From Harmothoe impar (Eukaryota; Annelida; Polychaeta; Phyllodocida; Polynoidae): a stretch of DNA of 64,000 bases. The notes beneath the pieces were generated by a model. It had not been told where the DNA came from. It saw nothing but the letters and a program-made list of their open reading frames with translations, and did no database searches. This document shows, piece by piece, positions 1 to 64,000 of this stretch (the stretch's first letter is position 1; each line of letters opens with the position of its first letter). The position numbers were made by a program, and so were the translations under genes. Location: contig OX381716.1 of the NCBI GenBank assembly GCA_947462335.1, positions 7,574,861 through 7,638,860 on the forward strand, read 5' to 3'.

Positions 1-1835
1 TGGTTGGCTCCCAGTGGCTTCATAAATCCTACATAGCATTTGAGGCAAGCACGGTGAGGAAACACTTTGTATCCATCCTCACAAAGCACAACAACAGGGC
101 TGACAAGTAAACAGCAGTAGCACAGTTGTAAACTTGGGACACTTACCATGGGTTTGGAAGAGGGATAGAGCTGGACCATCATGTGGCCTTTCTGACTGGC
201 TGCTCAGGTTATTATTGGATACAGCATTGTCTTCTGACAGTAAAGAAATCACCCATCCCTACGGGCTCTCTTAGGCATCAGATGATATTTTCTTTGCCAG
301 AGGGACACTGTCTGATGTTTCCTTTTCTATTTTGATTCTAGGTTGGTGGCAGACTTGTGAAGAACAGCTAAGGTCGCTTTGTTATAAGACAAGTTGACAA
401 AACCAATAATCATTGTCTATTGTGAAGTATTTAAAAGGAAAGCACTATATCATGGTTTTGTTCTACACACAATCTTGTCTGTTGCAATAAATCACTGTGC
501 TGCCAATAAAGGGTAGGATCTCTAGGAGTAGAGCATGTAGTTCATAACTCTGCCATTAAACTGTGTAACTCAAATTCCAGATCTATTTTTACTTCACAAG
601 TTATACACCAGATGGCAAAAGAATGTGACACAAGTGATTTTGACCCCAATCCAAGTGACCCTTCAGATGTGGCTGTACACAAATCCCTATGCCTACCAAA
701 GGCCAGCCAGTCAACTAAGTGTGCTAACAGCCTTCAGACATACACTGTAAAAACTGTTTCTAATTTAAACACATAAATTTATCCAAACACACTAAAGTTT
801 AACACTTTCACTGAATCTCAGTATCTCAGCAGGTACAGTGATATCGCCACTGGTGATGGGTGGGCCTACAAAAGTGAAACTATAGTGGGCAAAGCCAGTT
901 TGGCTGGCTCACTGGAATATTCTGGATCTACTGATTATTTTTGACATTATCTAAATTACCATGGATGTTAAAAAACATTATAGGTACTGTATTTGACTAA
1001 GAAGAGCCTGTATATGGGCGATACACTGTAGAAGAAGTCGGAGAATAATACCAGTGGGCTAGCCAAACTGCTCTCGCAGACCATTTTTCACTGTTGCAGC
1101 TCATCCAACACTGGCAGCCATATTCCTGTACAGAAAAAAAATTAGATTTTGCCATCAATATGTTTGGGTGAAACTGTTTTTAAATTTCATACACATTTTT
1201 ACAGTGTATGGGTGAAGGATGCAGTGAGCAGTGGGACCAGGTGATCATGCTGTCCTGGTCAGGTGACTTCAGTAGTGGTACCATGAATCAGGCTTTGTTT
1301 GGAATTGAATAGTCTATAAAAGAATGAAAAAACTATAGCTACCTCTTAGATTTGATGATTACATATCGGCTTCTAGGAATGAACATTGTGCAATGGTATC
1401 ATTGTGTATAGATGTTCTTTTTTTGCCCAAAACAATAGCATGTGGCCCATTCAAGGGGGAGTATACCGTTTTCTGTGGGCACAGTGGTGGCAGTCAGTAC
1501 ACTAGTGGGTAGCACTAGTACTCAATACTATACAACTGGCAGAGTGCAACTGCTGGTCACACCAGTGCAACTTGTTTAGACCAGAGGACTGCTGGAAAGG
1601 AACAACAAGCAAACTATTTGTTGGTTGCCTGAGCCTTTATATGGGGTTCTGGTGCTGGGGAAAACAGGCTCACAGGGCTGGGATATACCTGCATGTGGTG
1701 GATTCTGTTTGAGGGATTCTCAATATAACTGAGGTATTATATAAACTCAACAAGCCTGCCAGAGAATTTTACGATTTACGGAGAGAAGTCTTACCCTTTA
1801 AAGGACTAACCTGAGAAAAGGAAACCCCAGTTGTT
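1..1835. other. Non-genic AT-rich interval
   Basis: I see no long open frame, splice-bounded exon, RNA gene or strong repeat here. The composition resembles intron or intergenic DNA. An unlinked intron of a gene outside the window cannot be excluded. Confidence 0.5.
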
Positions 1836-2190
1836 GACTCACTGGCCATCTTACCCTGAAATTATACAAAGCAGCTTACACCATGCACCAGGCATAATCA
1901 CGTCTCGTCCACTTACTCTATCACTAATACTGAGGTGGGCTGTGGCAAAAACAGATCCTTGCGTTTCAAACAGATTGCAGGTGCCAATAAAGTGTGACCC
2001 TCAACCATATTAAATTCATTTGGAGACTGTACTCTCCTCTCTGTAAAGTATCCCTCTCTGATATTGGTACTTTTGACGGTGGGTTAATGATGTTTAATCA
2101 CGCAGGTAAGAGGCAGTAATTGAACCTCCAATGTCACATCACATTACAAACATTTTCCAACTCCAAAGTCTTCTCTTAACCATGCTTAAT
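1836..2190 (+). repeat. Dispersed repeat family Y, copy 1
   Basis: This stretch aligns by eye with 43790-44290 and 51275-51790, all in the same orientation. Shared blocks include CACCATGCACCAGG-like and AAGTATCCCTCTCTGA, followed by a TTTGACR...GGGTTAATG block and the GGCAGTAATTGAACCTC-like block. The copies are clearly diverged, with many substitutions and small indels, so this is an old element. I see no coding capacity, terminal inverted repeat or poly-A tail and cannot assign a class. The 60-codon frame inside it is a chance frame. Confidence 0.7.
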
Positions 2191-4127
2191 TTCAAACTGC
2201 ATTGGGGGGCACTAAAATGTTTTGACCTGTTTGCGCCAAAATCCCCCCCCCTTGTTAAAAGATGACCGCTCACTAATATTGCGTAAGTACTGTGAACGCT
2301 TAATATAGATGGCTTTAGAAAAAAAGGGGGTTCCCTACTTTTAAATCCTGCGATCTCACCTAGGTGGTAGCACTGGGGTCCTCCTATTCTAACTGGAAAG
2401 CTGCTTGCAGCTCCAAGCAGACCTCCTCCTTGACTGGTGTCTCACATTGAGTACCCAGGCAAGACAACCAATGCAGACTGTCATCTAGATTCAGACAGTA
2501 ATGCTATTACACCCTTTGACCGGTCACTCATGACAGGTCTGTATTATGTTTAAATGCAACCCTTGCCACTCTTGTCAAGAGGGTTGCATCTTTGTAGTAT
2601 GGCAACAACGTCATCACACTTTTGAGTACTATGCAGCCCTTTAAAGGCCTAAGTGACTCAGGCTGGGTAGTTTCTTCATGCACAGAGCAATAACGAGGCC
2701 TAGACCCAGCCATCCTGCAGCCCAGTGGAGGCTGTTTTAGTGGTGCTGGCTGTTGCTGACTATAGTATTTTGGGTTACAAGAGATTGCCTACTGATAGTT
2801 CTCTTATAGCACAGCAAATCTACTAGGTCTTCATGCTAGAATAAGTCTGAAAACATTCTGATTCCTGGAACTTGATCATATCACTCCTTTATGCTTCATG
2901 TGGGAATAATGCTTCCATATTAGATTTAACACCATTACAATGGTAGTTGTCTGTCCTTTTTGTACAGATTAACAAACAATTTCTCTTAGTCATATATCTC
3001 TAAATAAGGTCCAAAGAAAGCTAATGCTGTTACATTTCACATTAAAACATTCAATTTCCTGTTGAAACTCAAATCTGCAACACATGATACCTCTCTGCAA
3101 AGCATGTTTGATTGAAAGTGTAACTGACATTGAGGTAGAAACAAAAGAAATAGTTTCAGAAACAAATATGGAAGATCCATACATTTTAACTGAAGCAAAA
3201 AGCACATGGTTATTTACCTGTCAGAGTTTTGTCTTTTTCTGTTCATTCATGACTGGTTTTACATGATGGCGGTTTTCGAGTTTACCGCAAAGTAATCTAT
3301 TCCAGCAGCTAAAGTCGTTTAACATCTGAAGAGTAAGCTGTGTAAAAAAAACACAGATTGAAATAAATCCACAAAGCAATTTCCCCATTCACTATGGGAG
3401 AACTCCTATCAATAAGAGTTGACATGGGCATACAGAGGTATAGAAATAAACATACTGAGGTAGGGAAATTACACCACTAATGAGGTCTTTCAGCAGAAAT
3501 TAGATCAAACGGCACAGGTATGGGATTCACAGGAACATATGATGTAATAAAACACCCAGTATGCAACGTATGTTAACACTTGAGGATATAATCACAAAGC
3601 CCCTCAAGGACACAGTGGACATGTTTGCAATAGTGAAGATAAAACAAAATGCACCATAAAGAACAATGACAAACAAGTATCCTAGACTATGTTTGGGGTT
3701 AAAAATTATCCTATAGGCATAAACCATAATAAAGAGGTGAATGATGATGGCAGACGGGCGGTGCTTTTCTCTGCTATATAGCGCTCTACCTATCATCTCT
3801 AACCATTCTATCCCAAGTCATTTTCTGCAACTAACTGAGGCATCATCCACTCACCTTATAGCCTCATCATAATCTTGAGCTTCAGGATGGGTTAGAGTTG
3901 TTTAAAACCAAATATTGGATGACGTATTGGATGACTAATGTGATGGTATAGCTTACCCACTGACTACTGACACCACACACAGCTCTAAGCCACAATATAT
4001 ATGTGCCAGTTAGAGAGTTGGTATGTAGAGCTCAGCGAAGTGAGTGAAGACTGATGGTGGGAGGATGGTGGAGAGAGTTGGGCTGTGGTCAGAGAGACGG
4101 CTGTAAACTGAGTAGTGTCTGAGGTGC
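2191..4127. other. Non-genic interval
   Basis: No supported gene. Overlapping short frames near 2990-3270 lie on opposite strands and have no splice or codon signature. A C9 run lies near 2243. Confidence 0.5.
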
Positions 4128-4524
4128 AGGGTGGGCCCTGAGCTGAATCATCCTGTGATGAGGTGCTGGGTGGGTACTGAGCTGAATCATCCTGTGATGA
4201 GGTGCTGGGTGGGTACTGAGCTGAATCATACTGTGATGAGGTGCTGGGTGGGCCCTGAGCTGAATCATACTGTGATGAGGTGCTGGGTGGGTACTGAGCT
4301 GAATCATACTGTGATGAGGTGCTGGGTGGGTACTGAGCTGAATCATCCTGTGATGAGGTGCTGGGTGGGTACTGAGCTGAATCATCCTGTGATGAGGTGC
4401 TGGGTGGGTACTGAGCTGAATCATACTGTGATGAGGTGCTGGGTGGGTACTGAGCTGAATCATCCTGTGATGAGGTGCTGGGTGGGTACTGAGCTGAATC
4501 ATCCTATGATGAGGTGCTGGTGGG
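4128..4524. repeat. 39-bp minisatellite, about 10 copies
   Basis: A 39-bp unit containing GAGCTGAATCATCCTGTGAT and GAGGTGCTGGGTGGGTACT repeats about ten times. Units differ mainly at CATCCTG versus CATACTG and GTACT versus GCCCT, and the last copy is degraded. Because 39 is a multiple of three, both strands stay open (144 codons plus, 160 codons minus) and spell 13-residue repeats. That is a consequence of the period, not evidence of a gene. Confidence 0.9.
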
Positions 4525-7189
4525 ACAGGAAGACAAAGGTGCTCATACTGTGGGGCTCTGACTAATGACACTCAGTATCCATGACAACAGGCTGTGTTAA
4601 CCCCTCATCAGTCAGGTCTCAGTCTGTATTATACTCCTTATACTGCACATGAAAGTTGGTGCTAGGGTGTATGGTGGTAGATCCTTCAGGGATGAATAGT
4701 GATTCAATGCAGTCTGCCCTTGTGCAATCTGTCATGTGAATTGTGAGGATAACAGTTACTACACATTCAGGAGGCATAAAGGCATAATTGCATAGAGGCT
4801 TAAAAGAAATGTCATTGTGTTTTCTCTTAAGGAAACATGCAAGCTGCATTTGTTAATAATGTCATTATCATCCTGAGCAGTCTTTAGAGTCCTAGGAACA
4901 CACATTATGGAATATCAATAGATCAATGAATTATACAAATAAAAAGGGATGCAGATTTATCGGTTTGCCCTTTGCCCTTTTATGTTACACCACATAAATA
5001 ACTACTAGTGTTTACTGAGGAAAAGAAGCAGATGCAACCTGTGAAGAATTTTTTTTATAACTGATGCTCTGAGACTGTGTGATCTGATGGAGGTCTGTTC
5101 TTTGATTAACATTTCCTGGGCTGTTTATTTAAAGGGTAATACTTTTGCGAACTGTTCAGAATTTGAGCCCGGTATTTACAGAATGAAACTGAAGAAACAT
5201 TGGCCTATCATCCTAATGAAAAAGGCTTAAAACTGGGAATAGGTTCAATTTTTTGTCCATGATGAATGGACTTATCCTTGTTTTGCGCCTGCAGTTTTTA
5301 TTTCCCATGCCTGGCAAAACAGCCTTCCATGTTATTCTTGGTAGATGATACTATTCAAAAGTGACTGAATTGCTCTGCCCATCTTCTCCAAAATATAGGA
5401 TTCTTTTTTTCATAGAATGTCAGAAGCTCTTTTAGTTCTAGTCTGATACCACACACTCTCCTCGCATGAAGCTTATGCAGAACTCATCAAGCCCTGTGCC
5501 AAATTCACCTAATAATTGTGATAGGAAGCCAAGGTTCATGGTGGGGAAATCTTATCATATGGATCGCTTACACAGCAACCCTTTTTTGGCAGACTACATC
5601 CTGACAGAACACTGCAGCCTCAGAACCAGTTGTAATTACCGGTTGGAATCACCATGAGCAGCACCTCATAGAGTCTGTTAGAATAGATTGAATCAAAAGA
5701 CTAAACAATCCATAGTCATTCTGTGAATGCAAAGTACTGCTGCAAATTTCCAAATCAAAGTCCAATTTAGATCCCATAGATAGCTAATATGAAATGAATG
5801 ACCCTAGGCTTTGTAATTTCACTATCCACCATGTCTTCTATTGACTAACTAAGTCTAATGCAACATAATAACTATTGCAACAAACTTCATGTTTATGGAC
5901 ACTATGGTCACATCAACACATACAGAGGTTACTCTGTAGCCCCTCGTTTCCTTTCATACAATGAAGCCTAGTGTCGACCCTGACATTTTAAAAAACATTA
6001 AGTCACTGAGCTAGACAACTTACAAAGTGAGCCAGGTTTCAGAACTTTCTTCATATAAGTCTCTTCATCTCCAATTGATCGTTGTTACTCAAAGCATTAC
6101 ACTCTTAATTCAATAGTAATGTTAGTTTTAATAATGATTTTCCATCATTGTCATTTTTTGTTTGGACATTTTTAGAGTATCAGAGTCTATTTATAAATAA
6201 CTGATTATGATCCTTAGCTCTGTGATAATCTTTCTAGAAGGAGTTTCTCACAGTTACTTAGGTTTTATGTCCATAACGATCCCTTTAGGGGCCAGTCCCT
6301 GTAAAGGATCATGTATCTTCTATTCTCTCATCTGAACCATTATCCTAAAAGATGAGATAATCCAGATATATATGCTGTGTGATTATGAGGATTATGTAAA
6401 TGATGGATGATATCCTTACTAGCTATCCAGTTTCTGTGCAATGAGTTGGTTTTGGAGTCGGACTTGAAAGCAGTCTAGGTGATAAACTTGTGACAGTTCC
6501 ATTCATGTATAAATAAAGCAATGCAACTTCACATTGTTTTTTTGTGCCCGCTGTAGTATGAGTGTGTGACTGACTCCCAGTGCCCTGAGTGTAAAATCAT
6601 TTGGTGGGTAATACCTATACACACACTGCCTGTTCACATTTTCAGCGAAAGGGTGGCTTATGCAGCCATGTGCACAGACAAATATACTCAGTCAGTACCA
6701 CAACAGTGTAAAGATCATTACTGCTATATGATATGCTGGTAAGGGAAACACAATACAATATCAGTGCAGAAATCAAATTCTGAGCATAACCACTTATTGG
6801 TCAGAGCATTATTAGTCACAAGGCGTCCACACTAATTTGTGAAGACTCATTGGCATCTCTACTACTGCTAGAGGTCATCAGATGGCTTTAAGTGTTGATA
6901 TTATTCATCACACACCTATGAATATCTAGGACCACAGTTTTTGCAAGTGATGAGACAGCATTAGTACCAGCACATTTGACTGCATTCTTTGTGAAATTAT
7001 TTCTTCCGTATGAAAATAAAGAACATTACCTTTATTTACATGAACAACTATTTGATGGCAAAAATACCCAAGGGCATCATTGGGTAAATGTACCTTCAGC
7101 TGTAGATATGGGGACAGTGTTAATACCTTTTGGAGGAACCAAAACAAATGCCACTGTACAGTTTGTGACTGGACTGAGGCTCCATAGGT
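4525..7189. other. Non-genic interval
   Basis: AT-rich sequence without convincing exons. Frames on both strands near 6926-7260 overlap each other and fall partly inside a dispersed repeat. Confidence 0.5.
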
Positions 7190-7425
7190 CCCCTCCACAC
7201 CCCACGTTTACATGTCATTCAGCATCCACCTCCCTCTCCTCTCTCTGCCCACACCACTAACCCTCTTACACCAGCCATCCTCCACCAGGGGGCAGCAGCT
7301 ATAGACCTCCCACTGACTGCCCGGTCTGGTGTATTTGCTGTCCATGTCTGTGAGTTTACTCTCTCCCAGGCTGAGTGGTGGCCATTGGCCATGGGCTATC
7401 AATAGGATCCTCCCTAACCAAACCC
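7190..7425 (+). repeat. Dispersed repeat family X, plus copy
   Basis: Reads as a diverged copy of the minus strand of 11950-12205. Both contain a CCACCTCCCTCTCC-like start, a CACCAGNGGGCAG-like core, a GAGTTTACYCTCTCC block and a GGGCTATC block near the far end. It is also weakly related to family R at 57160-57690. No coding capacity is visible. Confidence 0.65.
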
Positions 7426-9454
7426 TGCCTGTGCTGACCTGTACCTGGCTATTTTCAGGTCACCTTGAAGCACTGTCTGATCATCAACATCATTTTTTTT
7501 GTTGCAAATAAGGCAGCTTTAGCCCTGTTTCAGGACCCTCTGTCTATCCTTCTGCTTAATAAGTTACCCATGAAGCTGTGGTTATATAATTTGACATAAC
7601 ATATTAGACATAATTAGTATGCAGGTCTTTATGAAATCATATGAATCAAGTTTAAGTATTAGTTTAATGGTTTTGGGGTGGGGGCCTTCCCTGTGGAGGG
7701 GGGTGCTTATTAATTATATTACTGTATTTCTTTATTTTGAAGTTTGCCTATAGGGCCAAAAGTACCCAGAAAATGACTTGCAAACTGGCCAAGATAATTT
7801 TAATATAATTATTTCTCAAAATCTTTTAGGTTTAGCCCGAATTTGTTCGGTAGGGTCGGGTAACTCAAAACTATTTAATTTGCCTAGGAATGGCCAGGAA
7901 TATCTTAAAAGTAGTCAGGTTGCATCAGCAATTCTATTTGTGTTACATATTAACCATTTACAGTCTCATTACATAGAGAGTGGCAGCTTTATCGCATGAC
8001 CATGAAAACCTTAACAATATACACCATTATATTGCTGTCAAATAATTGGGACATTTCAGTCAAATAATTGGGACATTTTAGTTTAGGTTGTGGTCAACTA
8101 CAGGTATGACTTTAACCAGATAGACACATGGAATCCCGGTGGTGCCAAGCACACAACGTGGCATATATTACCAAAATGACACGCCCTTACATTAATCCGA
8201 ACAAACTCAGTCTCCCTTCCATTGAGCAACAGCCATGTTTGATATTGTATGTCTCCAATTGAGCAGACAGCTGGGAACATTCAGTCAAACAGACGGTGGG
8301 ATGCAATTTCCTCCTGTCTTGTCAGAGTGTATGGTATGGCTCTACATGATCATGCAGGCAGCACAGAGGGGTGACTAGGGTAGGTCTACACTACCCCTTG
8401 GTGTAATGGGTATTACGCTTGGGTGAAAACAGGTACTCCCAGATGCAGGGCTAGAAAAGTGTGATTGGTAAATGGTATATGTCAGAAAATACTTGGACAT
8501 AGTCTCTGCCTTGATTTTGTACCATGCTTTTTTTGACAATTAGCAAACCTGAGGACACTGAGCAAGAAGGAAGATTGGCCAAAACCATGGTAATGAAACA
8601 AAATAAAACCATTGTGATATGTGATATATGAGAGGAAAGGGAAAGGGGAAAGGTCAATGAGAGATGCAAGGTGTACAGGGTAGGGTGAATAGTTTGGGAA
8701 AGGTAAATACTGTATCAAGTTGTTTAGGCTACAGCATTGCCTGAACAGAGCCTAGTCCATGCATCACATATTGAACCCCACAAGCTCCCAGCACCAAAGG
8801 ATGTATGCAGTAATGAAAAGGCATGCCCTGTGATTGAATAGCACAAAAACAATTCCTTTTCCATCCAGCTACAACCGTATTGGATATGATAGTTCTTTTG
8901 TGCAGGGCCCTGCAGGGACCACTCCATCAAAAAGGGGCTATGGCATGCCATTCAGCTTACAGTTGTCAGAATGAATTGTAGGTCAATACTTTATCTTCCA
9001 GAGAAGGATGAGGAGAAAAGGCTTACGTTAAGAGCGTTAATGTAGTTACATTGCTATATGTGGGATCCATGGATTGCAATAGTTGGGAACATGCAGTTTT
9101 ATGACATAAATGCTTGTACAATATGGAGGAGCCACACCAGAATGTTAAAAAGTTGTATTATTTGTTTCTTAGTCATCAGGAATGGCAAGGAATTGCACAG
9201 GAATCTTGTACAGGTCCATGGGAATAGTTTGGGAATCCTTTTTGGAAAAAAAGAAGTTTATTCAACGCACCTTGCAAATCAGTTAGAATGACTTGTTTTT
9301 GCAAGTACCACATTCTGATATAGACTTTGAAATATGCTCTTAGCCCACTCTATGGCCAGGGCCATCATTTCTTGGTGGAACATTTCCTATTAAAACATCA
9401 ATTTGTATATAAAAGAAAGGTGATAGACTGCAATACACCATATGGGCTATCCCA
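7426..9454. other. Non-genic interval with a small tandem duplication
   Basis: No supported gene. At 8039-8082 a 22-bp unit, TCAAATAATTGGGACATTT plus three bases, occurs twice in tandem. The rest shows no clear structure. Confidence 0.5.
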
Positions 9455-9598
9455 GCCTAAAAAACAAGGGTTTCCATACGTTCGCAAACGTTTTGAAAAC
9501 GTTTGCATCCAAACTTTTTCTATAGGTTTGTATGAAAAAGGTTTTCCTCCAAAATGTTTGCAAACGTTGGGAAAACGTTTTTTGTTACCTGGGATCGA
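9455..9598. mobile_element. Palindromic MITE-like element
   Basis: About 145 bp with nested inverted repeats. The left half holds the near-perfect palindrome GCAAACGTTTTGAAAACGTTTGC-like core (9484-9507). The right half is an imperfect reverse complement of the left, with GTTTGCAAACGTTGGGAAAACG near 9560 and an outer AACAAAAAACG-type end. A short size, self-complementarity and absence of coding are typical of miniature inverted-repeat elements. No target-site duplication was identified, so the superfamily is unknown. Confidence 0.6.
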
Positions 9599-9844
9599 GA
9601 CTATTTCTGACACGTCACAGAGAGTCATATTACAAAGATATAGCTGTAGTGCTTTCCGTTTCAGTTTGTCCTTGTATGAGTCAAGCCTTAGTGACAAACA
9701 CTTAATGTAAGCTTTTACAGTTTCCCAGTACTGTTGAATAAACCAGCGTATATAATCAAATTTCTATAAGATGTTTGACTGATTCTCTCACAAGGAGGTG
9801 GAGTAACAGTCAAACTATAATATAAGGCAACATTATCTATTATC

Positions 9845-10340
9845 TTTTTTGTCTAATTATGTCAGCTGGATGAGGATGTTAACATTCAGCCTCTGCAGAC
9901 CATGCCTCTACTACCGTTTCTTAGTGAGCTCTTTCAACCATCTCTGTCCCCACTTAACAGTGGCCCTTTACAGAACACACCAATGCATTGGTGCTCATAA
10001 ATCTGACCGGGTGCGGCTAGCTTTGACCAGGGTGAGGCTTACTATGTTCTGACTTAGGGCAGCTAACATGCTGCATTTTCTCTCTGCCCTTGGATGTTTA
10101 TCCCCTTACTGAATATGGACCATGACTCTGGGTGCATTTATAACATCACCCTGCTTTTCTGCTCCTCCCTACTCCTGCAGATTGATCCCTCCCCGATACC
10201 ATACAAACCAGGTTCACACTTTGTCTCCAGATAGAGATTCATCTGCATCTATTGAAACATTTGCAAAGGCAAGTATTTTGAACTTTCTGATAGCTAAAGA
10301 TCCATTTAGTTACCTTCTAAAAAGTAGGGGATCTGGGGGC
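9845..10340 (+). repeat. Dispersed repeat family R, plus copy
   Basis: Matches the reverse complement of 57160-57690. Shared landmarks are GACCATGACTCTGG, TTGATCCCTCCC followed by ATACCATACAAA-like sequence, and a TTTTGAACTTTCTGATAGCTA-like block. Open frames inside (for example 10122-10391) are therefore repeat sequence, not genes. Confidence 0.75.
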
Positions 10341-11359
10341 CACAAGTTTCATATTTTGTATCCCAATGTGAGATTGGTTATTAGGCTTTAATATTGAGCA
10401 GGCATCTTACCTCTTTACCATTACCAAAAATTGTGAAAAACAATTGATGAGATTTTGTAAGCCTGTTGTCTGCCTTATAGAGCCTGGCAGAAACAGCAGC
10501 ACAGATTTAGATGCCTTTCTTGAAGATGTATTTAACCCCTGACACAACCTTGTATATCATGCAGGTCAAATTTTAGTGTATTTATAGCCTAGGAGAAACG
10601 ACCTTTGCACGATGTCTGATCAGAGTTAAATCCAGTGTAAGACATGATCATTACTCATTTTTCTCAGGCTTTATAAAGAAAGGACTACCATCAATCATCT
10701 TTACTCACTAAACAGTAGGAGCCAAGTCTTGAAGGAGGGTCAAAAACAGGACTGCCTGCTCTGAAGGGAATGTCAATACTGCCTAATTTAACTAAGGTAC
10801 AGAGAAAGCTAAGATGTATCCCTCAGAATTCCAAGACATCACCTAGATTAGAGCAAACTGATAGGGCCTAATTAGTAGAGAGGCGTAAACACACCTTCAG
10901 TGGTAACCATGTCTGAATGAGATGCAGAAATGAGAGAGGTTCAAGCTCAAGGGCGAAACAGGGAACAGGGGACAGGGGACCGGAGGACTGGCAATACAAT
11001 CTTGTCAATTTGATAGGGCTGGTAACTAAAATGAGAAACAGAAAAGGGGTAGACATATAGAAGAAACAGAGTGAAGAGGAGCTCTGCAAAGTTGTATTTT
11101 TCTTTTGCACTTATACAGATGGAGTCAGACAAAGCTCTACTCTGTCTATTCTTGAAAAGCCTCTGAAAAGTTTGTCTTACCGCTATTGTCTTTCCGAGCA
11201 TGGCATCGCTGGGTGATGTGATTCACTATAAAGAAATTCAGAATCCCTTAGCTGTCCCTGTCTACACCCTACTTCATCTCACCATCCATTTTCCTAAAGC
11301 TCCTTGCTGACCCGTTTTTCACCATTTCACACTGGGTCTACTATTCCTCAGCACATAGG
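10341..11359. other. Non-genic interval
   Basis: No supported gene or structured repeat. Two overlapping minus-strand frames near 10868-11201 are in different phases and carry no motif. Confidence 0.45.
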
Positions 11360-11740
11360 AAAGTTTGTCTTTAGCAAACTGGCCTGCCACAATTTTTAAT
11401 CATAGTGCCACCCCTGAGCTTCAGCAAGATTGAGGAGATTCAGTGTTAGGATCAGAGCCCACCATTTGATTGCCAATTACATGACTGAAATATAAAATGG
11501 CGGACCGATAAATCGTTGTCACATTAACCTGGTCAATTAAATCAAAAACATGTGGTAAGTTCAATAAGGGAAGACTCTCAATAGCCTCATCATGTTTTAC
11601 CGGTGAGCCTGAAACACATTTACTATTTCAAGCATGCAGTAGGCAATCCCCAGGGCTCTCTGATCTTGACAATTGATCTCCTTAATCTCTCTGAGGCTCA
11701 GAGGTGGCAAAATCCTTGAAATTGTGGCAAGCACAATGGT
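11360..11740. repeat. Two fragments of dispersed family Z in opposite orientations
   Basis: 11360-11460 reads on the minus strand like 53080-53190, sharing the GGCCAGTTTGCTAAAGACAAA block. 11600-11740 reads on the plus strand like 53030-53150, sharing CATGCAGTAGGCAATCCC and the AATCTCTCTG block. The two pieces therefore form an inverted pair about 150 bp apart. They are diverged and non-coding. Confidence 0.6.
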
Positions 11741-11949
11741 TTATGACCATAAACACTATCAATGTTAGGATTATATGTGATATTGAAAATAGCACAGTTT
11801 CCTCTCATGGCATGGCATATTTTTGAGGGAGAGTAAGCCTTGCTAAATGCTTAAAAGAACCTTTATACACAACTAAACATTTTTCAACATGAATAGGTTG
11901 TCATATTTAATGTTAGCATGCACACCCAGTAGGAACTTTTTTTCCTTTA

Positions 11950-12205
11950 GGTGTCGGCACAGGTTTTAGTAGGCACAGTAATAGGATAGCCTATGCCCAA
12001 GGACCACCACTCAGTCCAGGAGAGGGTAAACTCACAGATGCGGACAGCAAATACAGGACATTGGGCAGGCACTAAAAGGTCAATGGCCGACTGCACCCTG
12101 GTAGAGAATGGCTGGTCTGTGAGAGGGTTAGTGGTGTAGGAGAGGGGGAGATGAAGGGGTAGAGAGAAGTGGTGGCTGAATGATATGTGCACACGGGGCT
12201 GGAGA
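11950..12205 (-). repeat. Dispersed repeat family X, minus copy
   Basis: Inverted, diverged counterpart of 7190-7425. On the plus strand it shows GCCTATGCCCAAGGACCACC, GGAGAGGGTAAACTC and a GTTAGTGGTGTAGGAGAG block. The 81-codon minus frame here is repeat sequence. Confidence 0.65.
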
Positions 12206-14188
12206 TCTATAGAGGCTCAGTTCAAGTCACCACATTTTACAAAAAGACTTTAGCGTATATTGCTTAATTATGATGCTGCCTCACATAATGTAAACAGACT
12301 TGTTATATCAATAAAAAAAAGTGAAATAAAATAATCTAAAATCAATTAAAGGTAATGTATTGGCTAAGGTTGCAAAAAGGTCTGAGCCCTAACACCTGTT
12401 TACTTCGGGCACTGATGTTAAACATGACTTTAAAATTCAGGGACCCTTTTTAGCTTTAGTAATGCAAGTCTTTCTAATTTAGAAGTGAATACACAGAACT
12501 GAAGACATCTAATTCATTGAGATGACCATTGAGAAGTTATGGTCAATATCAAGGATCAATAAGTTGGTCGTGTAGACAATTGTATAAATGTGCCTGACCA
12601 GCATCTCACATAGCGGTGGTGCTCTCTAAACCGTAGCAATGTACACAGTCTGACTGAGGGTGTGTGGTCACAAGGCGGCCTAAGGCAGCCACTTTACCCT
12701 TAACGTGACCAGGCAATGTGTGTCTAGGTATTACAGAGTTCACAACCAAGTCACCGAGTGTCAGTCACACACGACTAGCCTTAACACCCACAGAGAAGGT
12801 CTATAGTATAGTAAATGGATGACAAATGTCTTTAACTGAGCGGATGTTAGGTACTTCTCATACAGCTGTCTGGGGCAGATGACATGTATCTTAACATGAA
12901 ATATATACATTTTACAATGTCTAAAATATAACTTACAGTGATGCCTAAATTAGGGTATTCATGATCACTTTACTCTTAACTAGGTTTTCAATAGTGTATC
13001 TCTTTTACTGAGGACAAATTCCATGGTTCTGGGAACATCCCAGATGTGGTGCAGTGCCCAGGGGCTAAATGCCACCATTTGCATTGGCCCTAACCCCCTG
13101 GATGTTCATACATACCTATTGACCTCTGCCGCAAGGACTGTCCTTGTCACGTGAGGAACTTTAATAGGATAAATCACCCAATCAGCACCAGCCTAAATCA
13201 TTGCGTGTTAGTGGTACACGATGGTACACTGTAAAAGGTAATGTCAAAATAACAGTGGTACACTGGCACATTTCGGGATATAAATTTCACACTTCTTTTT
13301 AAGGAGAATAGTGATTAATTCTAAGTAGAATCACTGTTACAAATATACAGTTCCAGTATTTTTGACAGTCAAATCTTATGTATAAACCTAACTTGTATAT
13401 TTGCCACACCTTTACTTCCGGGATATCCAATCAGCTGCCGGGGGGGTCTGATTATGGCAACTTTACTAGAGTGGTATACATCTAAAAACTCTGGTATAAG
13501 TCCCACCCTGACTTTGCTCTGATCGTATAAGCTGCACTGGCGATCTGACTTGCGCACTAGCCCCACTCTGGTTTTACTTTTTTATTCTAAATGTCAAGTT
13601 GTTTGCAATCTTGTAGTTATGCAGAGAAAAGAACTAAAGTCACTTAAACATTGCATGCAGTAGACCAGTACACCCCATAACCAGTGCCATGCTACACAAG
13701 TCATTAAAAATGTCATGTAGGGTACACTGAACGCCTCCCTTTGAACGTAATTACAAAAGGATTTGACCTAAAGCTGATTCTGTGGGCCTAATAGCGCACC
13801 CAGCTTCTTTGTAGAAAGCCATTAAACCATATCCTTAAGGATAATGCAATAGCTGTACCATAGACCATAAAACGGAATGAAATCCCTTGCTAAATGGTTG
13901 CGTGCTATTACAGATAACAGTAGTCAACCATGAAAGGGGATATAAGTGCTTTCTGTCTGGCTTCTATCTCTAACACACACTTTGATGTTTCTTTAAAGGT
14001 AGATATGCATACCAACTATCATATACACATATTTCAAGTTATCCACCCTTGTCATTCAGTTGTATTTACAGATCTACTAATAATGGCTTCATACTATGGC
14101 TGTCTTATGTGGACTAATGTGAAACTGGGTCTAACCTTGCACCATTTGGTAGTACAGTATGTTTGGTCGTTAATGATATATGCTTACT
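12206..14188. other. Non-genic interval
   Basis: AT-rich, with no exon, RNA gene or strong repeat that I can support. Confidence 0.45.
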
Positions 14189-14290
14189 ACAAGTGAGGGC
14201 GCAAACAGATTCCATCTGTTTGCTAGCCCTCACTTGTTTGAGAAGATACTGGATTTAATATTTATGCAGGGTTGTGGTTGGAAACATTTA
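14189..14290 (-). repeat. Hairpin-terminated repeat, inverted copy
   Basis: A 49-bp palindrome (14189-14237) has arms CAAGTGAGGGC-G-CAAACAGAT and ATCTGTTTG-CTA-GCCCTCACTTG around a 3-nt loop. It is followed by about 40 bp (TTGAGAAGATACTGG, then TTAATATTTATGCAGGG). The same palindrome plus flank occurs on the opposite strand at 33363-33455. Homology stops at the outer edge of the palindrome in both places, so the hairpin marks one terminus of the element. A terminal hairpin recalls Helitron 3' ends, but no CTRR terminus is present, so the class is open. Confidence 0.7.
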
Positions 14291-14423
14291 TTTGTTGCAG
14301 GTCTGATATTTGAGCACCCCCCAAACACACTGCCTAATGATACCTGGATTTGATATTGGTGCGGGCATTTATTTCTTGAAGATCTATAATTAAGAACAGG
14401 GGTTTTGTTGACTTGAAAACATA

Positions 14424-15740
14424 ACAAATTTATTGACTTGAGTAAGGATTGTTATCGGAGAGTGATTTTAATTTTTCTGGTCGGCCTAAACTCAATAGTC
14501 TAGGCCTTAAAAAAAATTAGCTGTCTGCCCTCTCAGGTATCAATTACCTTGAAGGGGAAGCAACTATGGAAATTGGATGGCTTTACAAAGCCATCCTGGT
14601 AAGTAGTAAGTCAATGCATGGTATGCAAGAGACTATAAAGTCGAGGACGGCTATGTATGTGGGCGGTGAGGCACCAGGTAAGTAACCAAACTGACACTGC
14701 TTGCCTTTCTTATTGATAACAAAAACCCACAGGAGAGGTGTAAAAAGCAGTGCGTCAACTAAATGACTGATTTTCAGTTAACTCTGACACTAACCAACTG
14801 TTCTTGTCTATCATAGCAGTGCAGTAGAGAAAATGGTGGATTTTGATACTAAATGTAGGGCCAACATGTGAATTGTTAGGTATTGTGATGCTGTTTTAGC
14901 AGAAGACGTGTACACGCAAACACAAAGTAAACAAAACACACCAGAAGTGCCACCTGGTGTGGAAACTGGTGTTGATACCAATATTTGCCACATGGTGGCG
15001 AGACTTGTATATTTTGAGCTCTTGTGTCCCGGGTTGAACCATACTGACGCGCAGACCTTTTTGCTAGAAAGGGGATTCAATTTTAACCCCCCCCCAGGGA
15101 AGGGTGAATGATCTTTGCCCCCCCCCCCAACACACACTCCCCTGTAACTAATGAATAAACAAATTTATTGACTTGAGTAAGGATTGTAATAGGAGAGTTA
15201 TTTTTATTTTTCTGGTCGGCCTAAACTCAAAAGTCTAGGCCTTAAAAAAAATTAGCTCTCTGTCCCGCAAGACATCAACTATCTTGATGGGGAAGCGTCA
15301 ATAGGTGGATGGCTTGACAAAGCCATCCTGGTAAGTCCACAAGAAATCACCAGAAATGTGATGAAGGACGGTGGGCGGTGAGGCCCACCAAGTAAGTACC
15401 TAAACTGACACTGCTTGCCTTTCTTATTGATAACAAAAACCCACAGGAGAGGTGTAAAAAGCAGTGCGTCAACTGAATGACTGATTTTCAGTTAACTCTG
15501 ACACTAACCAAGTGTTCTTGTCTATCATAGCAGTGCAGTAGAGAAAATGATGTATTTTGATACTAAATGTACGGCCAACATGTGAATTGTTAGGTATTGT
15601 GATGCTGTTTTAGCAGAAGACGTGCAGACGCAAACACAAAGTAAACCAAAACGCACCAGATGCGCCACCTGGTGTTGAAACTGGGGTTGATACCAATTTT
15701 TGCCACATGGTGGCGACAGGTATATTTTGAGCTCCACGCG
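14424..15740. repeat. Tandem duplication, two ~0.7-kb units
   Basis: Unit 1 (about 14424-15020) and unit 2 (about 15159-15735) share long near-identical blocks. These include TTATTGACTTGAGTAAGGATT, a TCTGGTCGGCCTAAACTCAA block and GTGATGCTGTTTTAGCAGAA. The offset falls from 735 to 714 bp across the unit, showing internal indels. C-rich runs (15081-15128) separate the units. Minus-strand frames in both units encode similar short peptides simply because the DNA is duplicated; I see no sign that they are selected. Confidence 0.85.
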
Positions 15741-16237
15741 GGAAATATGACTGGCAAGTTGCTTCTACGTCAGAAAACATCTGGTATTTGAGGAAATAAA
15801 GTTCACAAGACCTGATGTATTTCATCAAAAAGGACACCATGTACTGCTCTTTTATTCTGTTGGACTGTTGTTGAAACAGGAACTAAAAATACACTGTAAA
15901 TCCTAGCTTTAGGGCGTGCCTGATGTAAAACACCCCATGTCTGGATGTTGCCAGAAGATATAGGACCGGACACCACCAACACTCGGCAAGCTCCAACTCA
16001 CATTGCATGTTGTGTGTTGGGCTCCACCTCACATTGCATGTTGTGTAGGTGGAGCATGCTGATTCTGCGCCTGTTCCTCGCACTCTTGGCGATATTGGTC
16101 CACCGATGGTGAGCCAAGTCGACTTGATGCGGAGACAATTTTTGCAAGCTGAATTCTGCTGGTCAGATTTCAGCCACAAATTTCAATAAAAGAAAACAGC
16201 CTGGGTACTTGAGCAGAGACAAAACAAATAAGTGCCG
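15741..16237. other. Non-genic interval with a 31-bp duplication
   Basis: CTCACATTGCATGTTGTGT occurs twice in tandem (about 15996-16048) with a 31-bp period. The stretch GGTCAGATTTCAGCCA near 16162 recurs at the far edge of the first G-rich array (17499), so that array lies within or beside a duplication of this flank. Confidence 0.6.
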
Positions 16238-16354
16238 TGTGTAACTCACACAGCCTATGAAATTATATTATGAGTTTTTAAATAGGCAATAGTACTGGCT
16301 GATAGGTGTTGTTGGGGTGGCGCCCCCTGTACCATACAACTACGCCCTGTGTGT
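16238..16354 (+). repeat. Diverged copy of the first part of segment A
   Basis: This ~105-bp piece aligns with the first third of segment A that directly follows it. Shared parts are AAATTATAT...TGAG, ATAGGCAATRSTACTG, CTGATA and GTGGCGCCCCCT. The two therefore form a diverged tandem pair. Confidence 0.7.
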
Positions 16355-16632
16355 GACTGAAATAGCCTGTAAAATTATATCTTGAGATTTTACATAGGCA
16401 ATGCTACTGCCTGATATGTATTCTTGACGTGGCGCCCCCTATACTATACAGGGCACACTACGCGACTATGTGACAGAACCCACATAAAAGGTGTGTAAAG
16501 CAGGGTTTTGGTCGGATGAGGTCCAGTTTGGTCTAGTTACGAACCCTCAGATAGACCTAGATGTAAGAAAAATAATGTTCTCTTATACTAATACTAACCC
16601 GGATAATAACCTACACTGATGACGTCACAACG
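16355..16632 (+). repeat. Segment A, copy 1 (promoter-like, detached from its ORF)
   Basis: 278 bp nearly identical to 18884-19161 (a few substitutions seen, for example GGTCGGATG versus GGTAGGATG). It contains GTGGCGCCCCCTAT and ends in TGACGTCA (16620-16627), a consensus CRE (CREB/ATF) site. In the second copy this end leads into the ORF at 19227. Here it abuts instead the leader of the G-rich array. Confidence 0.85.
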
Positions 16633-16633
16633 A

Positions 16634-17500
16634 CTCTGTGTAGAATTTCACCACCCCCCCCCCCCCTTTTTCTGAAAAAATGAGCACTCTCCAAACGGGT
16701 CTTGCACTATGTAGGCTATGGGGGGTGGTGGGGGGTGCTGGGTGGGTGATGCTGGGTGGGTGGTGGGTGGTGCTGGGCGGGTGTTGCTGGGTGGTGGGTG
16801 GTACTGGGTGGTGGGTGGTGCTGGGTGGTGGGTGGTGGGTGGTGGTGGGTGGTGGTGGGTGGTGGTGGCTGGTGGGTGGTGGTGGGTGGTACTGGGTGGT
16901 GGGTGGTGCTTGGTGGGTGGTGGGTGGTGGGTGGTGGTGGGTGGTGGGTGGTGGTGGGTGGTGGGTGGTGGGTGGGTGGTGCTGGGTGGGTGGTGGGTGG
17001 TGCTGGTTGGTGGTGGGTGGTGGTGGGTGGTGGGTGGTGCTGGGTGGGTGGTGCTGGGTGGGTGGTGCTGGGTGGGTGGTGCTGGGTGGGTGGTGCTGGG
17101 TGGGTGGTGCTGGGTGGGTGGTGCTGGGTGGGTGGTGCTGGGTGAGTGGTGCTGGGTGGGTGGTGGGTGGTGGTGGGTGGTGGGTGGTGGTGGGTGGTGG
17201 GTGGTGGTGGGTGGTGGGTGGTCGGTGGGTGGTGGGTGGTGGGTGGTGGTTGGTGGTGGGTGGTGGGTGGTGCTGGTTGGTGGTGGGTGGTGGTGGGTGG
17301 TGGTGGGTGGTGGTGGGTGGTGGGTGGTGGTGGGTGGTGGGTGGTCGGTGGGTGGTGGGTGGTGGGTGGTGGTGGGTGGTGGGTGGTCGGTGGGTGGTGG
17401 GTGGTGGGTGGTGGTGGGTGGTGGGTGGTGGGTGGTGCTGGTTGGTGGTGGGTGGTGGTGGGTGGTGGGTGGTGCTGGGTGGGTGGTGCTGGGTGGGTGG
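16634..17500. repeat. G-rich minisatellite array 1 with 85-bp leader
   Basis: A leader (16634-16718) with a C14 run and a T5 run precedes 782 bp made almost only of GGTGGT, GGTGGGT and GCTGGGT blocks. A regular 14-bp stretch (GCTGGGTGGGTGGT) repeats about nine times around 17040-17160. The G strand has dense G-triplets, so G-quadruplex or R-loop formation is plausible (inference). Frames of up to 343 codons (Gly/Trp/Val plus, Pro/His/Thr minus) arise from the lack of stop triplets and are not genes. Confidence 0.95.
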
Positions 17501-18186
17501 TCAGATTTCAGCCAAAAATTCCAATAATAGAGAGTTGCGTTGGGCGTGTCATATGCAGGCAAGGCGCAAGTATCTGGCACACACAACCCAAGCACTGGTC
17601 GTGACACAAAGATCTACCTCCACGCCATACCACCACCACAACGGCAACTCAATCAGCGCGTGTAGTCTCTCTCTATATATACTACAGTGTCATTCAAATT
17701 CCACAGAATAGGTGTGCAAGCTGTCGGCCACAGTAGAAACCCCTTCCCTTTCTTCTGTTTCATATTCCCCCGAATTACAAACATATGTCCTTGTATTGCA
17801 GTTAATTGTTGTATGGTTTTTGAAATATATAGGACATTTTCGCAGTAAATAACACTGAAAACGAGGTGAAACGAAGGTAACTGCGTCAGAAAACGTAGTG
17901 CATACGTATGTATACCGCTATGCCATCTGGTGTAAAACGGTGGAACTGACTGGACACCTTTTCTGTGGTCTGGCTGTATGATGTAGTATATAAAGAGCGT
18001 ACACATATGGCCTTGTAGGAGGGCCCGCTGGGTGGAGAGGTGTGGTAGGCGGGTGATAGGCGGGCAAGGCGCAGGTATCTGACATATACGCAGGTACATG
18101 ACACATACACCAAGCACCGTATGTCACACAAAGATCTACCTCGATGCCTGCACCACCAGCGCGTGCCCTTTTACTCTATTTCATTG
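17501..18186. repeat. Spacer between G-rich arrays with a duplicated ~120-bp block
   Basis: 17545-17665 and 18057-18180 are diverged direct copies sharing GCAAGGCGCARGTATCTG and CACAAAGATCTACCTC. Minus-strand frames of up to 154 codons cross this spacer. They have no recognisable motif and no supporting codon pattern, so I treat them as chance frames. Confidence 0.6.
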
Positions 18187-18881
18187 CTCTGTGTAGAATT
18201 TCACCACCCCCCCCCCCCCCTTTTTCTGAAAAAATGAGCACTCTCCAAACGGGTCTTGCACTATGTAGGCTATGGGGGGTGGTGGGGGGTGCTGGGTGGG
18301 TGATGCTGGGTGGGTGGTGGGTGGTGCTGGGTGGGTGTTGCTGGGTGGTGGGTGGTGCTGGGTGGTGGGTGGTGCTGGGTGGTGGGTGGTGGGTGGTGGT
18401 GGGTGGTGGGTGGTGGTAGGTGGTGGTGGGTGGTGGTGGGTGGTGGGTGGTGCTGGGTGGTGGGTGGTACTGGGTGGTGGGTGGTGCTGGGTGGTGGGTG
18501 GTGGTGGGTGGTGGGTGGTGGGTGGTGGGTGGTGGTGGGTGGTGGGTGGTGGGTGGTGGTGGGTGGTGGGTGGTGGTGGGTGGTGGGTGGTGGTGGGTGG
18601 TGGGTGGTGGTTGGTGGTGGGTGGTGGGTGGGTGGTGCTGGGTGGGTGGTGGGTGGTGCTGGTTGGTGGTGGGTGGTGGTGGGTGGTGGGTGGTGCTGGG
18701 TGGGTGGTGCTGGGTGGGTGGTGCTGGGTGGGTGGTGCTGGGTGGGTGGTGCTGGGTGGGTGGTGCTGGGTGGGTGGTGCTGGGTGAGTGGTGCTGGGTG
18801 GGTGGTGGGTGGTGGTGGGTGGTGGGTGGTGGTGGGTGGTGGGTGGTCGGTGGGTGGTGGGTGGTGGGTGGTTGGTGGTGG
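18187..18881. repeat. G-rich minisatellite array 2 with 85-bp leader
   Basis: A second copy of the leader (18187-18271) and a 610-bp array of the same GGT/GCT units, offset 1553 bp from array 1. Repeat order is conserved at the start (GGTGGGTGATGCTGGG) and around the 14-bp stretch. Copy number differs, which fits slippage or unequal exchange after duplication. Confidence 0.95.
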
Positions 18882-18883
18882 CT

Positions 18884-19161
18884 GACTGAAATAGCCTGTA
18901 AAATTATATCTTGAGATTTTACATAGCCAATGCTACTGCCTGATATGTATTCTTGACGTGGCGCCCCCTATACTATACAGGGCACACTACGCGACTATGT
19001 GACAGAACCCACATAAAAGGTGTGTAAAGCAGGGTTTTGGTAGGATGAGGTCCAGTGTGGTCTAGTTACGAACCCTCAGATAGACCTAGATGTAAGAAAA
19101 ATAATGTTCTCTTATACTAATACTAACCCGGATAATAACCTACACTGATGACGTCACAACG
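18884..19161 (+). repeat. Segment A, copy 2 (upstream region of the 19227 ORF)
   Basis: Nearly identical to 16355-16632. It holds GGCGCCCCCTATACTATAC, whose reverse complement has the AGGGGGCGC core of CTCF-type sites (suggestive only), and ends with TGACGTCA. Its 3' end lies 66 bp from the ATG of the ORF, so it is probably promoter DNA. Confidence 0.8.
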
Positions 19162-19190
19162 TCATTGAAATTTAAAATTGTGTGACGTCA
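19149..19190 (+). promoter_or_regulatory. Paired TGACGTCA (CRE) sites upstream of the ORF
   Basis: Two perfect 8-bp CRE palindromes lie at 19149-19156 and 19183-19190, with ATTTAAAATTG between them as a weak TATA-like element. Consensus CREs bind CREB/ATF bZIP factors and often sit within about 100 bp of start sites. The second lies 37 bp before the ATG. The transcription start itself cannot be read from sequence. Confidence 0.55.
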
Positions 19191-19226
19191 GCTGATCTCA
19201 ACTGGGGAGTCAGACAACTTGTAAAA

Positions 19227-19475
19227 ATGGCGGGGATAGGATACGTTGCCGTTCCGCGAGCAGTCATAGATGAGATGGTTGAGAAGCTGTTTTCAGCAGA
19301 TGACCAGCGAGAGCAGGAGGTGGCAAAGGTGCAGGAGGAGGTGGTGGATGAGCTGATCCGTGAGCTGACGGATCAACTCATCAGAGAGGCCGTCGAGAGG
19401 ACCAAGCTCGACGTCTGTATGGAGCAAGAGATACCCGCTGAAGTGATACAGATGCTTGAGGAGTACTCGACGTGA
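19227..19475 (+). CDS. Small acidic helical protein, intronless, histone-type 3' end
   Basis: An 82-codon ORF from an ATG in good Kozak context (GTAAAAATGGCG). The frame is open upstream to 19182, but that stretch has no ATG and overlaps the CRE. Codons are GC-rich (GAG, CTG, GTG, GTC, ATC) in an AT-rich neighbourhood, which argues for real coding. Residues 1-12 are small and hydrophobic (MAGIGYVAVP). Residues 27-60 are strongly charged with regularly spaced Val, Leu and Ile (VVDELIRELTDQLIREAVER), predicting an amphipathic helix or coiled coil. Residues 68-80 form a second short acidic helix. There is no signal peptide, membrane segment or zinc motif. I do not recognise the family and it is not a core histone. 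The stop is 28 nt before a canonical histone mRNA stem-loop, which suggests a non-polyadenylated, S-phase-regulated message (inference). It could also be one exon or a decayed retrocopy. Confidence 0.6.
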   Translation: MAGIGYVAVPRAVIDEMVEKLFSADDQREQEVAKVQEEVVDELIRELTDQLIREAVERTKLDVCMEQEIPAEVIQMLEEYST

Positions 19476-19503
19476 GCTCTCCCACCTCACCCACTCTACT
19501 AAC

Positions 19504-19519
19504 GGCCCTTTTCAGGGCC
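19504..19519 (+). terminator. Histone-type mRNA 3' stem-loop
   Basis: GGCCCTTTTCAGGGCC forms the exact 16-nt structure: a 6-bp stem starting GG/CC, a TTTC loop, and the 3' arm AGGGCC. Flanks AAC before and AACC after fit SLBP-type sites of animal replication-dependent histone genes. It lies 28 nt after the TGA of the 82-codon ORF, a normal spacing. A purine-rich downstream element is weak at best (CAAAAGTTTAAG at 19533-19544). No AATAAA polyadenylation signal is seen soon after. Confidence 0.8.
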
Positions 19520-20747
19520 AACCATTTTTCCCAAAAGTTTAAGTTATCTCAATCTAACATATGCAATTTTTTATTTTATGTATTTAAAAATCCACATGAG
19601 AAAACCCCTCATAGTCTCCACACTGAAAAAAACCCTCTCGTCTTGCTACACCACCCTCCTCCACCCATATTGTCCCCCAGTCCAGACCCACCACCCTCCA
19701 CAAAAGGGTTAACCCATAACAAAATTATATCTTGAGATTTTACATAGGCAATGCTACTGGCTGATATGTATTGTTGATGTGGCGCCCCCTATACTATACA
19801 GAGCACACTACACCCACTTTGTATATAGACTATAGTACTGGCCAGAACACACACCAGGACACAAGGACAAATTAAAAGTTTAGATTATCATAAGAACATA
19901 GCCTTTATTTGTTGAAAGTAAAACATATCCAAGTACCATAATACAGTGATTGTTTATATTTTAATTAGTATTAGCAATAAAAAATAGATACATAAATATT
20001 GAGTAACATGTAATAGGTTATAGTTGACATTTCTAATTATTGGGACTGTCTCAATAGCTTGTCTATCATATAGCTCTCCCTCGTGGAGATGAAATATCAT
20101 CAATAAGGTAAAGATATTATGATAATATGACATTTAGGTGAAGGAGCCAGTGATCATTATTCAAGCCTCAAGTGTTATGAACATGTATTTGTAATAGACC
20201 TCTGTTAGCCAGACAGGTTTAAATATGTAACAATGTATACACATAAACTTATTGAATCTTACATCTTTAGGGTTTTATGAGTTCCTTATATAAGCATGGT
20301 CTACATGGCTTAGGTATGGCGTATAACTTCTCTAATGTAGTCTAGAGTTACCACATCATATCAAGGGTTTACTTTATCCTGCATGCATGGCCTAGGTGGC
20401 CCAGGTAGGGTAGACTCACAATGAGTTGGACACTGGTATTTCTAATCCCTCCTGTGTTATCAGACGTGTAGTGGTGATTGGTTGGAAAGAACGAGACTTA
20501 AACTTATCATTATTCACAAGAATATAGAAAAGAATGTTTGAATAAGCACAAATTCAATCAAGTGTCCGTTTCAAGATATATGGTCCACTCAAGTTGAATC
20601 TATACTATGCCCAGGTTCTCTCATATGTAGCCTGCAATTACCACATCATTTCGGCATATGTTGTTTAAGATATCGGTCAATATTACGCCCTAATACATAG
20701 ACGTTAACCCAAGGTCAAGGCTTTCTTAGCAAGTACTCATGTATTAG
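19520..20747. other. Non-genic interval with a third partial segment A
   Basis: 19715-19815 repeats the AAATTATATCTTGAG...GGCGCCCCCTATACTATACAG part of segment A with a few substitutions. The remainder is AT-rich with no supported gene. Confidence 0.65.
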
Positions 20748-21358
20748 TTACAGGGGGTGGGTGCATCATAGAGACAAATATTACCTTTTAGAGACATGCT
20801 GTCCTTCAAGGGTTAAGGACCCCATAGAGCAAAACTGTACTATGTCTATTTGGACAAAGGGCGTTATAGTTATAAGTGTTACTTGTCACGTTAGTTATCA
20901 GCAGCGGCATTGTAAACGTCAGGGAAAATGCTTACATTGACCTTAATTAGTGTTCTTGTATATGATATACGGTGTCTCAGTAATTAACAGCGTTGTATAC
21001 GTCAGGGAAAATGCTTACATAGGTTTTAATTAGTGATATTTTATATGATATACGGTATCTCAGTAATATAGTCTTACATGATAGCACTATATACATTTTT
21101 AAGAAAACAGCTAAACATAAAGCACAAACTAATCACAGGCTTAATCAATAGTGACACAGTTTGTAATTGTTACTCAATGGTATCAAAGTTTGTAATCGCT
21201 ACTTAGTGTTTAATTGTACTTTTATACGATATACCGTATCTGATTAATACGGTGTTACAGGGGGTGGGTGCATCATAGAGACAAATATTACCTTTTAGAG
21301 ACATGCTGTCCTTCAAGGGTTAAGGACCCCATAGAGCAAAACTGTACTATGTCTATTT
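20748..21358. repeat. Direct repeats: 104-bp pair and ~80-bp tandem units
   Basis: 20748-20851 and 21255-21358 are identical by eye over 104 bp (TTACAGGGGGTGGGTGCATC onward). Between them, units containing ACGTCAGGGAAAATGCTTACAT and GATATACGGTRTCTCAGTAAT repeat at about 20900-21070. Near 21215 is a related ACGATATACCGTAT palindrome. The structure looks like recent unequal exchange. Confidence 0.85.
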
Positions 21359-21544
21359 ATCGTACAAAGGCTATCATGACCCAATTTCTACTAAAGCACT
21401 ACGACATTATGACCACATTTTATGTTCTATCGTCCTCATATAATAATTATGGAATGTGCATGGAGCAAAAACACTCAACGCCATTATGAGTTATCATAAT
21501 CATCAGCTTTCATGTGATCTTTAGGAGACATTTCAATACTCCAG

Positions 21545-21795
21545 AGCAGTCCGATCTACCATGATGGCGGGTGACAGGGCTGCGCCGGCCCACCCTAAGT
21601 CTTAAAAGGTCAGCCAAAAAGCTACAGGAAACGCCCCTCCTGCGCGGTGGTGGACGGGGAGGGTGCGCACGCAGCAGGAACACGCAGACAGAATACACAG
21701 GCCCCATCCTGGGACCCGACGACGAGTGTAGACTTCCGGTTATCGTATGGCGAGCGCATCATTATTCTTGGGGGGCCTTTCTGCTGAGGCTTGCA
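21545..21795. promoter_or_regulatory. GC-rich island with ETS-type site
   Basis: A sharp GC- and CpG-rich patch in AT-rich DNA. It contains ATGATGGCGGGTGAC near 21561 and ACTTCCGG (21732-21739), a consensus ETS/GABP core common in CpG promoters. The sequence around that site (CTTCCGGTTAT) also resembles the start of the palindrome at 25253. Open frames exist on both strands but none is convincing. It may be a promoter or first exon of an unseen gene, or a repeat fragment. Confidence 0.3.
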
Positions 21796-21894
21796 GGATA
21801 GTCGGAGATAAATAGGCTGGTTTGGAGAAGAGCAGAAAAAAAGGTCTAGCTCTTAGGGGCTTGATAAGCTGTGGCCAGTGCTGGTGGCTGAAAA

Positions 21895-22360
21895 AGATGA
21901 GACAGAATTGCTTGATTTTTGACTCGGGCCTGGGGGGAGAGAAATTTGGTATTTGCCTGAGCGTCCAATGTGATCAAAAGTAATCTTTTTTTCTTAGGAG
22001 GTTAGCCCAAATTCTAAAAACTGCCACTTACACACATGTAAATATAGACCCTAAATTTAGGTTTAAAAGTATTCCTAGCTCATTTGGTTAATTTTTTGAC
22101 TCAGGGGATATGGGTAGAGAAATGTGGTATCTCTGTGCAGAATTGAACTCCTAAGTACTGCCTTAGACTGCAATTTGACCAAAAGTAATCTTACTTTTTG
22201 AGGGAGTTAGCCCAAATTCTAAAAACTGCCACTTACACAGACGTAAATATAGACCCTCAATTAATGTTTAAAAATATTCCTAGCTCATTTGCTTAATTTT
22301 CTAACTCAGGGAGTGGGGGGGAGAGAAATTTGGTATTTCTGTCCAGCATTGAATTCCACA
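21895..22360 (+). repeat. ~185-bp tandem repeat related to the exon-flanking repeat downstream
   Basis: Two diverged units, each with a TTTTTGACTCRGG start, a GAGAGAAATTTGGTAT or similar block, AGCCCAAATTCTAAAAACTGCC and ATAGACCCT. The same order of motifs occurs after each exon copy at 28259-28500 and its duplicates. This links the two regions to one repeat family. Confidence 0.7.
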
Positions 22361-23580
22361 TTACAGTTACAGGGGGGGAGGGTGGTGAGATTTCATGCGG
22401 AAGGGGGAAAAAATAATTACGCCCCCCCCCTTCTAGAGCACGTGTAATGTTTCGCGCCTCCCTAGCCGAACCCCCCCCCCCCCCCATTTGAACTATAGTA
22501 ACGGGCAGGCTTCTTGGGTAAAAAGGGAATTAAATTTTTACGCCCCCCCCCCCTTTAAGAGGATTAAGAATTGTTTACCCACCCCCCTGAGAAGGGGTGG
22601 GAAATGTTTACGCCCCCCCCCCCCCCCCACATACCCACCACCCCCCCCCCTGTAAATAATAAATGAACACTCCCTTACAGGATAAAGCAGTACTGTGGAG
22701 TTCATAATGAATTATTCTATTCAAAAAAACCTACCTCAATTTCCATTTTGTAGTTGGGGGGTTGGCCCCCACACAAAAGCTGGCAACCCAAAAGGGCCCA
22801 TGGGGCCAAAGGCCTGTGCGTTAGGAGGGGTAGATGGCAGGTGCCATCCAGGCGGGGCCCAGGGACACGTGGGGGTGATTAAGACCTCGTACGAGTAGAA
22901 AACTCTGTGGAAAGTGGAGAGAAAAATAGGTGATTTAGTACATGCATTACAATTGAATAAAAGAAAAAGAATAAAGAGACGTATTTTTCTTTTTCCAAAC
23001 AGCACCCCCCCCCCTAAATGGGGTTGGCTTTCCGTTTTTTTACACCCCTTTAGGTGGGGGGCGATTTGAACCCCTTTACCGGGGGGGGGGGGGGGGGAAT
23101 CCCGCGGAAGAACACCGCCCCCCCCCTTGTTGTTAAAAAATGATCACTCCCTTAAAGGTATATAATAGGGCTCCAGACAGGTAAAATCGACAAATCGACA
23201 TGGGTCTAGTGACAAGGGACAAGACCTATTTCTTATAATCGACAAGGGACATTGGCATTTCTTGAATTCAACAATTGACACAGCCACCCCCCCCCCCCCC
23301 CCCGTCTGGGGGCCTTATAATGGAAGGACCCATTGAAGCATAGTGACACATGCACATTTCCAAAGAAAAAAGGTGAATACCACAATTCAAGCGTTCCTCA
23401 AAAACTGGAAACGTACGTAAGGGTTATTTTTTACCCCTCTGCAGGCACCTTTCTAACACTGTTAGAAATATAGCAGGGATTACTGGGTGGGTGCCGGTAT
23501 TTAAAAATGGCCGACTTTTTATAAGATAGCCATAGCGCAAATTTGTGGACGGCGCCCATAAAATACTGATTGTCTAGTTG
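22361..23580. repeat. Homopolymer-rich tract with many C and G runs
   Basis: Repeated short blocks (GTTTACGCCCCCCC-like, GTAAATAATAAATGA-like) alternate with uninterrupted C or G runs of 9-18 nt, for example near 22470, 22613, 22640, 23082 and 23286. The same style of C run occurs at 15081-15128. Run lengths here are likely to contain sequencing error. No gene is supported. Confidence 0.75.
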
Positions 23581-23595
23581 TTATATGATACTTAC

Positions 23596-23723
23596 GTCCC
23601 AGTAGTGATCTCTTGATAACGGTGAAGTATTCGGTAGATTCCTCCCGGCGAGCCGGGCCACGGCTCCACCACGGGCGGATACACGGCAAGGTTGCCCATG
23701 AGGAAAACTTGTGGTGCCGACAT
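23596..23723 (-). CDS. Candidate first coding exon of an unknown gene
   Basis: On the minus strand an ATG at 23723 (context AAGAAACATGTCG) opens 42 codons. They end in GGGAC followed directly by a consensus donor GTAAGT (23595-23590). The exon is GC-rich against AT-rich flanks and encodes a Pro/Gly-rich start (MSAPQVFLMGNLAVYPPVVE) then GIYRILHRYQE. A TGACGTCA site lies 43 bp upstream. Translation past the donor meets a stop soon after, as expected for an intron. The next exon was not identified, and I do not recognise the product. A captured exon inside a repeat is an alternative. Confidence 0.4.
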
Positions 23724-23765
23724 GTTTCTTTTTGGATGTAGGATCCTGACTTGACATGCCTTTCA

Positions 23766-23773
23766 TGACGTCA
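23766..23773. promoter_or_regulatory. TGACGTCA (CRE) site
   Basis: A perfect CRE palindrome, with context ATGACGTCACAAA. It lies just upstream of the minus-strand exon start at 23723 and resembles the CRE contexts at 16620 and 19149 (ATGACGTCACAA). Confidence 0.45.
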
Positions 23774-23876
23774 CAAAGCTGACCGGATAACAGCGTTTTT
23801 CCATAGCAGACAGAAAGCCGTCAAATACAATACATGTGTTTCTTCTAGGTAGCGACTAGCGTGGGCCAGCACGTTA

Positions 23877-24076
23877 NNNNNNNNNNNNNNNNNNNNNNNN
23901 NNNNNNNNNNNNNNNNNNNNNNNNNNNNNNNNNNNNNNNNNNNNNNNNNNNNNNNNNNNNNNNNNNNNNNNNNNNNNNNNNNNNNNNNNNNNNNNNNNNN
24001 NNNNNNNNNNNNNNNNNNNNNNNNNNNNNNNNNNNNNNNNNNNNNNNNNNNNNNNNNNNNNNNNNNNNNNNNNNNN
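23877..24076. other. Assembly gap of 200 N
   Basis: Exactly 200 unknown bases, probably a placeholder length. The sequence to the right (AGTCCGGTAGGGCGGTATG) is preceded in the second copy at 35659 by about 210 bp that also occurs, inverted, at 25950-26160. The gap therefore probably hides a palindrome arm that assembled poorly. Confidence 0.95.
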
Positions 24077-25225
24077 AGTCCGGTAGGGCGGTATGTCTCG
24101 GTCTCCAAGCATATGCTTTGCAATGTTATACTACTAAGCCTCTGCTCGGAGAGTTCAGCGCCGATCAGCTGATCGTTGACCTATTTTCAGATTGAGACGA
24201 TATCTTTTTTTTTCATTGGCTTCGTTTGGGGGTTAAAATAAATCATATTTAATGGAAACAAAGCCTAAGCTCTACAAAACATCCCATATTTGGACGTACA
24301 ATAGCTGAATTAGGCCCTAGCCCCCCCAGAAAATTTGGTTGAGAATCTCTAAGTTGATAGATCGGCGAAACATTCCCCGAAAAATAAAATGGTTGTTTTC
24401 CGCTTTAAAATCGAGTTCTATTGAAAAAAAAACTCGCACGCCAGAGAAAAGATCCTACATTTAGACACCTGATAGCTGAATTAGGCCCTACCCCCCCCCC
24501 CAGAAAATTTGGTTGAAGCTTTTTCAAACAGGGACGCCCAGCCACGCTGTCATTCAAACTTCTATCATTTGATCATTGGCTCTGTTTTTTGGTCTTTGCA
24601 AGTTTAGAGCCCGGTCTTTGTCATTTTGCGGAACAACCCGGCCACTGAGGTGTCCGCAATTTCACATTGTTTACATTGTCGTCGTGTCGAACGATAGTAA
24701 AAGGCTGAATTATGGCATAATACGAATAAATATGGAAGGTATCGCCCTGCTGAACGGTTAGCCATCATTATAAATGTATTATGGATATATTTTCATGCCA
24801 AAATTAAAATAAAACACATGAACTGCTACTCTGCATATCAGGTTTGGAAAATCCTGCCTTTCATACCTTGAAGGGAGAAAATAGGGTGAGGGGGTTTCTT
24901 CCCTTGATTTTCGGTCGTTATACATTGATTTTCGGTATAATTAGAAAATCCAATTTGCTGATTTAACAGATTACAATAATAACCTTCCTCGAAGTTGACT
25001 TTTTTACAGGCGAGTCAGCGAGTTCACTGACTCGTCTCGCTTGAAGTCCATTTTCCACGACTTATCATTGTTTCTCCTGCCTTAAAAGCTGACAACGTAA
25101 AGAAAACATATTATTCTTTGATAATCCGCAATAATTTACTACTTACATGGCCAAATTAAGGAGGATTGATTGATTTTCAGCAAAGTTTAGTCGCCGAAAC
25201 TTGACTCGTCGGATTCTTGAGAAAA
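24077..25225 (+). repeat. Large repeat, copy 1
   Basis: 24077-24820 matches 35659-36401 almost base for base, and 24825-24962 matches 36902-37039. The block 25015-25225 occurs inverted at 36430-36650. The segment includes CGATCAGCTGATCG (24162-24175) and an arm (24540-24680) whose reverse complement lies at 25795-25915. It also holds a small hairpin, CGAGTCAG/CTGACTCG, near 25020-25043. The 61-codon frame at 24576 occurs in both copies only because the DNA is duplicated. Confidence 0.85.
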
Positions 25226-25262
25226 GGTTTCCCGTTCTACGACAATGATCGCTTCCGGTTAT

Positions 25263-25636
25263 GGTGCTCGATAAACAAATTATTTATTGATAAAGACGGT
25301 TAAACTGTCCAAAATGTCCGCAAATGCCACTATATTACCTGTAGGAGTAATAATATTACCTTCAAAGTCCGCAATTTGCTGTATTTCGGAAGATAATGTG
25401 CGTGCCGGATTTCGGCAAAGTAAACAAAACGGCCATCTCGCCGCTTCATGGGATCTCGCGAGAGTGCAACTCGGAAATGCTCGGGGGGTCGATACGGACA
25501 TTTTATCTTCCGAAATAGAGCAAATTACGGACTTTCAAGGTAATATTATTACTCCTACAGGTAATATAGAGGCATTTGCTGACATTTTTGACAGTATTAC
25601 CGCCTTGATAAAAAAATAATTTGTTTATCGAGCGCT
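25263..25636. promoter_or_regulatory. 374-bp palindrome, probable bidirectional promoter or foldback
   Basis: Outer ends GCTCGATAAACAAATTATTT and its complement bound two ~135-bp arms with about 85% identity by eye. Read outward from the centre, each arm encodes a 38-39-residue frame ending in TAA at the same place (SEIxQIxDFxGNIITPTGNI, then AFADI.DS). Differences between arms are often conservative. The ~105-bp centre is GC-rich and non-palindromic apart from TCTCGCGAGA. Minus-strand ATG 25501 gives 73 codons through one arm. The plus frame through the other arm has only a leftward ATG. Whether these peptides are made is unknown. Confidence 0.55.
25454..25463. promoter_or_regulatory. TCTCGCGAGA motif at the palindrome centre
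   Basis: A perfect 10-bp palindrome, the known BANP-type element of animal CpG promoters. It lies about 9 bp from the midpoint of the inverted repeat (about 25450), with a GC-rich core around it. It probably marks a divergent promoter (inference). Confidence 0.55.
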
Positions 25637-25664
25637 TCGGCAATCTCCGGTATGTAAATCCAAC

Positions 25665-25745
25665 ATGGCGGGCAGTAGAACGCCGAGGGACGATGATTCG
25701 GTACCAAATTGGCTAATTTCATGGATTACAGCTCAAATATACAAG
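25665..25745 (+). CDS. Candidate first coding exon of an unknown gene
   Basis: CCAACATGGCGGGC starts 27 codons that end in ACAAG followed by consensus donor GTAAGT (25746-25751), phase 0. The start resembles the TISU/YY1-type ATGGCGG initiator typical of short-leader housekeeping genes. The peptide begins MAGSRTPRDDDSVPNWLISW and continues ITAQIYK. It lies 29 bp right of the palindrome carrying TCTCGCGAGA, so that palindrome is a likely promoter. No downstream exon in matching phase was found; the Glu/Arg-rich exon at 28089 needs a different phase. The gene is unrecognised. Confidence 0.45.
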
Positions 25746-25949
25746 GTAAGTCTGCAATTTTTGTTGTCATTGATAGATTAGGCTTCCTCTATTTGGGGGG
25801 TGAAATTGCGGACAGCTCAGTAGCCGGGTTATTCCGCAAAATGACGAAGACCGGTGTTTAAACTTAAAACAGAGCCAATGATCAAATGATAGATCTTCAG
25901 CACAGTGACAGTGGCCCGATCCAAACTAAGAATATGCTCTAAAATTGTA

Positions 25950-26160
25950 CACAAGGACTCAGACCGGACTGTCATTTCTCAACTTGAATCAAATTCTTGA
26001 AAATGGCTCATATCGAAGGTAAATCTCAACCAATATTCACCTTATTAGGCTCGTTAGATGCAGAAATGTCATGTTTATTATGCCCTAGTGTGTCAGCCCT
26101 CCATCCCCCCTACTTTTTGTGAAATTTGACTTTGTTTGGGAATTTTGGCGAGTAGTTTAT
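25950..26160 (+). repeat. Repeat arm shared inverted with 34750-34940 and 35450-35665
   Basis: Contains GACTGTCATTTCTCAACTTGA, AAAATGGCTCATATCGAAGG, TATTCACCTTATTAGGCTCG and CATCCCCCCTACTTTTTGTG. Two reverse-complement copies lie in the cluster 34578-35660. The right end fuses directly to the tandem array monomer at about 26160. Confidence 0.85.
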
Positions 26161-28088
26161 CATGTTTAGTTCCAGAGCTATGTGCATGTTTGCATTCTAT
26201 ACTATACACATGTGTGGTGGTCCCCGCAAAAAGAATTTCTCAAATATTGTGTCTAAGTACCTCAAAATTGAACATTTCCAAAAGGCCCATGGGGGGGGGG
26301 GGGCAAAAAATTTGCGCGCGCCCCTGTTAACACCAACGAGTTCAGTTCATGTTTACTAAATAACTACTGCATATTATGCAATATCTCCCAGAAATTCTCA
26401 TTCTTTGGACATTAGTGATAGTCCTAGCAAAAGGAAATCCTCAAATATCATGTCTAGGTACCTCAAAATTTAAAAGAGCAGAATGAAGAATATTGTGAAA
26501 ATCGAGACTAAATTATGGCTCCAAATGATGCGTCTTGGCGAGAGGAGTTCAGAAATGTTCAATTTATCTCTCTATCATGTTTAGTTCCAGAGCTATGTGC
26601 ATGTTTGCATTCTATACTATACACATGTGTGGTGGTCCCCGCAAAAAGAATTTCTCAAATATTGTGTCTAAGTACCTCAAAATTGAACATTTCCAAAAGG
26701 CCCATGGGGGGGGGGGCAAAAAATTTGCGCGCGCCCCTGTTAACACCAACGAGTTCAGTTCATGTTTACTAAATAACTACTGCATATTATGCAATATCTC
26801 CCAGAAATTCTCATTCTTTGGACATTAGTGATAGTCCTAGCAAAAGGAAATTCTCAAATATCATGTCTAGGTACCTCAAAATTTAAAAGAGCAGAATGAA
26901 GAATATTGTGAAAATCGAGACTAAATTATGGCTCCAAATGATGCGTCTTGGCGAGAGGAGTTCAGAAATGTTCAATTTATCTCTCTATCATGTTTAGTTC
27001 CAGAGCTATGTGCATGTTTGCATTCTATACTATACACATGTGTGGTGGTCCCCGCAAAAAGAATTTCTCAAATATTGTGTCTAAGTACCTCAAAATTGAA
27101 CATTTCCAAAAGGCCCATGGGGGGGGGGGCAAAAAATTTGCGCGCGCCCCTGTTAACACCAACGAGTTCAGTTCATGTTTACTAAATAACTACTGCATAT
27201 TATGCAATATCTCCCAGAAATTCTCATTCTTTGGACATTAGTGATAGTCCTAGCAAAAGGAAATTCTCAAATATCATGTCTAGGTACCTCAAAATTTAAA
27301 AGAGCAGAATGAAGAATATTGTGAAAATCGAGACTAAATTATGGCTCCAAATGATGCGTCTTGGCGAGAGGAGTTCAGAAATGTTCAATTTATCTCTCTA
27401 TCATGTTTAGTTCCAGAGCTATGTGCATGTTTGCATTCTATACTATACACATCTATGGTAGTCCTCGCAAAAAGAATTTCTCAAATATTGTGTCTAAGTA
27501 CCTCAAAATTGAACATTTCCAAAGGGCCCATGGGGGGGGGGGGGAAATTTGCGCGCGCCCCAGTTAACACCAAACGAGTTCAGTGCATGTTTACTAAATA
27601 ACTACTGCATATTATGCAATATCTCCCAGAAATTCTCATTCTTTGGACATTAGTGATAGTCCTAGCAAAAGGAAATCCTCAAATATCATGTCTAGGTACC
27701 TCAAAATTTAAAAGAGCAGAATGAAGAATATTGTGAAAATCGAGACTAAATTATGGCTCCAAATGATGCGTCTTGGCGAGAGGAGTTCAGAAATGTTCAA
27801 TTTATCTCTCTATCATGTTTAGTTCCAGAGCTAGGTGCATATTAGTGACTTTTTGTCCCCCCCCCCCGGTTTGATACATGTCCGACCTAAAACCAGTACT
27901 GCCTCAGAACGGTTATTAGAGTTGCCTGTGCTTTAAAAGATGTAAATACCCGGTATTTAACACTCAGAAAGGTTAATAGAGCTGTCTGTGCTTTAATACA
28001 TGTGAATACCCGGTAGTTAAGGCCATGGTTCTTCAGAAATTAAAGTTCTTTTTCTGCCATTTCATATGTAAATTCTTATATTTTCCAG

Positions 28089-28249
28089 TGAACGTGAGCG
28101 GTACGAGCAGGAGTCGCACAAACGGGAGCCACGGGAGCGGGAGTCGCCGGAGTTGCAGGAGCGGGAGCCTTGGCCACGTGGACACAGCACTCAGAACCTT
28201 GATCAGGGGCTCTTCAACACGTCTAGGGGCTCCAACCACTCCTCCTCAG
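28089..28249 (+). CDS. Glu/Arg-rich exon, copy 1 of 4
   Basis: A 161-nt exon bounded by a pyrimidine-rich acceptor (CTTATATTTTCCAG) and donor CTCAG/GTCAGC. It reads T, then 53 codons, then G. The frame is rich in GAG and CGG codons: ERERYEQESHKREPRERESP, then LQEREPWPRGHSTQN, then a Ser/Asn-rich end. An in-frame TAA lies in the putative intron just upstream. GC content is far above the flanks. The charged E/R sequence suggests a disordered or helical segment of a nuclear-type protein, but no family is recognisable. The longer open frame in another phase (88 codons) is the shadow. Confidence 0.5.
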
Positions 28250-29273
28250 GTCAGCATTTACCCAATTTTCGACTTCAGGGGGGGTCTCTGAAATTTGGTC
28301 TTCAGAGCAAATCTTAAACTCCACAGTACTGACTGAGCGCCCAATGTGACCAATTTTCATGGGATACTTTCAGGGAGTTAGGCCTAATTCTCAGTACTGC
28401 CACTAACGCACTGCTATCTATAGACCTTGAATTTATATAAAAAAACAATTCCCAGGTCATTTACCCAATTTTTGACTTCAGGGGGGGGTCTCGGAAATGT
28501 TTCTTTAGAGCCAATTATAGTGCCAAACGAAGCGTCTTGGCGAGAGGAGTTCAGAAATGTTCAATTTATCTCTCTATCATGTTTAGTTCCAGAGCTATGG
28601 GCATGTTTGCATTCTATACTATACACATCTATGGTAGTCCTCGCAAAAAGAATTTCTCAAATATTGTGTCTAAGTACCTCAAAATTGAACATTTCCAAAG
28701 GGCCCATGGGGGGGGGGGGCGAAAAAATTTGCGCGCGCCCCAGTTAACACCAAACGAGTTCAGTGCATGTTTACTAAATAACTACTGCATATTATGCAAT
28801 ATCTCCCAGAAATTCTCATTCTTTGGACATTAGTGATAGTCCTAGCAAAAGGAAATCCTCAAATATCATGTCTAGGTACCTCAAAATTTAAAAGAGCAGA
28901 ATGAAGAATATTGTGAAAATCGAGACTAAATTATGGCTCCAAATGATGCGTCTTGGCGAGAGGAGTTCAGAAATGTTCAATTTATCTCTCTATCATGTTT
29001 AGTTCCAGAGCTAGGTGCATATTAGTGACTTTTTGTCCCCCCCCCCCCCCCCGGTTTGATACATGTCCGACCTTAAACCAGTACTGCCTCAGAAAGGTTA
29101 TTAGAGTTGCCTGTGCTTTAAAAGATGTAAATACCCGGTATTTAACACTCAGAAAGGTTAATAGAGCTGTCTGTGCTTTAATACATGTGAATACCCGGTA
29201 GTTAAGGCCATGGTTCTTCAGAAATTAAAGTTCTTTTTCTGCCATTTCATATGTAAATTCTTATATTTTCCAG

Positions 29274-29434
29274 TGAACGTGAGCGGTACGAGCAGGAGTC
29301 GCACAAACGGGAGCCACGGGAGCGGGAGTCGCCGGAGTTGCAGGAGCGGGAGCCTTGGCCACGTGGACACAGCACTCAGAACCTTGATCAGGGGCTCTTC
29401 AACACGTCTAGGGGCTCCAACCACTCCTCCTCAG
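29274..29434 (+). CDS. Glu/Arg-rich exon, copy 2 of 4
   Basis: Identical by eye to copy 1, including acceptor and donor, at an offset of 1185 bp. If transcripts cross the array, exon phases (2 nt needed before, 1 nt left after) join one copy to the next in frame, because the trailing G and leading T leave 2 of 3 codon bases. The join therefore lacks one base and would shift frame, which argues against simple multi-copy inclusion. Confidence 0.45.
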
Positions 29435-30860
29435 GTCAGCATTTACCCAATTTTCGACTTCAGGGGGGGTCTCTGAAATTTGGTCTTCAGAGCAAATCTT
29501 AAACTCCACAGTACTGACTGAGCGCCCAATGTGACCAATTTTCATGGGATACTTTCAGGGAGTTAGGCCTAATTCTCAGTACTGCCACTAACGCACTGCT
29601 ATCTATAGACCTTGAATTTATATAAAAAAACAATTCCCAGGTCATTTACCCAATTTTTGACTTCAGGGGGGGGTCTCGGAAATGTTTCTTTAGAGCCAAT
29701 TATAGTGCCAAACGAAGCGTCTTGGCGAGAGGAGTTCAGAAATGTTCAATTTATCTCTCTATCATGTTTAGTTCCAGAGCTATGTGCATGTTTGCATTCT
29801 ATACTATACACATGTGTGGTGGTCCCCGCAAAAAGAATTTCTCAAATATTGTGTCTAAGTACCTCAAAATTGAACATTTCCAAAAGGCCCATGGGGGGGG
29901 GGGGCAAAAAATTTGCGCGCGCCCCTGTTAACACCAACGAGTTCAGTTCATGTTTACTAAATAACTACTGCATATTATGCAATATCTCCCAGAAATTCTC
30001 ATTCTTTGGACATTAGTGATAGTCCTAGCAAAAGGAAATTCTCAAATATCATGTCTAGGTACCTCAAAATTTAAAAGAGCAGAATGAAGAATATTGTGAA
30101 AATCGAGACTAAATTATGGCTCCAAATGATGCGTCTTGGCGAGAGGAGTTCAGAAATGTTCAATTTATCTCTCTATCATGTTTAGTTCCAGAGCTATGTG
30201 CATGTTTGCATTCTATACTATACACATCTATGGTAGTCCTCGCAAAAAGAATTTCTCAAATATTGTGTCTAAGTACCTCAAAATTGAACATTTCCAAAGG
30301 GCCCATGGGGGGGGGGGAAATTTGTGCGCGCCCCAGTTAACACCAAACGAGTTCAGTGCATGTTTACTAAATAACTACTGCATATTATGCAATATCTCCC
30401 AGAAATTCTCATTCTTTGGACATTAGTGATAGTCCTAGCAAAAGGAAATCCTCAAATATCATGTCTAGGTACCTCAAAATTTAAAAGAGCAGAATGAAGA
30501 ATATTGTGAAAATCGAGACTAAATTATGGCTCCAAATGATGCGTCTTGGCGAGAGGAGTTCAGAAATGTTCAATTTATCTCTCTATCATGTTTAGTTCCA
30601 GAGCTAGGTGCATATTAGTGACTTTTTGTCCCCCCCCCCGGTTTGATACATGTCCGACCTTAAACCAGTACTGCCTCAGAACGGTTATTAGAGTTGCCTG
30701 TGCTTTAAAAGATGTAAATACCCGGTATTTAACACTCAGAAAGGTTAATAGAGCTGTCTGTGCTTTAATACATGTGAATACCCGGTAGTTAAGGCCATGG
30801 TTCTTCAGAAATTAAAGTTCTTTTTCTGCCATTTCATATGTAAATTCTTATATTTTCCAG

Positions 30861-31021
30861 TGAACGTGAGCGGTACGAGCAGGAGTCGCACAAACGGGAG
30901 CCACGGGAGCGGGAGTCGCCGGAGTTGCAGGAGCGGGAGCCTTGGCCACGTGGACACAGCACTCAGAACCTTGATCAGGGGCTCTTCAACACGTCTAGGG
31001 GCTCCAACCACTCCTCCTCAG
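30861..31021 (+). CDS. Glu/Arg-rich exon, copy 3 of 4
   Basis: Identical by eye to copies 1 and 2 with intact acceptor and donor. It is separated from copy 2 by 1587 bp because one extra ~400-bp monomer is present. Confidence 0.45.
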
Positions 31022-32051
31022 GTCAGCATTTACCCAATTTTCGACTTCAGGGGGGGTCTCTGAAATTTGGTCTTCAGAGCAAATCTTAAACTCCACAGTA
31101 CTGACTGAGCGCCCAATGTGACCAATTTTCATGGGATACTTTCAGGGAGTTAGGCCTAATTCTCAGTACTGCCACTAACGCACTGCTATCTATAGACCTT
31201 GAATTTATATAAAAAAACAATTCCCAGGTCATTTACCCAATTTTTGACTTCAGGGGGGGGTCTCGGAAATGTTTCTTTAGAGCCAATTATAGTGCCAAAC
31301 GAAGCGTCTTGGCGAGAGGAGTTCAGAAATGTTCAATTTATCTCTCTATCATGTTTAGTTCCAGAGCTATGGGCATGTTTGCATTCTATACTATACACAT
31401 CTATGGTAGTCCTCGCAAAAAGAATTTCTCAAATATTGTGTCTAAGTACCTCAAAATTGAACATTTCCAAAGGGCCCATGGGGGGGGGGGGGGGGCGAAA
31501 AAATTTGCGCGCGCCCCAGTTAACACCAAACGAGTTCAGTGCATGTTTACTAAATAACTACTGCATATTATGCAATATCTCCCAGAAATTCTCATTCTTT
31601 GGACATTAGTGATAGTCCTAGCAAAAGGAAATCCTCAAATATCATGTCTAGGTACCTCAAAATTTAAAAGAGCAGAATGAAGAATATTGTGAAAATCGAG
31701 ACTAAATTATGGCTCCAAATGATGCGTCTTGGCGAGAGGAGTTCAGAAATGTTCAATTTATCTCTCTATCATGTTTAGTTCCAGAGCTAGGTGCATATTA
31801 GTGACTTTTTGTCCCCCCCCCCCCCCGGTTTGATACATGTCCGACCTTAAACTCCACAGTACTGCCTCAGAAAGGTTATTAGAGTTGCCTGTGCTTTAAA
31901 AGATGTAAATACCCGGTATTTAACACTCAGAAAGGTTAATAGAGCTGTCTGTGCTTTAATACATGTAAATACCCGGTAGTTAAGGCCATGGTTCTTCAGA
32001 AATTAAAGTTCTTTTTCTGCCATTTTATATGTAAATTCTTATATTTTCCAG

Positions 32052-32200
32052 TGAACGTGAGCGGTACGAGCAGGAGTCGCACAAACGGGAGCCACGGGAG
32101 CGGGAGTCGCCGGAGTTGCAGGAGCGGGAGCCTTGGCCACGTGGACACAGCACTCAGAACCTTGATCAGGGGCTCTTCAACACGTGTAGGGGCTCCACAA
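32052..32200 (+). pseudogene. Glu/Arg-rich exon, copy 4, 3' end lost to a minisatellite
   Basis: The acceptor (TATTTTCCAG) and the first ~135 nt match the other copies. From about 32187 the exon end changes: ACGTCTAGG becomes ACGTGTAGG and runs straight into the 20-bp minisatellite. The donor site is gone, and the exon frame meets TAG (32227-32229) within the repeats. As an exon it is broken. Confidence 0.6.
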
Positions 32201-33000
32201 CACGGCTAGGGGCTCCACAACATGAGTAGGGGCTCCACAACACGTGTAGGGGCTCCACAACATGTGTAGGGGCTCCACAACATGACTACGGGCTCCACAA
32301 CACATGTAGGGGCTCCATACCACGCCTAGGGGCTCCACAACACGTGTAGGGGCTCTACAACACGTGTAGGGGCTCCATACCACGCCTAGGGGCTCCACAC
32401 CATGACTAGGGGCTCCATACCACGCCTAGGGGCTCCACAACAGGGCTAGGGGCTCCACAACATGAGTAGGGGCTCCACAACACGTGTAGGGGCTCCACAA
32501 CATGTGTAGGGGCTCCACAACATGACTACAGGCTCCACAACACGTGTAGGGGCTCCATACCACGCCTAGGGGCTCCACACCATGACTAGGGGCTCCATAC
32601 CACGCCTAGGGGCTCCACAACAGGGCTAGGGGCTCCACAACATGAGTAGGGGCTCCACAACACGTGTAGGGGCTCCACAACATGTGTAGGGGCTCCACAA
32701 CATGACTACAGGCTCCACAACACGTGTAGGGGCTCCATACCACGCCTAGGGGCTCCACAACACGTGTAGGGGCTCTACAACACGTGTAGGGGCTCCATAC
32801 CACGCTTAGGGGCTCCACACCATGACTAGGGGCTCCATACCACGCCTAGGGGCTCCACACCATGACTAGGGGCTCCACAACACGCCTAGGGGCTCCACAA
32901 CATGAGTAGGGGCTCCACAACACGTGTAGGGGCTCCATACCACGCCTAGGGGCTCCACACCATGACTAGGGGCTCCATACCACGCCTAGGGGCTCCCCAA
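32169..33000 (+). repeat. 20-bp minisatellite, about 41 copies, with 180-bp higher-order units
   Basis: Unit AGGGGCTCCACAACACGTGT with variants at CACAA/CATAC/CACAC and at the CACGTGT/CATGAGT/CATGACT/CACGCCT half. The phase is perfect over more than 800 bp. A nine-unit (180-bp) order repeats at 32461-32640 and from 32641. The seed is visible in the intact exon copies, where AGGGGCTCTTCAACACGTCT is followed by AGGGGCTCCAACCACT. Minus frames of 70-73 codons are products of the period. Confidence 0.95.
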
Positions 33001-33362
33001 CACTCATACCAGCCCTTTAAATATGGACTTCATGAGAGGGAATTTCAGATACAAGTCAGGCATGAAACCCATCTGGAAACTGTTCCACATATCTAGGAAA
33101 CTCATCCACATGTTTAGGAAGGCTCTAACATGTGTATCTAAACTCATCAATGGGTCTAGAAACTATATCTAGGAATTTCCACTAGACATTTAGAAAGTCT
33201 AGGAACTCTTCAATATATCAATCTTCATGCAAGTCCTTTTAATTATTAATAAAATCATTTTCCATTATAACAGAAGGATTTTCTTTGTTGTCATTTATAA
33301 CCTCATCAAGTAAACAAATTTCCTCACTAACTCTGAAATAAATCCCAAACACCCCTCCAAAT
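33001..33362. other. Non-genic interval
   Basis: AT-rich unique-looking DNA between the minisatellite and the hairpin-ended repeat. Nothing is supported in it. Confidence 0.5.
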
Positions 33363-33455
33363 GCCTAAACAACCCTGCATAAATATTAAATCCAGTATCT
33401 TCTCAAACAAGTGAGGGCTAGCAAACAGATGTAATCTGTTTGCGCCCTCACTTGT
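33363..33455 (+). repeat. Hairpin-terminated repeat, plus copy
   Basis: Counterpart of 14189-14290. CAACCCTGCATAAATATT and CAGTATCTTCTCAAAC lead into the 49-bp palindrome 33407-33455. Its outer end coincides exactly with the start of the 1122-bp segmental duplication at 33456. Confidence 0.75.
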
Positions 33456-34577
33456 ATCTTACCATAATTTGCTGAAAATGATTAACCTTTCTATAGGTAC
33501 ACAATATAGCTAGCTAGTTGTATGTGAATGGGCTTGACTCCCCTCCCCCCTCCCTTACCACAACACCTGGATAAGATACTGCACTGGGAGATTCCTCCTT
33601 GGAGGGGAGGACCGGTGGCAGCCCTTATCTCTCCTGGCGGCCCTTATCTCTGTAGAGATAAGGGCAGGGCGCCGACCAAGGGGCAGGCTTAAGTAAGGGA
33701 AGATCTCCCCTTGCTGGGAGAACCTCCCCTATAGGCTGATATACCTGTAATGGCGAATGTCCGGGATTCTCCAGGCCTGCATATATCTATCCAAATTCTG
33801 CACTAAATACATAGTTTGTTTATGACTTCTTTACACTCCCCCCCTGGTACCCACTAGGTTCATTAGAAAGGTTGTTCCTTTCTACTTCAACCTTCATCTA
33901 TTCAGCTGGTTATTAGGATATCCATTACATGTAGGTAGGCCTGGTAATACAATGTTAACATTATGGCTGTGGGGTGTAGCTTCAGTACAGAAAATGAGTA
34001 TGTCTGGTTCTGTCATCAGTGTTAGGTCAATTTAATCACACAACACTCACCAAGTCTAACTTTTGGTGCTGTTCTTGTCTATCGTGAAGTCTTAGCTGTG
34101 ATGCTAGGTCCTTCTCATTCCTTCAGGCCAGAGACTTTGACCTGAACAGAAGCCATTGTATACTGGTGAGAAAGGATGGCTTTAAGCTCTCACAGAGAAC
34201 ATTCAATGCCACAGGTGGAGCCATTATCAAATCATTCAGATTGCTTTGCCCTTTCCTCATACTTCAATGGCTGAGCTTATTCAACCCCTAGCCTGTGACC
34301 ACCTAGGACTGTCCTCGGCTGGACATCAGTCCTTGTCAAGGTCCCCTTGCCTACCACAGAAATAAACGCAGGTCAGGCCAGGTCTCACACCTTCTCAGTC
34401 AGTTCTTGTCTCCCTGAGTCATTGTGTTACTTCTATCAACAGCCTCTAACCTCCAGTAGATCAAGGCTCATGGAATCTAAGCTCTGCACTAACAAGTAAA
34501 ATGGGTACCGTACAGAGGCCGGCTCCCTGTGTCCTTGTAAACCCACTGACACTCTCTGTCTGTCTGGCTGCCTCTTT
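33456..34577 (+). repeat. Segmental duplication, copy 1 (1122 bp)
   Basis: Matches 37040-38161 at a constant offset of 3584 bp with almost no differences (one seen: TTAGAAAGG versus TTAGAAAAG near 33863). The constant offset means no indels. It begins with ATCTTACCATAATTTGCTG and ends with TGGCTGCCTCTTT, after which copy 1 enters an inverted exon-unit repeat. No gene is visible in it. Confidence 0.95.
33640..33665. other. Perfect 11-bp hairpin (duplicated at 37224-37249)
   Basis: GCCCTTATCTC and GAGATAAGGGC pair perfectly around a TGTA loop. A second GCCCTTATCTCTCC lies 20 bp upstream and could compete for pairing. There is no T run after it. Function is unknown. Confidence 0.7.
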
Positions 34578-35658
34578 AAAGCACAGACAGCTCTATTAAC
34601 CTTTCTGAGTGTTAAATACCGGGTATTTACATCTTTTAAAGCACAGGCAACTCTAATAACCTTTCTGAGGCAGTACTGTGGAGTTTAAGGTCAGACATGT
34701 ATCAAACCAGGGGGGGGGGACGAAAGGTCACTAATATGCACCTAGCTCTGGAACTAAGTCGAAGCGTTCTACTCGCCAAAATTCCCAAACAAAGTCAAAT
34801 TTCGCAAAAAGTAGGGGGGGTGGAGGGCTGACACACTAGGGCCTAATAAAGATGACATTTCTGCATCTAACGAGCCTAATAAGGTGAATATTGGTTGAGA
34901 ATTACCTTTGATATGAGCCATTTTCAAGAAATTTGATTCAAGTTGAGAAATGACAGTCCGGTCTGCGTCGGTTTCAAGTCACCCCCAACCACACAAGGCT
35001 AAAGGGATATTGGGCTGGGGGGTATCACAAAACTGCTTGGCGCTGATCAGCTGATCGTTGACCCACATTGGTTTAGTCACTTCTACATGTTGGATTTCTT
35101 AATGAATAGTATCATTAGAAAGGCCTAATACAGGAGAGTTCAGACAAAAATATGTTGGGGCTCCCCCCCCCTTGTACAATTTTTAAGAGCAGTTTTCATG
35201 TTTGCATCGAGCCACTGTCACTCGGCGCCCATAGACTCCCTATGTTAAAGCACTACCGGGTAGTGTCTCAACCCTGAAACCTGACAAGGGGGGGGGGGGC
35301 TCAAATTCTTTTTTGCCTCAAGGGTGTGCCCTGCCCAAAACCAAATGTTTGTCGAAGACATACCCGTATCTATGGAACTAAAAATGATAGAGACATAAAT
35401 TGAACATTTCTGAACTCGTCTCGCCGAGACGCTTCGTCTGGCGCTATGCAAAAGAGTCTAAGTCGAAGCGTTCTATTCGCCAAAATTCCCAAACAAAGTC
35501 AAATTTCACAAAAAGTAGGGGGGATGGAGGGCTGACACACTAGGGCCTAATAAAGATGACATTTCTGCATCTAACGAGCCTAATAAGGTGAATATTGGTT
35601 GAGATTTACCTTTGATATGAGCCATTTTCAAGAAATTTGATTCAAGTTGAGAAATGAC
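34578..35658 (-). repeat. Inverted copies of array and palindrome-arm repeats
   Basis: 34578-34758 is the reverse complement of the exon-unit leader (AACCTTTCTGAGTGTTAAATA, CTCTGGAACTAA). 34759-34940 and 35455-35658 are reverse complements of 25950-26160. 34940-35240 is a diverged inverse of 25880-25980 plus extra sequence. 35390-35440 is an inverse of the monomer start (GAACATTTCTGAACTCGTCT). Together they place the whole repeat set in both orientations around the segmental duplication. Confidence 0.8.
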
Positions 35659-37039
35659 AGTCCGGTAGGGCGGTATGTCTCGGTCTCCAAGCATATGCTT
35701 TGCAATGTTATACTACTAAGCCTCTGCTCGGAGAGTTCAGCGCCGATCAGCTGATCGTTGACCTATTTTCAGATTGAGACGATATCTTTTTTTTTCATTG
35801 GCTTCGTTTGGGGGTTAAAATAAATCATATTTAATGGAAACAAAGCCTAAGCTCTACAAAACATCCCATATTTGGACGTACAATAGCTGAATTAGGCCCT
35901 AGCCCCCCCAGAAAATTTGGTTGAGAATCTCTAAGTTGATAGATCGGCGAAACATTCCCCGAAAAATAAAATGGTTGTTTTCCGCTTTAAAATCGAGTTC
36001 TATTGAAAAAAAAACTCGCACGCCAGAGAAAAGATCCTATATTTAGACACCTGATAGCTGAATTAGGCCCTACCCCCCCCCCAGAAAATTTGGTTGAAGC
36101 TTTTTCAAACAGGGACGCCCAGCCACGCTGTCATTCAAACTTCTATCATTTGATCATTGGCTCTGTTTTTTGGTCTTTGCAAGTTTAGAGCCCGGTCTTT
36201 GTCATTTTGCGGAACAACCCGGCCACTGAGGTGTCCGCAATTTCACATTGTTTACATTGTCGTCGTGTCGAACGATAGTAAAAGGCTGAATTATGGCATA
36301 ATACGAATAAATATGGAAGGTATCGCCCTGCTGAACGGTTAGCCATCATTATAAATGTATTATGGATATATTTTCATGCCAAAATTAAAATAAAACACAT
36401 GATCGATCGTTGTCGTCAAAAATCGCATCAAATCTCAAGAATCCGACGAGTCAAGTTTCGGCGACTTAACTTGGCCGAAAATCAATCAATCCTCCTTAAT
36501 TTGGCCATGTAAGTAGTAAATTATTGCGGATTATTAAAGAATAATATGTTTTCTTTAAGTTGTCAGCTTTTAAGGCAGGAGAAACAATGATAAGTCGTCG
36601 AAAATGGACTTCAACCGAGACGAGTCAGTGAACTGGCTGACTCGCCTGCAAATTAGTGAAAAGTTCAGAACTATTATAATATGAATCTGTTTAACTACAA
36701 TACAAGCATACAGAGTATACATGCACTGCTGTGACAGTTAAATCACATAATAGAGGCCTTTGTAATTTGAGAACAGCTAAGAAAGAAGATTTAGTCATTG
36801 ACATTATATTTAAAATGCAACAGTGATACTCTGCTTTTCACCTAGGTTTCAACACTGTGCAGGATAAACTATTGTGAAAAGCAATTAATGTTCTTTATTT
36901 AGCTACTCTGCATATCAGGTTTGGAAAATCCTGCCTTTCATACCTTGAAGGGAGAAAATAGGGTGAGGGGGTTTCTTCCCTTGATTTTCGGTCGTTATAC
37001 ATTGATTTTCGGTATAATTAGAAAATCCAATTTGCTGAT
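35659..37039 (+). repeat. Large repeat, copy 2, with an internal inverted segment
   Basis: 35659-36401 equals 24077-24820 and 36902-37039 equals 24825-24962. Between them lie ~500 bp absent at that point in copy 1. The first ~220 bp of these (36430-36650) is the reverse complement of 25015-25225, which in copy 1 lies downstream. The other ~250 bp is AT-rich and found only here. The palindrome and exon at 25263-25745 have no counterpart in copy 2. Confidence 0.85.
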
Positions 37040-38161
37040 ATCTTACCATAATTTGCTGAAAATGATTAACCTTTCTATAGGTACACAATATAGCTAGCTA
37101 GTTGTATGTGAATGGGCTTGACTCCCCTCCCCCCTCCCTTACCACAACACCTGGATAAGATACTGCACTGGGAGATTCCTCCTTGGAGGGGAGGACCGGT
37201 GGCAGCCCTTATCTCTCCTGGCGGCCCTTATCTCTGTAGAGATAAGGGCAGGGCGCCGACCAAGGGGCAGGCTTAAGTAAGGGAAGATCTCCCCTTGCTG
37301 GGAGAACCTCCCCTATAGGCTGATATACCTGTAATGGCGAATGTCCGGGATTCTCCAGGCCTGCATATATCTATCCAAATTCTGCACTAAATACATAGTT
37401 TGTTTATGACTTCTTTACACTCCCCCCCTGGTACCCACTAGGTTCATTAGAAAAGTTGTTCCTTTCTACTTCAACCTTCATCTATTCAGCTGGTTATTAG
37501 GATATCCATTACATGTAGGTAGGCCTGGTAATACAATGTTAACATTATGGCTGTGGGGTGTAGCTTCAGTACAGAAAATGAGTATGTCTGGTTCTGTCAT
37601 CAGTGTTAGGTCAATTTAATCACACAACACTCACCAAGTCTAACTTTTGGTGCTGTTCTTGTCTATCGTGAAGTCTTAGCTGTGATGCTAGGTCCTTCTC
37701 ATTCCTTCAGGCCAGAGACTTTGACCTGAACAGAAGCCATTGTATACTGGTGAGAAAGGATGGCTTTAAGCTCTCACAGAGAACATTCAATGCCACAGGT
37801 GGAGCCATTATCAAATCATTCAGATTGCTTTGCCCTTTCCTCATACTTCAATGGCTGAGCTTATTCAACCCCTAGCCTGTGACCACCTAGGACTGTCCTC
37901 GGCTGGACATCAGTCCTTGTCAAGGTCCCCTTGCCTACCACAGAAATAAACGCAGGTCAGGCCAGGTCTCACACCTTCTCAGTCAGTTCTTGTCTCCCTG
38001 AGTCATTGTGTTACTTCTATCAACAGCCTCTAACCTCCAGTAGATCAAGGCTCATGGAATCTAAGCTCTGCACTAACAAGTAAAATGGGTACCGTACAGA
38101 GGCCGGCTCCCTGTGTCCTTGTAAACCCACTGACACTCTCTGTCTGTCTGGCTGCCTCTTT
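37040..38161 (+). repeat. Segmental duplication, copy 2 (1122 bp)
   Basis: Counterpart of 33456-34577. To the right it continues into CTCTCTCTGTCCCTGT and a diverged tandem echo of its own end (CAGGTCAGGCC and CTCAGTCAGTTCTTGT near 37953 and 38315). This copy is therefore probably the original context. Confidence 0.9.
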
Positions 38162-39526
38162 CTCTCTCTGTCCCTGTATCCCTGCCTCTCCCATGTGCTA
38201 CATCTCTCTAGACCATGTGACAAACCCCTTCTTGCATCCTTTCATAAATCTGCACCCAGGGAAGGCCTGCCCAGGAGTCTCACATCAGTCAATGTCAGGA
38301 GCACAGACATAGACACAGGTCAGGCCACCTCACACATACTCAGTCAGTTCTTGTGACACCACCAGAGAGATATCACTCAGTGTCCTCAGTGTTCCCAGTC
38401 TGATAGTAGCTTGGTCTTATAAAAAGGGTAGGAACCATGGAAAAAGTCATGGCCAAAAACTTGCAATGGCCAAAGCTTAGAAGTATTGATTACAGAAACA
38501 GATTCTGAACAGGAAGTAACGTGTAAATAGAAAGTAAAATACACTAAGAAAGTGAGTGCACTTCCTGAATTGACATGCTTGATCCCCATTCTTAAAAGGA
38601 ATGGAATTTATAGTGCCAAATCTTAAATAGCTACCTTCCAGACATATTACAGTTTAAAGCTCTACATGTTCAGTTGTCACAGACTAATATCATGGAAGTT
38701 ATCGGTGCAGTGAGCAATGAGAAAACCTTCAGATGGGAAAAGAGCATATGAAAAGACTGGATAAATGCATTCCTAAGGCGATGTTGTAATTTAGATGTTA
38801 ATTTGCATATTATTTGTCACTTCTACTGCAGTACGCCTCTACCATATTCACCTTTGCAGCAATGTCATTTATTCATTATGTTTGTGTATTAACTGTAGCA
38901 AGCTACTTCCTAAATATATTGGAAATAAGATGTTCATCATACTTCTGTAGTGACTAGGATGCGATTACCCAATAGAGACCTCCAACATACATGCCCACAT
39001 GCAAAGGGCCCCCTACATAGGCCTCCTCCCACCTTTCATTTCCCCAGCCTCTTATCAGTAAATGAAGTCTTTGGTAGCAACCACTGGGGCCCTTCCCTTT
39101 CTATGAAACCTTTTAAATGGCAGTAATAAAGAAAGTCGATGACTGCATACCATCTAGTGCATAATTCTTTCTAACATCGAAAGAAAGATCTCCATATATA
39201 CTCTGTGTCTACTGCAGGCAGCAGTAGCAAGGGCAATGGTGTAAGCAATGGAATCCCGCATTCTGTCTGCATCCCTTTAAAAAAACACATTTGGTTAGTT
39301 TTTCCCTCCTACATTCATATTGTTGATAATACCATCTGCCAGGACAATTAGTTCTGACCCTCAAAAGTTGAAACTAATAATTTATTCTATTATACCTAAG
39401 TCATGGGCATTCCATAAATATTACTTTTTTTTTGTTCTTTAAAGCCTAAGCTCTAAATATACAACACAACTAATTTTTCAACATTAACATAGTAATGGCA
39501 TTTTTATTGCAGTATTGAACCTACAG
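38162..39526. other. Non-genic interval
   Basis: No supported gene. The frame at 38085 overlaps the duplication edge and is not convincing. Confidence 0.45.
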
Positions 39527-39552
39527 TTTCGACCAATGTTGGTCTTCATCAG
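39527..39552 (-). ncRNA. Hammerhead-like core motif in a repeat tail
   Basis: On the minus strand CTGATGA, then A, then GACC-AACATT-GGTC, then GAAAC. These are the two conserved hammerhead core boxes around a 4-bp stem II. A poly-A-like tail (CAATAAAAATG) follows within about 35 nt. An extra A between CTGATGA and stem II and the lack of an obvious stem III/cleavage triplet weigh against activity. Such boxes are known from Penelope-like and other animal retroelement tails. Confidence 0.35.
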
Positions 39553-39618
39553 GGTTATTCATTCTACAAAATCACAGTATGAGGTAGTCTATGAGTCATT
39601 GGTTACATGAGTTCTTAA

Positions 39619-40521
39619 GGTTGATCGCTACTCTTAACTTTGTATCCATGAAATGTCCTGTTTTTTCCCCCAAAGGTAGCTCATATCATTTAGAAATGGA
39701 AAATGTAAAAAAAATGGGGGGGGTCCCGAGCTACTTTTTTTATTACAGATTTAAAAAAAAGAAAGTATTGTCAATTTTTGCCAAAAAATACAAAAAAATG
39801 GGAAATTTTCATGATTTTTTTTCTTAGTGAACCAATGCCCACATTAATTTTGTATTGCACATGAATAGTCCAAGGTTATGTCCTTTAATGGGAAAAATAA
39901 AATCATGGTCCAAAAATGTACTTTTGTATGGAAAAACGTGATGGTTTTATGACGATTATTCAAATTTAATGCATAATTCTTCAGCAATATCTAAATATCA
40001 CTGAAAGAAATCCATGAACTTTTTTCTTTTTTTAAAAAAAAATAGTTTGGATCAATAGCTAACATTTTAGATGAATTTTGATAGGTGGTCCCGGGCATAT
40101 TATTATGGTTTGGGGCCTTTGTAGTTAAAAAATAATGCAAAACTTGAATAAATTGCATATTTAAAGCCTAAAATAATGGATAAAATGGCAAAAATCGGGG
40201 GAAAAAATGGCTGTTATTCCTACCCTTGGTTATTTCAAAGAACCTGATGAGATCTTTATCCATCTAGAAAATGATTTATTGATTGATAAGTGCAATATTC
40301 TAACTTATATTAGAAATTGCAAATATTATTGGCTATAAATGTATCAAATATTCAAAGTCCAATAAAATGCTTAATTTGGCTCAGAATTAGCTCATCTTTT
40401 AATATGGCTTTGTAAGCATGTATATGTATCTAGTTCTCTAATATTAGCTCAATCTGATACATTAAAGCTATATGCGCAAGGACCTGCGCAGTGGTCCATA
40501 TTCAATGAGTAGCGATCAACC
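39619..40521. mobile_element. 903-bp non-autonomous DNA transposon, TTAA target site
   Basis: Terminal inverted repeats GGTTGATCGCTACTC (39619-39633) and GAGTAGCGATCAACC (40507-40521) match perfectly. They are flanked on both sides by TTAA (39615-39618, 40522-40525), and the flanking C and G extend the symmetry to 20 bp. TTAA duplication is a mark of piggyBac and Kolobok superfamilies. The interior is AT-rich with many A and T runs and no transposase, so it must have been moved in trans. Perfect ends suggest a fairly recent insertion. Confidence 0.85.
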
Positions 40522-40526
40522 TTAAG

Positions 40527-41463
40527 ATGCATTATGGGTAATTCCATTGTCACAGTCTATATCAATAGGCAGTATTATAAATAGTAACAGGATAGTCTAT
40601 TATTACTTTCTTTGTTGATAAAATATACAGGCATTTGACTGAAAGTGTTATAATTGCTGCTTATTGACCTTCATACTTTCAGTATACTTGAACGATTTTA
40701 CAATACAATACAACATTGAAGACAGCATGGAAGAGTATAATGTCAGATAAAGGGGTTAAAAGTGCCATTACAAACTGAATTGCAACTTGGCAAAGAGCTA
40801 TTTAATTTGCTGATTTGTTAAGGACAATTCACAGTTCACAATTGGATTACACCTTTCTTCACTAGTAGGACAATACAATATAACCATGAGTTGCTCACCA
40901 AGTAATAGAGTTTGTTACATTTCTCCTTGTATGAAGTAGCTGTAGATTTGTAACCTTTGTCTATGTTCCTGATTTATTAGATCTTATATATGTGGTGTTG
41001 GGCCCATATGGATCTAATTACATGAATGTCTAAGACTTTGTGTAAAAAGCAAAGGGACAGTGGAAAAGGTACAGTATAGTACTGTGTAGGAATTTAATCT
41101 TTTGTTACCCTAGCTGTACAAGGTATATGGCCTGAGGAAACAGCTTTTTTTGATTTCACAACAGGATCTTGGTTGATAGACTGATTGCAGATCAGTGGTT
41201 AATACTCTTGATCCAATCTAAAATTCTTCATGAAAGAAATTCTGATCACAATTTCAATTTTCAATTTCAGTCAAAATAAAAAAACTATTTCTGTCACTGA
41301 CATATACCAATGCTTCACTGGGAAGTTACCTGGTGCGTGAGAGCGGCCCCAACCAGCAGTTAATTAGGACACATAAGATATAACTGACATAACTAGGAAG
41401 CTGTCCTTCAGGGCTTAGTTGTGTGATCAGAGATATTTAAGACTGCAGTATGGAAGGAGTTGC
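40527..41463. other. Non-genic interval
   Basis: AT-rich, nothing supported. Confidence 0.45.
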
Positions 41464-41720
41464 CTCAGCAGTCTCCATATACATACCTGATCTGCAATTC
41501 CTATGTGATAGAGTGTACTGTCATCCCATAAGCTTACATCATTACTACACACTACTCCCCATATACAGACCTCATCTACAAGTCTTATTGGACATAGGAG
41601 ACAACACCATCATGGCTATACTATAGAACAGTCCAGTTAGGGGAATCTGGTTTGACATAGGGGACTCTACTACAGCATCCTGTCTCTATACGTTAGTGTC
41701 ATCATGCAAGGCATAATTCG
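41464..41720 (+). repeat. Dispersed repeat family W, copy 1
   Basis: Shares with 50229-50400 the blocks CTCCATATACATA, CAATTCCTATGTGATAGAGT, GTCATCCCATAAGCT and CATCCTGTCT. Diverged, non-coding. Confidence 0.7.
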
Positions 41721-42899
41721 ATGATGCCTCTTTGTGCAACATTTACATAGCTTTGAAAGCTGCTTTTATTATAGCAGGGGATAAAACTGTAGTGTTAGCA
41801 AATGAAGCAGGCTGAGCTATGCTGTTTGTAAGGCTTGAGTGATAATAATATGTCCTGCCAGTTTATATTAGAGCAGATTGCCAGACAATGTGTTTTTTTA
41901 TGGTAGAGACATGTCAAGTCTCTATTGTGTCCTTGTACATATTTCTCATTGGTGCTGCAACATGTTCTGCAGCTTCCATTGCATGGTGCCCAAGCAGGGG
42001 CCTCTTTCAGAACAACTGCCGAATCCGTCCAGAAAAATTAATTGTTAATAGTGTCAGCTGCATAGATATATATTTATATGTATTTTTATGTGAATTCTTG
42101 TGAAAGGGGCCCCTTATTATGATCGTCAGACTCTAAATTTCTCTGCACCTTTTACCTGGCAGTCGGTCTGAAAGAGGCCCCAGGCCTGTATACATATCTT
42201 ATTTAATGTGATGGAGAGCATTAGGATTACTTACATCTGATAGCATGACCACTCCAGTCCTTCGTATACTTAGGTTATCTGCATGTCTCATGGAATATAC
42301 CAAGTACTATAGTATCATGTCAAGACTGCAGGGCAGCGCAACAAGATCAGGGATTTTTGAATGGAAGTGTTTCTATATTCATATTAGACATTTGATTATT
42401 GAGTGACATAACTCGTTTGTTGGCATTACTTTATATAATGTCTCAATACAGATTAAGTGATGTTGATCTTGTCTATTTAGGGAATGTATCTCTCTAATTC
42501 CCAAGGACACACCTAAATCATTTAGGACTATGAGGTGTCATGAATTGTTTATAGAAGCAAAGCATCACTTTTTCAATTAAAAGATACTTCATTTCTTACT
42601 ACATATAAGGCTCTAGGGACACACTTTACATCCTTAGGGTGGATGTCCTTACATCTAGATAATTCTGAGGTGCCTTCATTCCCGGTGAGCAATCAGCTTT
42701 GGTCAATCTTTGAATATAGCTTATCATTAAGGCAGTTTTGATTCACTCCTAACACTGGAGGTCATATAGGGGGTCTGTCATCTACAGTACAAAGGACATT
42801 GCCTTGGGCGTAGACTGTCTGTGTGTCTAAGCTGACATTGCCGTTGGCATAGCCACATTTGATGTAAAAGGAATTCTTTAAAAGCTCTAATAAAAATAG

Positions 42900-42975
42900 G
42901 GAGCACTGAGCACTGACACAATGGTAAGGCATTCACATGGAGGGTGGCAGGTCATGGGTTCACACTGCAGGTCTT
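42900..42975 (+). repeat. tRNA-like (SINE-type) fragment
   Basis: TGACACAATGGTAAGGC resembles a pol III A box and GGTTCACACTGC, 35 nt on, resembles a B box. There is no complete cloverleaf or acceptor pairing. It could be a decayed tRNA-derived SINE head or chance. Confidence 0.3.
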
Positions 42976-43789
42976 AAGGGAATGTGAATGTAGGGTCAGT
43001 TTATAAATATAGACAAAAAGGACAAAAGGTACAGCTGAGGATGCAACATGAAACCAAAATGTTGAACTTTAAAAAGCACAAGTACTACATTCAATTAGTC
43101 ATGGTTTTCAAGTTAAGTATGAACTGTAATGGCACCATGACTATCATGCTGTGTATCAATCTACCTCTGTCCAACAGGAAATCCAATCAGTTATAAAAGG
43201 TGCTATAGATCAAATTAATCTTCATTCTAAATCAAGAAATGAAGACACAGTTCCATGCCACTATGAATAGAAACATAGCTTGGGCGGTGTGAAAAACTAA
43301 GAATGCACATTACATCCATGAACTAGTAGGATATTGACTTTCATTGCTGAATCTTTGCAAAATCTGTGGTGTTCTGTCGATTTGAATATGTTTGTAAATA
43401 TGCCCTGCAATGTCAGACAATCTGTACTGAGCATAAAGACAGATATTATAAATGTCAAAGTTCAGAGGAATTATAGATCCATCTTACATACCGATGATTA
43501 AGGGCACAGGGTTAATTATAGAGAACATAAGTGAAAGCAATTACCTGTTGTCTCAAATATCAATCTGTATTGCAGAAGCATGCCTAGCAGAATGATAAAT
43601 TTCATAATGTCACTTTTTATATCACACATCAATTAATCATGGTCTACAGAGATAATGTGACATATGATTTTTGTGTTAGCAACCATTTAAGGGCAGTATA
43701 GTTTTGTCATGGTTTGGTCTTGAATTTGATTTACTGCAGGAATGTCACAATATATCAATGTGCTGCAATTAAAGGGTAAACCTTCGTCT
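42976..43789. other. Non-genic interval
   Basis: AT-rich; a 70-codon frame at 42984 has no supporting feature. Confidence 0.45.
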
Positions 43790-44290
43790 AAAAAAAAAAG
43801 GGTAGTTTACTCACTGGTCATATTACAATTACCTGATAATATAAAGTAGCTTACAACATGCAGCAGGAACAATAATCACATCACCATCCACCTCCTCTCT
43901 CATTAATGAACACTGACGTTTAATGCAGCAAAAGAGGGGTCAGACTGCAGGTAACATGAAAGTGAGGCTCTTAAATCAATCGGATTTAATCGGAGACGGC
44001 ACTCTCCACCCTGCAAAGTATCCCTCTCTGACAGTGCTACTTTGACAGAGGTCACGGGTTAATGCAGTTTAACCACACAGATAGGGGCAGTAATTGAACC
44101 TCAATTGTCACTTCATATTTTTGTATAATTTCCAACCCTGAAGTTTTTCCTCTTAATTAACACTTCCATTTAGTTGCCATTGGTCTTAAGAACTTATGAG
44201 TGCCATTAAAGACCTTGTTAACCAATACAAACCTCTGATTGGTTTAATAGAAACCCCTTGCTAACCACCATCTCATGACCAAATAATTAA
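43790..44290 (+). repeat. Dispersed repeat family Y, copy 2
   Basis: Aligns with 1836-2190 and 51275-51790. With copy 3 it also shares a 3' extension (CCTCTGRTTGGTTTA, then TTGCTRACCA and TCTCATG). It starts after an A10 run and a GGGTAG. Confidence 0.75.
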
Positions 44291-47200
44291 ATATTAGTTT
44301 TAGACAGACGTAAAAAAATGGAGTCTTACAATGATTACCTCATATTAGCATTACCACAGGGGAATTTTAAAAATATTATATTGTTATAATTTCTATTGGG
44401 ACTGATGCGCAATGACATCAGGATCACAAAACCATTCCAACTTTGTGTCTAGCTTGTCTAGAAGCAACAGAATTCGAGATTATTCATGGCAATCTATTGG
44501 AAGAATTTACCTGTAGAAAATGTGTGATCCCTCTAAAGTCACTGCAGCCACAGCTTCCACAGCTTGTTCACGGGGCTTGTCTGTGGGCCTTGTCACAGGG
44601 TTTGTAACGGGGGTGTGGCCTCTAAAATTAAGGAAACACACCTTTACAAATGTGCAAATCTGCGGCTCTTAAAATAAATTAAGGTATTAAGATACAGGTA
44701 TGATTGGATAGGTATTGATGTCATCTTTCTAATGTGTATATGAGAGAATTTGCGCAGGGTAAATATTCTGAAAAAGTGATGATTTGTGAGAAAAAAGAAA
44801 GAATACTGAAAGAATAAGATATAATGCAGAATGACAATAAGGGAATAATGAGGGGGTGCCCTCGTATGGTTAAGTGAAAAACCGCCTGTCTATGTGTGTG
44901 TATTCAGTAGGCCAACACATCCAACTGATAAGCACCACCGATTGGGGTAGCTACTCATATCCTATACCACGTCCTAGTTGTTTTTGTATACAGAGGTTAG
45001 ACAACATCTATGTTGTGACAAGTTCACTTTCTTAATCCATTCAATCATATTTGCTGTTTCCTAGTAGCAACAGCTTTCTCAGATTTATCAGTGATTTTGT
45101 GAAATCTGACTTGATCTAAAAAGCTGTACTTCTTGCTAAACTAATCTAAGCGAGTCCTCTTTTATCTGGTGAATACCTGTCATTTCCAGCACCTTTTATG
45201 GCCCGACCTTTGAGCAAGAGCCTCATGGAAATCTAATCTTTAATTGAAGCACAATCATAAAGCTATCTGCATGTCATGGGGCTATCAGTATCCAATACAT
45301 TCTGATGATATATGTCACTTTATATACCACCCTTTAGAAACCAAATTTCAAAGAACAGATAAAAACGGTGGTTTATTACATATTGGCAGCCATCAACATG
45401 CCATTATTTTAAACAATGGGGGATTTAGTTCATTGATGACATGTTGTGAAACATAATATCAACAACACTTTAGAAGAAGACCACATCTAATTCAGATTGA
45501 GACACAGTATCATTTCAAATTTATTCATGCATAGCTAGTTTAGGATTAGTTTTGCAAATCTGCTATTTTTCTTTTTATATACCAGGCATGAGTCAAGTAG
45601 TAGCCTAGTAAAAAGGATAAAACAACCCTGTTACACTGCCAGATTGCAATTGTATATCAATAGGTAGACCTTGATGTATCACTAGGTAGAAACTCCTGTT
45701 GCAACCCTTTATGGAGGGACTAATGGTACCATCTTCATTCATTACATTGACAGCCAAAGAGACAATAAACAGGGCCTTCTACCATTACAGAGACAGGAAA
45801 AGAACAAACAACCCTTGTGATTGGTGATATAAGGGTGAAATTAGGTATTGTTAGGCAAAGTAGCATTCTCCTAGCTTTTAGCCCGAAAGTATCAGATTGA
45901 TGTGCGGCTTACATTAGAGTGGATAGGGATTACTAAGAAAATGCTGGAATTATATGCTGGCCCACTGATAAAGGTGCAAATGCTTGATATTTACATTACA
46001 TGTGGAATATTAGTGTTATTTGTCTATGTGAGAGCATGCACAAGACGATTGGGTTGAAATATATATATTTGAACATTTTAATACCATTCATTGGTAATGC
46101 TATAATTTGTTTCCTCTTATGATTTCTACCCAAAAAGACTGGTCACAAAGACCTCAACAATTTTGCCCCTTATCTGTTAACCTCTCATTCCCTTCATGAT
46201 TAACTTATCATGAAAGTTGTACAAGAATGCTTAACAATAGAGCAAAGACAATTAGCAATGGGAGGATGGGGAAGCGTAATGGCAGATCCTTTTGGCTGTA
46301 CAAAACAGGTCACTCGCATTCAGTTTCTGAAATTGCCAGATGTAACAATCCAATACTGTAAGGGAATTGAATCAAAGGCTCTGAGCTAAGTCTAAAGCTA
46401 TTTCTCTAAATTTCAATTTAAATGCAATCAAATCTGTATAGTAGATATATAATAGACAATTATAGGCCCTAAGGCATGCACTGTAGCTCAACCCATTTAA
46501 CATTGCTATTGTGTAAAGAGAAATCTGGTCTATTGGATAGGATCAGAACGTTGTATTAAATAAAAAAAACTCAGACTCAGACCTGCACCCTCTGAGGACC
46601 CCATTGTGAAGTCCTTAGAGATCCTTATAGTGTCCTCATTAAACAGTACCATCATTATTCTCATGGCATTTCAGACAATTCATTTTTTTATTATTGTCAA
46701 TGGGAGGTATTTCAGTGTAATTTGAATAGGTTTCAACAATTGTAAGACCCATCTTTGCCCTTAGGTGTGTTCATTGTGAGTGTCTGGCACTGTTCAAAAG
46801 TATTTGGAGTAATTGGAGTTTCTCATTCAGCATTACCACAATACAGGCTTAATCATTCACCTGGTTTCTGAGACACCCCTATTGTTTTTATAATCATCAT
46901 ACGCCCACGCAAGACTTTAATTTCATACTCTACAGTGCTTCAAAGTCCCCATATTCATTTCTACCCAAGGTCTCCAGTCAACTGCAAATAGGTTAGTGAG
47001 GAAAGAATGACACTAGTATTCACACTCATCCTTGATTGTGGTAGTACCATAGGGAAATGTTGGCCTGGTATTTTTGAGCCTTTCAGCTTACTACTGAAAT
47101 ATAAAGATGGTTGATACTGGTAAAATCAAGGGAATTAGTCAGACCCTTATATGCCCACTCCTGCAGAATCATCTGTATTCTAATCTCGAGTCTTGCCTTA

Positions 47201-48339
47201 GGTATTCAAGGATTGTGTAGGAGGCAGCAACAAGTTGGATCAAGGTAGAGGTAAATTTATATTTGTCTTGCTTGAGTAAGACGTAAGCTGTTTAATATAG
47301 TTGAGACAAATTGATTTTTGCACAAAATTTGTAAGCCTACAGTTGCGCTATAGAACACTATGATATAGCACAGGTGGACCATATAGACAAGGGTTCACAA
47401 GTTTTAGTCTTGACAAATTGACCAAGGGGCTGTATTCCACAATGCCTTAGGCCAAGTGGAATGCCTCCCCTTGGTTAACAAGTGAGATAACAAGTGATTC
47501 TTTGTATTTATTTTTCACCTTTTGTAATTCATATTTGAAAATAAATGCCCTATTTGCATTTGATTACGTTTTTCTCTGACTTTTTAAGATGTAACATTGT
47601 TGTGAAATATGGTCGTGGGTTATTCCATAGCTTGTGAAATACGGCTTTCCTTGGTGAAGTCAATGAGACAGCCATATTTCATTAAAAATTACAACTATAG
47701 AAAGCGACTGAATTATGCATGACTATAATGTCTATTCTCAGGGGATTGGCAGCAATTACCAATGAAGGAAGCCTTCCTTGTAGTTTATGTGTCTTAACTG
47801 ACTGATAATGCATAGGTTTATGCTTCTTTTATGCAACTGTAACATATTTAGAAGAAACATTTCAATGCAAAAAATACTAACCTAGAATTGTGTTGAGGGC
47901 TAGCTTGTGCGAATAAAGGTACACTTTGATACTGGTTAGGATATGCAATGTACTGCGCAGGTGCTGCACAACCCGTGTAGAGAATAAGATTATTCATATC
48001 ACTTCGTCTGGCATTACAGCTGCTTATGCATTATTGTTCTTGGTCCTTTGAGGAAATACATAACTGTATGTACTTTTATATTTTATTGTGATTGCAGAAT
48101 AGAAACTTTGCAAATTGAAAAATAATTGAAATTGATTATTGTTCTTGTTCCCTTAAGCAAAATGCTGCTGCTCCGCTGCTCCCTTCAGACATCAGGCCCT
48201 ATTTATCCTGTGTTCCTGCTCTCCGTTCCCCTTGAGGCTAGTGTCTGCTCGACCTATAGCTCTTCTACCCTCCCTATATGATGAGGTATAGCCCTACAAT
48301 CCATTCAGACAAGATATTCCAACAACCCTTTGATTGAAT
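44291..48339. other. Non-genic interval
   Basis: Four kilobases of AT-rich sequence with no supported exon, RNA gene or strong repeat. It may be intergenic or a long intron. Confidence 0.45.
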
Positions 48340-48389
48340 GGTCCAAGTGGTTTGCTCCAACAGAAAAAAACTTGATATCAAATATGGCT

Positions 48390-48965
48390 GCACAGGGGTT
48401 GGTCAGGAGCTCAGGTTGGAAGCTATACATTAAGATCTGTGATGTTGTCTGCTGGCATTTTGCAGGATACATTAAATTCTATTTTAAATTGATACTTGGA
48501 ATTTAGTAAAAAAAAAAAATGGCCGGAGGGATATATGACAGAGAAAGAAAAAAATCAGTCTAAATGGCAGTAGAGCCACAATCTTTACTATTGGATTGTT
48601 TACTTTATAATTTTAGCTTGACTGCTTTCAAAAGGTATACACTAAGTGGCTGTGTGTGGACAAATGTAGGCGTAAGTATCAGTTAATTGAGTTCAATGAG
48701 ATTATTTGATGAAATTCATAATTCATTCTATATAATTTATAGCTATATAAGCAGTAATGATATCTGGAATTTTCTCTCTTTGAAATTGCCTCATACTTCA
48801 AATAAGCTCAGCCAGGTTAGCCTAAGATTTATCGGTCATAGGGCCGCTCTGGTCCTAACACCAGATCTCTTCAATCTCACTGAAGCTCAGGGGTGAAAAT
48901 ATATTTAAAATTGTTGCAGGCCAGTTTGCTAACAACAAACATTCCTGCCTGATAAGGAGCCAGTG
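48390..48965 (+). repeat. Dispersed repeat family Z, copy 1
   Basis: Blocks in the same order as 52430-53210: GGTCAGGAGCTCAGG, GCTGGCATT, GGGATATATGACAGAG-like, AGAGCCACAATCTTTACTATT, AGCCAGGTTAG, and GGCCAGTTTGCTAA. Diverged and non-coding; the 69-codon frame at 48687 lies inside it. Confidence 0.75.
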
Positions 48966-49189
48966 TAGGACTGAGGGAACCAGGTCAGCAGGAAGAATGG
49001 GCCACAGGCAGGGAGTCTACAATTATCCTGCTATCCTGTAGCTAATATTAGACTATTACGTCCTGACTGCTATATACACTCACGAGAAATAGTTAAATCT
49101 TGCCGAACCGTCTATCAGAACAGATGTAGGTCTTATGGTTAGGTGTAGTCATTATCAACAACTAGCGTATGAGGTGGGTTTGTGTTCCC

Positions 49190-49415
49190 CAATCTTGTAG
49201 TTATAAAATGACAAACTAATTCCCCAACCCTACTCCTTGTCATTTTAAAATAACAAAACAATCCCCCAATAGAACCCCTTGTAGTTATAAAATGACATAA
49301 GAATCACCTAACCTTCCCCCCTAATGGTTTTAAAATGACAAAATAATCGCCCAACCTAACCCCTTTTGGATATAAAACAGTCCCCTAATCTTACCCCCTG
49401 TGATTTTTAAATGGC
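49190..49415 (+). repeat. Degenerate ~45-bp tandem repeat, about five units
   Basis: Units read roughly CCCCTTGTAGTTATAAAATGAC followed by a short A-rich stretch, AATC, and CCCCAACC. Divergence between units is high, so the array is old. Confidence 0.75.
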
Positions 49416-49653
49416 CGCTTCCTGAGGTGGAGGACTGTGTGCTTGTCACACCCTGATGCACAGACCTCACCTTTTGTTCAAAACCAGGTCATGGCTTGAT
49501 TTATCTACAGTAACATCCCCAAGAATTTGTGACACACATGTTGTAGGAATACAATATATTGAGGGTCTTCTTATTAATAGACATGTGATATTTTCTTCTT
49601 ATAATGCAATAAATTTTCTATTTGTGTATTCTTTAATCATCATAACATCTTAA

Positions 49654-49837
49654 CCTTTTCAGGGCGGCATGATACCTTAATGCATCATGCCCTTGGTCAT
49701 CATCGTGGATGAATACAGCCCTGGCGTATAACTCACCAGTGCTGCATTGATGCATCATGCCAACCCTACGGGGTTCAGACACCCACGAAGGCTCTACATG
49801 ATGCACCAATCTAGCACCGGCATGTATACTTAAAGGG
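49654..49837. mobile_element. ~184-bp MITE-like element with TTAA flanks
   Basis: Flanked by TTAA at 49650-49653 and 49838-49841. Ends read CCTTTTCAGGGCGGCATGATA and, inverted, CCCTTTAAGTATACATGCCGG. The interior has inverted TGATGCATCATGCC-type blocks. The terminal repeats are imperfect, so this is an older copy, possibly piggyBac-like. Confidence 0.5.
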
Positions 49838-50228
49838 TTAAGGAGTGAATTCCCTTAGAATTAGTTCACACTGTGTATACATACCAATAGTATTAGTTTG
49901 TGACTAATTTTCTTGGTTCCTTTCTTTTCATGGTGGGTGTGTGGGAGTGTTGCCCTACATAGCACATACTATGTTGGCAGGTACAGTCCTCCTTTGTTCA
50001 CTATCTTTGGATACACATGTACTTCATACTTCACTTTGCCTAATCTGACTATCTACAAAGCTAACTATAAATAAATTATTGCGTGACATCAGTGCGAAGA
50101 AGCCTGACATCACAACTCTGTCATTCTGTTTTAATCACTTAACCTGTCGCTATGCTAGGCAGATATTATTCATATCATCTGATATATTTGAGTAGATGTC
50201 CTTAAAGGCTTTCCTTTCCCTCATAATG

Positions 50229-50400
50229 TCTCAGTAGGCTCCATATACATATCTGTTCTACAATTCCTATGTGATAGAGTGCACCGTCATCCCATAAGCT
50301 AGCATCCTATACAGACCTAATCTACAAGAATAATCAGACATAGAATACTCTACTACATCATCCTGTCTGTATATTATAGAGTCATTCAGGAAGAAAGAGA
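50229..50400 (+). repeat. Dispersed repeat family W, copy 2
   Basis: Diverged counterpart of 41464-41720. The minus-strand 71-codon frame here is repeat sequence. Confidence 0.7.
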
Positions 50401-50499
50401 GATCTTTGATGAGGACGCTCTGAGCATCATCTGCATAATGTTGAATACTGCTATTAGAAGGGCAGATGATACAACTACCCAAAAGGTCAGGTTTCCGAA

Positions 50500-50850
50500 A
50501 ATGTCAAATTTGAAAAATGGGTCAGAATTTTGGAAAATGCCCTAATTGTCGGGGGGGAAATTGCAAAAAAGGGTCAGATTTTCAGAAAAAGTCCAATTTG
50601 GCAAGAAAAAAGACAGAACGGTCGTATATTTAGTAAAACATAATAGAAAATCACATAATAGAAAATCTCCCCAATTAATATTTGACATTTTTCTTAACAA
50701 ATTGGCATTTTTTGAAGGACTGAACCTTTTTGTGAATTTAGCATTTTTCTCACCAAATTAGATAATTCTAAAAAATCGGACCCAAATTTCATGTTTTCTT
50801 GCCGAATCGGACCTTTTTTCAAGAATTTGACCCTTTTTGTGAGATTTGAT
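50500..50850. mobile_element. Imperfect foldback element
   Basis: 50571-50609 (GGGTCAGATTTTCAG, then AAGTCCAATTTGGCAAGAAA) is mirrored by 50793-50833 (TTTTCTTGCCGAATCGGACC, then AATTTGACCC). Outer parts also alternate GGTCAGA-type and TTTGACC-type blocks. No coding and no identified target duplication. Confidence 0.55.
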
Positions 50851-51274
50851 ATTTAGTACAGGAGATGGTCAGGCTATATCTCCTGAAGAAAAGGGGTTAT
50901 TTAAGTATGCTTTCTAGACCCAAAAATCATGCTGATCCTAAGAAATGTCTTCTTGATAATGGCAGCCCGTGCGCAAGGTTGGACATGTGGAGATAGGGTA
51001 TTTTGGACTCGGGAAACCGATTCCCCGTGTTAAAGTATTGTTTGGTATACTAAAGTATATATTAAAAGCATGCAAAAACCAGTAAAGTGGCAAATTGTTA
51101 ACATTGACACGTACATTCAAGCCGCGCCTTATTCACTGAGGTACCACTTTGGTCTGCCAGGCAAGATATTCTACTAGATGACCTCTTTAGCCCCTAACAC
51201 ATGGGAAATGACCTAGTGCTTCAATAGGCTCTTGGGCTTTCATTAAACAGGGCACCCAAGAAAGGAGAAGGCAG

Positions 51275-51790
51275 GGTAGTCAAATCTGTGGTCATACTAC
51301 GCTAACCTGATTATACAAACCAGCTTACCACATGCACCAGGAATAATCACATCACCATTCACCTACTCTGGTACTAATGATAACTGAAGTTGAATGCTGC
51401 AAAGAGGGTTTCAGATTGCAGTTGAAAACAAAGTAATGGACTGAACTCATTTTCATTTGATTGGAGATGGTACTCTCCTCTCTGTTAAGTATCCCTCTCT
51501 GAGATTGGTGCTTTTGACAAAGGTCAGGGTTAATGTTGTTTAATCACGCAGGAAGGGGTGGTAATTGCATTCCCATTGTCACAAATTGCCCTACCTCACT
51601 TTTTTTTCACTCAATTATCTACTTTTGCTCAGTTGAAAGTCACCACCATTGTTTAACATTTCCATATAGTTGTTATTTGTCTCATGACTGTCAATAGATC
51701 CAAGTTCACCAATAAATGTCTCTGGTTGGTTTAGGAACAACCCGTTGCTGATCACCTTCTCATGTTTTGGATTCCTTGGAGGTTATTTAA
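51275..51790 (+). repeat. Dispersed repeat family Y, copy 3
   Basis: Contains CACATGCACCAGGAATAATC, GGTACTCTCCTCTCTGTTAA, GTATCCCTCTCTGAGATTGG and TTAATCACGCAGGAAGGG. It is closest to copy 1 in the 5' half and to copy 2 in the 3' extension. Confidence 0.75.
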
Positions 51791-52429
51791 CTACTGGAGT
51801 GTGAGACAATCAATGGGAGGCAAATAGAGAGATGATCAGCTGTGAAAAATTTCAGAGAAATGATTGACTGTGCCTTTCATATTCATGATAAAGGGCACCT
51901 GAAATCACCTAATCACCTATTCAGCATCCCTACTTGTAGTCTGTATCCTCAAAGTCTCCAACCCCAATGTTATCCACTTCTCAAACACTGCCATCAAACT
52001 CAATGTCTGATGATCTTTTTTTTATTCGCCTATTCATCCAAATACTGTTAACCTCTTCTGCTGCTTTGAACCATGACTCAAGTTTAATGAGTTAAATTTG
52101 TCTTGAAGGCCTTTGGCTGTGTTGCATGAGATCAGGCCATTGTGAAGTGTTTGACTTGGTGCAATCTTTGACTGGGTGCCAACTTTGACCAGGTGCCATC
52201 TTTGACTGGCCATCATAAAAAAAAGATTTAATGCTTGACAGACAATGTTATAAAGCTGTTGAACAGAGAAATACAATCTATAATGGTTATAATATCTCCT
52301 CAGGATAATAAAGAACAGATTAACAATAACAACCAGTTCAAATATGGCAGCCAGTCTAAGACGTTCAAAATGGCCTGATCTCATGAGACACAGCCTTATA
52401 TCACAGTACTAAGGAAGGGTTATGTTATG
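51791..52429. other. Non-genic interval
   Basis: A short GACTKGGTGCCA...TTTGAC unit repeats three times near 52155-52210. The 116-codon minus frame 52034-52384 spans it and shows no recognisable motif. Confidence 0.45.
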
Positions 52430-53210
52430 GATAGGCAGCAGTCAGAGGCTGATCAGGACCTCAGGCTGCAAGCTATATATCTAGATTTGTGCTGCTGTCA
52501 GCTGGCATTCCCTGTGGAGGATAAGATCCCATTAAATTGCTATTTAGAACTTTGTATAAGATGCCCATGGCATATATGACGGAGGCAGAGAAACACATTT
52601 ATAAATCACAATATAGCCACAATGTTCACTATTGAATTGTAACCCTTGTTAATGTTAGCTCTGTTTAATTTAAGTGCCGATCCTGATGAAGGCCCACCAT
52701 AGCCGAAATGTTGATCATACTACAACCTGATACCACTCATATCATCATGCATCATTCTCATCCACTTGATTGCTACCTTCTGCAATAAAACTACCAGCAA
52801 TAATTTAAATCGACTGTGTCTGGTTTTGTGTGACATGCAACTATCAGTACTTAATTGATGATAGAGGGTATCAGTAATTGTTTACTTTACTGAGAAAATA
52901 AGGATGAGTTTCACAATTCATTTGGGTATATCATACTACACCTGATAACCTGTTTTTATGCTCTTAAGAGTCTTCCTTTATGAAATTGCCAATACACTTA
53001 GCCAGGTTAGTATGATTAAGATTCATCAGTCAGCTTGAAACTCATTAACTATTTCAGTCATGCAGTAGGCAATCCCTAGGGGTGCTTTGGTCCAAACATT
53101 AGATTTCCTCAATCTCTCTGCAACTCAGAAGTGGCACTATGATTGAAACTGTGGCAGGCCAGTTTGCTAAAGACAAACCCGCCTGCCTGATGAAGCATAG
53201 CAGACCCTGT
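52430..53210 (+). repeat. Dispersed repeat family Z, copy 2, with retroelement-like tail inserted
   Basis: Order of blocks as in copy 1 (48390-48965). Between the ATAGCCACAATGTTCACTATT block and the GCCAGGTTAG block lies a tail, 52670-52870, with CCTGATGAAGGCCCACCATA, GCCGAAATGTTG and CTGCAATAAAACTACC. Copy 1 lacks this, so it is probably a separate insertion. Confidence 0.7.
52683..52708 (+). ncRNA. Hammerhead-like core motif in a repeat tail
   Basis: CTGATGA, then A-GGC, an 8-nt loop, GCC, then GAAA. GTTG and CAAC further on (52710-52726) could form a short stem III. As at 39527, an extra A separates the first box from stem II, and no clear NUH cleavage triplet follows. Confidence 0.3.
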
Positions 53211-54169
53211 GTAGGTTAGTAAGCCAAGTGGTCCACATTCAGAAAATGTAGTGTCACTACAGATTTAAATTGAAGGATAATGGATTGAAACAAAGCATGA
53301 TTTCAATAACATAGTTTCTCTTCACAGTATCAAATATTTAGAAGGAACAGAAAAAGTAGTACAAACTGCATCTTTTCAGAGAAGATGACTTTTTCTAAAA
53401 GGAAGACGGAGATTTTGTCTGACTGATCCCTGTTCACATCTATTTCTGGTATATGTCTACCCCTTTCCTGCTTCTCATTTTAGTGCACCACCCTTACCAA
53501 TCTGCAAGATTGCATTGCGAGTCTTCTCTGCCCCCTGTTCCCTGTTGTGCCCCTCAGTCTGACCCTCTCTTATTGTTGTATCTCTCTCACTGCTATACAG
53601 CACAGCATGAGGTACCATGCAGCAGTGTGTAGTGTGCTTGTAGAATCTACACGTCCTTCTGTACCCCCACAACACTCCACCCCACACACAATGTCCCTCC
53701 CTCTTCCTCTAAATATATTTGGTATTTGATCTCATGGCTCTAGGGTGTATTGTCCCCACACCTTTCTCTGGTGTACATCCAAGCTTTCTCTGTGCCTCCA
53801 TCTAGTCCAGTTGCTTTAACATATCCTTCGCCACAGTAAATCCAGCTATTGCCTTCCCTGCTTATATATATTGAGTGTGAATGATTGATTGAGGTCCTTC
53901 ATATGAAAAGTCTAGAAATAGTGAATAATGAGAATGTTTTACACTGGATTTAACTCGTGTACCGTTCAAAGGTCATTTTTCCATGGCTACAAATACATTG
54001 TATTAGGGTAAGAAACCTGAAAGGGTTGAGTACACCTCAAGAATAGACACATAAATCTGTGCCACTGTCCCTGTCCCGCTGGCCCTATCAAGGGACCCGA
54101 AGGCATACAAAGTCCCCCTAAAGTGCCTCTTAGAATATATAAAAGTGGTATTAAGGTTAAATGACTAAT
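53211..54169. other. Non-genic interval
   Basis: No supported gene. A C/T-rich stretch at 53460-53720 gives short frames on both strands. Confidence 0.45.
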
Positions 54170-54200
54170 TTGTCTGCTCAATATTAAAGCTTATTTACAA

Positions 54201-56797
54201 ATGACAAATATGGGCTACATCAACAATTGTGAAACTTGTGACCCTAGCTGTAAATTTATAGAAATCCAATGTATTAGGGTTGAAAAACCAAACAATAAGC
54301 GGCTAGTATTGGTCAATGTTTACAGACCCCCTAAAAGTTGTAAGGTAGAATTTATACGTCTACTGAAAGAGACGCTTGGAGCCATACCTGAGAGAAATAA
54401 GGTAGAAATTATCTTGACGGGTGATATTAACATAAACCTAGCCCTGGTTAGAGATGAACGGGTTAAAGATTTCAAGAAATTGATGAAGGATTTTGGTCTT
54501 AGAATTTTAATTAAAGAATTTACTCGCTGTGTTGGCAAAGCCAAATCCATAATAGATGTCATTTGTACAAACGCCAAGTATGTAAACAAGTCTGGTTTGT
54601 TAAATCTGAATATAACTGATCATTATGCAATATACATGGTAAGGAAAAAGAATGTTGAGAAGAAACCCAAGATTAAACATGTCGGTCACTCGTATAAGAA
54701 ATATGATCAAGCTCGTCTTGCTGGTGACTTAAATTTACATGATTGGACAACTTTTGATAACTCGAGGGATCCCTCATTGAAATGGGATATTTTACATAAT
54801 GTTATTGAGACCTCCCTTGACAAGATGTGCCCAATTAAGACATTTAATATCCCAGAAGATAGAGAAGAGTGGGTCACCGATCACATGATTAATGTATTGC
54901 GCGACAAAAATAATCTTCTAGCCAAAGCTAGACGTACTGGCCTGGATGTGGATAGAGCTAGGGCAGATAAAGCCAAGCGCCAGGGTAACAAATACGCAAG
55001 GTCTGTAAAAAGGAAATGTATTAGAGATGAATTAAAAGCCAGTGAGGGTAATGCTACTGAATTCTGGCGGAAAATCCAAAAACTAATTCCGGATTCACCC
55101 AAGCACTCGATAGTGGAACTTGTGGACACTGAAAGTAACATCCCTGTTGAGGAGTCAAATGTGGCCACACATATTAATACATTCTTTACAAATATAGGGC
55201 CCAATCTCTCAAGAGATATGCATGATGTATGGAAGCCGTATGATGAGAGAATGCATGAAACTCTGCTCGATTTTGGATGCACTGTTAATGAAGTTAGGAC
55301 TGTGATTAAGCAAATCAATACTAGGAAATCATCAGCAATTGATAACATGTCAAATATGGTTATAAAAGATGCCTTCACACATATGGTGGATAAGGTCACA
55401 GATATGTTTAAATGTTCCTTTGAAACACTGTGCCAAATAAATGGAAAACTGCTACCATAGTACCTGTGTATAAATCTGGTAACCCTAAACATGTTGGAAA
55501 TTATAGACCCATAGCGTTGACACCAACCCCCTGTAAGCTCATAGAAAAACTTGTACATAAACACATTATGAATTTCCTCACTAGATTCAATATATTGTCT
55601 CCTCATCAAGGTGGATTCAGAGCAGGGAAGTCAACAATAGCAACCTTAGCTGATTTCACAGACTGTATATCCCGTGACCTGAACGTAGCCAAGCCCACTG
55701 TGGCAGTGTTTATAGATTTAAGTAAGGCTTTTGACACCGTGGACCACTCCATTCTATCCGACAAGCTAGAAAATTATGGCATAAGAAATAATAATTTAAA
55801 ATGGTTAAATAGCTATTTAGGCCAAAGGATACAAAAAACCAAGGTAAACAATACTCTGTCCGATCCCCTTGGAGTGGTCTGCGGTGTCCCACAGGGCTCA
55901 ATATTAGGACCATTGCTGTTCTTACTTTATGTGAACGACCTGCCAAAATGTGTAAAAAATTCGAGTATAAAACTCTATGCCGATGATACTGTCATTTTTG
56001 ACTCTGATGTTAATATAGAAAATATTCATAAGAAATTACAATCCAGTCTTGACCTGTTTGGTTTATGGTGCCTCCAAAATAAGTTAACTGTAAATACAGG
56101 GAAAACAAAGGTAATGGCCTTTACAGCTTCAAAAAGGAAGTTAAATGCTATGGACATAAATCTGTTTTTACATGATACTAAGCTCATGGTGGTCCAGTCA
56201 TACAAATATCTCGGTGTACTGTTAGATTCTCATTTGAAATATGATTTACATGTCAAACAACAGCTCAAATCCATAAACCACAAGACATTTATAGTGGCAA
56301 ATCTTAGAACATCAATGACAAAAGGTATAGCATTCAAAATTTACAAATCCAAAATCTTGCCATACTTTGATTATGGAGATCAACTTTTTTGCTCCGCGGC
56401 CAAATATATTCTTGATGACCTGCAGTTTGCACAAAATAGGTGCCTTAAGATATGTTTAAAGGTTGACCACCTTACAGATACCAATGTGGTACATGCAAAT
56501 TCCAAATTCCCATTGTTAAGCCATAGAAGAAAAGTACATCTGGAATATTTCATGTATAAGAGAGCACAAAACCCTGAATATACGGTAAATAGAAATCTCC
56601 CCACACGCGCACATGTAGGACCTATCCTTTTTAGACATACACCACATACTGATGTTTATTACAGGTCAGTTGAACATTATGGAACCATGTTGTGGAATGC
56701 ACTCCCGGCACCTGTACGCCTCCTACCAACCCACACTAGTTTTAAAAATGATAGAAAACTATGGTTGGAGGGAGAGGTACCTATAATTGTTAATTAA
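54201..56797 (+). pseudogene. LINE endonuclease-reverse transcriptase, one frameshift
   Basis: Part one (54201-55460, 419 codons) has endonuclease/exonuclease/phosphatase-fold motifs VNVYRPP (residues 38-44), TGDININ (73-79) and TDH (139-141), then an RT-proximal linker. The N-terminal catalytic Asn and Glu blocks are missing. Near 55427 the frame shifts by one base. Part two (55430-56797) carries the RT: NYRPIAL, GGFRAGKST, FIDLSKAFDTVDH (94-106), GVPQGSILGP (152-161) and the catalytic YADD (183-186), then the thumb and a C-terminal region. The shift falls between conserved blocks, so it looks like a single indel. The minus-strand 242-codon frame is a shadow. Confidence 0.9.
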
Positions 56798-56931
56798 ATC
56801 TTTGGTTATAACTAGTCTATGTACATGTGATTGACTAAAGAGTCTACCTGAACCTAGGTTAAGAGTGGCTTGGTCTAAACAGGACCAAGATAAATTTTCA
56901 TAAATGTCAATGTATTTTCCTGTGAAGGAAA

Positions 56932-56992
56932 GGGTTCCCCTAGAAGATCCTCCACACACCTAATTTGCGTGGGAGGAGGGGAACCTTTCTAT
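56932..56992 (+). other. Hairpin in the LINE 3' UTR
   Basis: AAAGGGTTCCCCT near 56930-56942 can pair with GGAGGGGAACCTTT near 56973-56987, with one bulge and a ~35-nt loop. Stem-loops in LINE 3' UTRs are known to be recognised by their own RT in some families; here that is inference. Confidence 0.5.
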
Positions 56993-57159
56993 TCTGAGTT
57001 TATTTGTAATATAATTCTTTTTTACTGAAATACTGGGATATTGATGCTATTATACAGGAGTGCACCTACAGCACACATGCGATTAATATTTCGGTGTACT
57101 GGAACTGTATAAACTCAGAAATAAAGATAAATGTTTGTAAAAAAAGTGTTCTTGGGAGG

Positions 57160-57690
57160 TAAGTAATATAAGTGGAATTTTAGCTATCAGAAAGCTCAAA
57201 ATACTTGTTTTTACAAAATTTGCCATTGATGCAGATCTATAAATCTCCATCTGTGAACCAACTGTAAACCCATTTTGTATGGTACCAGGGAGGGATTGAT
57301 CTGGAAAATTAGGGAAGAATAGAGAGGTAGTGTAATATAATAGCAGCATCCAGAGTCATGGTCCATATCCAGTAAGAGGATCAATGCAGAGGCAGAGAGC
57401 AAATATAAGGTCAATGGATGCCCTTGGTCAGAACATAGTAGGCACACCCTTACCTGGTCAAAGACAGCCACAACCCAGTCTAGGCTAAAATGTATTCAGG
57501 GAGTCATGTAAAGGGCCCTCTGATAAAGGAATAGTGTCAATACAGCACATACAGCGTGCTAGGCAGCCACTATGAGGTCAATAGCTGTCCTTAGTGCAAA
57601 CTCAGTAAGCCTCACTGTGGTCAGGGCTAAAATGTATAGGGATTGTGTAAAGGGGCTTCTGGTAAAGGGTGTCAATAGAGCAGGGAGACT
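57160..57690 (-). repeat. Dispersed repeat family R, minus copy
   Basis: Reverse complement of 9845-10340. It has an internal ~135-bp duplication: GCTAAAATGTATTCAGGGAG near 57485 and GCTAAAATGTATAGGGAT near 57629, each followed by GTAAAGGG and GGTAAAGG-like blocks. Confidence 0.75.
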
Positions 57691-59119
57691 GATTTATGAC
57701 GGGTTTTGAGAGGATCAGTATAGCATCTTATAGAAGTGCAAGAAACAGTTCATCTATTCATTTTAGTAGAGGACGTAAATACAAATGCCAGTTTAACTTA
57801 CTGAACCCCCCTCCCTCACAGTAGCTATCTTTCCATCAATAGATTAAAGTGACATAATGCATTGTGTTCTATCATGGCAAAAACTGCATTATTGCTGAAT
57901 AAATCAGCATTGACACTTGCACCATGCTGAGCCAAAATAGTCGATGCATTAACATTTACAGTGAGATAATACTAAGTGTTGTACCTGATGTCATGCACTA
58001 TGTTGGCTAAAGGGCACAGAAGCACAAAGGTCTCCTAGAAAGAAAACTTTGCTCGTACCTGGCATTACAAGCAAGGCTTTGCTTACAGTAAACTTTACTT
58101 CAACGGGCAAGGTTTTACTTGCAGTGGAAACCTCCTGTAGTCATTAATGTTGCAGTCCAAATGAGAAGGCAGTGTTAACAAAACAGGCAAATCTCTAATT
58201 TTGTGTAAAGAGCACTGTTGAAGATAGGTCTGTTCTTAGCATAACAACAACTGAAAATCTGTTTGTCATTCAAGCTAATGCTGTAGTGTGTCATTAATAA
58301 TAAAATGGTATTTGAAAAGGAATGAGATAAAAGAAACGATTTCTGTTTCGACAAACAGATACAAAGTCTCTGCTGAATCTGACTTCATACAGACACTTTG
58401 AAAGGATTCAAGTTTAAAAGTGAAGCTTATATCTCTAGCTTTTTACATGCCATTCCTCTGTTCATTTTCTCATGTAAGACAAATTGCAAATAATAACGCA
58501 GCTGATTCCCATTTTGTCTCATCATCATGGGTCTGGTGCATTATCCTACATCATTCTAGTTCAGTCTCTTGTCTGATTACTATCTGAACAACAAAGCATG
58601 ATACAAGGTCAAGGAGCGAAATATGTCCAAATAATGTCGTTATATTCAGTTGTAATTCACCACATCCACATTGTGCAATGCATTTAAATGTACCATCTTG
58701 GTTTCTCCTCAACATACCTTAGCTACCACAAGGAAATCCTTCATCTGTTAATTAAGTCCCTTTTTGTCATAATCATCTGGTGAAAACCTCCTAAGGGAGT
58801 TCATTCATAGAAAGATATTCTAAAATTACATTCTGGTGTGGGCGTAGTGCAAGAATAGCAAAAACCAGGAAAAGATTAAGCCAGTATTGTGATGGTATTG
58901 AATGAGCAACTCAAATTACTTTGATTCCTCATGAATAGTGCCTGAAACCCTGCAGTGAGGGCACCTTGGAGGGGGGCCTTGGAACTAGTGAAACCTATTT
59001 CAATCACACTGAAATGCCACCCATTGAATGTGCACATGTGGGGGTTAGACCAGAATAGAAGAATGGAATTGTCAGAAATACCATGAAAATTGTGATGGTT
59101 GTGTTAGGATGTTTTAAAA
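57691..59119. other. Non-genic interval
   Basis: AT-rich with no supported gene or repeat. Confidence 0.45.
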
Positions 59120-59374
59120 ATGTCTGAGAATCAGAGGTTGCATGTCATACATGTCAATTGTGAACAAATTATGAAATTGCTGGAAAAAGAAAATGTCTGC
59201 GATGCCTGTAGGAAAATAGTTTGCACTTTTCCTGTGCCAGCAACAGAGACATTCCTGACAGCAGATTTTGAGATCTTGTTTTCTAGTGGACACAAAATTC
59301 AATTCAACTTAGAACAAAATTCAATGGTCTGTGTCCACTATGTGAAAGTAATAGCATACCTGCCCGACCAATGA
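59120..59374 (+). CDS. Possible small ORF of unknown function
   Basis: 84 codons from AAAATGTCTGAG. The peptide has a CDAC pair (residues 28-31), a mixed hydrophobic/charged composition and no signal peptide or membrane segment. The minus strand is also open over most of it, and the composition matches the neighbourhood, so it may well be chance. No family is recognised and no neighbour supports it. Confidence 0.2.
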   Translation: MSENQRLHVIHVNCEQIMKLLEKENVCDACRKIVCTFPVPATETFLTADFEILFSSGHKIQFNLEQNSMVCVHYVKVIAYLPDQ

Positions 59375-60479
59375 TACTCTACTTGCCACAGAGATTATTA
59401 GCTTTATCTAATGTGACTTTATTAGTTGAATTAAAATGCCACATGCCATAACTTATCCAATAGCAGTTTCAGATTGCCAGATAACTATCTCTCCTCAAAT
59501 GCTGAAACAAGGCAGCCTTTCCAACTAATAAATATCCAAATAATAAGCCAGAAGATCTAATTCATTGTGTTTTGGATCATCCTTTCAACCATAATTACCT
59601 GTTAAGGGCACCCTCTTTTGAGGGAATCCTGCAATATAATTAATGTAAAGATAAGGTAATCCTGAAACTAGAATAACAATTTAGAGAGAAAAAGTTGGCT
59701 TAAATACTAAAACAATCATTAAGCTGTATTGTGGAGTCGGTGACCAGAAGATTTAAATTACTTTAGAACAGGGTCAGATATCCATGGCGATCAGTGGATT
59801 GAGGGAACAAAAACATTAACTGGCCTTTTACCCACATAAAGACTATTGATAAAACCTAAACCTGGGGGATATGCCAGCTGAAGTGGGAAGCCCTTTTAGA
59901 ATTAGTCAAATACGTCTTGATCAAAGTCATTTAACAAGCTTTTGTAAGAAATTACCAATAGTGCCTAATCAATTGACTAGGAATTGTGATAGTGCAAAAA
60001 GGTGCAAAAGTATATTTTTCCCTCGTCACCAGTTTTTTTCCCCTTAAACCCAAGTTAGTGAGGAAAATTGTAGGATAAATGCTCTTAGAGATCATCAGAA
60101 GAAAAATGGTTTAAATTGCCATAGAATGTCCATTCCATTCAAGTCCTGGGTTTCATAGCTTTCCCAGATTCAGGGATCCCACTGTCTTGAGCTTTTAATT
60201 CTATCAAGACCAATTTTTCTTAAGACCTAATTCTTTTTGAATTGTCTGATAATGATGGGCCACAATCTGCTGAAAGAGAGCTCATTGCAGGGTGAAGACA
60301 GGTCCTTTGTCCTGCCCATGTCACATGAAGGATTTTCTGTACACTGGTATTGCCTGCGATGCTTTAAGCACTGGTGTGCCTCCTTACCATACCCCTCATA
60401 TCAAACACCTATGGAATATTACTAAACATACTAAATGGTCTTAGTTTTCTGAAAAATCATTCCTGTCAATATCTAATAA
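59375..60479. other. Non-genic interval
   Basis: AT-rich, nothing supported. Confidence 0.45.
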
Positions 60480-60797
60480 TGGGAGATTCATTGGCGCGAA
60501 AGGGGCTCAGTGAATAGTCATTACTAACCATGATGTCTAACTCCGACACTCCACTCGGTTCTCCTCCTCAATCCTACAAAACCCTCCACTCACCCCTCAC
60601 GGGCCTCATTCTTCGCTCCACCACCATCGACTCCACACCTCTCCATTCTAAATCCTTGGCCCATCGAGGGACTCTCATATACAGAGCCCCACACACACTG
60701 CTTACAGGGAACACACAAGTATTTTAACAAAGTTTTTATAGTACCGTGTTTTAGTCCTGGTGTCCAAGGCCTGTCAAGTGTGGTGACCGGTCGAGTC

Positions 60798-62147
60798 ATG
60801 GGCAGGACCAAGGTCGTAGCGAAGAAGAGTCAGGTCGGCGCATAGAAGTCCACAACGCCATAGGGGCTTCTAAAGCCCGTCGACGTGCAAGCGAACTACA
60901 GGCTCAGAGCTGGTAAAAATGTCGACTTGACCGTGGCCGCTCCAGAGACGGCCGCCCCAAAGCCCGTCAAGAAGGCAGCTATGAAGAAGGCTTCCAAGAT
61001 GGCGGCTCCCGCCAAGGAGGTCATCGTCGTCTAGGACGCCACCGCCCGAGGGGACAACTCCAACACCAGCATGCGGGTCTCCATACTGGAGGGGGATATG
61101 ATGACTATCAAAAAGGACGTCAGCTCCCTGCACCACAAGATGGACCTTCTCATCGACCAAGCTCTGGATAAGTCGAGCTCAAAGTCGCACAGCACTCCCC
61201 GCTAGGACTCCAGCGGCGCAAGGTCCCGGGTCGCCACCCACGGTGCCTCCATGTTCAACCCGGGCACTCAGGTTGGCGGCCTGGCACCCACCCTCCTGCA
61301 GCACGCAGGTGAACAACACCGGTTCCCATTGGGCGCCGACCTCCTCAGGGCCCCGGGAGCCGGGGACTTTGTCACAAGGGAGCTCATGAAGCAGGCGCAT
61401 CAGCCCCAGGTCACCGATGGTAAGGCACTCTTACTCAACGACCCATTTCAAAAACAATTACTTGCCAAACCTTACATGTACCTTGACCGCCCAGGTTGTA
61501 CCACCCTGAAACAAAAACTTGATGCTCGACATACCATGACGTCACTCGAGTATATCTAGGCCTTGTCCACCCTCATAAGGCGTGAGGATGCCTACCCCCT
61601 TCAGAACTTCCCATTCATGATGGAACATCTCACAGACGTCACGAAAGATGCTAGACAAAGGCACTGGGCCGGGGTACTCACCTGGTTGCAGTTTGTCCTC
61701 GACAGCATCGAGCGTGACGACTTTGCATGGAAGGACTGGCATAAAGTTCAACAAGCCAGGAACATGTATTCCTTTGCACCCCCTCCCACAGCGCACACAC
61801 ACAAGTCCAGCGGCAAGACCACCCGACAACAACAACAACACGTGTCACACGCGCCGCTGGCTAATGTCAACAGCGCGACTGATCTCTGCACTGCATTCAA
61901 ATCAGCGCAAGGATGTTAACAAAGGTCACATCATGAAGGCGCACATCACTACTGTTCATACTGTTACTCCTCTGTCTCGAAGCTGTGCACCTACTCCCAC
62001 TCCAGGTGTGATAGGAAATACCGGGAGCTGAACGGTGGCAGGTCGCAGTTCACGTCAGCTGGTTACAACAATAACAATCAGGGCAGTTGGCGGTCGGGAT
62101 CCAACGACGCACAAAACACGGCCGCACCGTCAAAAAACGCCCAGTAG
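60798..62147 (+). pseudogene. Gag-like ORF1 of the DIRS/Ngaro element, multiple stops
   Basis: One continuous frame from ATG 60798 (MGRTKVVAKK) to TAG 62145. It is interrupted by TAG at 60843, 60861, 61032, 61203 and 61557 and TAA at 61917. The N-terminal part is Ala/Lys-rich (KPVKKAAMKKASK) and is followed by a helical stretch (residues about 90-125). The middle (61251-61900) is the conserved-looking gag core with LNDPFQKQLLAKP and WLQFVLDSIERDDF. After 61919 a cluster HHYCSYC, C and HSRC resembles a zinc-binding knuckle, which shows the TAA is premature. The end overlaps the pol frame, as is common in this group. Confidence 0.75.
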
Positions 62148-64000
62148 GGTCCATGGGCGCACCAGCAGCGACCGATGGATCCAAATCCATCACGACGGAC
62201 GTGAAGAAACGTCTCTTATACTCCACAGACAACGAGAGATCGGGTTTTAACAACAGCAATATTCTCAATATTGAATCCTTCCCGCAGCCATATGGGCGCC
62301 GCCATCTTTATGCGGACTACGTCATCGATAGCGTGGGGAATCCCCACATGGCGGGCACCCACAAAAGCAGTGACGTCACCAAAACTGGGGACTTTCCTCC
62401 CATGAGGCCCTGCGGCCAAGATGGCTACCCCCACCTTCCGGAACACCGCAAACGGCTAACAGGGACGGACAATTTACCCAGTTTACTTAACTTTACGGCT
62501 CCATATTACGCCCCAGATGCACATAAACAACAATGAGAGCCCGCCCAACCGTACAGCCGTAAAATACAACCAGGCACAACGCCTCCAGACCGGGAGCAGA
62601 CGGCGAACAGCGACGACACACACCCGCCCGCCTCGCACCCCGACCCTCACCGACAACAACACGATGTGAGTATAGACTTAGCAAAAATCAAACAAATTTG
62701 TGAACAGGACTTAGACAATCACCAATCTAGTTTAGATCCATACACCTTTCAGCTTAATCGAAAAAACTTTTGGCCACACATGGATAAAAACAATATTGAC
62801 TCGAACTTGTCCGACATTTATGAACATGTTAGACAGACCGGCCTTCCCAAAGCCCTCTCAGCCAGGGTCCCACTCCCAACCCGCCTCAACCTACCGGTTT
62901 GGCAGACTAGACTCTCCAACTCTCCCGACCACAAACAATTACTGGACTTTTTGACATTTGGTTTTCCTCTGGGCTACGTGGGCCCGGTGTCCGGCAGCGC
63001 TGATACACCAAACCATAGCAGCGCGGAATACCCGACCCACGTAGACAGCTTCATAAACAAAGAAATTTCACTCAATGGCCTAGAAGGCCATACAATAGCC
63101 CCCCCTTCTCAGAGTGGTCACACATCTCACCCCTCATGACAAGGGCAAAACGGGACACAGAAGATAGGCGTATAATCACAGATATGAGCTTTCCTAGTGA
63201 CAAATCGGTCAATGCTTATATCAAAAAGAATACGGTAGTGGGTCGACAACAGACACACAGCCTCCCCACTGTGGAAGCTGTAGCCATAGAGATCATCAAG
63301 CAGGGACAGGGATCATTTCTCTCCAGTCTCGACTGTTCAAGAGCTTATAAAAATCTGAGCAGCGATCCCCTAGACTATCCTCTGCTCTGCTTTAAGTGGA
63401 GAAACAAGTATTATTTAGAAAAGTCTGTACCCTTTGGTGCCTGCGCCAGCGCTAGCCACATGCAACGCGTGGCCGAGGCCATTGTGGGTATGCTAGCGCA
63501 GCACAACATCTACGCCAAGATGTACCTTGATGACATCATTTTGGTCTCTCCCAACAGGAAAAAGGCGGAAGTGGACTTCCAATACGCCAGGGACCTCCTC
63601 AAGGAGCTGGGACTCCCAGAGGCCACAGACAAGGCCCAACCCCCGGCGTTGGCGGTCACCTGGTTGGGCGTCACTCTGGACACTGACTCCATGACACTCT
63701 CGGTTCCCCCAGCAAAGTTACAACAGGTAAAGGAGAAGGTGGACAAATTAGCAGGCAGACGCTCTGTCACAAAGAAACTATTCCGAAGCCTATTAGGGGC
63801 ATTACTGCATATAGCAAAATGCATAGCTCCCGCTCGCCTGTTTGTTGGTAGGCTACTCGAAACTCTCAGAGCTTCCAAAGGGAGGTACGTTCGGTTTAAT
63901 GGAGAGGTCCGCAAGGATCTAAGGTTGTTTAAAGAGTTCAGTCAGGATTGGAATGGGGTCGGGATCATCAACTCCACACAATTCTCACAAACTATCCATG
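62087..64000 (+). pseudogene. Pol of the DIRS/Ngaro element: RT with stop and frameshift, cut by window end
   Basis: The frame opens at 62087, meets a TGA at 62534, then is open to 63139. At a C7 run (63099-63105) the conserved sequence moves to another frame. From there it is open to the last base of the window. Before the shift are PLPTRLNLPVW and FPLGYVGPVSG (about 62860-62990). After it come KRDTEDRRIITDMSFP, SSLDCSRAYKNL, SVPFGACASASH and catalytic YLDD at 63523-63534. The thumb (VTWLGVTLDTD, LLGALLHIAKC) follows. The homopolymer makes an assembly or sequencing indel as likely as a true mutation. The 134-codon minus frame at 63510 is a shadow. Confidence 0.85.

What the first reader, a model, noticed from the sequence alone, without database searches (positions are those of the whole stretch)
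19149..19519. Non-histone 82-codon gene with a canonical histone mRNA 3' stem-loop
Seen: a GC-rich intronless ORF (19227-19475), stop, 28 nt, then GGCCCTTTTCAGGGCC with AAC and AACC flanks, and two TGACGTCA sites upstream. Known: this stem-loop directs SLBP/U7-dependent, non-polyadenylated 3' ends and is almost confined to replication-dependent histone genes. Inferred: a small acidic helical protein made in S phase or from maternal histone-like mRNA. I do not recognise the protein, so this may be an undescribed member of the stem-loop mRNA class.
Basis: partly seen in the sequence, partly recalled or inferred. Interest (0 to 1): 0.82.

Follow-up and report, generated by a model that had tools for sequence, protein, structure and literature searches.

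The report
Non-histone gene with histone-style mRNA end
A short open reading frame for an acidic protein with no detectable similarity to histones is followed, 28 bases after its stop codon, by the hairpin that normally ends histone messages, so its messenger would likely be made and destroyed in step with DNA replication, something otherwise reported almost only for histone genes.

Summary
An 82-codon frame (19227-19475) ends 28 nt before a perfect histone 3' hairpin (19504-19519). Rfam Histone3 gives 37.5 bits (gathering 34, E 2.3e-7). A 21-nt hairpin-plus-flank pattern occurs 3 times in 257 Gb of prokaryotic DNA, and those chance copies score 23.1-30.5 bits. The frame has strong codon-position bias (0 of 5000 shuffles reach it), two TGACGTCA sites upstream and no AATAAA until 501 nt after the stop. 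The protein (9.4 kDa, pI 4.1) matched no family above a curated cut-off and no solved structure convincingly; the single-sequence model is one long helix plus a short one.

Best reading: a compact non-histone gene whose mRNA is likely ended by SLBP/U7 cleavage, with likely S-phase or maternal expression. Weak points: no transcript data, no relative found (the genome search did not complete), a poor U7-binding element. A relic histone 3' end beside a small ORF, or one exon of a spliced gene, remain possible. Papers seen treat histone mRNAs as the only metazoan mRNAs of this kind; one CLIP paper names one non-histone SLBP-bound RNA.

The parts
19227..19475 (+). ORF, 82 codons plus TGA; acidic protein, 9.4 kDa, pI 4.1, predicted long helix 11-66 and helix 71-81
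19504..19519 (+). histone-type 3' stem-loop, 6-bp stem and 4-nt loop
   Evidence: Rfam RF00032 37.5 bits over 19499-19544; fold
19520..19524 (+). AACCA; CA ends 5 nt after the stem, the predicted cleavage site (inferred from the rule in PMC6303110)
19532..19543 (+). weak purine-rich stretch, candidate U7-binding element (uncertain)
   Evidence: inside the Rfam match; purine count at most 7 of 10
19149..19156 (.). TGACGTCA, CRE-like palindrome
19183..19190 (.). TGACGTCA, CRE-like palindrome
19160..19164 (.). CGTCA half-site
19170..19176 (+). ATTTAAA, doubtful TATA-like site
   Evidence: pattern only, promoter role inferred
19347..19382 (+). imperfect palindrome inside the ORF (hairpin of -20.9 kcal/mol)

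Best explanation
An uninterrupted 82-codon reading frame for an acidic protein without detectable histone similarity carries a canonical histone stem-loop 28 nt after its stop, so its mRNA is likely cut by the SLBP/U7 machinery after AACCA (19524) instead of being polyadenylated. As a consequence (inferred) the mRNA would be stable and translated while SLBP is present, in S phase or from a maternal store, and degraded when replication stops. The protein is predicted to be a long amphipathic helix plus a short C-terminal one. I think it most likely serves as a small partner protein needed in proportion to DNA replication or stored in eggs, for example one binding a basic chromatin protein; this last step is a guess from charge and presumed timing. 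The 3' end was probably acquired when a histone gene's 3' segment came to lie next to this ORF (inferred). Shown: ORF, codon-position bias, hairpin, flanks, distances, no AATAAA for 501 nt. Inferred: transcription, processing, timing, function.
For: Rfam Histone3 above its gathering score; pattern-matched chance loci score lower (3 of 5 with a match, 23.1-30.5 bits). Hairpin 28 nt after the stop, CA 5 nt after the stem. Coding-like bias: asymmetry 48.5 against 6.1 (sd 3.4), 0 of 5000 shuffles; GC by codon position 70/28/66; GC3 67% against 36% and 35% in the two LINE frames. Two TGACGTCA sites 36-70 nt before the ATG. First AATAAA 501 nt after the stop. No histone similarity.
Against: No transcript evidence. 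No clear HDE: no AAAGAG core, best stretch 7 purines of 10. No relative found, so no conservation test; the genome search did not complete. ATTAAA and AGTAAA, possible variant poly(A) signals, lie 396 and 442 nt after the stop. The asymmetry measure is also high in tandem-repeat frames at 4.1-4.6 kb and in overlapping frames near 61 kb, so it is not specific to genes. The stop overlaps a GTGAGC splice-donor-like sequence.
Confidence: 0.55

Rival explanations
1. The hairpin is a relic or captured histone 3' end lying beside an unrelated, young or non-expressed ORF, with no functional coupling.
For: The locus is repeat-rich and recently rearranged: 18878-19161 is duplicated at 16349-16632 with 98% identity. 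No relative of the protein was found.
Against: The hairpin is intact with good flanks (37.5 bits), sits 28 nt after the stop, and the ORF is coding-like. tblastn with four recalled core histones finds no histone remnant in the window at E up to 1.
Confidence: 0.22
2. The ORF is the first exon of a longer spliced, polyadenylated gene and the hairpin lies in an intron.
For: GTGAGC, a donor-like sequence, overlaps the stop codon at 19472-19477.
Against: The frame is complete with start and stop, and the hairpin lies at a histone-like distance after the stop. No longer gene model was tested.
Confidence: 0.1
3. It is a strongly diverged histone-fold protein (about CENP-X size) that kept the histone 3' end.
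For: Length and helix pattern resemble CENP-X by eye (recalled); H3 alignment nominal p 0.03 among six proteins tried.
Against: The other five give p 0.12-0.78, no Pfam histone or CENP-X match, model is one long helix, no Foldseek match, acidic.
Confidence: 0.07
4. The transcript is a structured non-coding RNA that uses the histone 3' end.
For: 19200-19524 folds better than all 100 shuffles, z -3.3; internal imperfect palindrome.
Against: Three-base bias of the ORF; apart from the hairpin no Rfam family matches there at E up to 1.
Confidence: 0.05

Closest known systems
Metazoan replication-dependent histone genes (SLBP/U7-processed mRNAs; Rfam RF00032)
   Same: Canonical stem-loop shortly after the stop, CA 5 nt after the stem, short single-exon-like frame, no nearby AATAAA
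   Different: Protein is acidic and without histone similarity; no core histone found in the window; HDE weak
Solitary replication-dependent histone variants, e.g. Hydractinia H3.3.2 or H2B.3/4 (PMC5011920, passages)
   Same: Single-locus gene outside the canonical cluster carrying the stem-loop
   Different: Those encode histones
Non-histone RNA with histone stem-loop-like structures in SLBP CLIP, printed as PPP1R5B (PMC6451120, passages)
   Same: A non-histone RNA proposed to bind SLBP
   Different: There the authors say it merits further investigation; here a full Rfam-grade hairpin sits right after a short frame, but without binding data

Membership tests
Histone-type stem-loop mRNA genes | Conserved 3' stem-loop with flanks | tested here: met
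   37.5 bits against gathering 34
Histone-type stem-loop mRNA genes | CA cleavage dinucleotide about 5 nt after the stem | tested here: met
   AACCA at 19520-19524; rule from PMC6303110 passages. Sequence only, cleavage not shown
Histone-type stem-loop mRNA genes | Histone downstream element pairing with U7 snRNA | tested here: inconclusive
   No AAAGAG core; weak purine-rich stretch; host U7 unknown
Histone-type stem-loop mRNA genes | No nearby poly(A) signal | tested here: met
   First AATAAA 501 nt after the stop, ATTAAA 396 nt
Histone-type stem-loop mRNA genes | Intronless, non-polyadenylated, S-phase mRNA bound by SLBP | not testable with these tools
   Only the ORF is seen to be uninterrupted; no RNA data
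Replication-dependent histone genes | Encodes a histone | tested here: not met
   No histone match in Pfam or PDB; pairwise tests
Histone-fold proteins (CENP-X type) | Sequence or fold similarity to the histone fold | tested here: not met
   a single-sequence model, so weak

The most novel reading that the evidence does not exclude
A genuine non-histone protein gene of an animal uses the full histone 3'-end pathway: a small acidic helical protein made only when SLBP is active, perhaps a dedicated partner of newly made or egg-stored histones. That would break the rule that histone mRNAs are the only metazoan mRNAs ending in this stem-loop.
Probability: 0.4. Interest if true: 0.85.

Novelty: new variant of a known kind. 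Interest (0 to 1): 0.62.

Why it matters
Papers seen here treat replication-dependent histone mRNAs as the only metazoan mRNAs that end in the stem-loop instead of a poly(A) tail (PMC6303110 abstract; PMC12775136 abstract in a search listing). A second kind of cargo would show that the SLBP/U7 pathway is a usable S-phase or maternal expression module rather than a histone-only one, and would point to a protein needed in step with chromatin assembly.

Tried and rejected
Relatives: Pfam (also 10 frames of the window, one of them the 97-aa extended ORF), NCBIfam, PHROGs, solved structures, protein collection, phages, viral contigs: nothing above a curated cut-off or at a convincing E-value. Weak names listed there (enoyl-CoA hydratase, DUF5388, LMBR1 at E 0.0039 for the extended frame, RnpM, RhsFi and others) I put down to chance for an E/V/L-rich helix. 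Histone-fold reading: pairwise shuffles, model, fold search, not supported. An ENY2-binding helix as in GANP/Sac3 (recalled resemblance) had no Pfam or PDB match and is not claimed. Length of the ORF alone was rejected as evidence. The hairpin pattern in viral contigs hit only one phage stretch, within a phage frame read on the other strand (48, 51-54); the prokaryotic scan hit 3 loci, of which I read the surroundings of 1, L004. TGACGTCA as a known histone-promoter motif: one search and one paper searched for such terms without an occurrence, so no claim is made. Literature on non-histone stem-loop mRNAs: (26 was too broad); mostly listings seen, passages of nine papers (37-39, 42-44, 59-61; 59 had no occurrence).

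Full report
What is there. The window looks like animal DNA: it holds a LINE with endonuclease (PF14529) and reverse-transcriptase (PF00078) frames, and the latter has 6640 relatives at E up to 1e-20 among 7994 scored candidates, best 63% identity. That the host is a metazoan, and so has SLBP and U7, is my inference; the species is unknown. At 19227-19475 lies an 82-codon frame and, 28 nt after its TGA, GGCCCTTTTCAGGGCC (19504-19519) flanked by CTAAC and AACCA.

Is the hairpin real? Rfam's Histone3 model matches over its full length with 37.5 bits, gathering score 34, E 2.3e-7. A strict hairpin pattern occurs once in the window and averages 0.035 per dinucleotide-shuffled window, pairing not demanded. 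As an empirical background I scanned the 21-nt pattern AMGGCYCTTTTCAGRGCCAMC through collections whose organisms should have no SLBP: 2 loci among the viral contigs, both the same phage stretch, and 3 in 257 Gb of prokaryotic genomes. Scored by Rfam, the three prokaryotic copies reach 30.5, 25.6 and 23.1 bits and the phage ones give no match at E up to 0.1. The window site scores above all five and is the only one above the curated cut-off. These backgrounds have other base compositions than an animal genome, so they are a guide, not a rate for this host.

Is the ORF real? Its GC is 54.6% against 41.7% for the window, 70/28/66% by codon position. Positional base asymmetry is 48.5 against 6.1 (sd 3.4) in shuffles, 0 of 5000 reaching it. 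Among 92 stop-free frames of 82 or more codons its frame ranks third (53.4 for its best stretch), behind two overlapping frames near 61 kb; tandem-repeat frames at 4.1-4.6 kb come close (50.4, 50.4, 49.7), so the measure is not specific to genes. GC3 is 67%, against 36% and 35% in the two LINE frames. The start context AAAAATGG is strong (recalled rule). Length alone is not evidence: by my arithmetic a frame of this length is not rare at this GC.

What does it encode? A 9.4 kDa protein, pI 4.1, 21 acidic and 8 basic residues. No family above a cut-off in Pfam or NCBIfam and no strong PHROG match, no convincing solved-structure match (best E 0.054), no relative in the protein collection (14 candidates, none with E up to 1), in phages or viral contigs. 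AlphaFold2 on the single sequence gives helix 11-66 and helix 71-81, pLDDT 86, pTM 0.42, with no Foldseek match. The hydrophobic moment of residues 11-66 is reached by 5 of 2000 shuffles, but its peak is at 84 degrees, off the usual 100. A histone-fold reading of CENP-X size occurred to me by eye; pairwise shuffles do not support it (H3 nominal p 0.03 among six proteins tried, the other five 0.12-0.78).

Surroundings. TGACGTCA occurs at 19149 and 19183, with a CGTCA half-site at 19160; none of 200 shuffled windows held such a close pair. Part of this upstream region (18878-19161, with the first site but not the ORF) is duplicated at 16349-16632 at 98% identity. tblastn with four recalled core histones finds nothing in the window at E up to 1. 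After the stop, AATAAA first comes at 501 nt, ATTAAA at 396, AGTAAA at 442. Downstream of the hairpin the best stretch has 7 purines of 10; it lacks the AAAGAG core of the mouse element, though AU-rich elements occur in Drosophila (PMC7026596, passages).

How it would work. By the established pathway (SLBP on the hairpin, U7 snRNP on the downstream element, cleavage after CA 5 nt past the stem; PMC6303110 and PMC7026596, passages) the pre-mRNA would be cut after 19524. The mRNA would then be translated and degraded with the histone mRNAs, or stored in eggs; maternal storage of stem-loop mRNAs can be SLBP-independent or involve poly(A) tails (PMC12803260, passages). Transcription, processing and timing are inferred. 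That the acidic helix binds a basic or helical partner is the least secure step.

Rivals. A relic histone 3' end by a small ORF; first exon of a spliced gene (GTGAGC overlaps the stop); a diverged histone-fold protein; a structured RNA (fold z -3.3, and an imperfect palindrome of 36 nt inside the ORF). None is excluded. The intact hairpin at the right distance after a coding-like frame favours the main reading.

Prior knowledge. [quoted passage not shown] PMC12775136's abstract, seen in a search listing, calls metazoan histone mRNAs a unique class. Against strict exclusivity, PMC6451120 reports one non-histone RNA, printed as PPP1R5B, with histone stem-loop-like structures in SLBP CLIP data (passages). 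The listings of my searches showed no gene like this one; they cover open-licence papers only.

Limits. The genome search did not complete in 17 tries, so neither copy number nor the host's histone genes could be seen. How far the collections that did answer cover this animal's relatives is unknown, so the lack of relatives is weak evidence of absence.

Noticed in passing
16349-16632 and 18878-19161: A 284-nt direct duplication at 98% identity that holds the region upstream of the ORF, with the first TGACGTCA but not the ORF; both flank GGT-rich minisatellites.
   Followed up: partly
16259, 16371, 18900, 19721: A 91-nt repeat in four copies (73-99% to the reference); two copies flank the ORF locus.
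   Followed up: partly
16690-17530 and 18260-18880: Two long GGTGGGTGG-type minisatellite arrays.
   Followed up: no
54201-56797: LINE with endonuclease and reverse-transcriptase domains in two overlapping frames.
   Followed up: partly
26515-31609: Repeated frames beginning MAPNDASW or MARGVQKC, the first three 413 nt apart.
   Followed up: no
19347-19382: Imperfect palindrome inside the ORF, folding at -20.9 kcal/mol.
   Followed up: partly
60870-61178: Overlapping open frames on both strands with higher codon-position asymmetry than the ORF studied.
   Followed up: no
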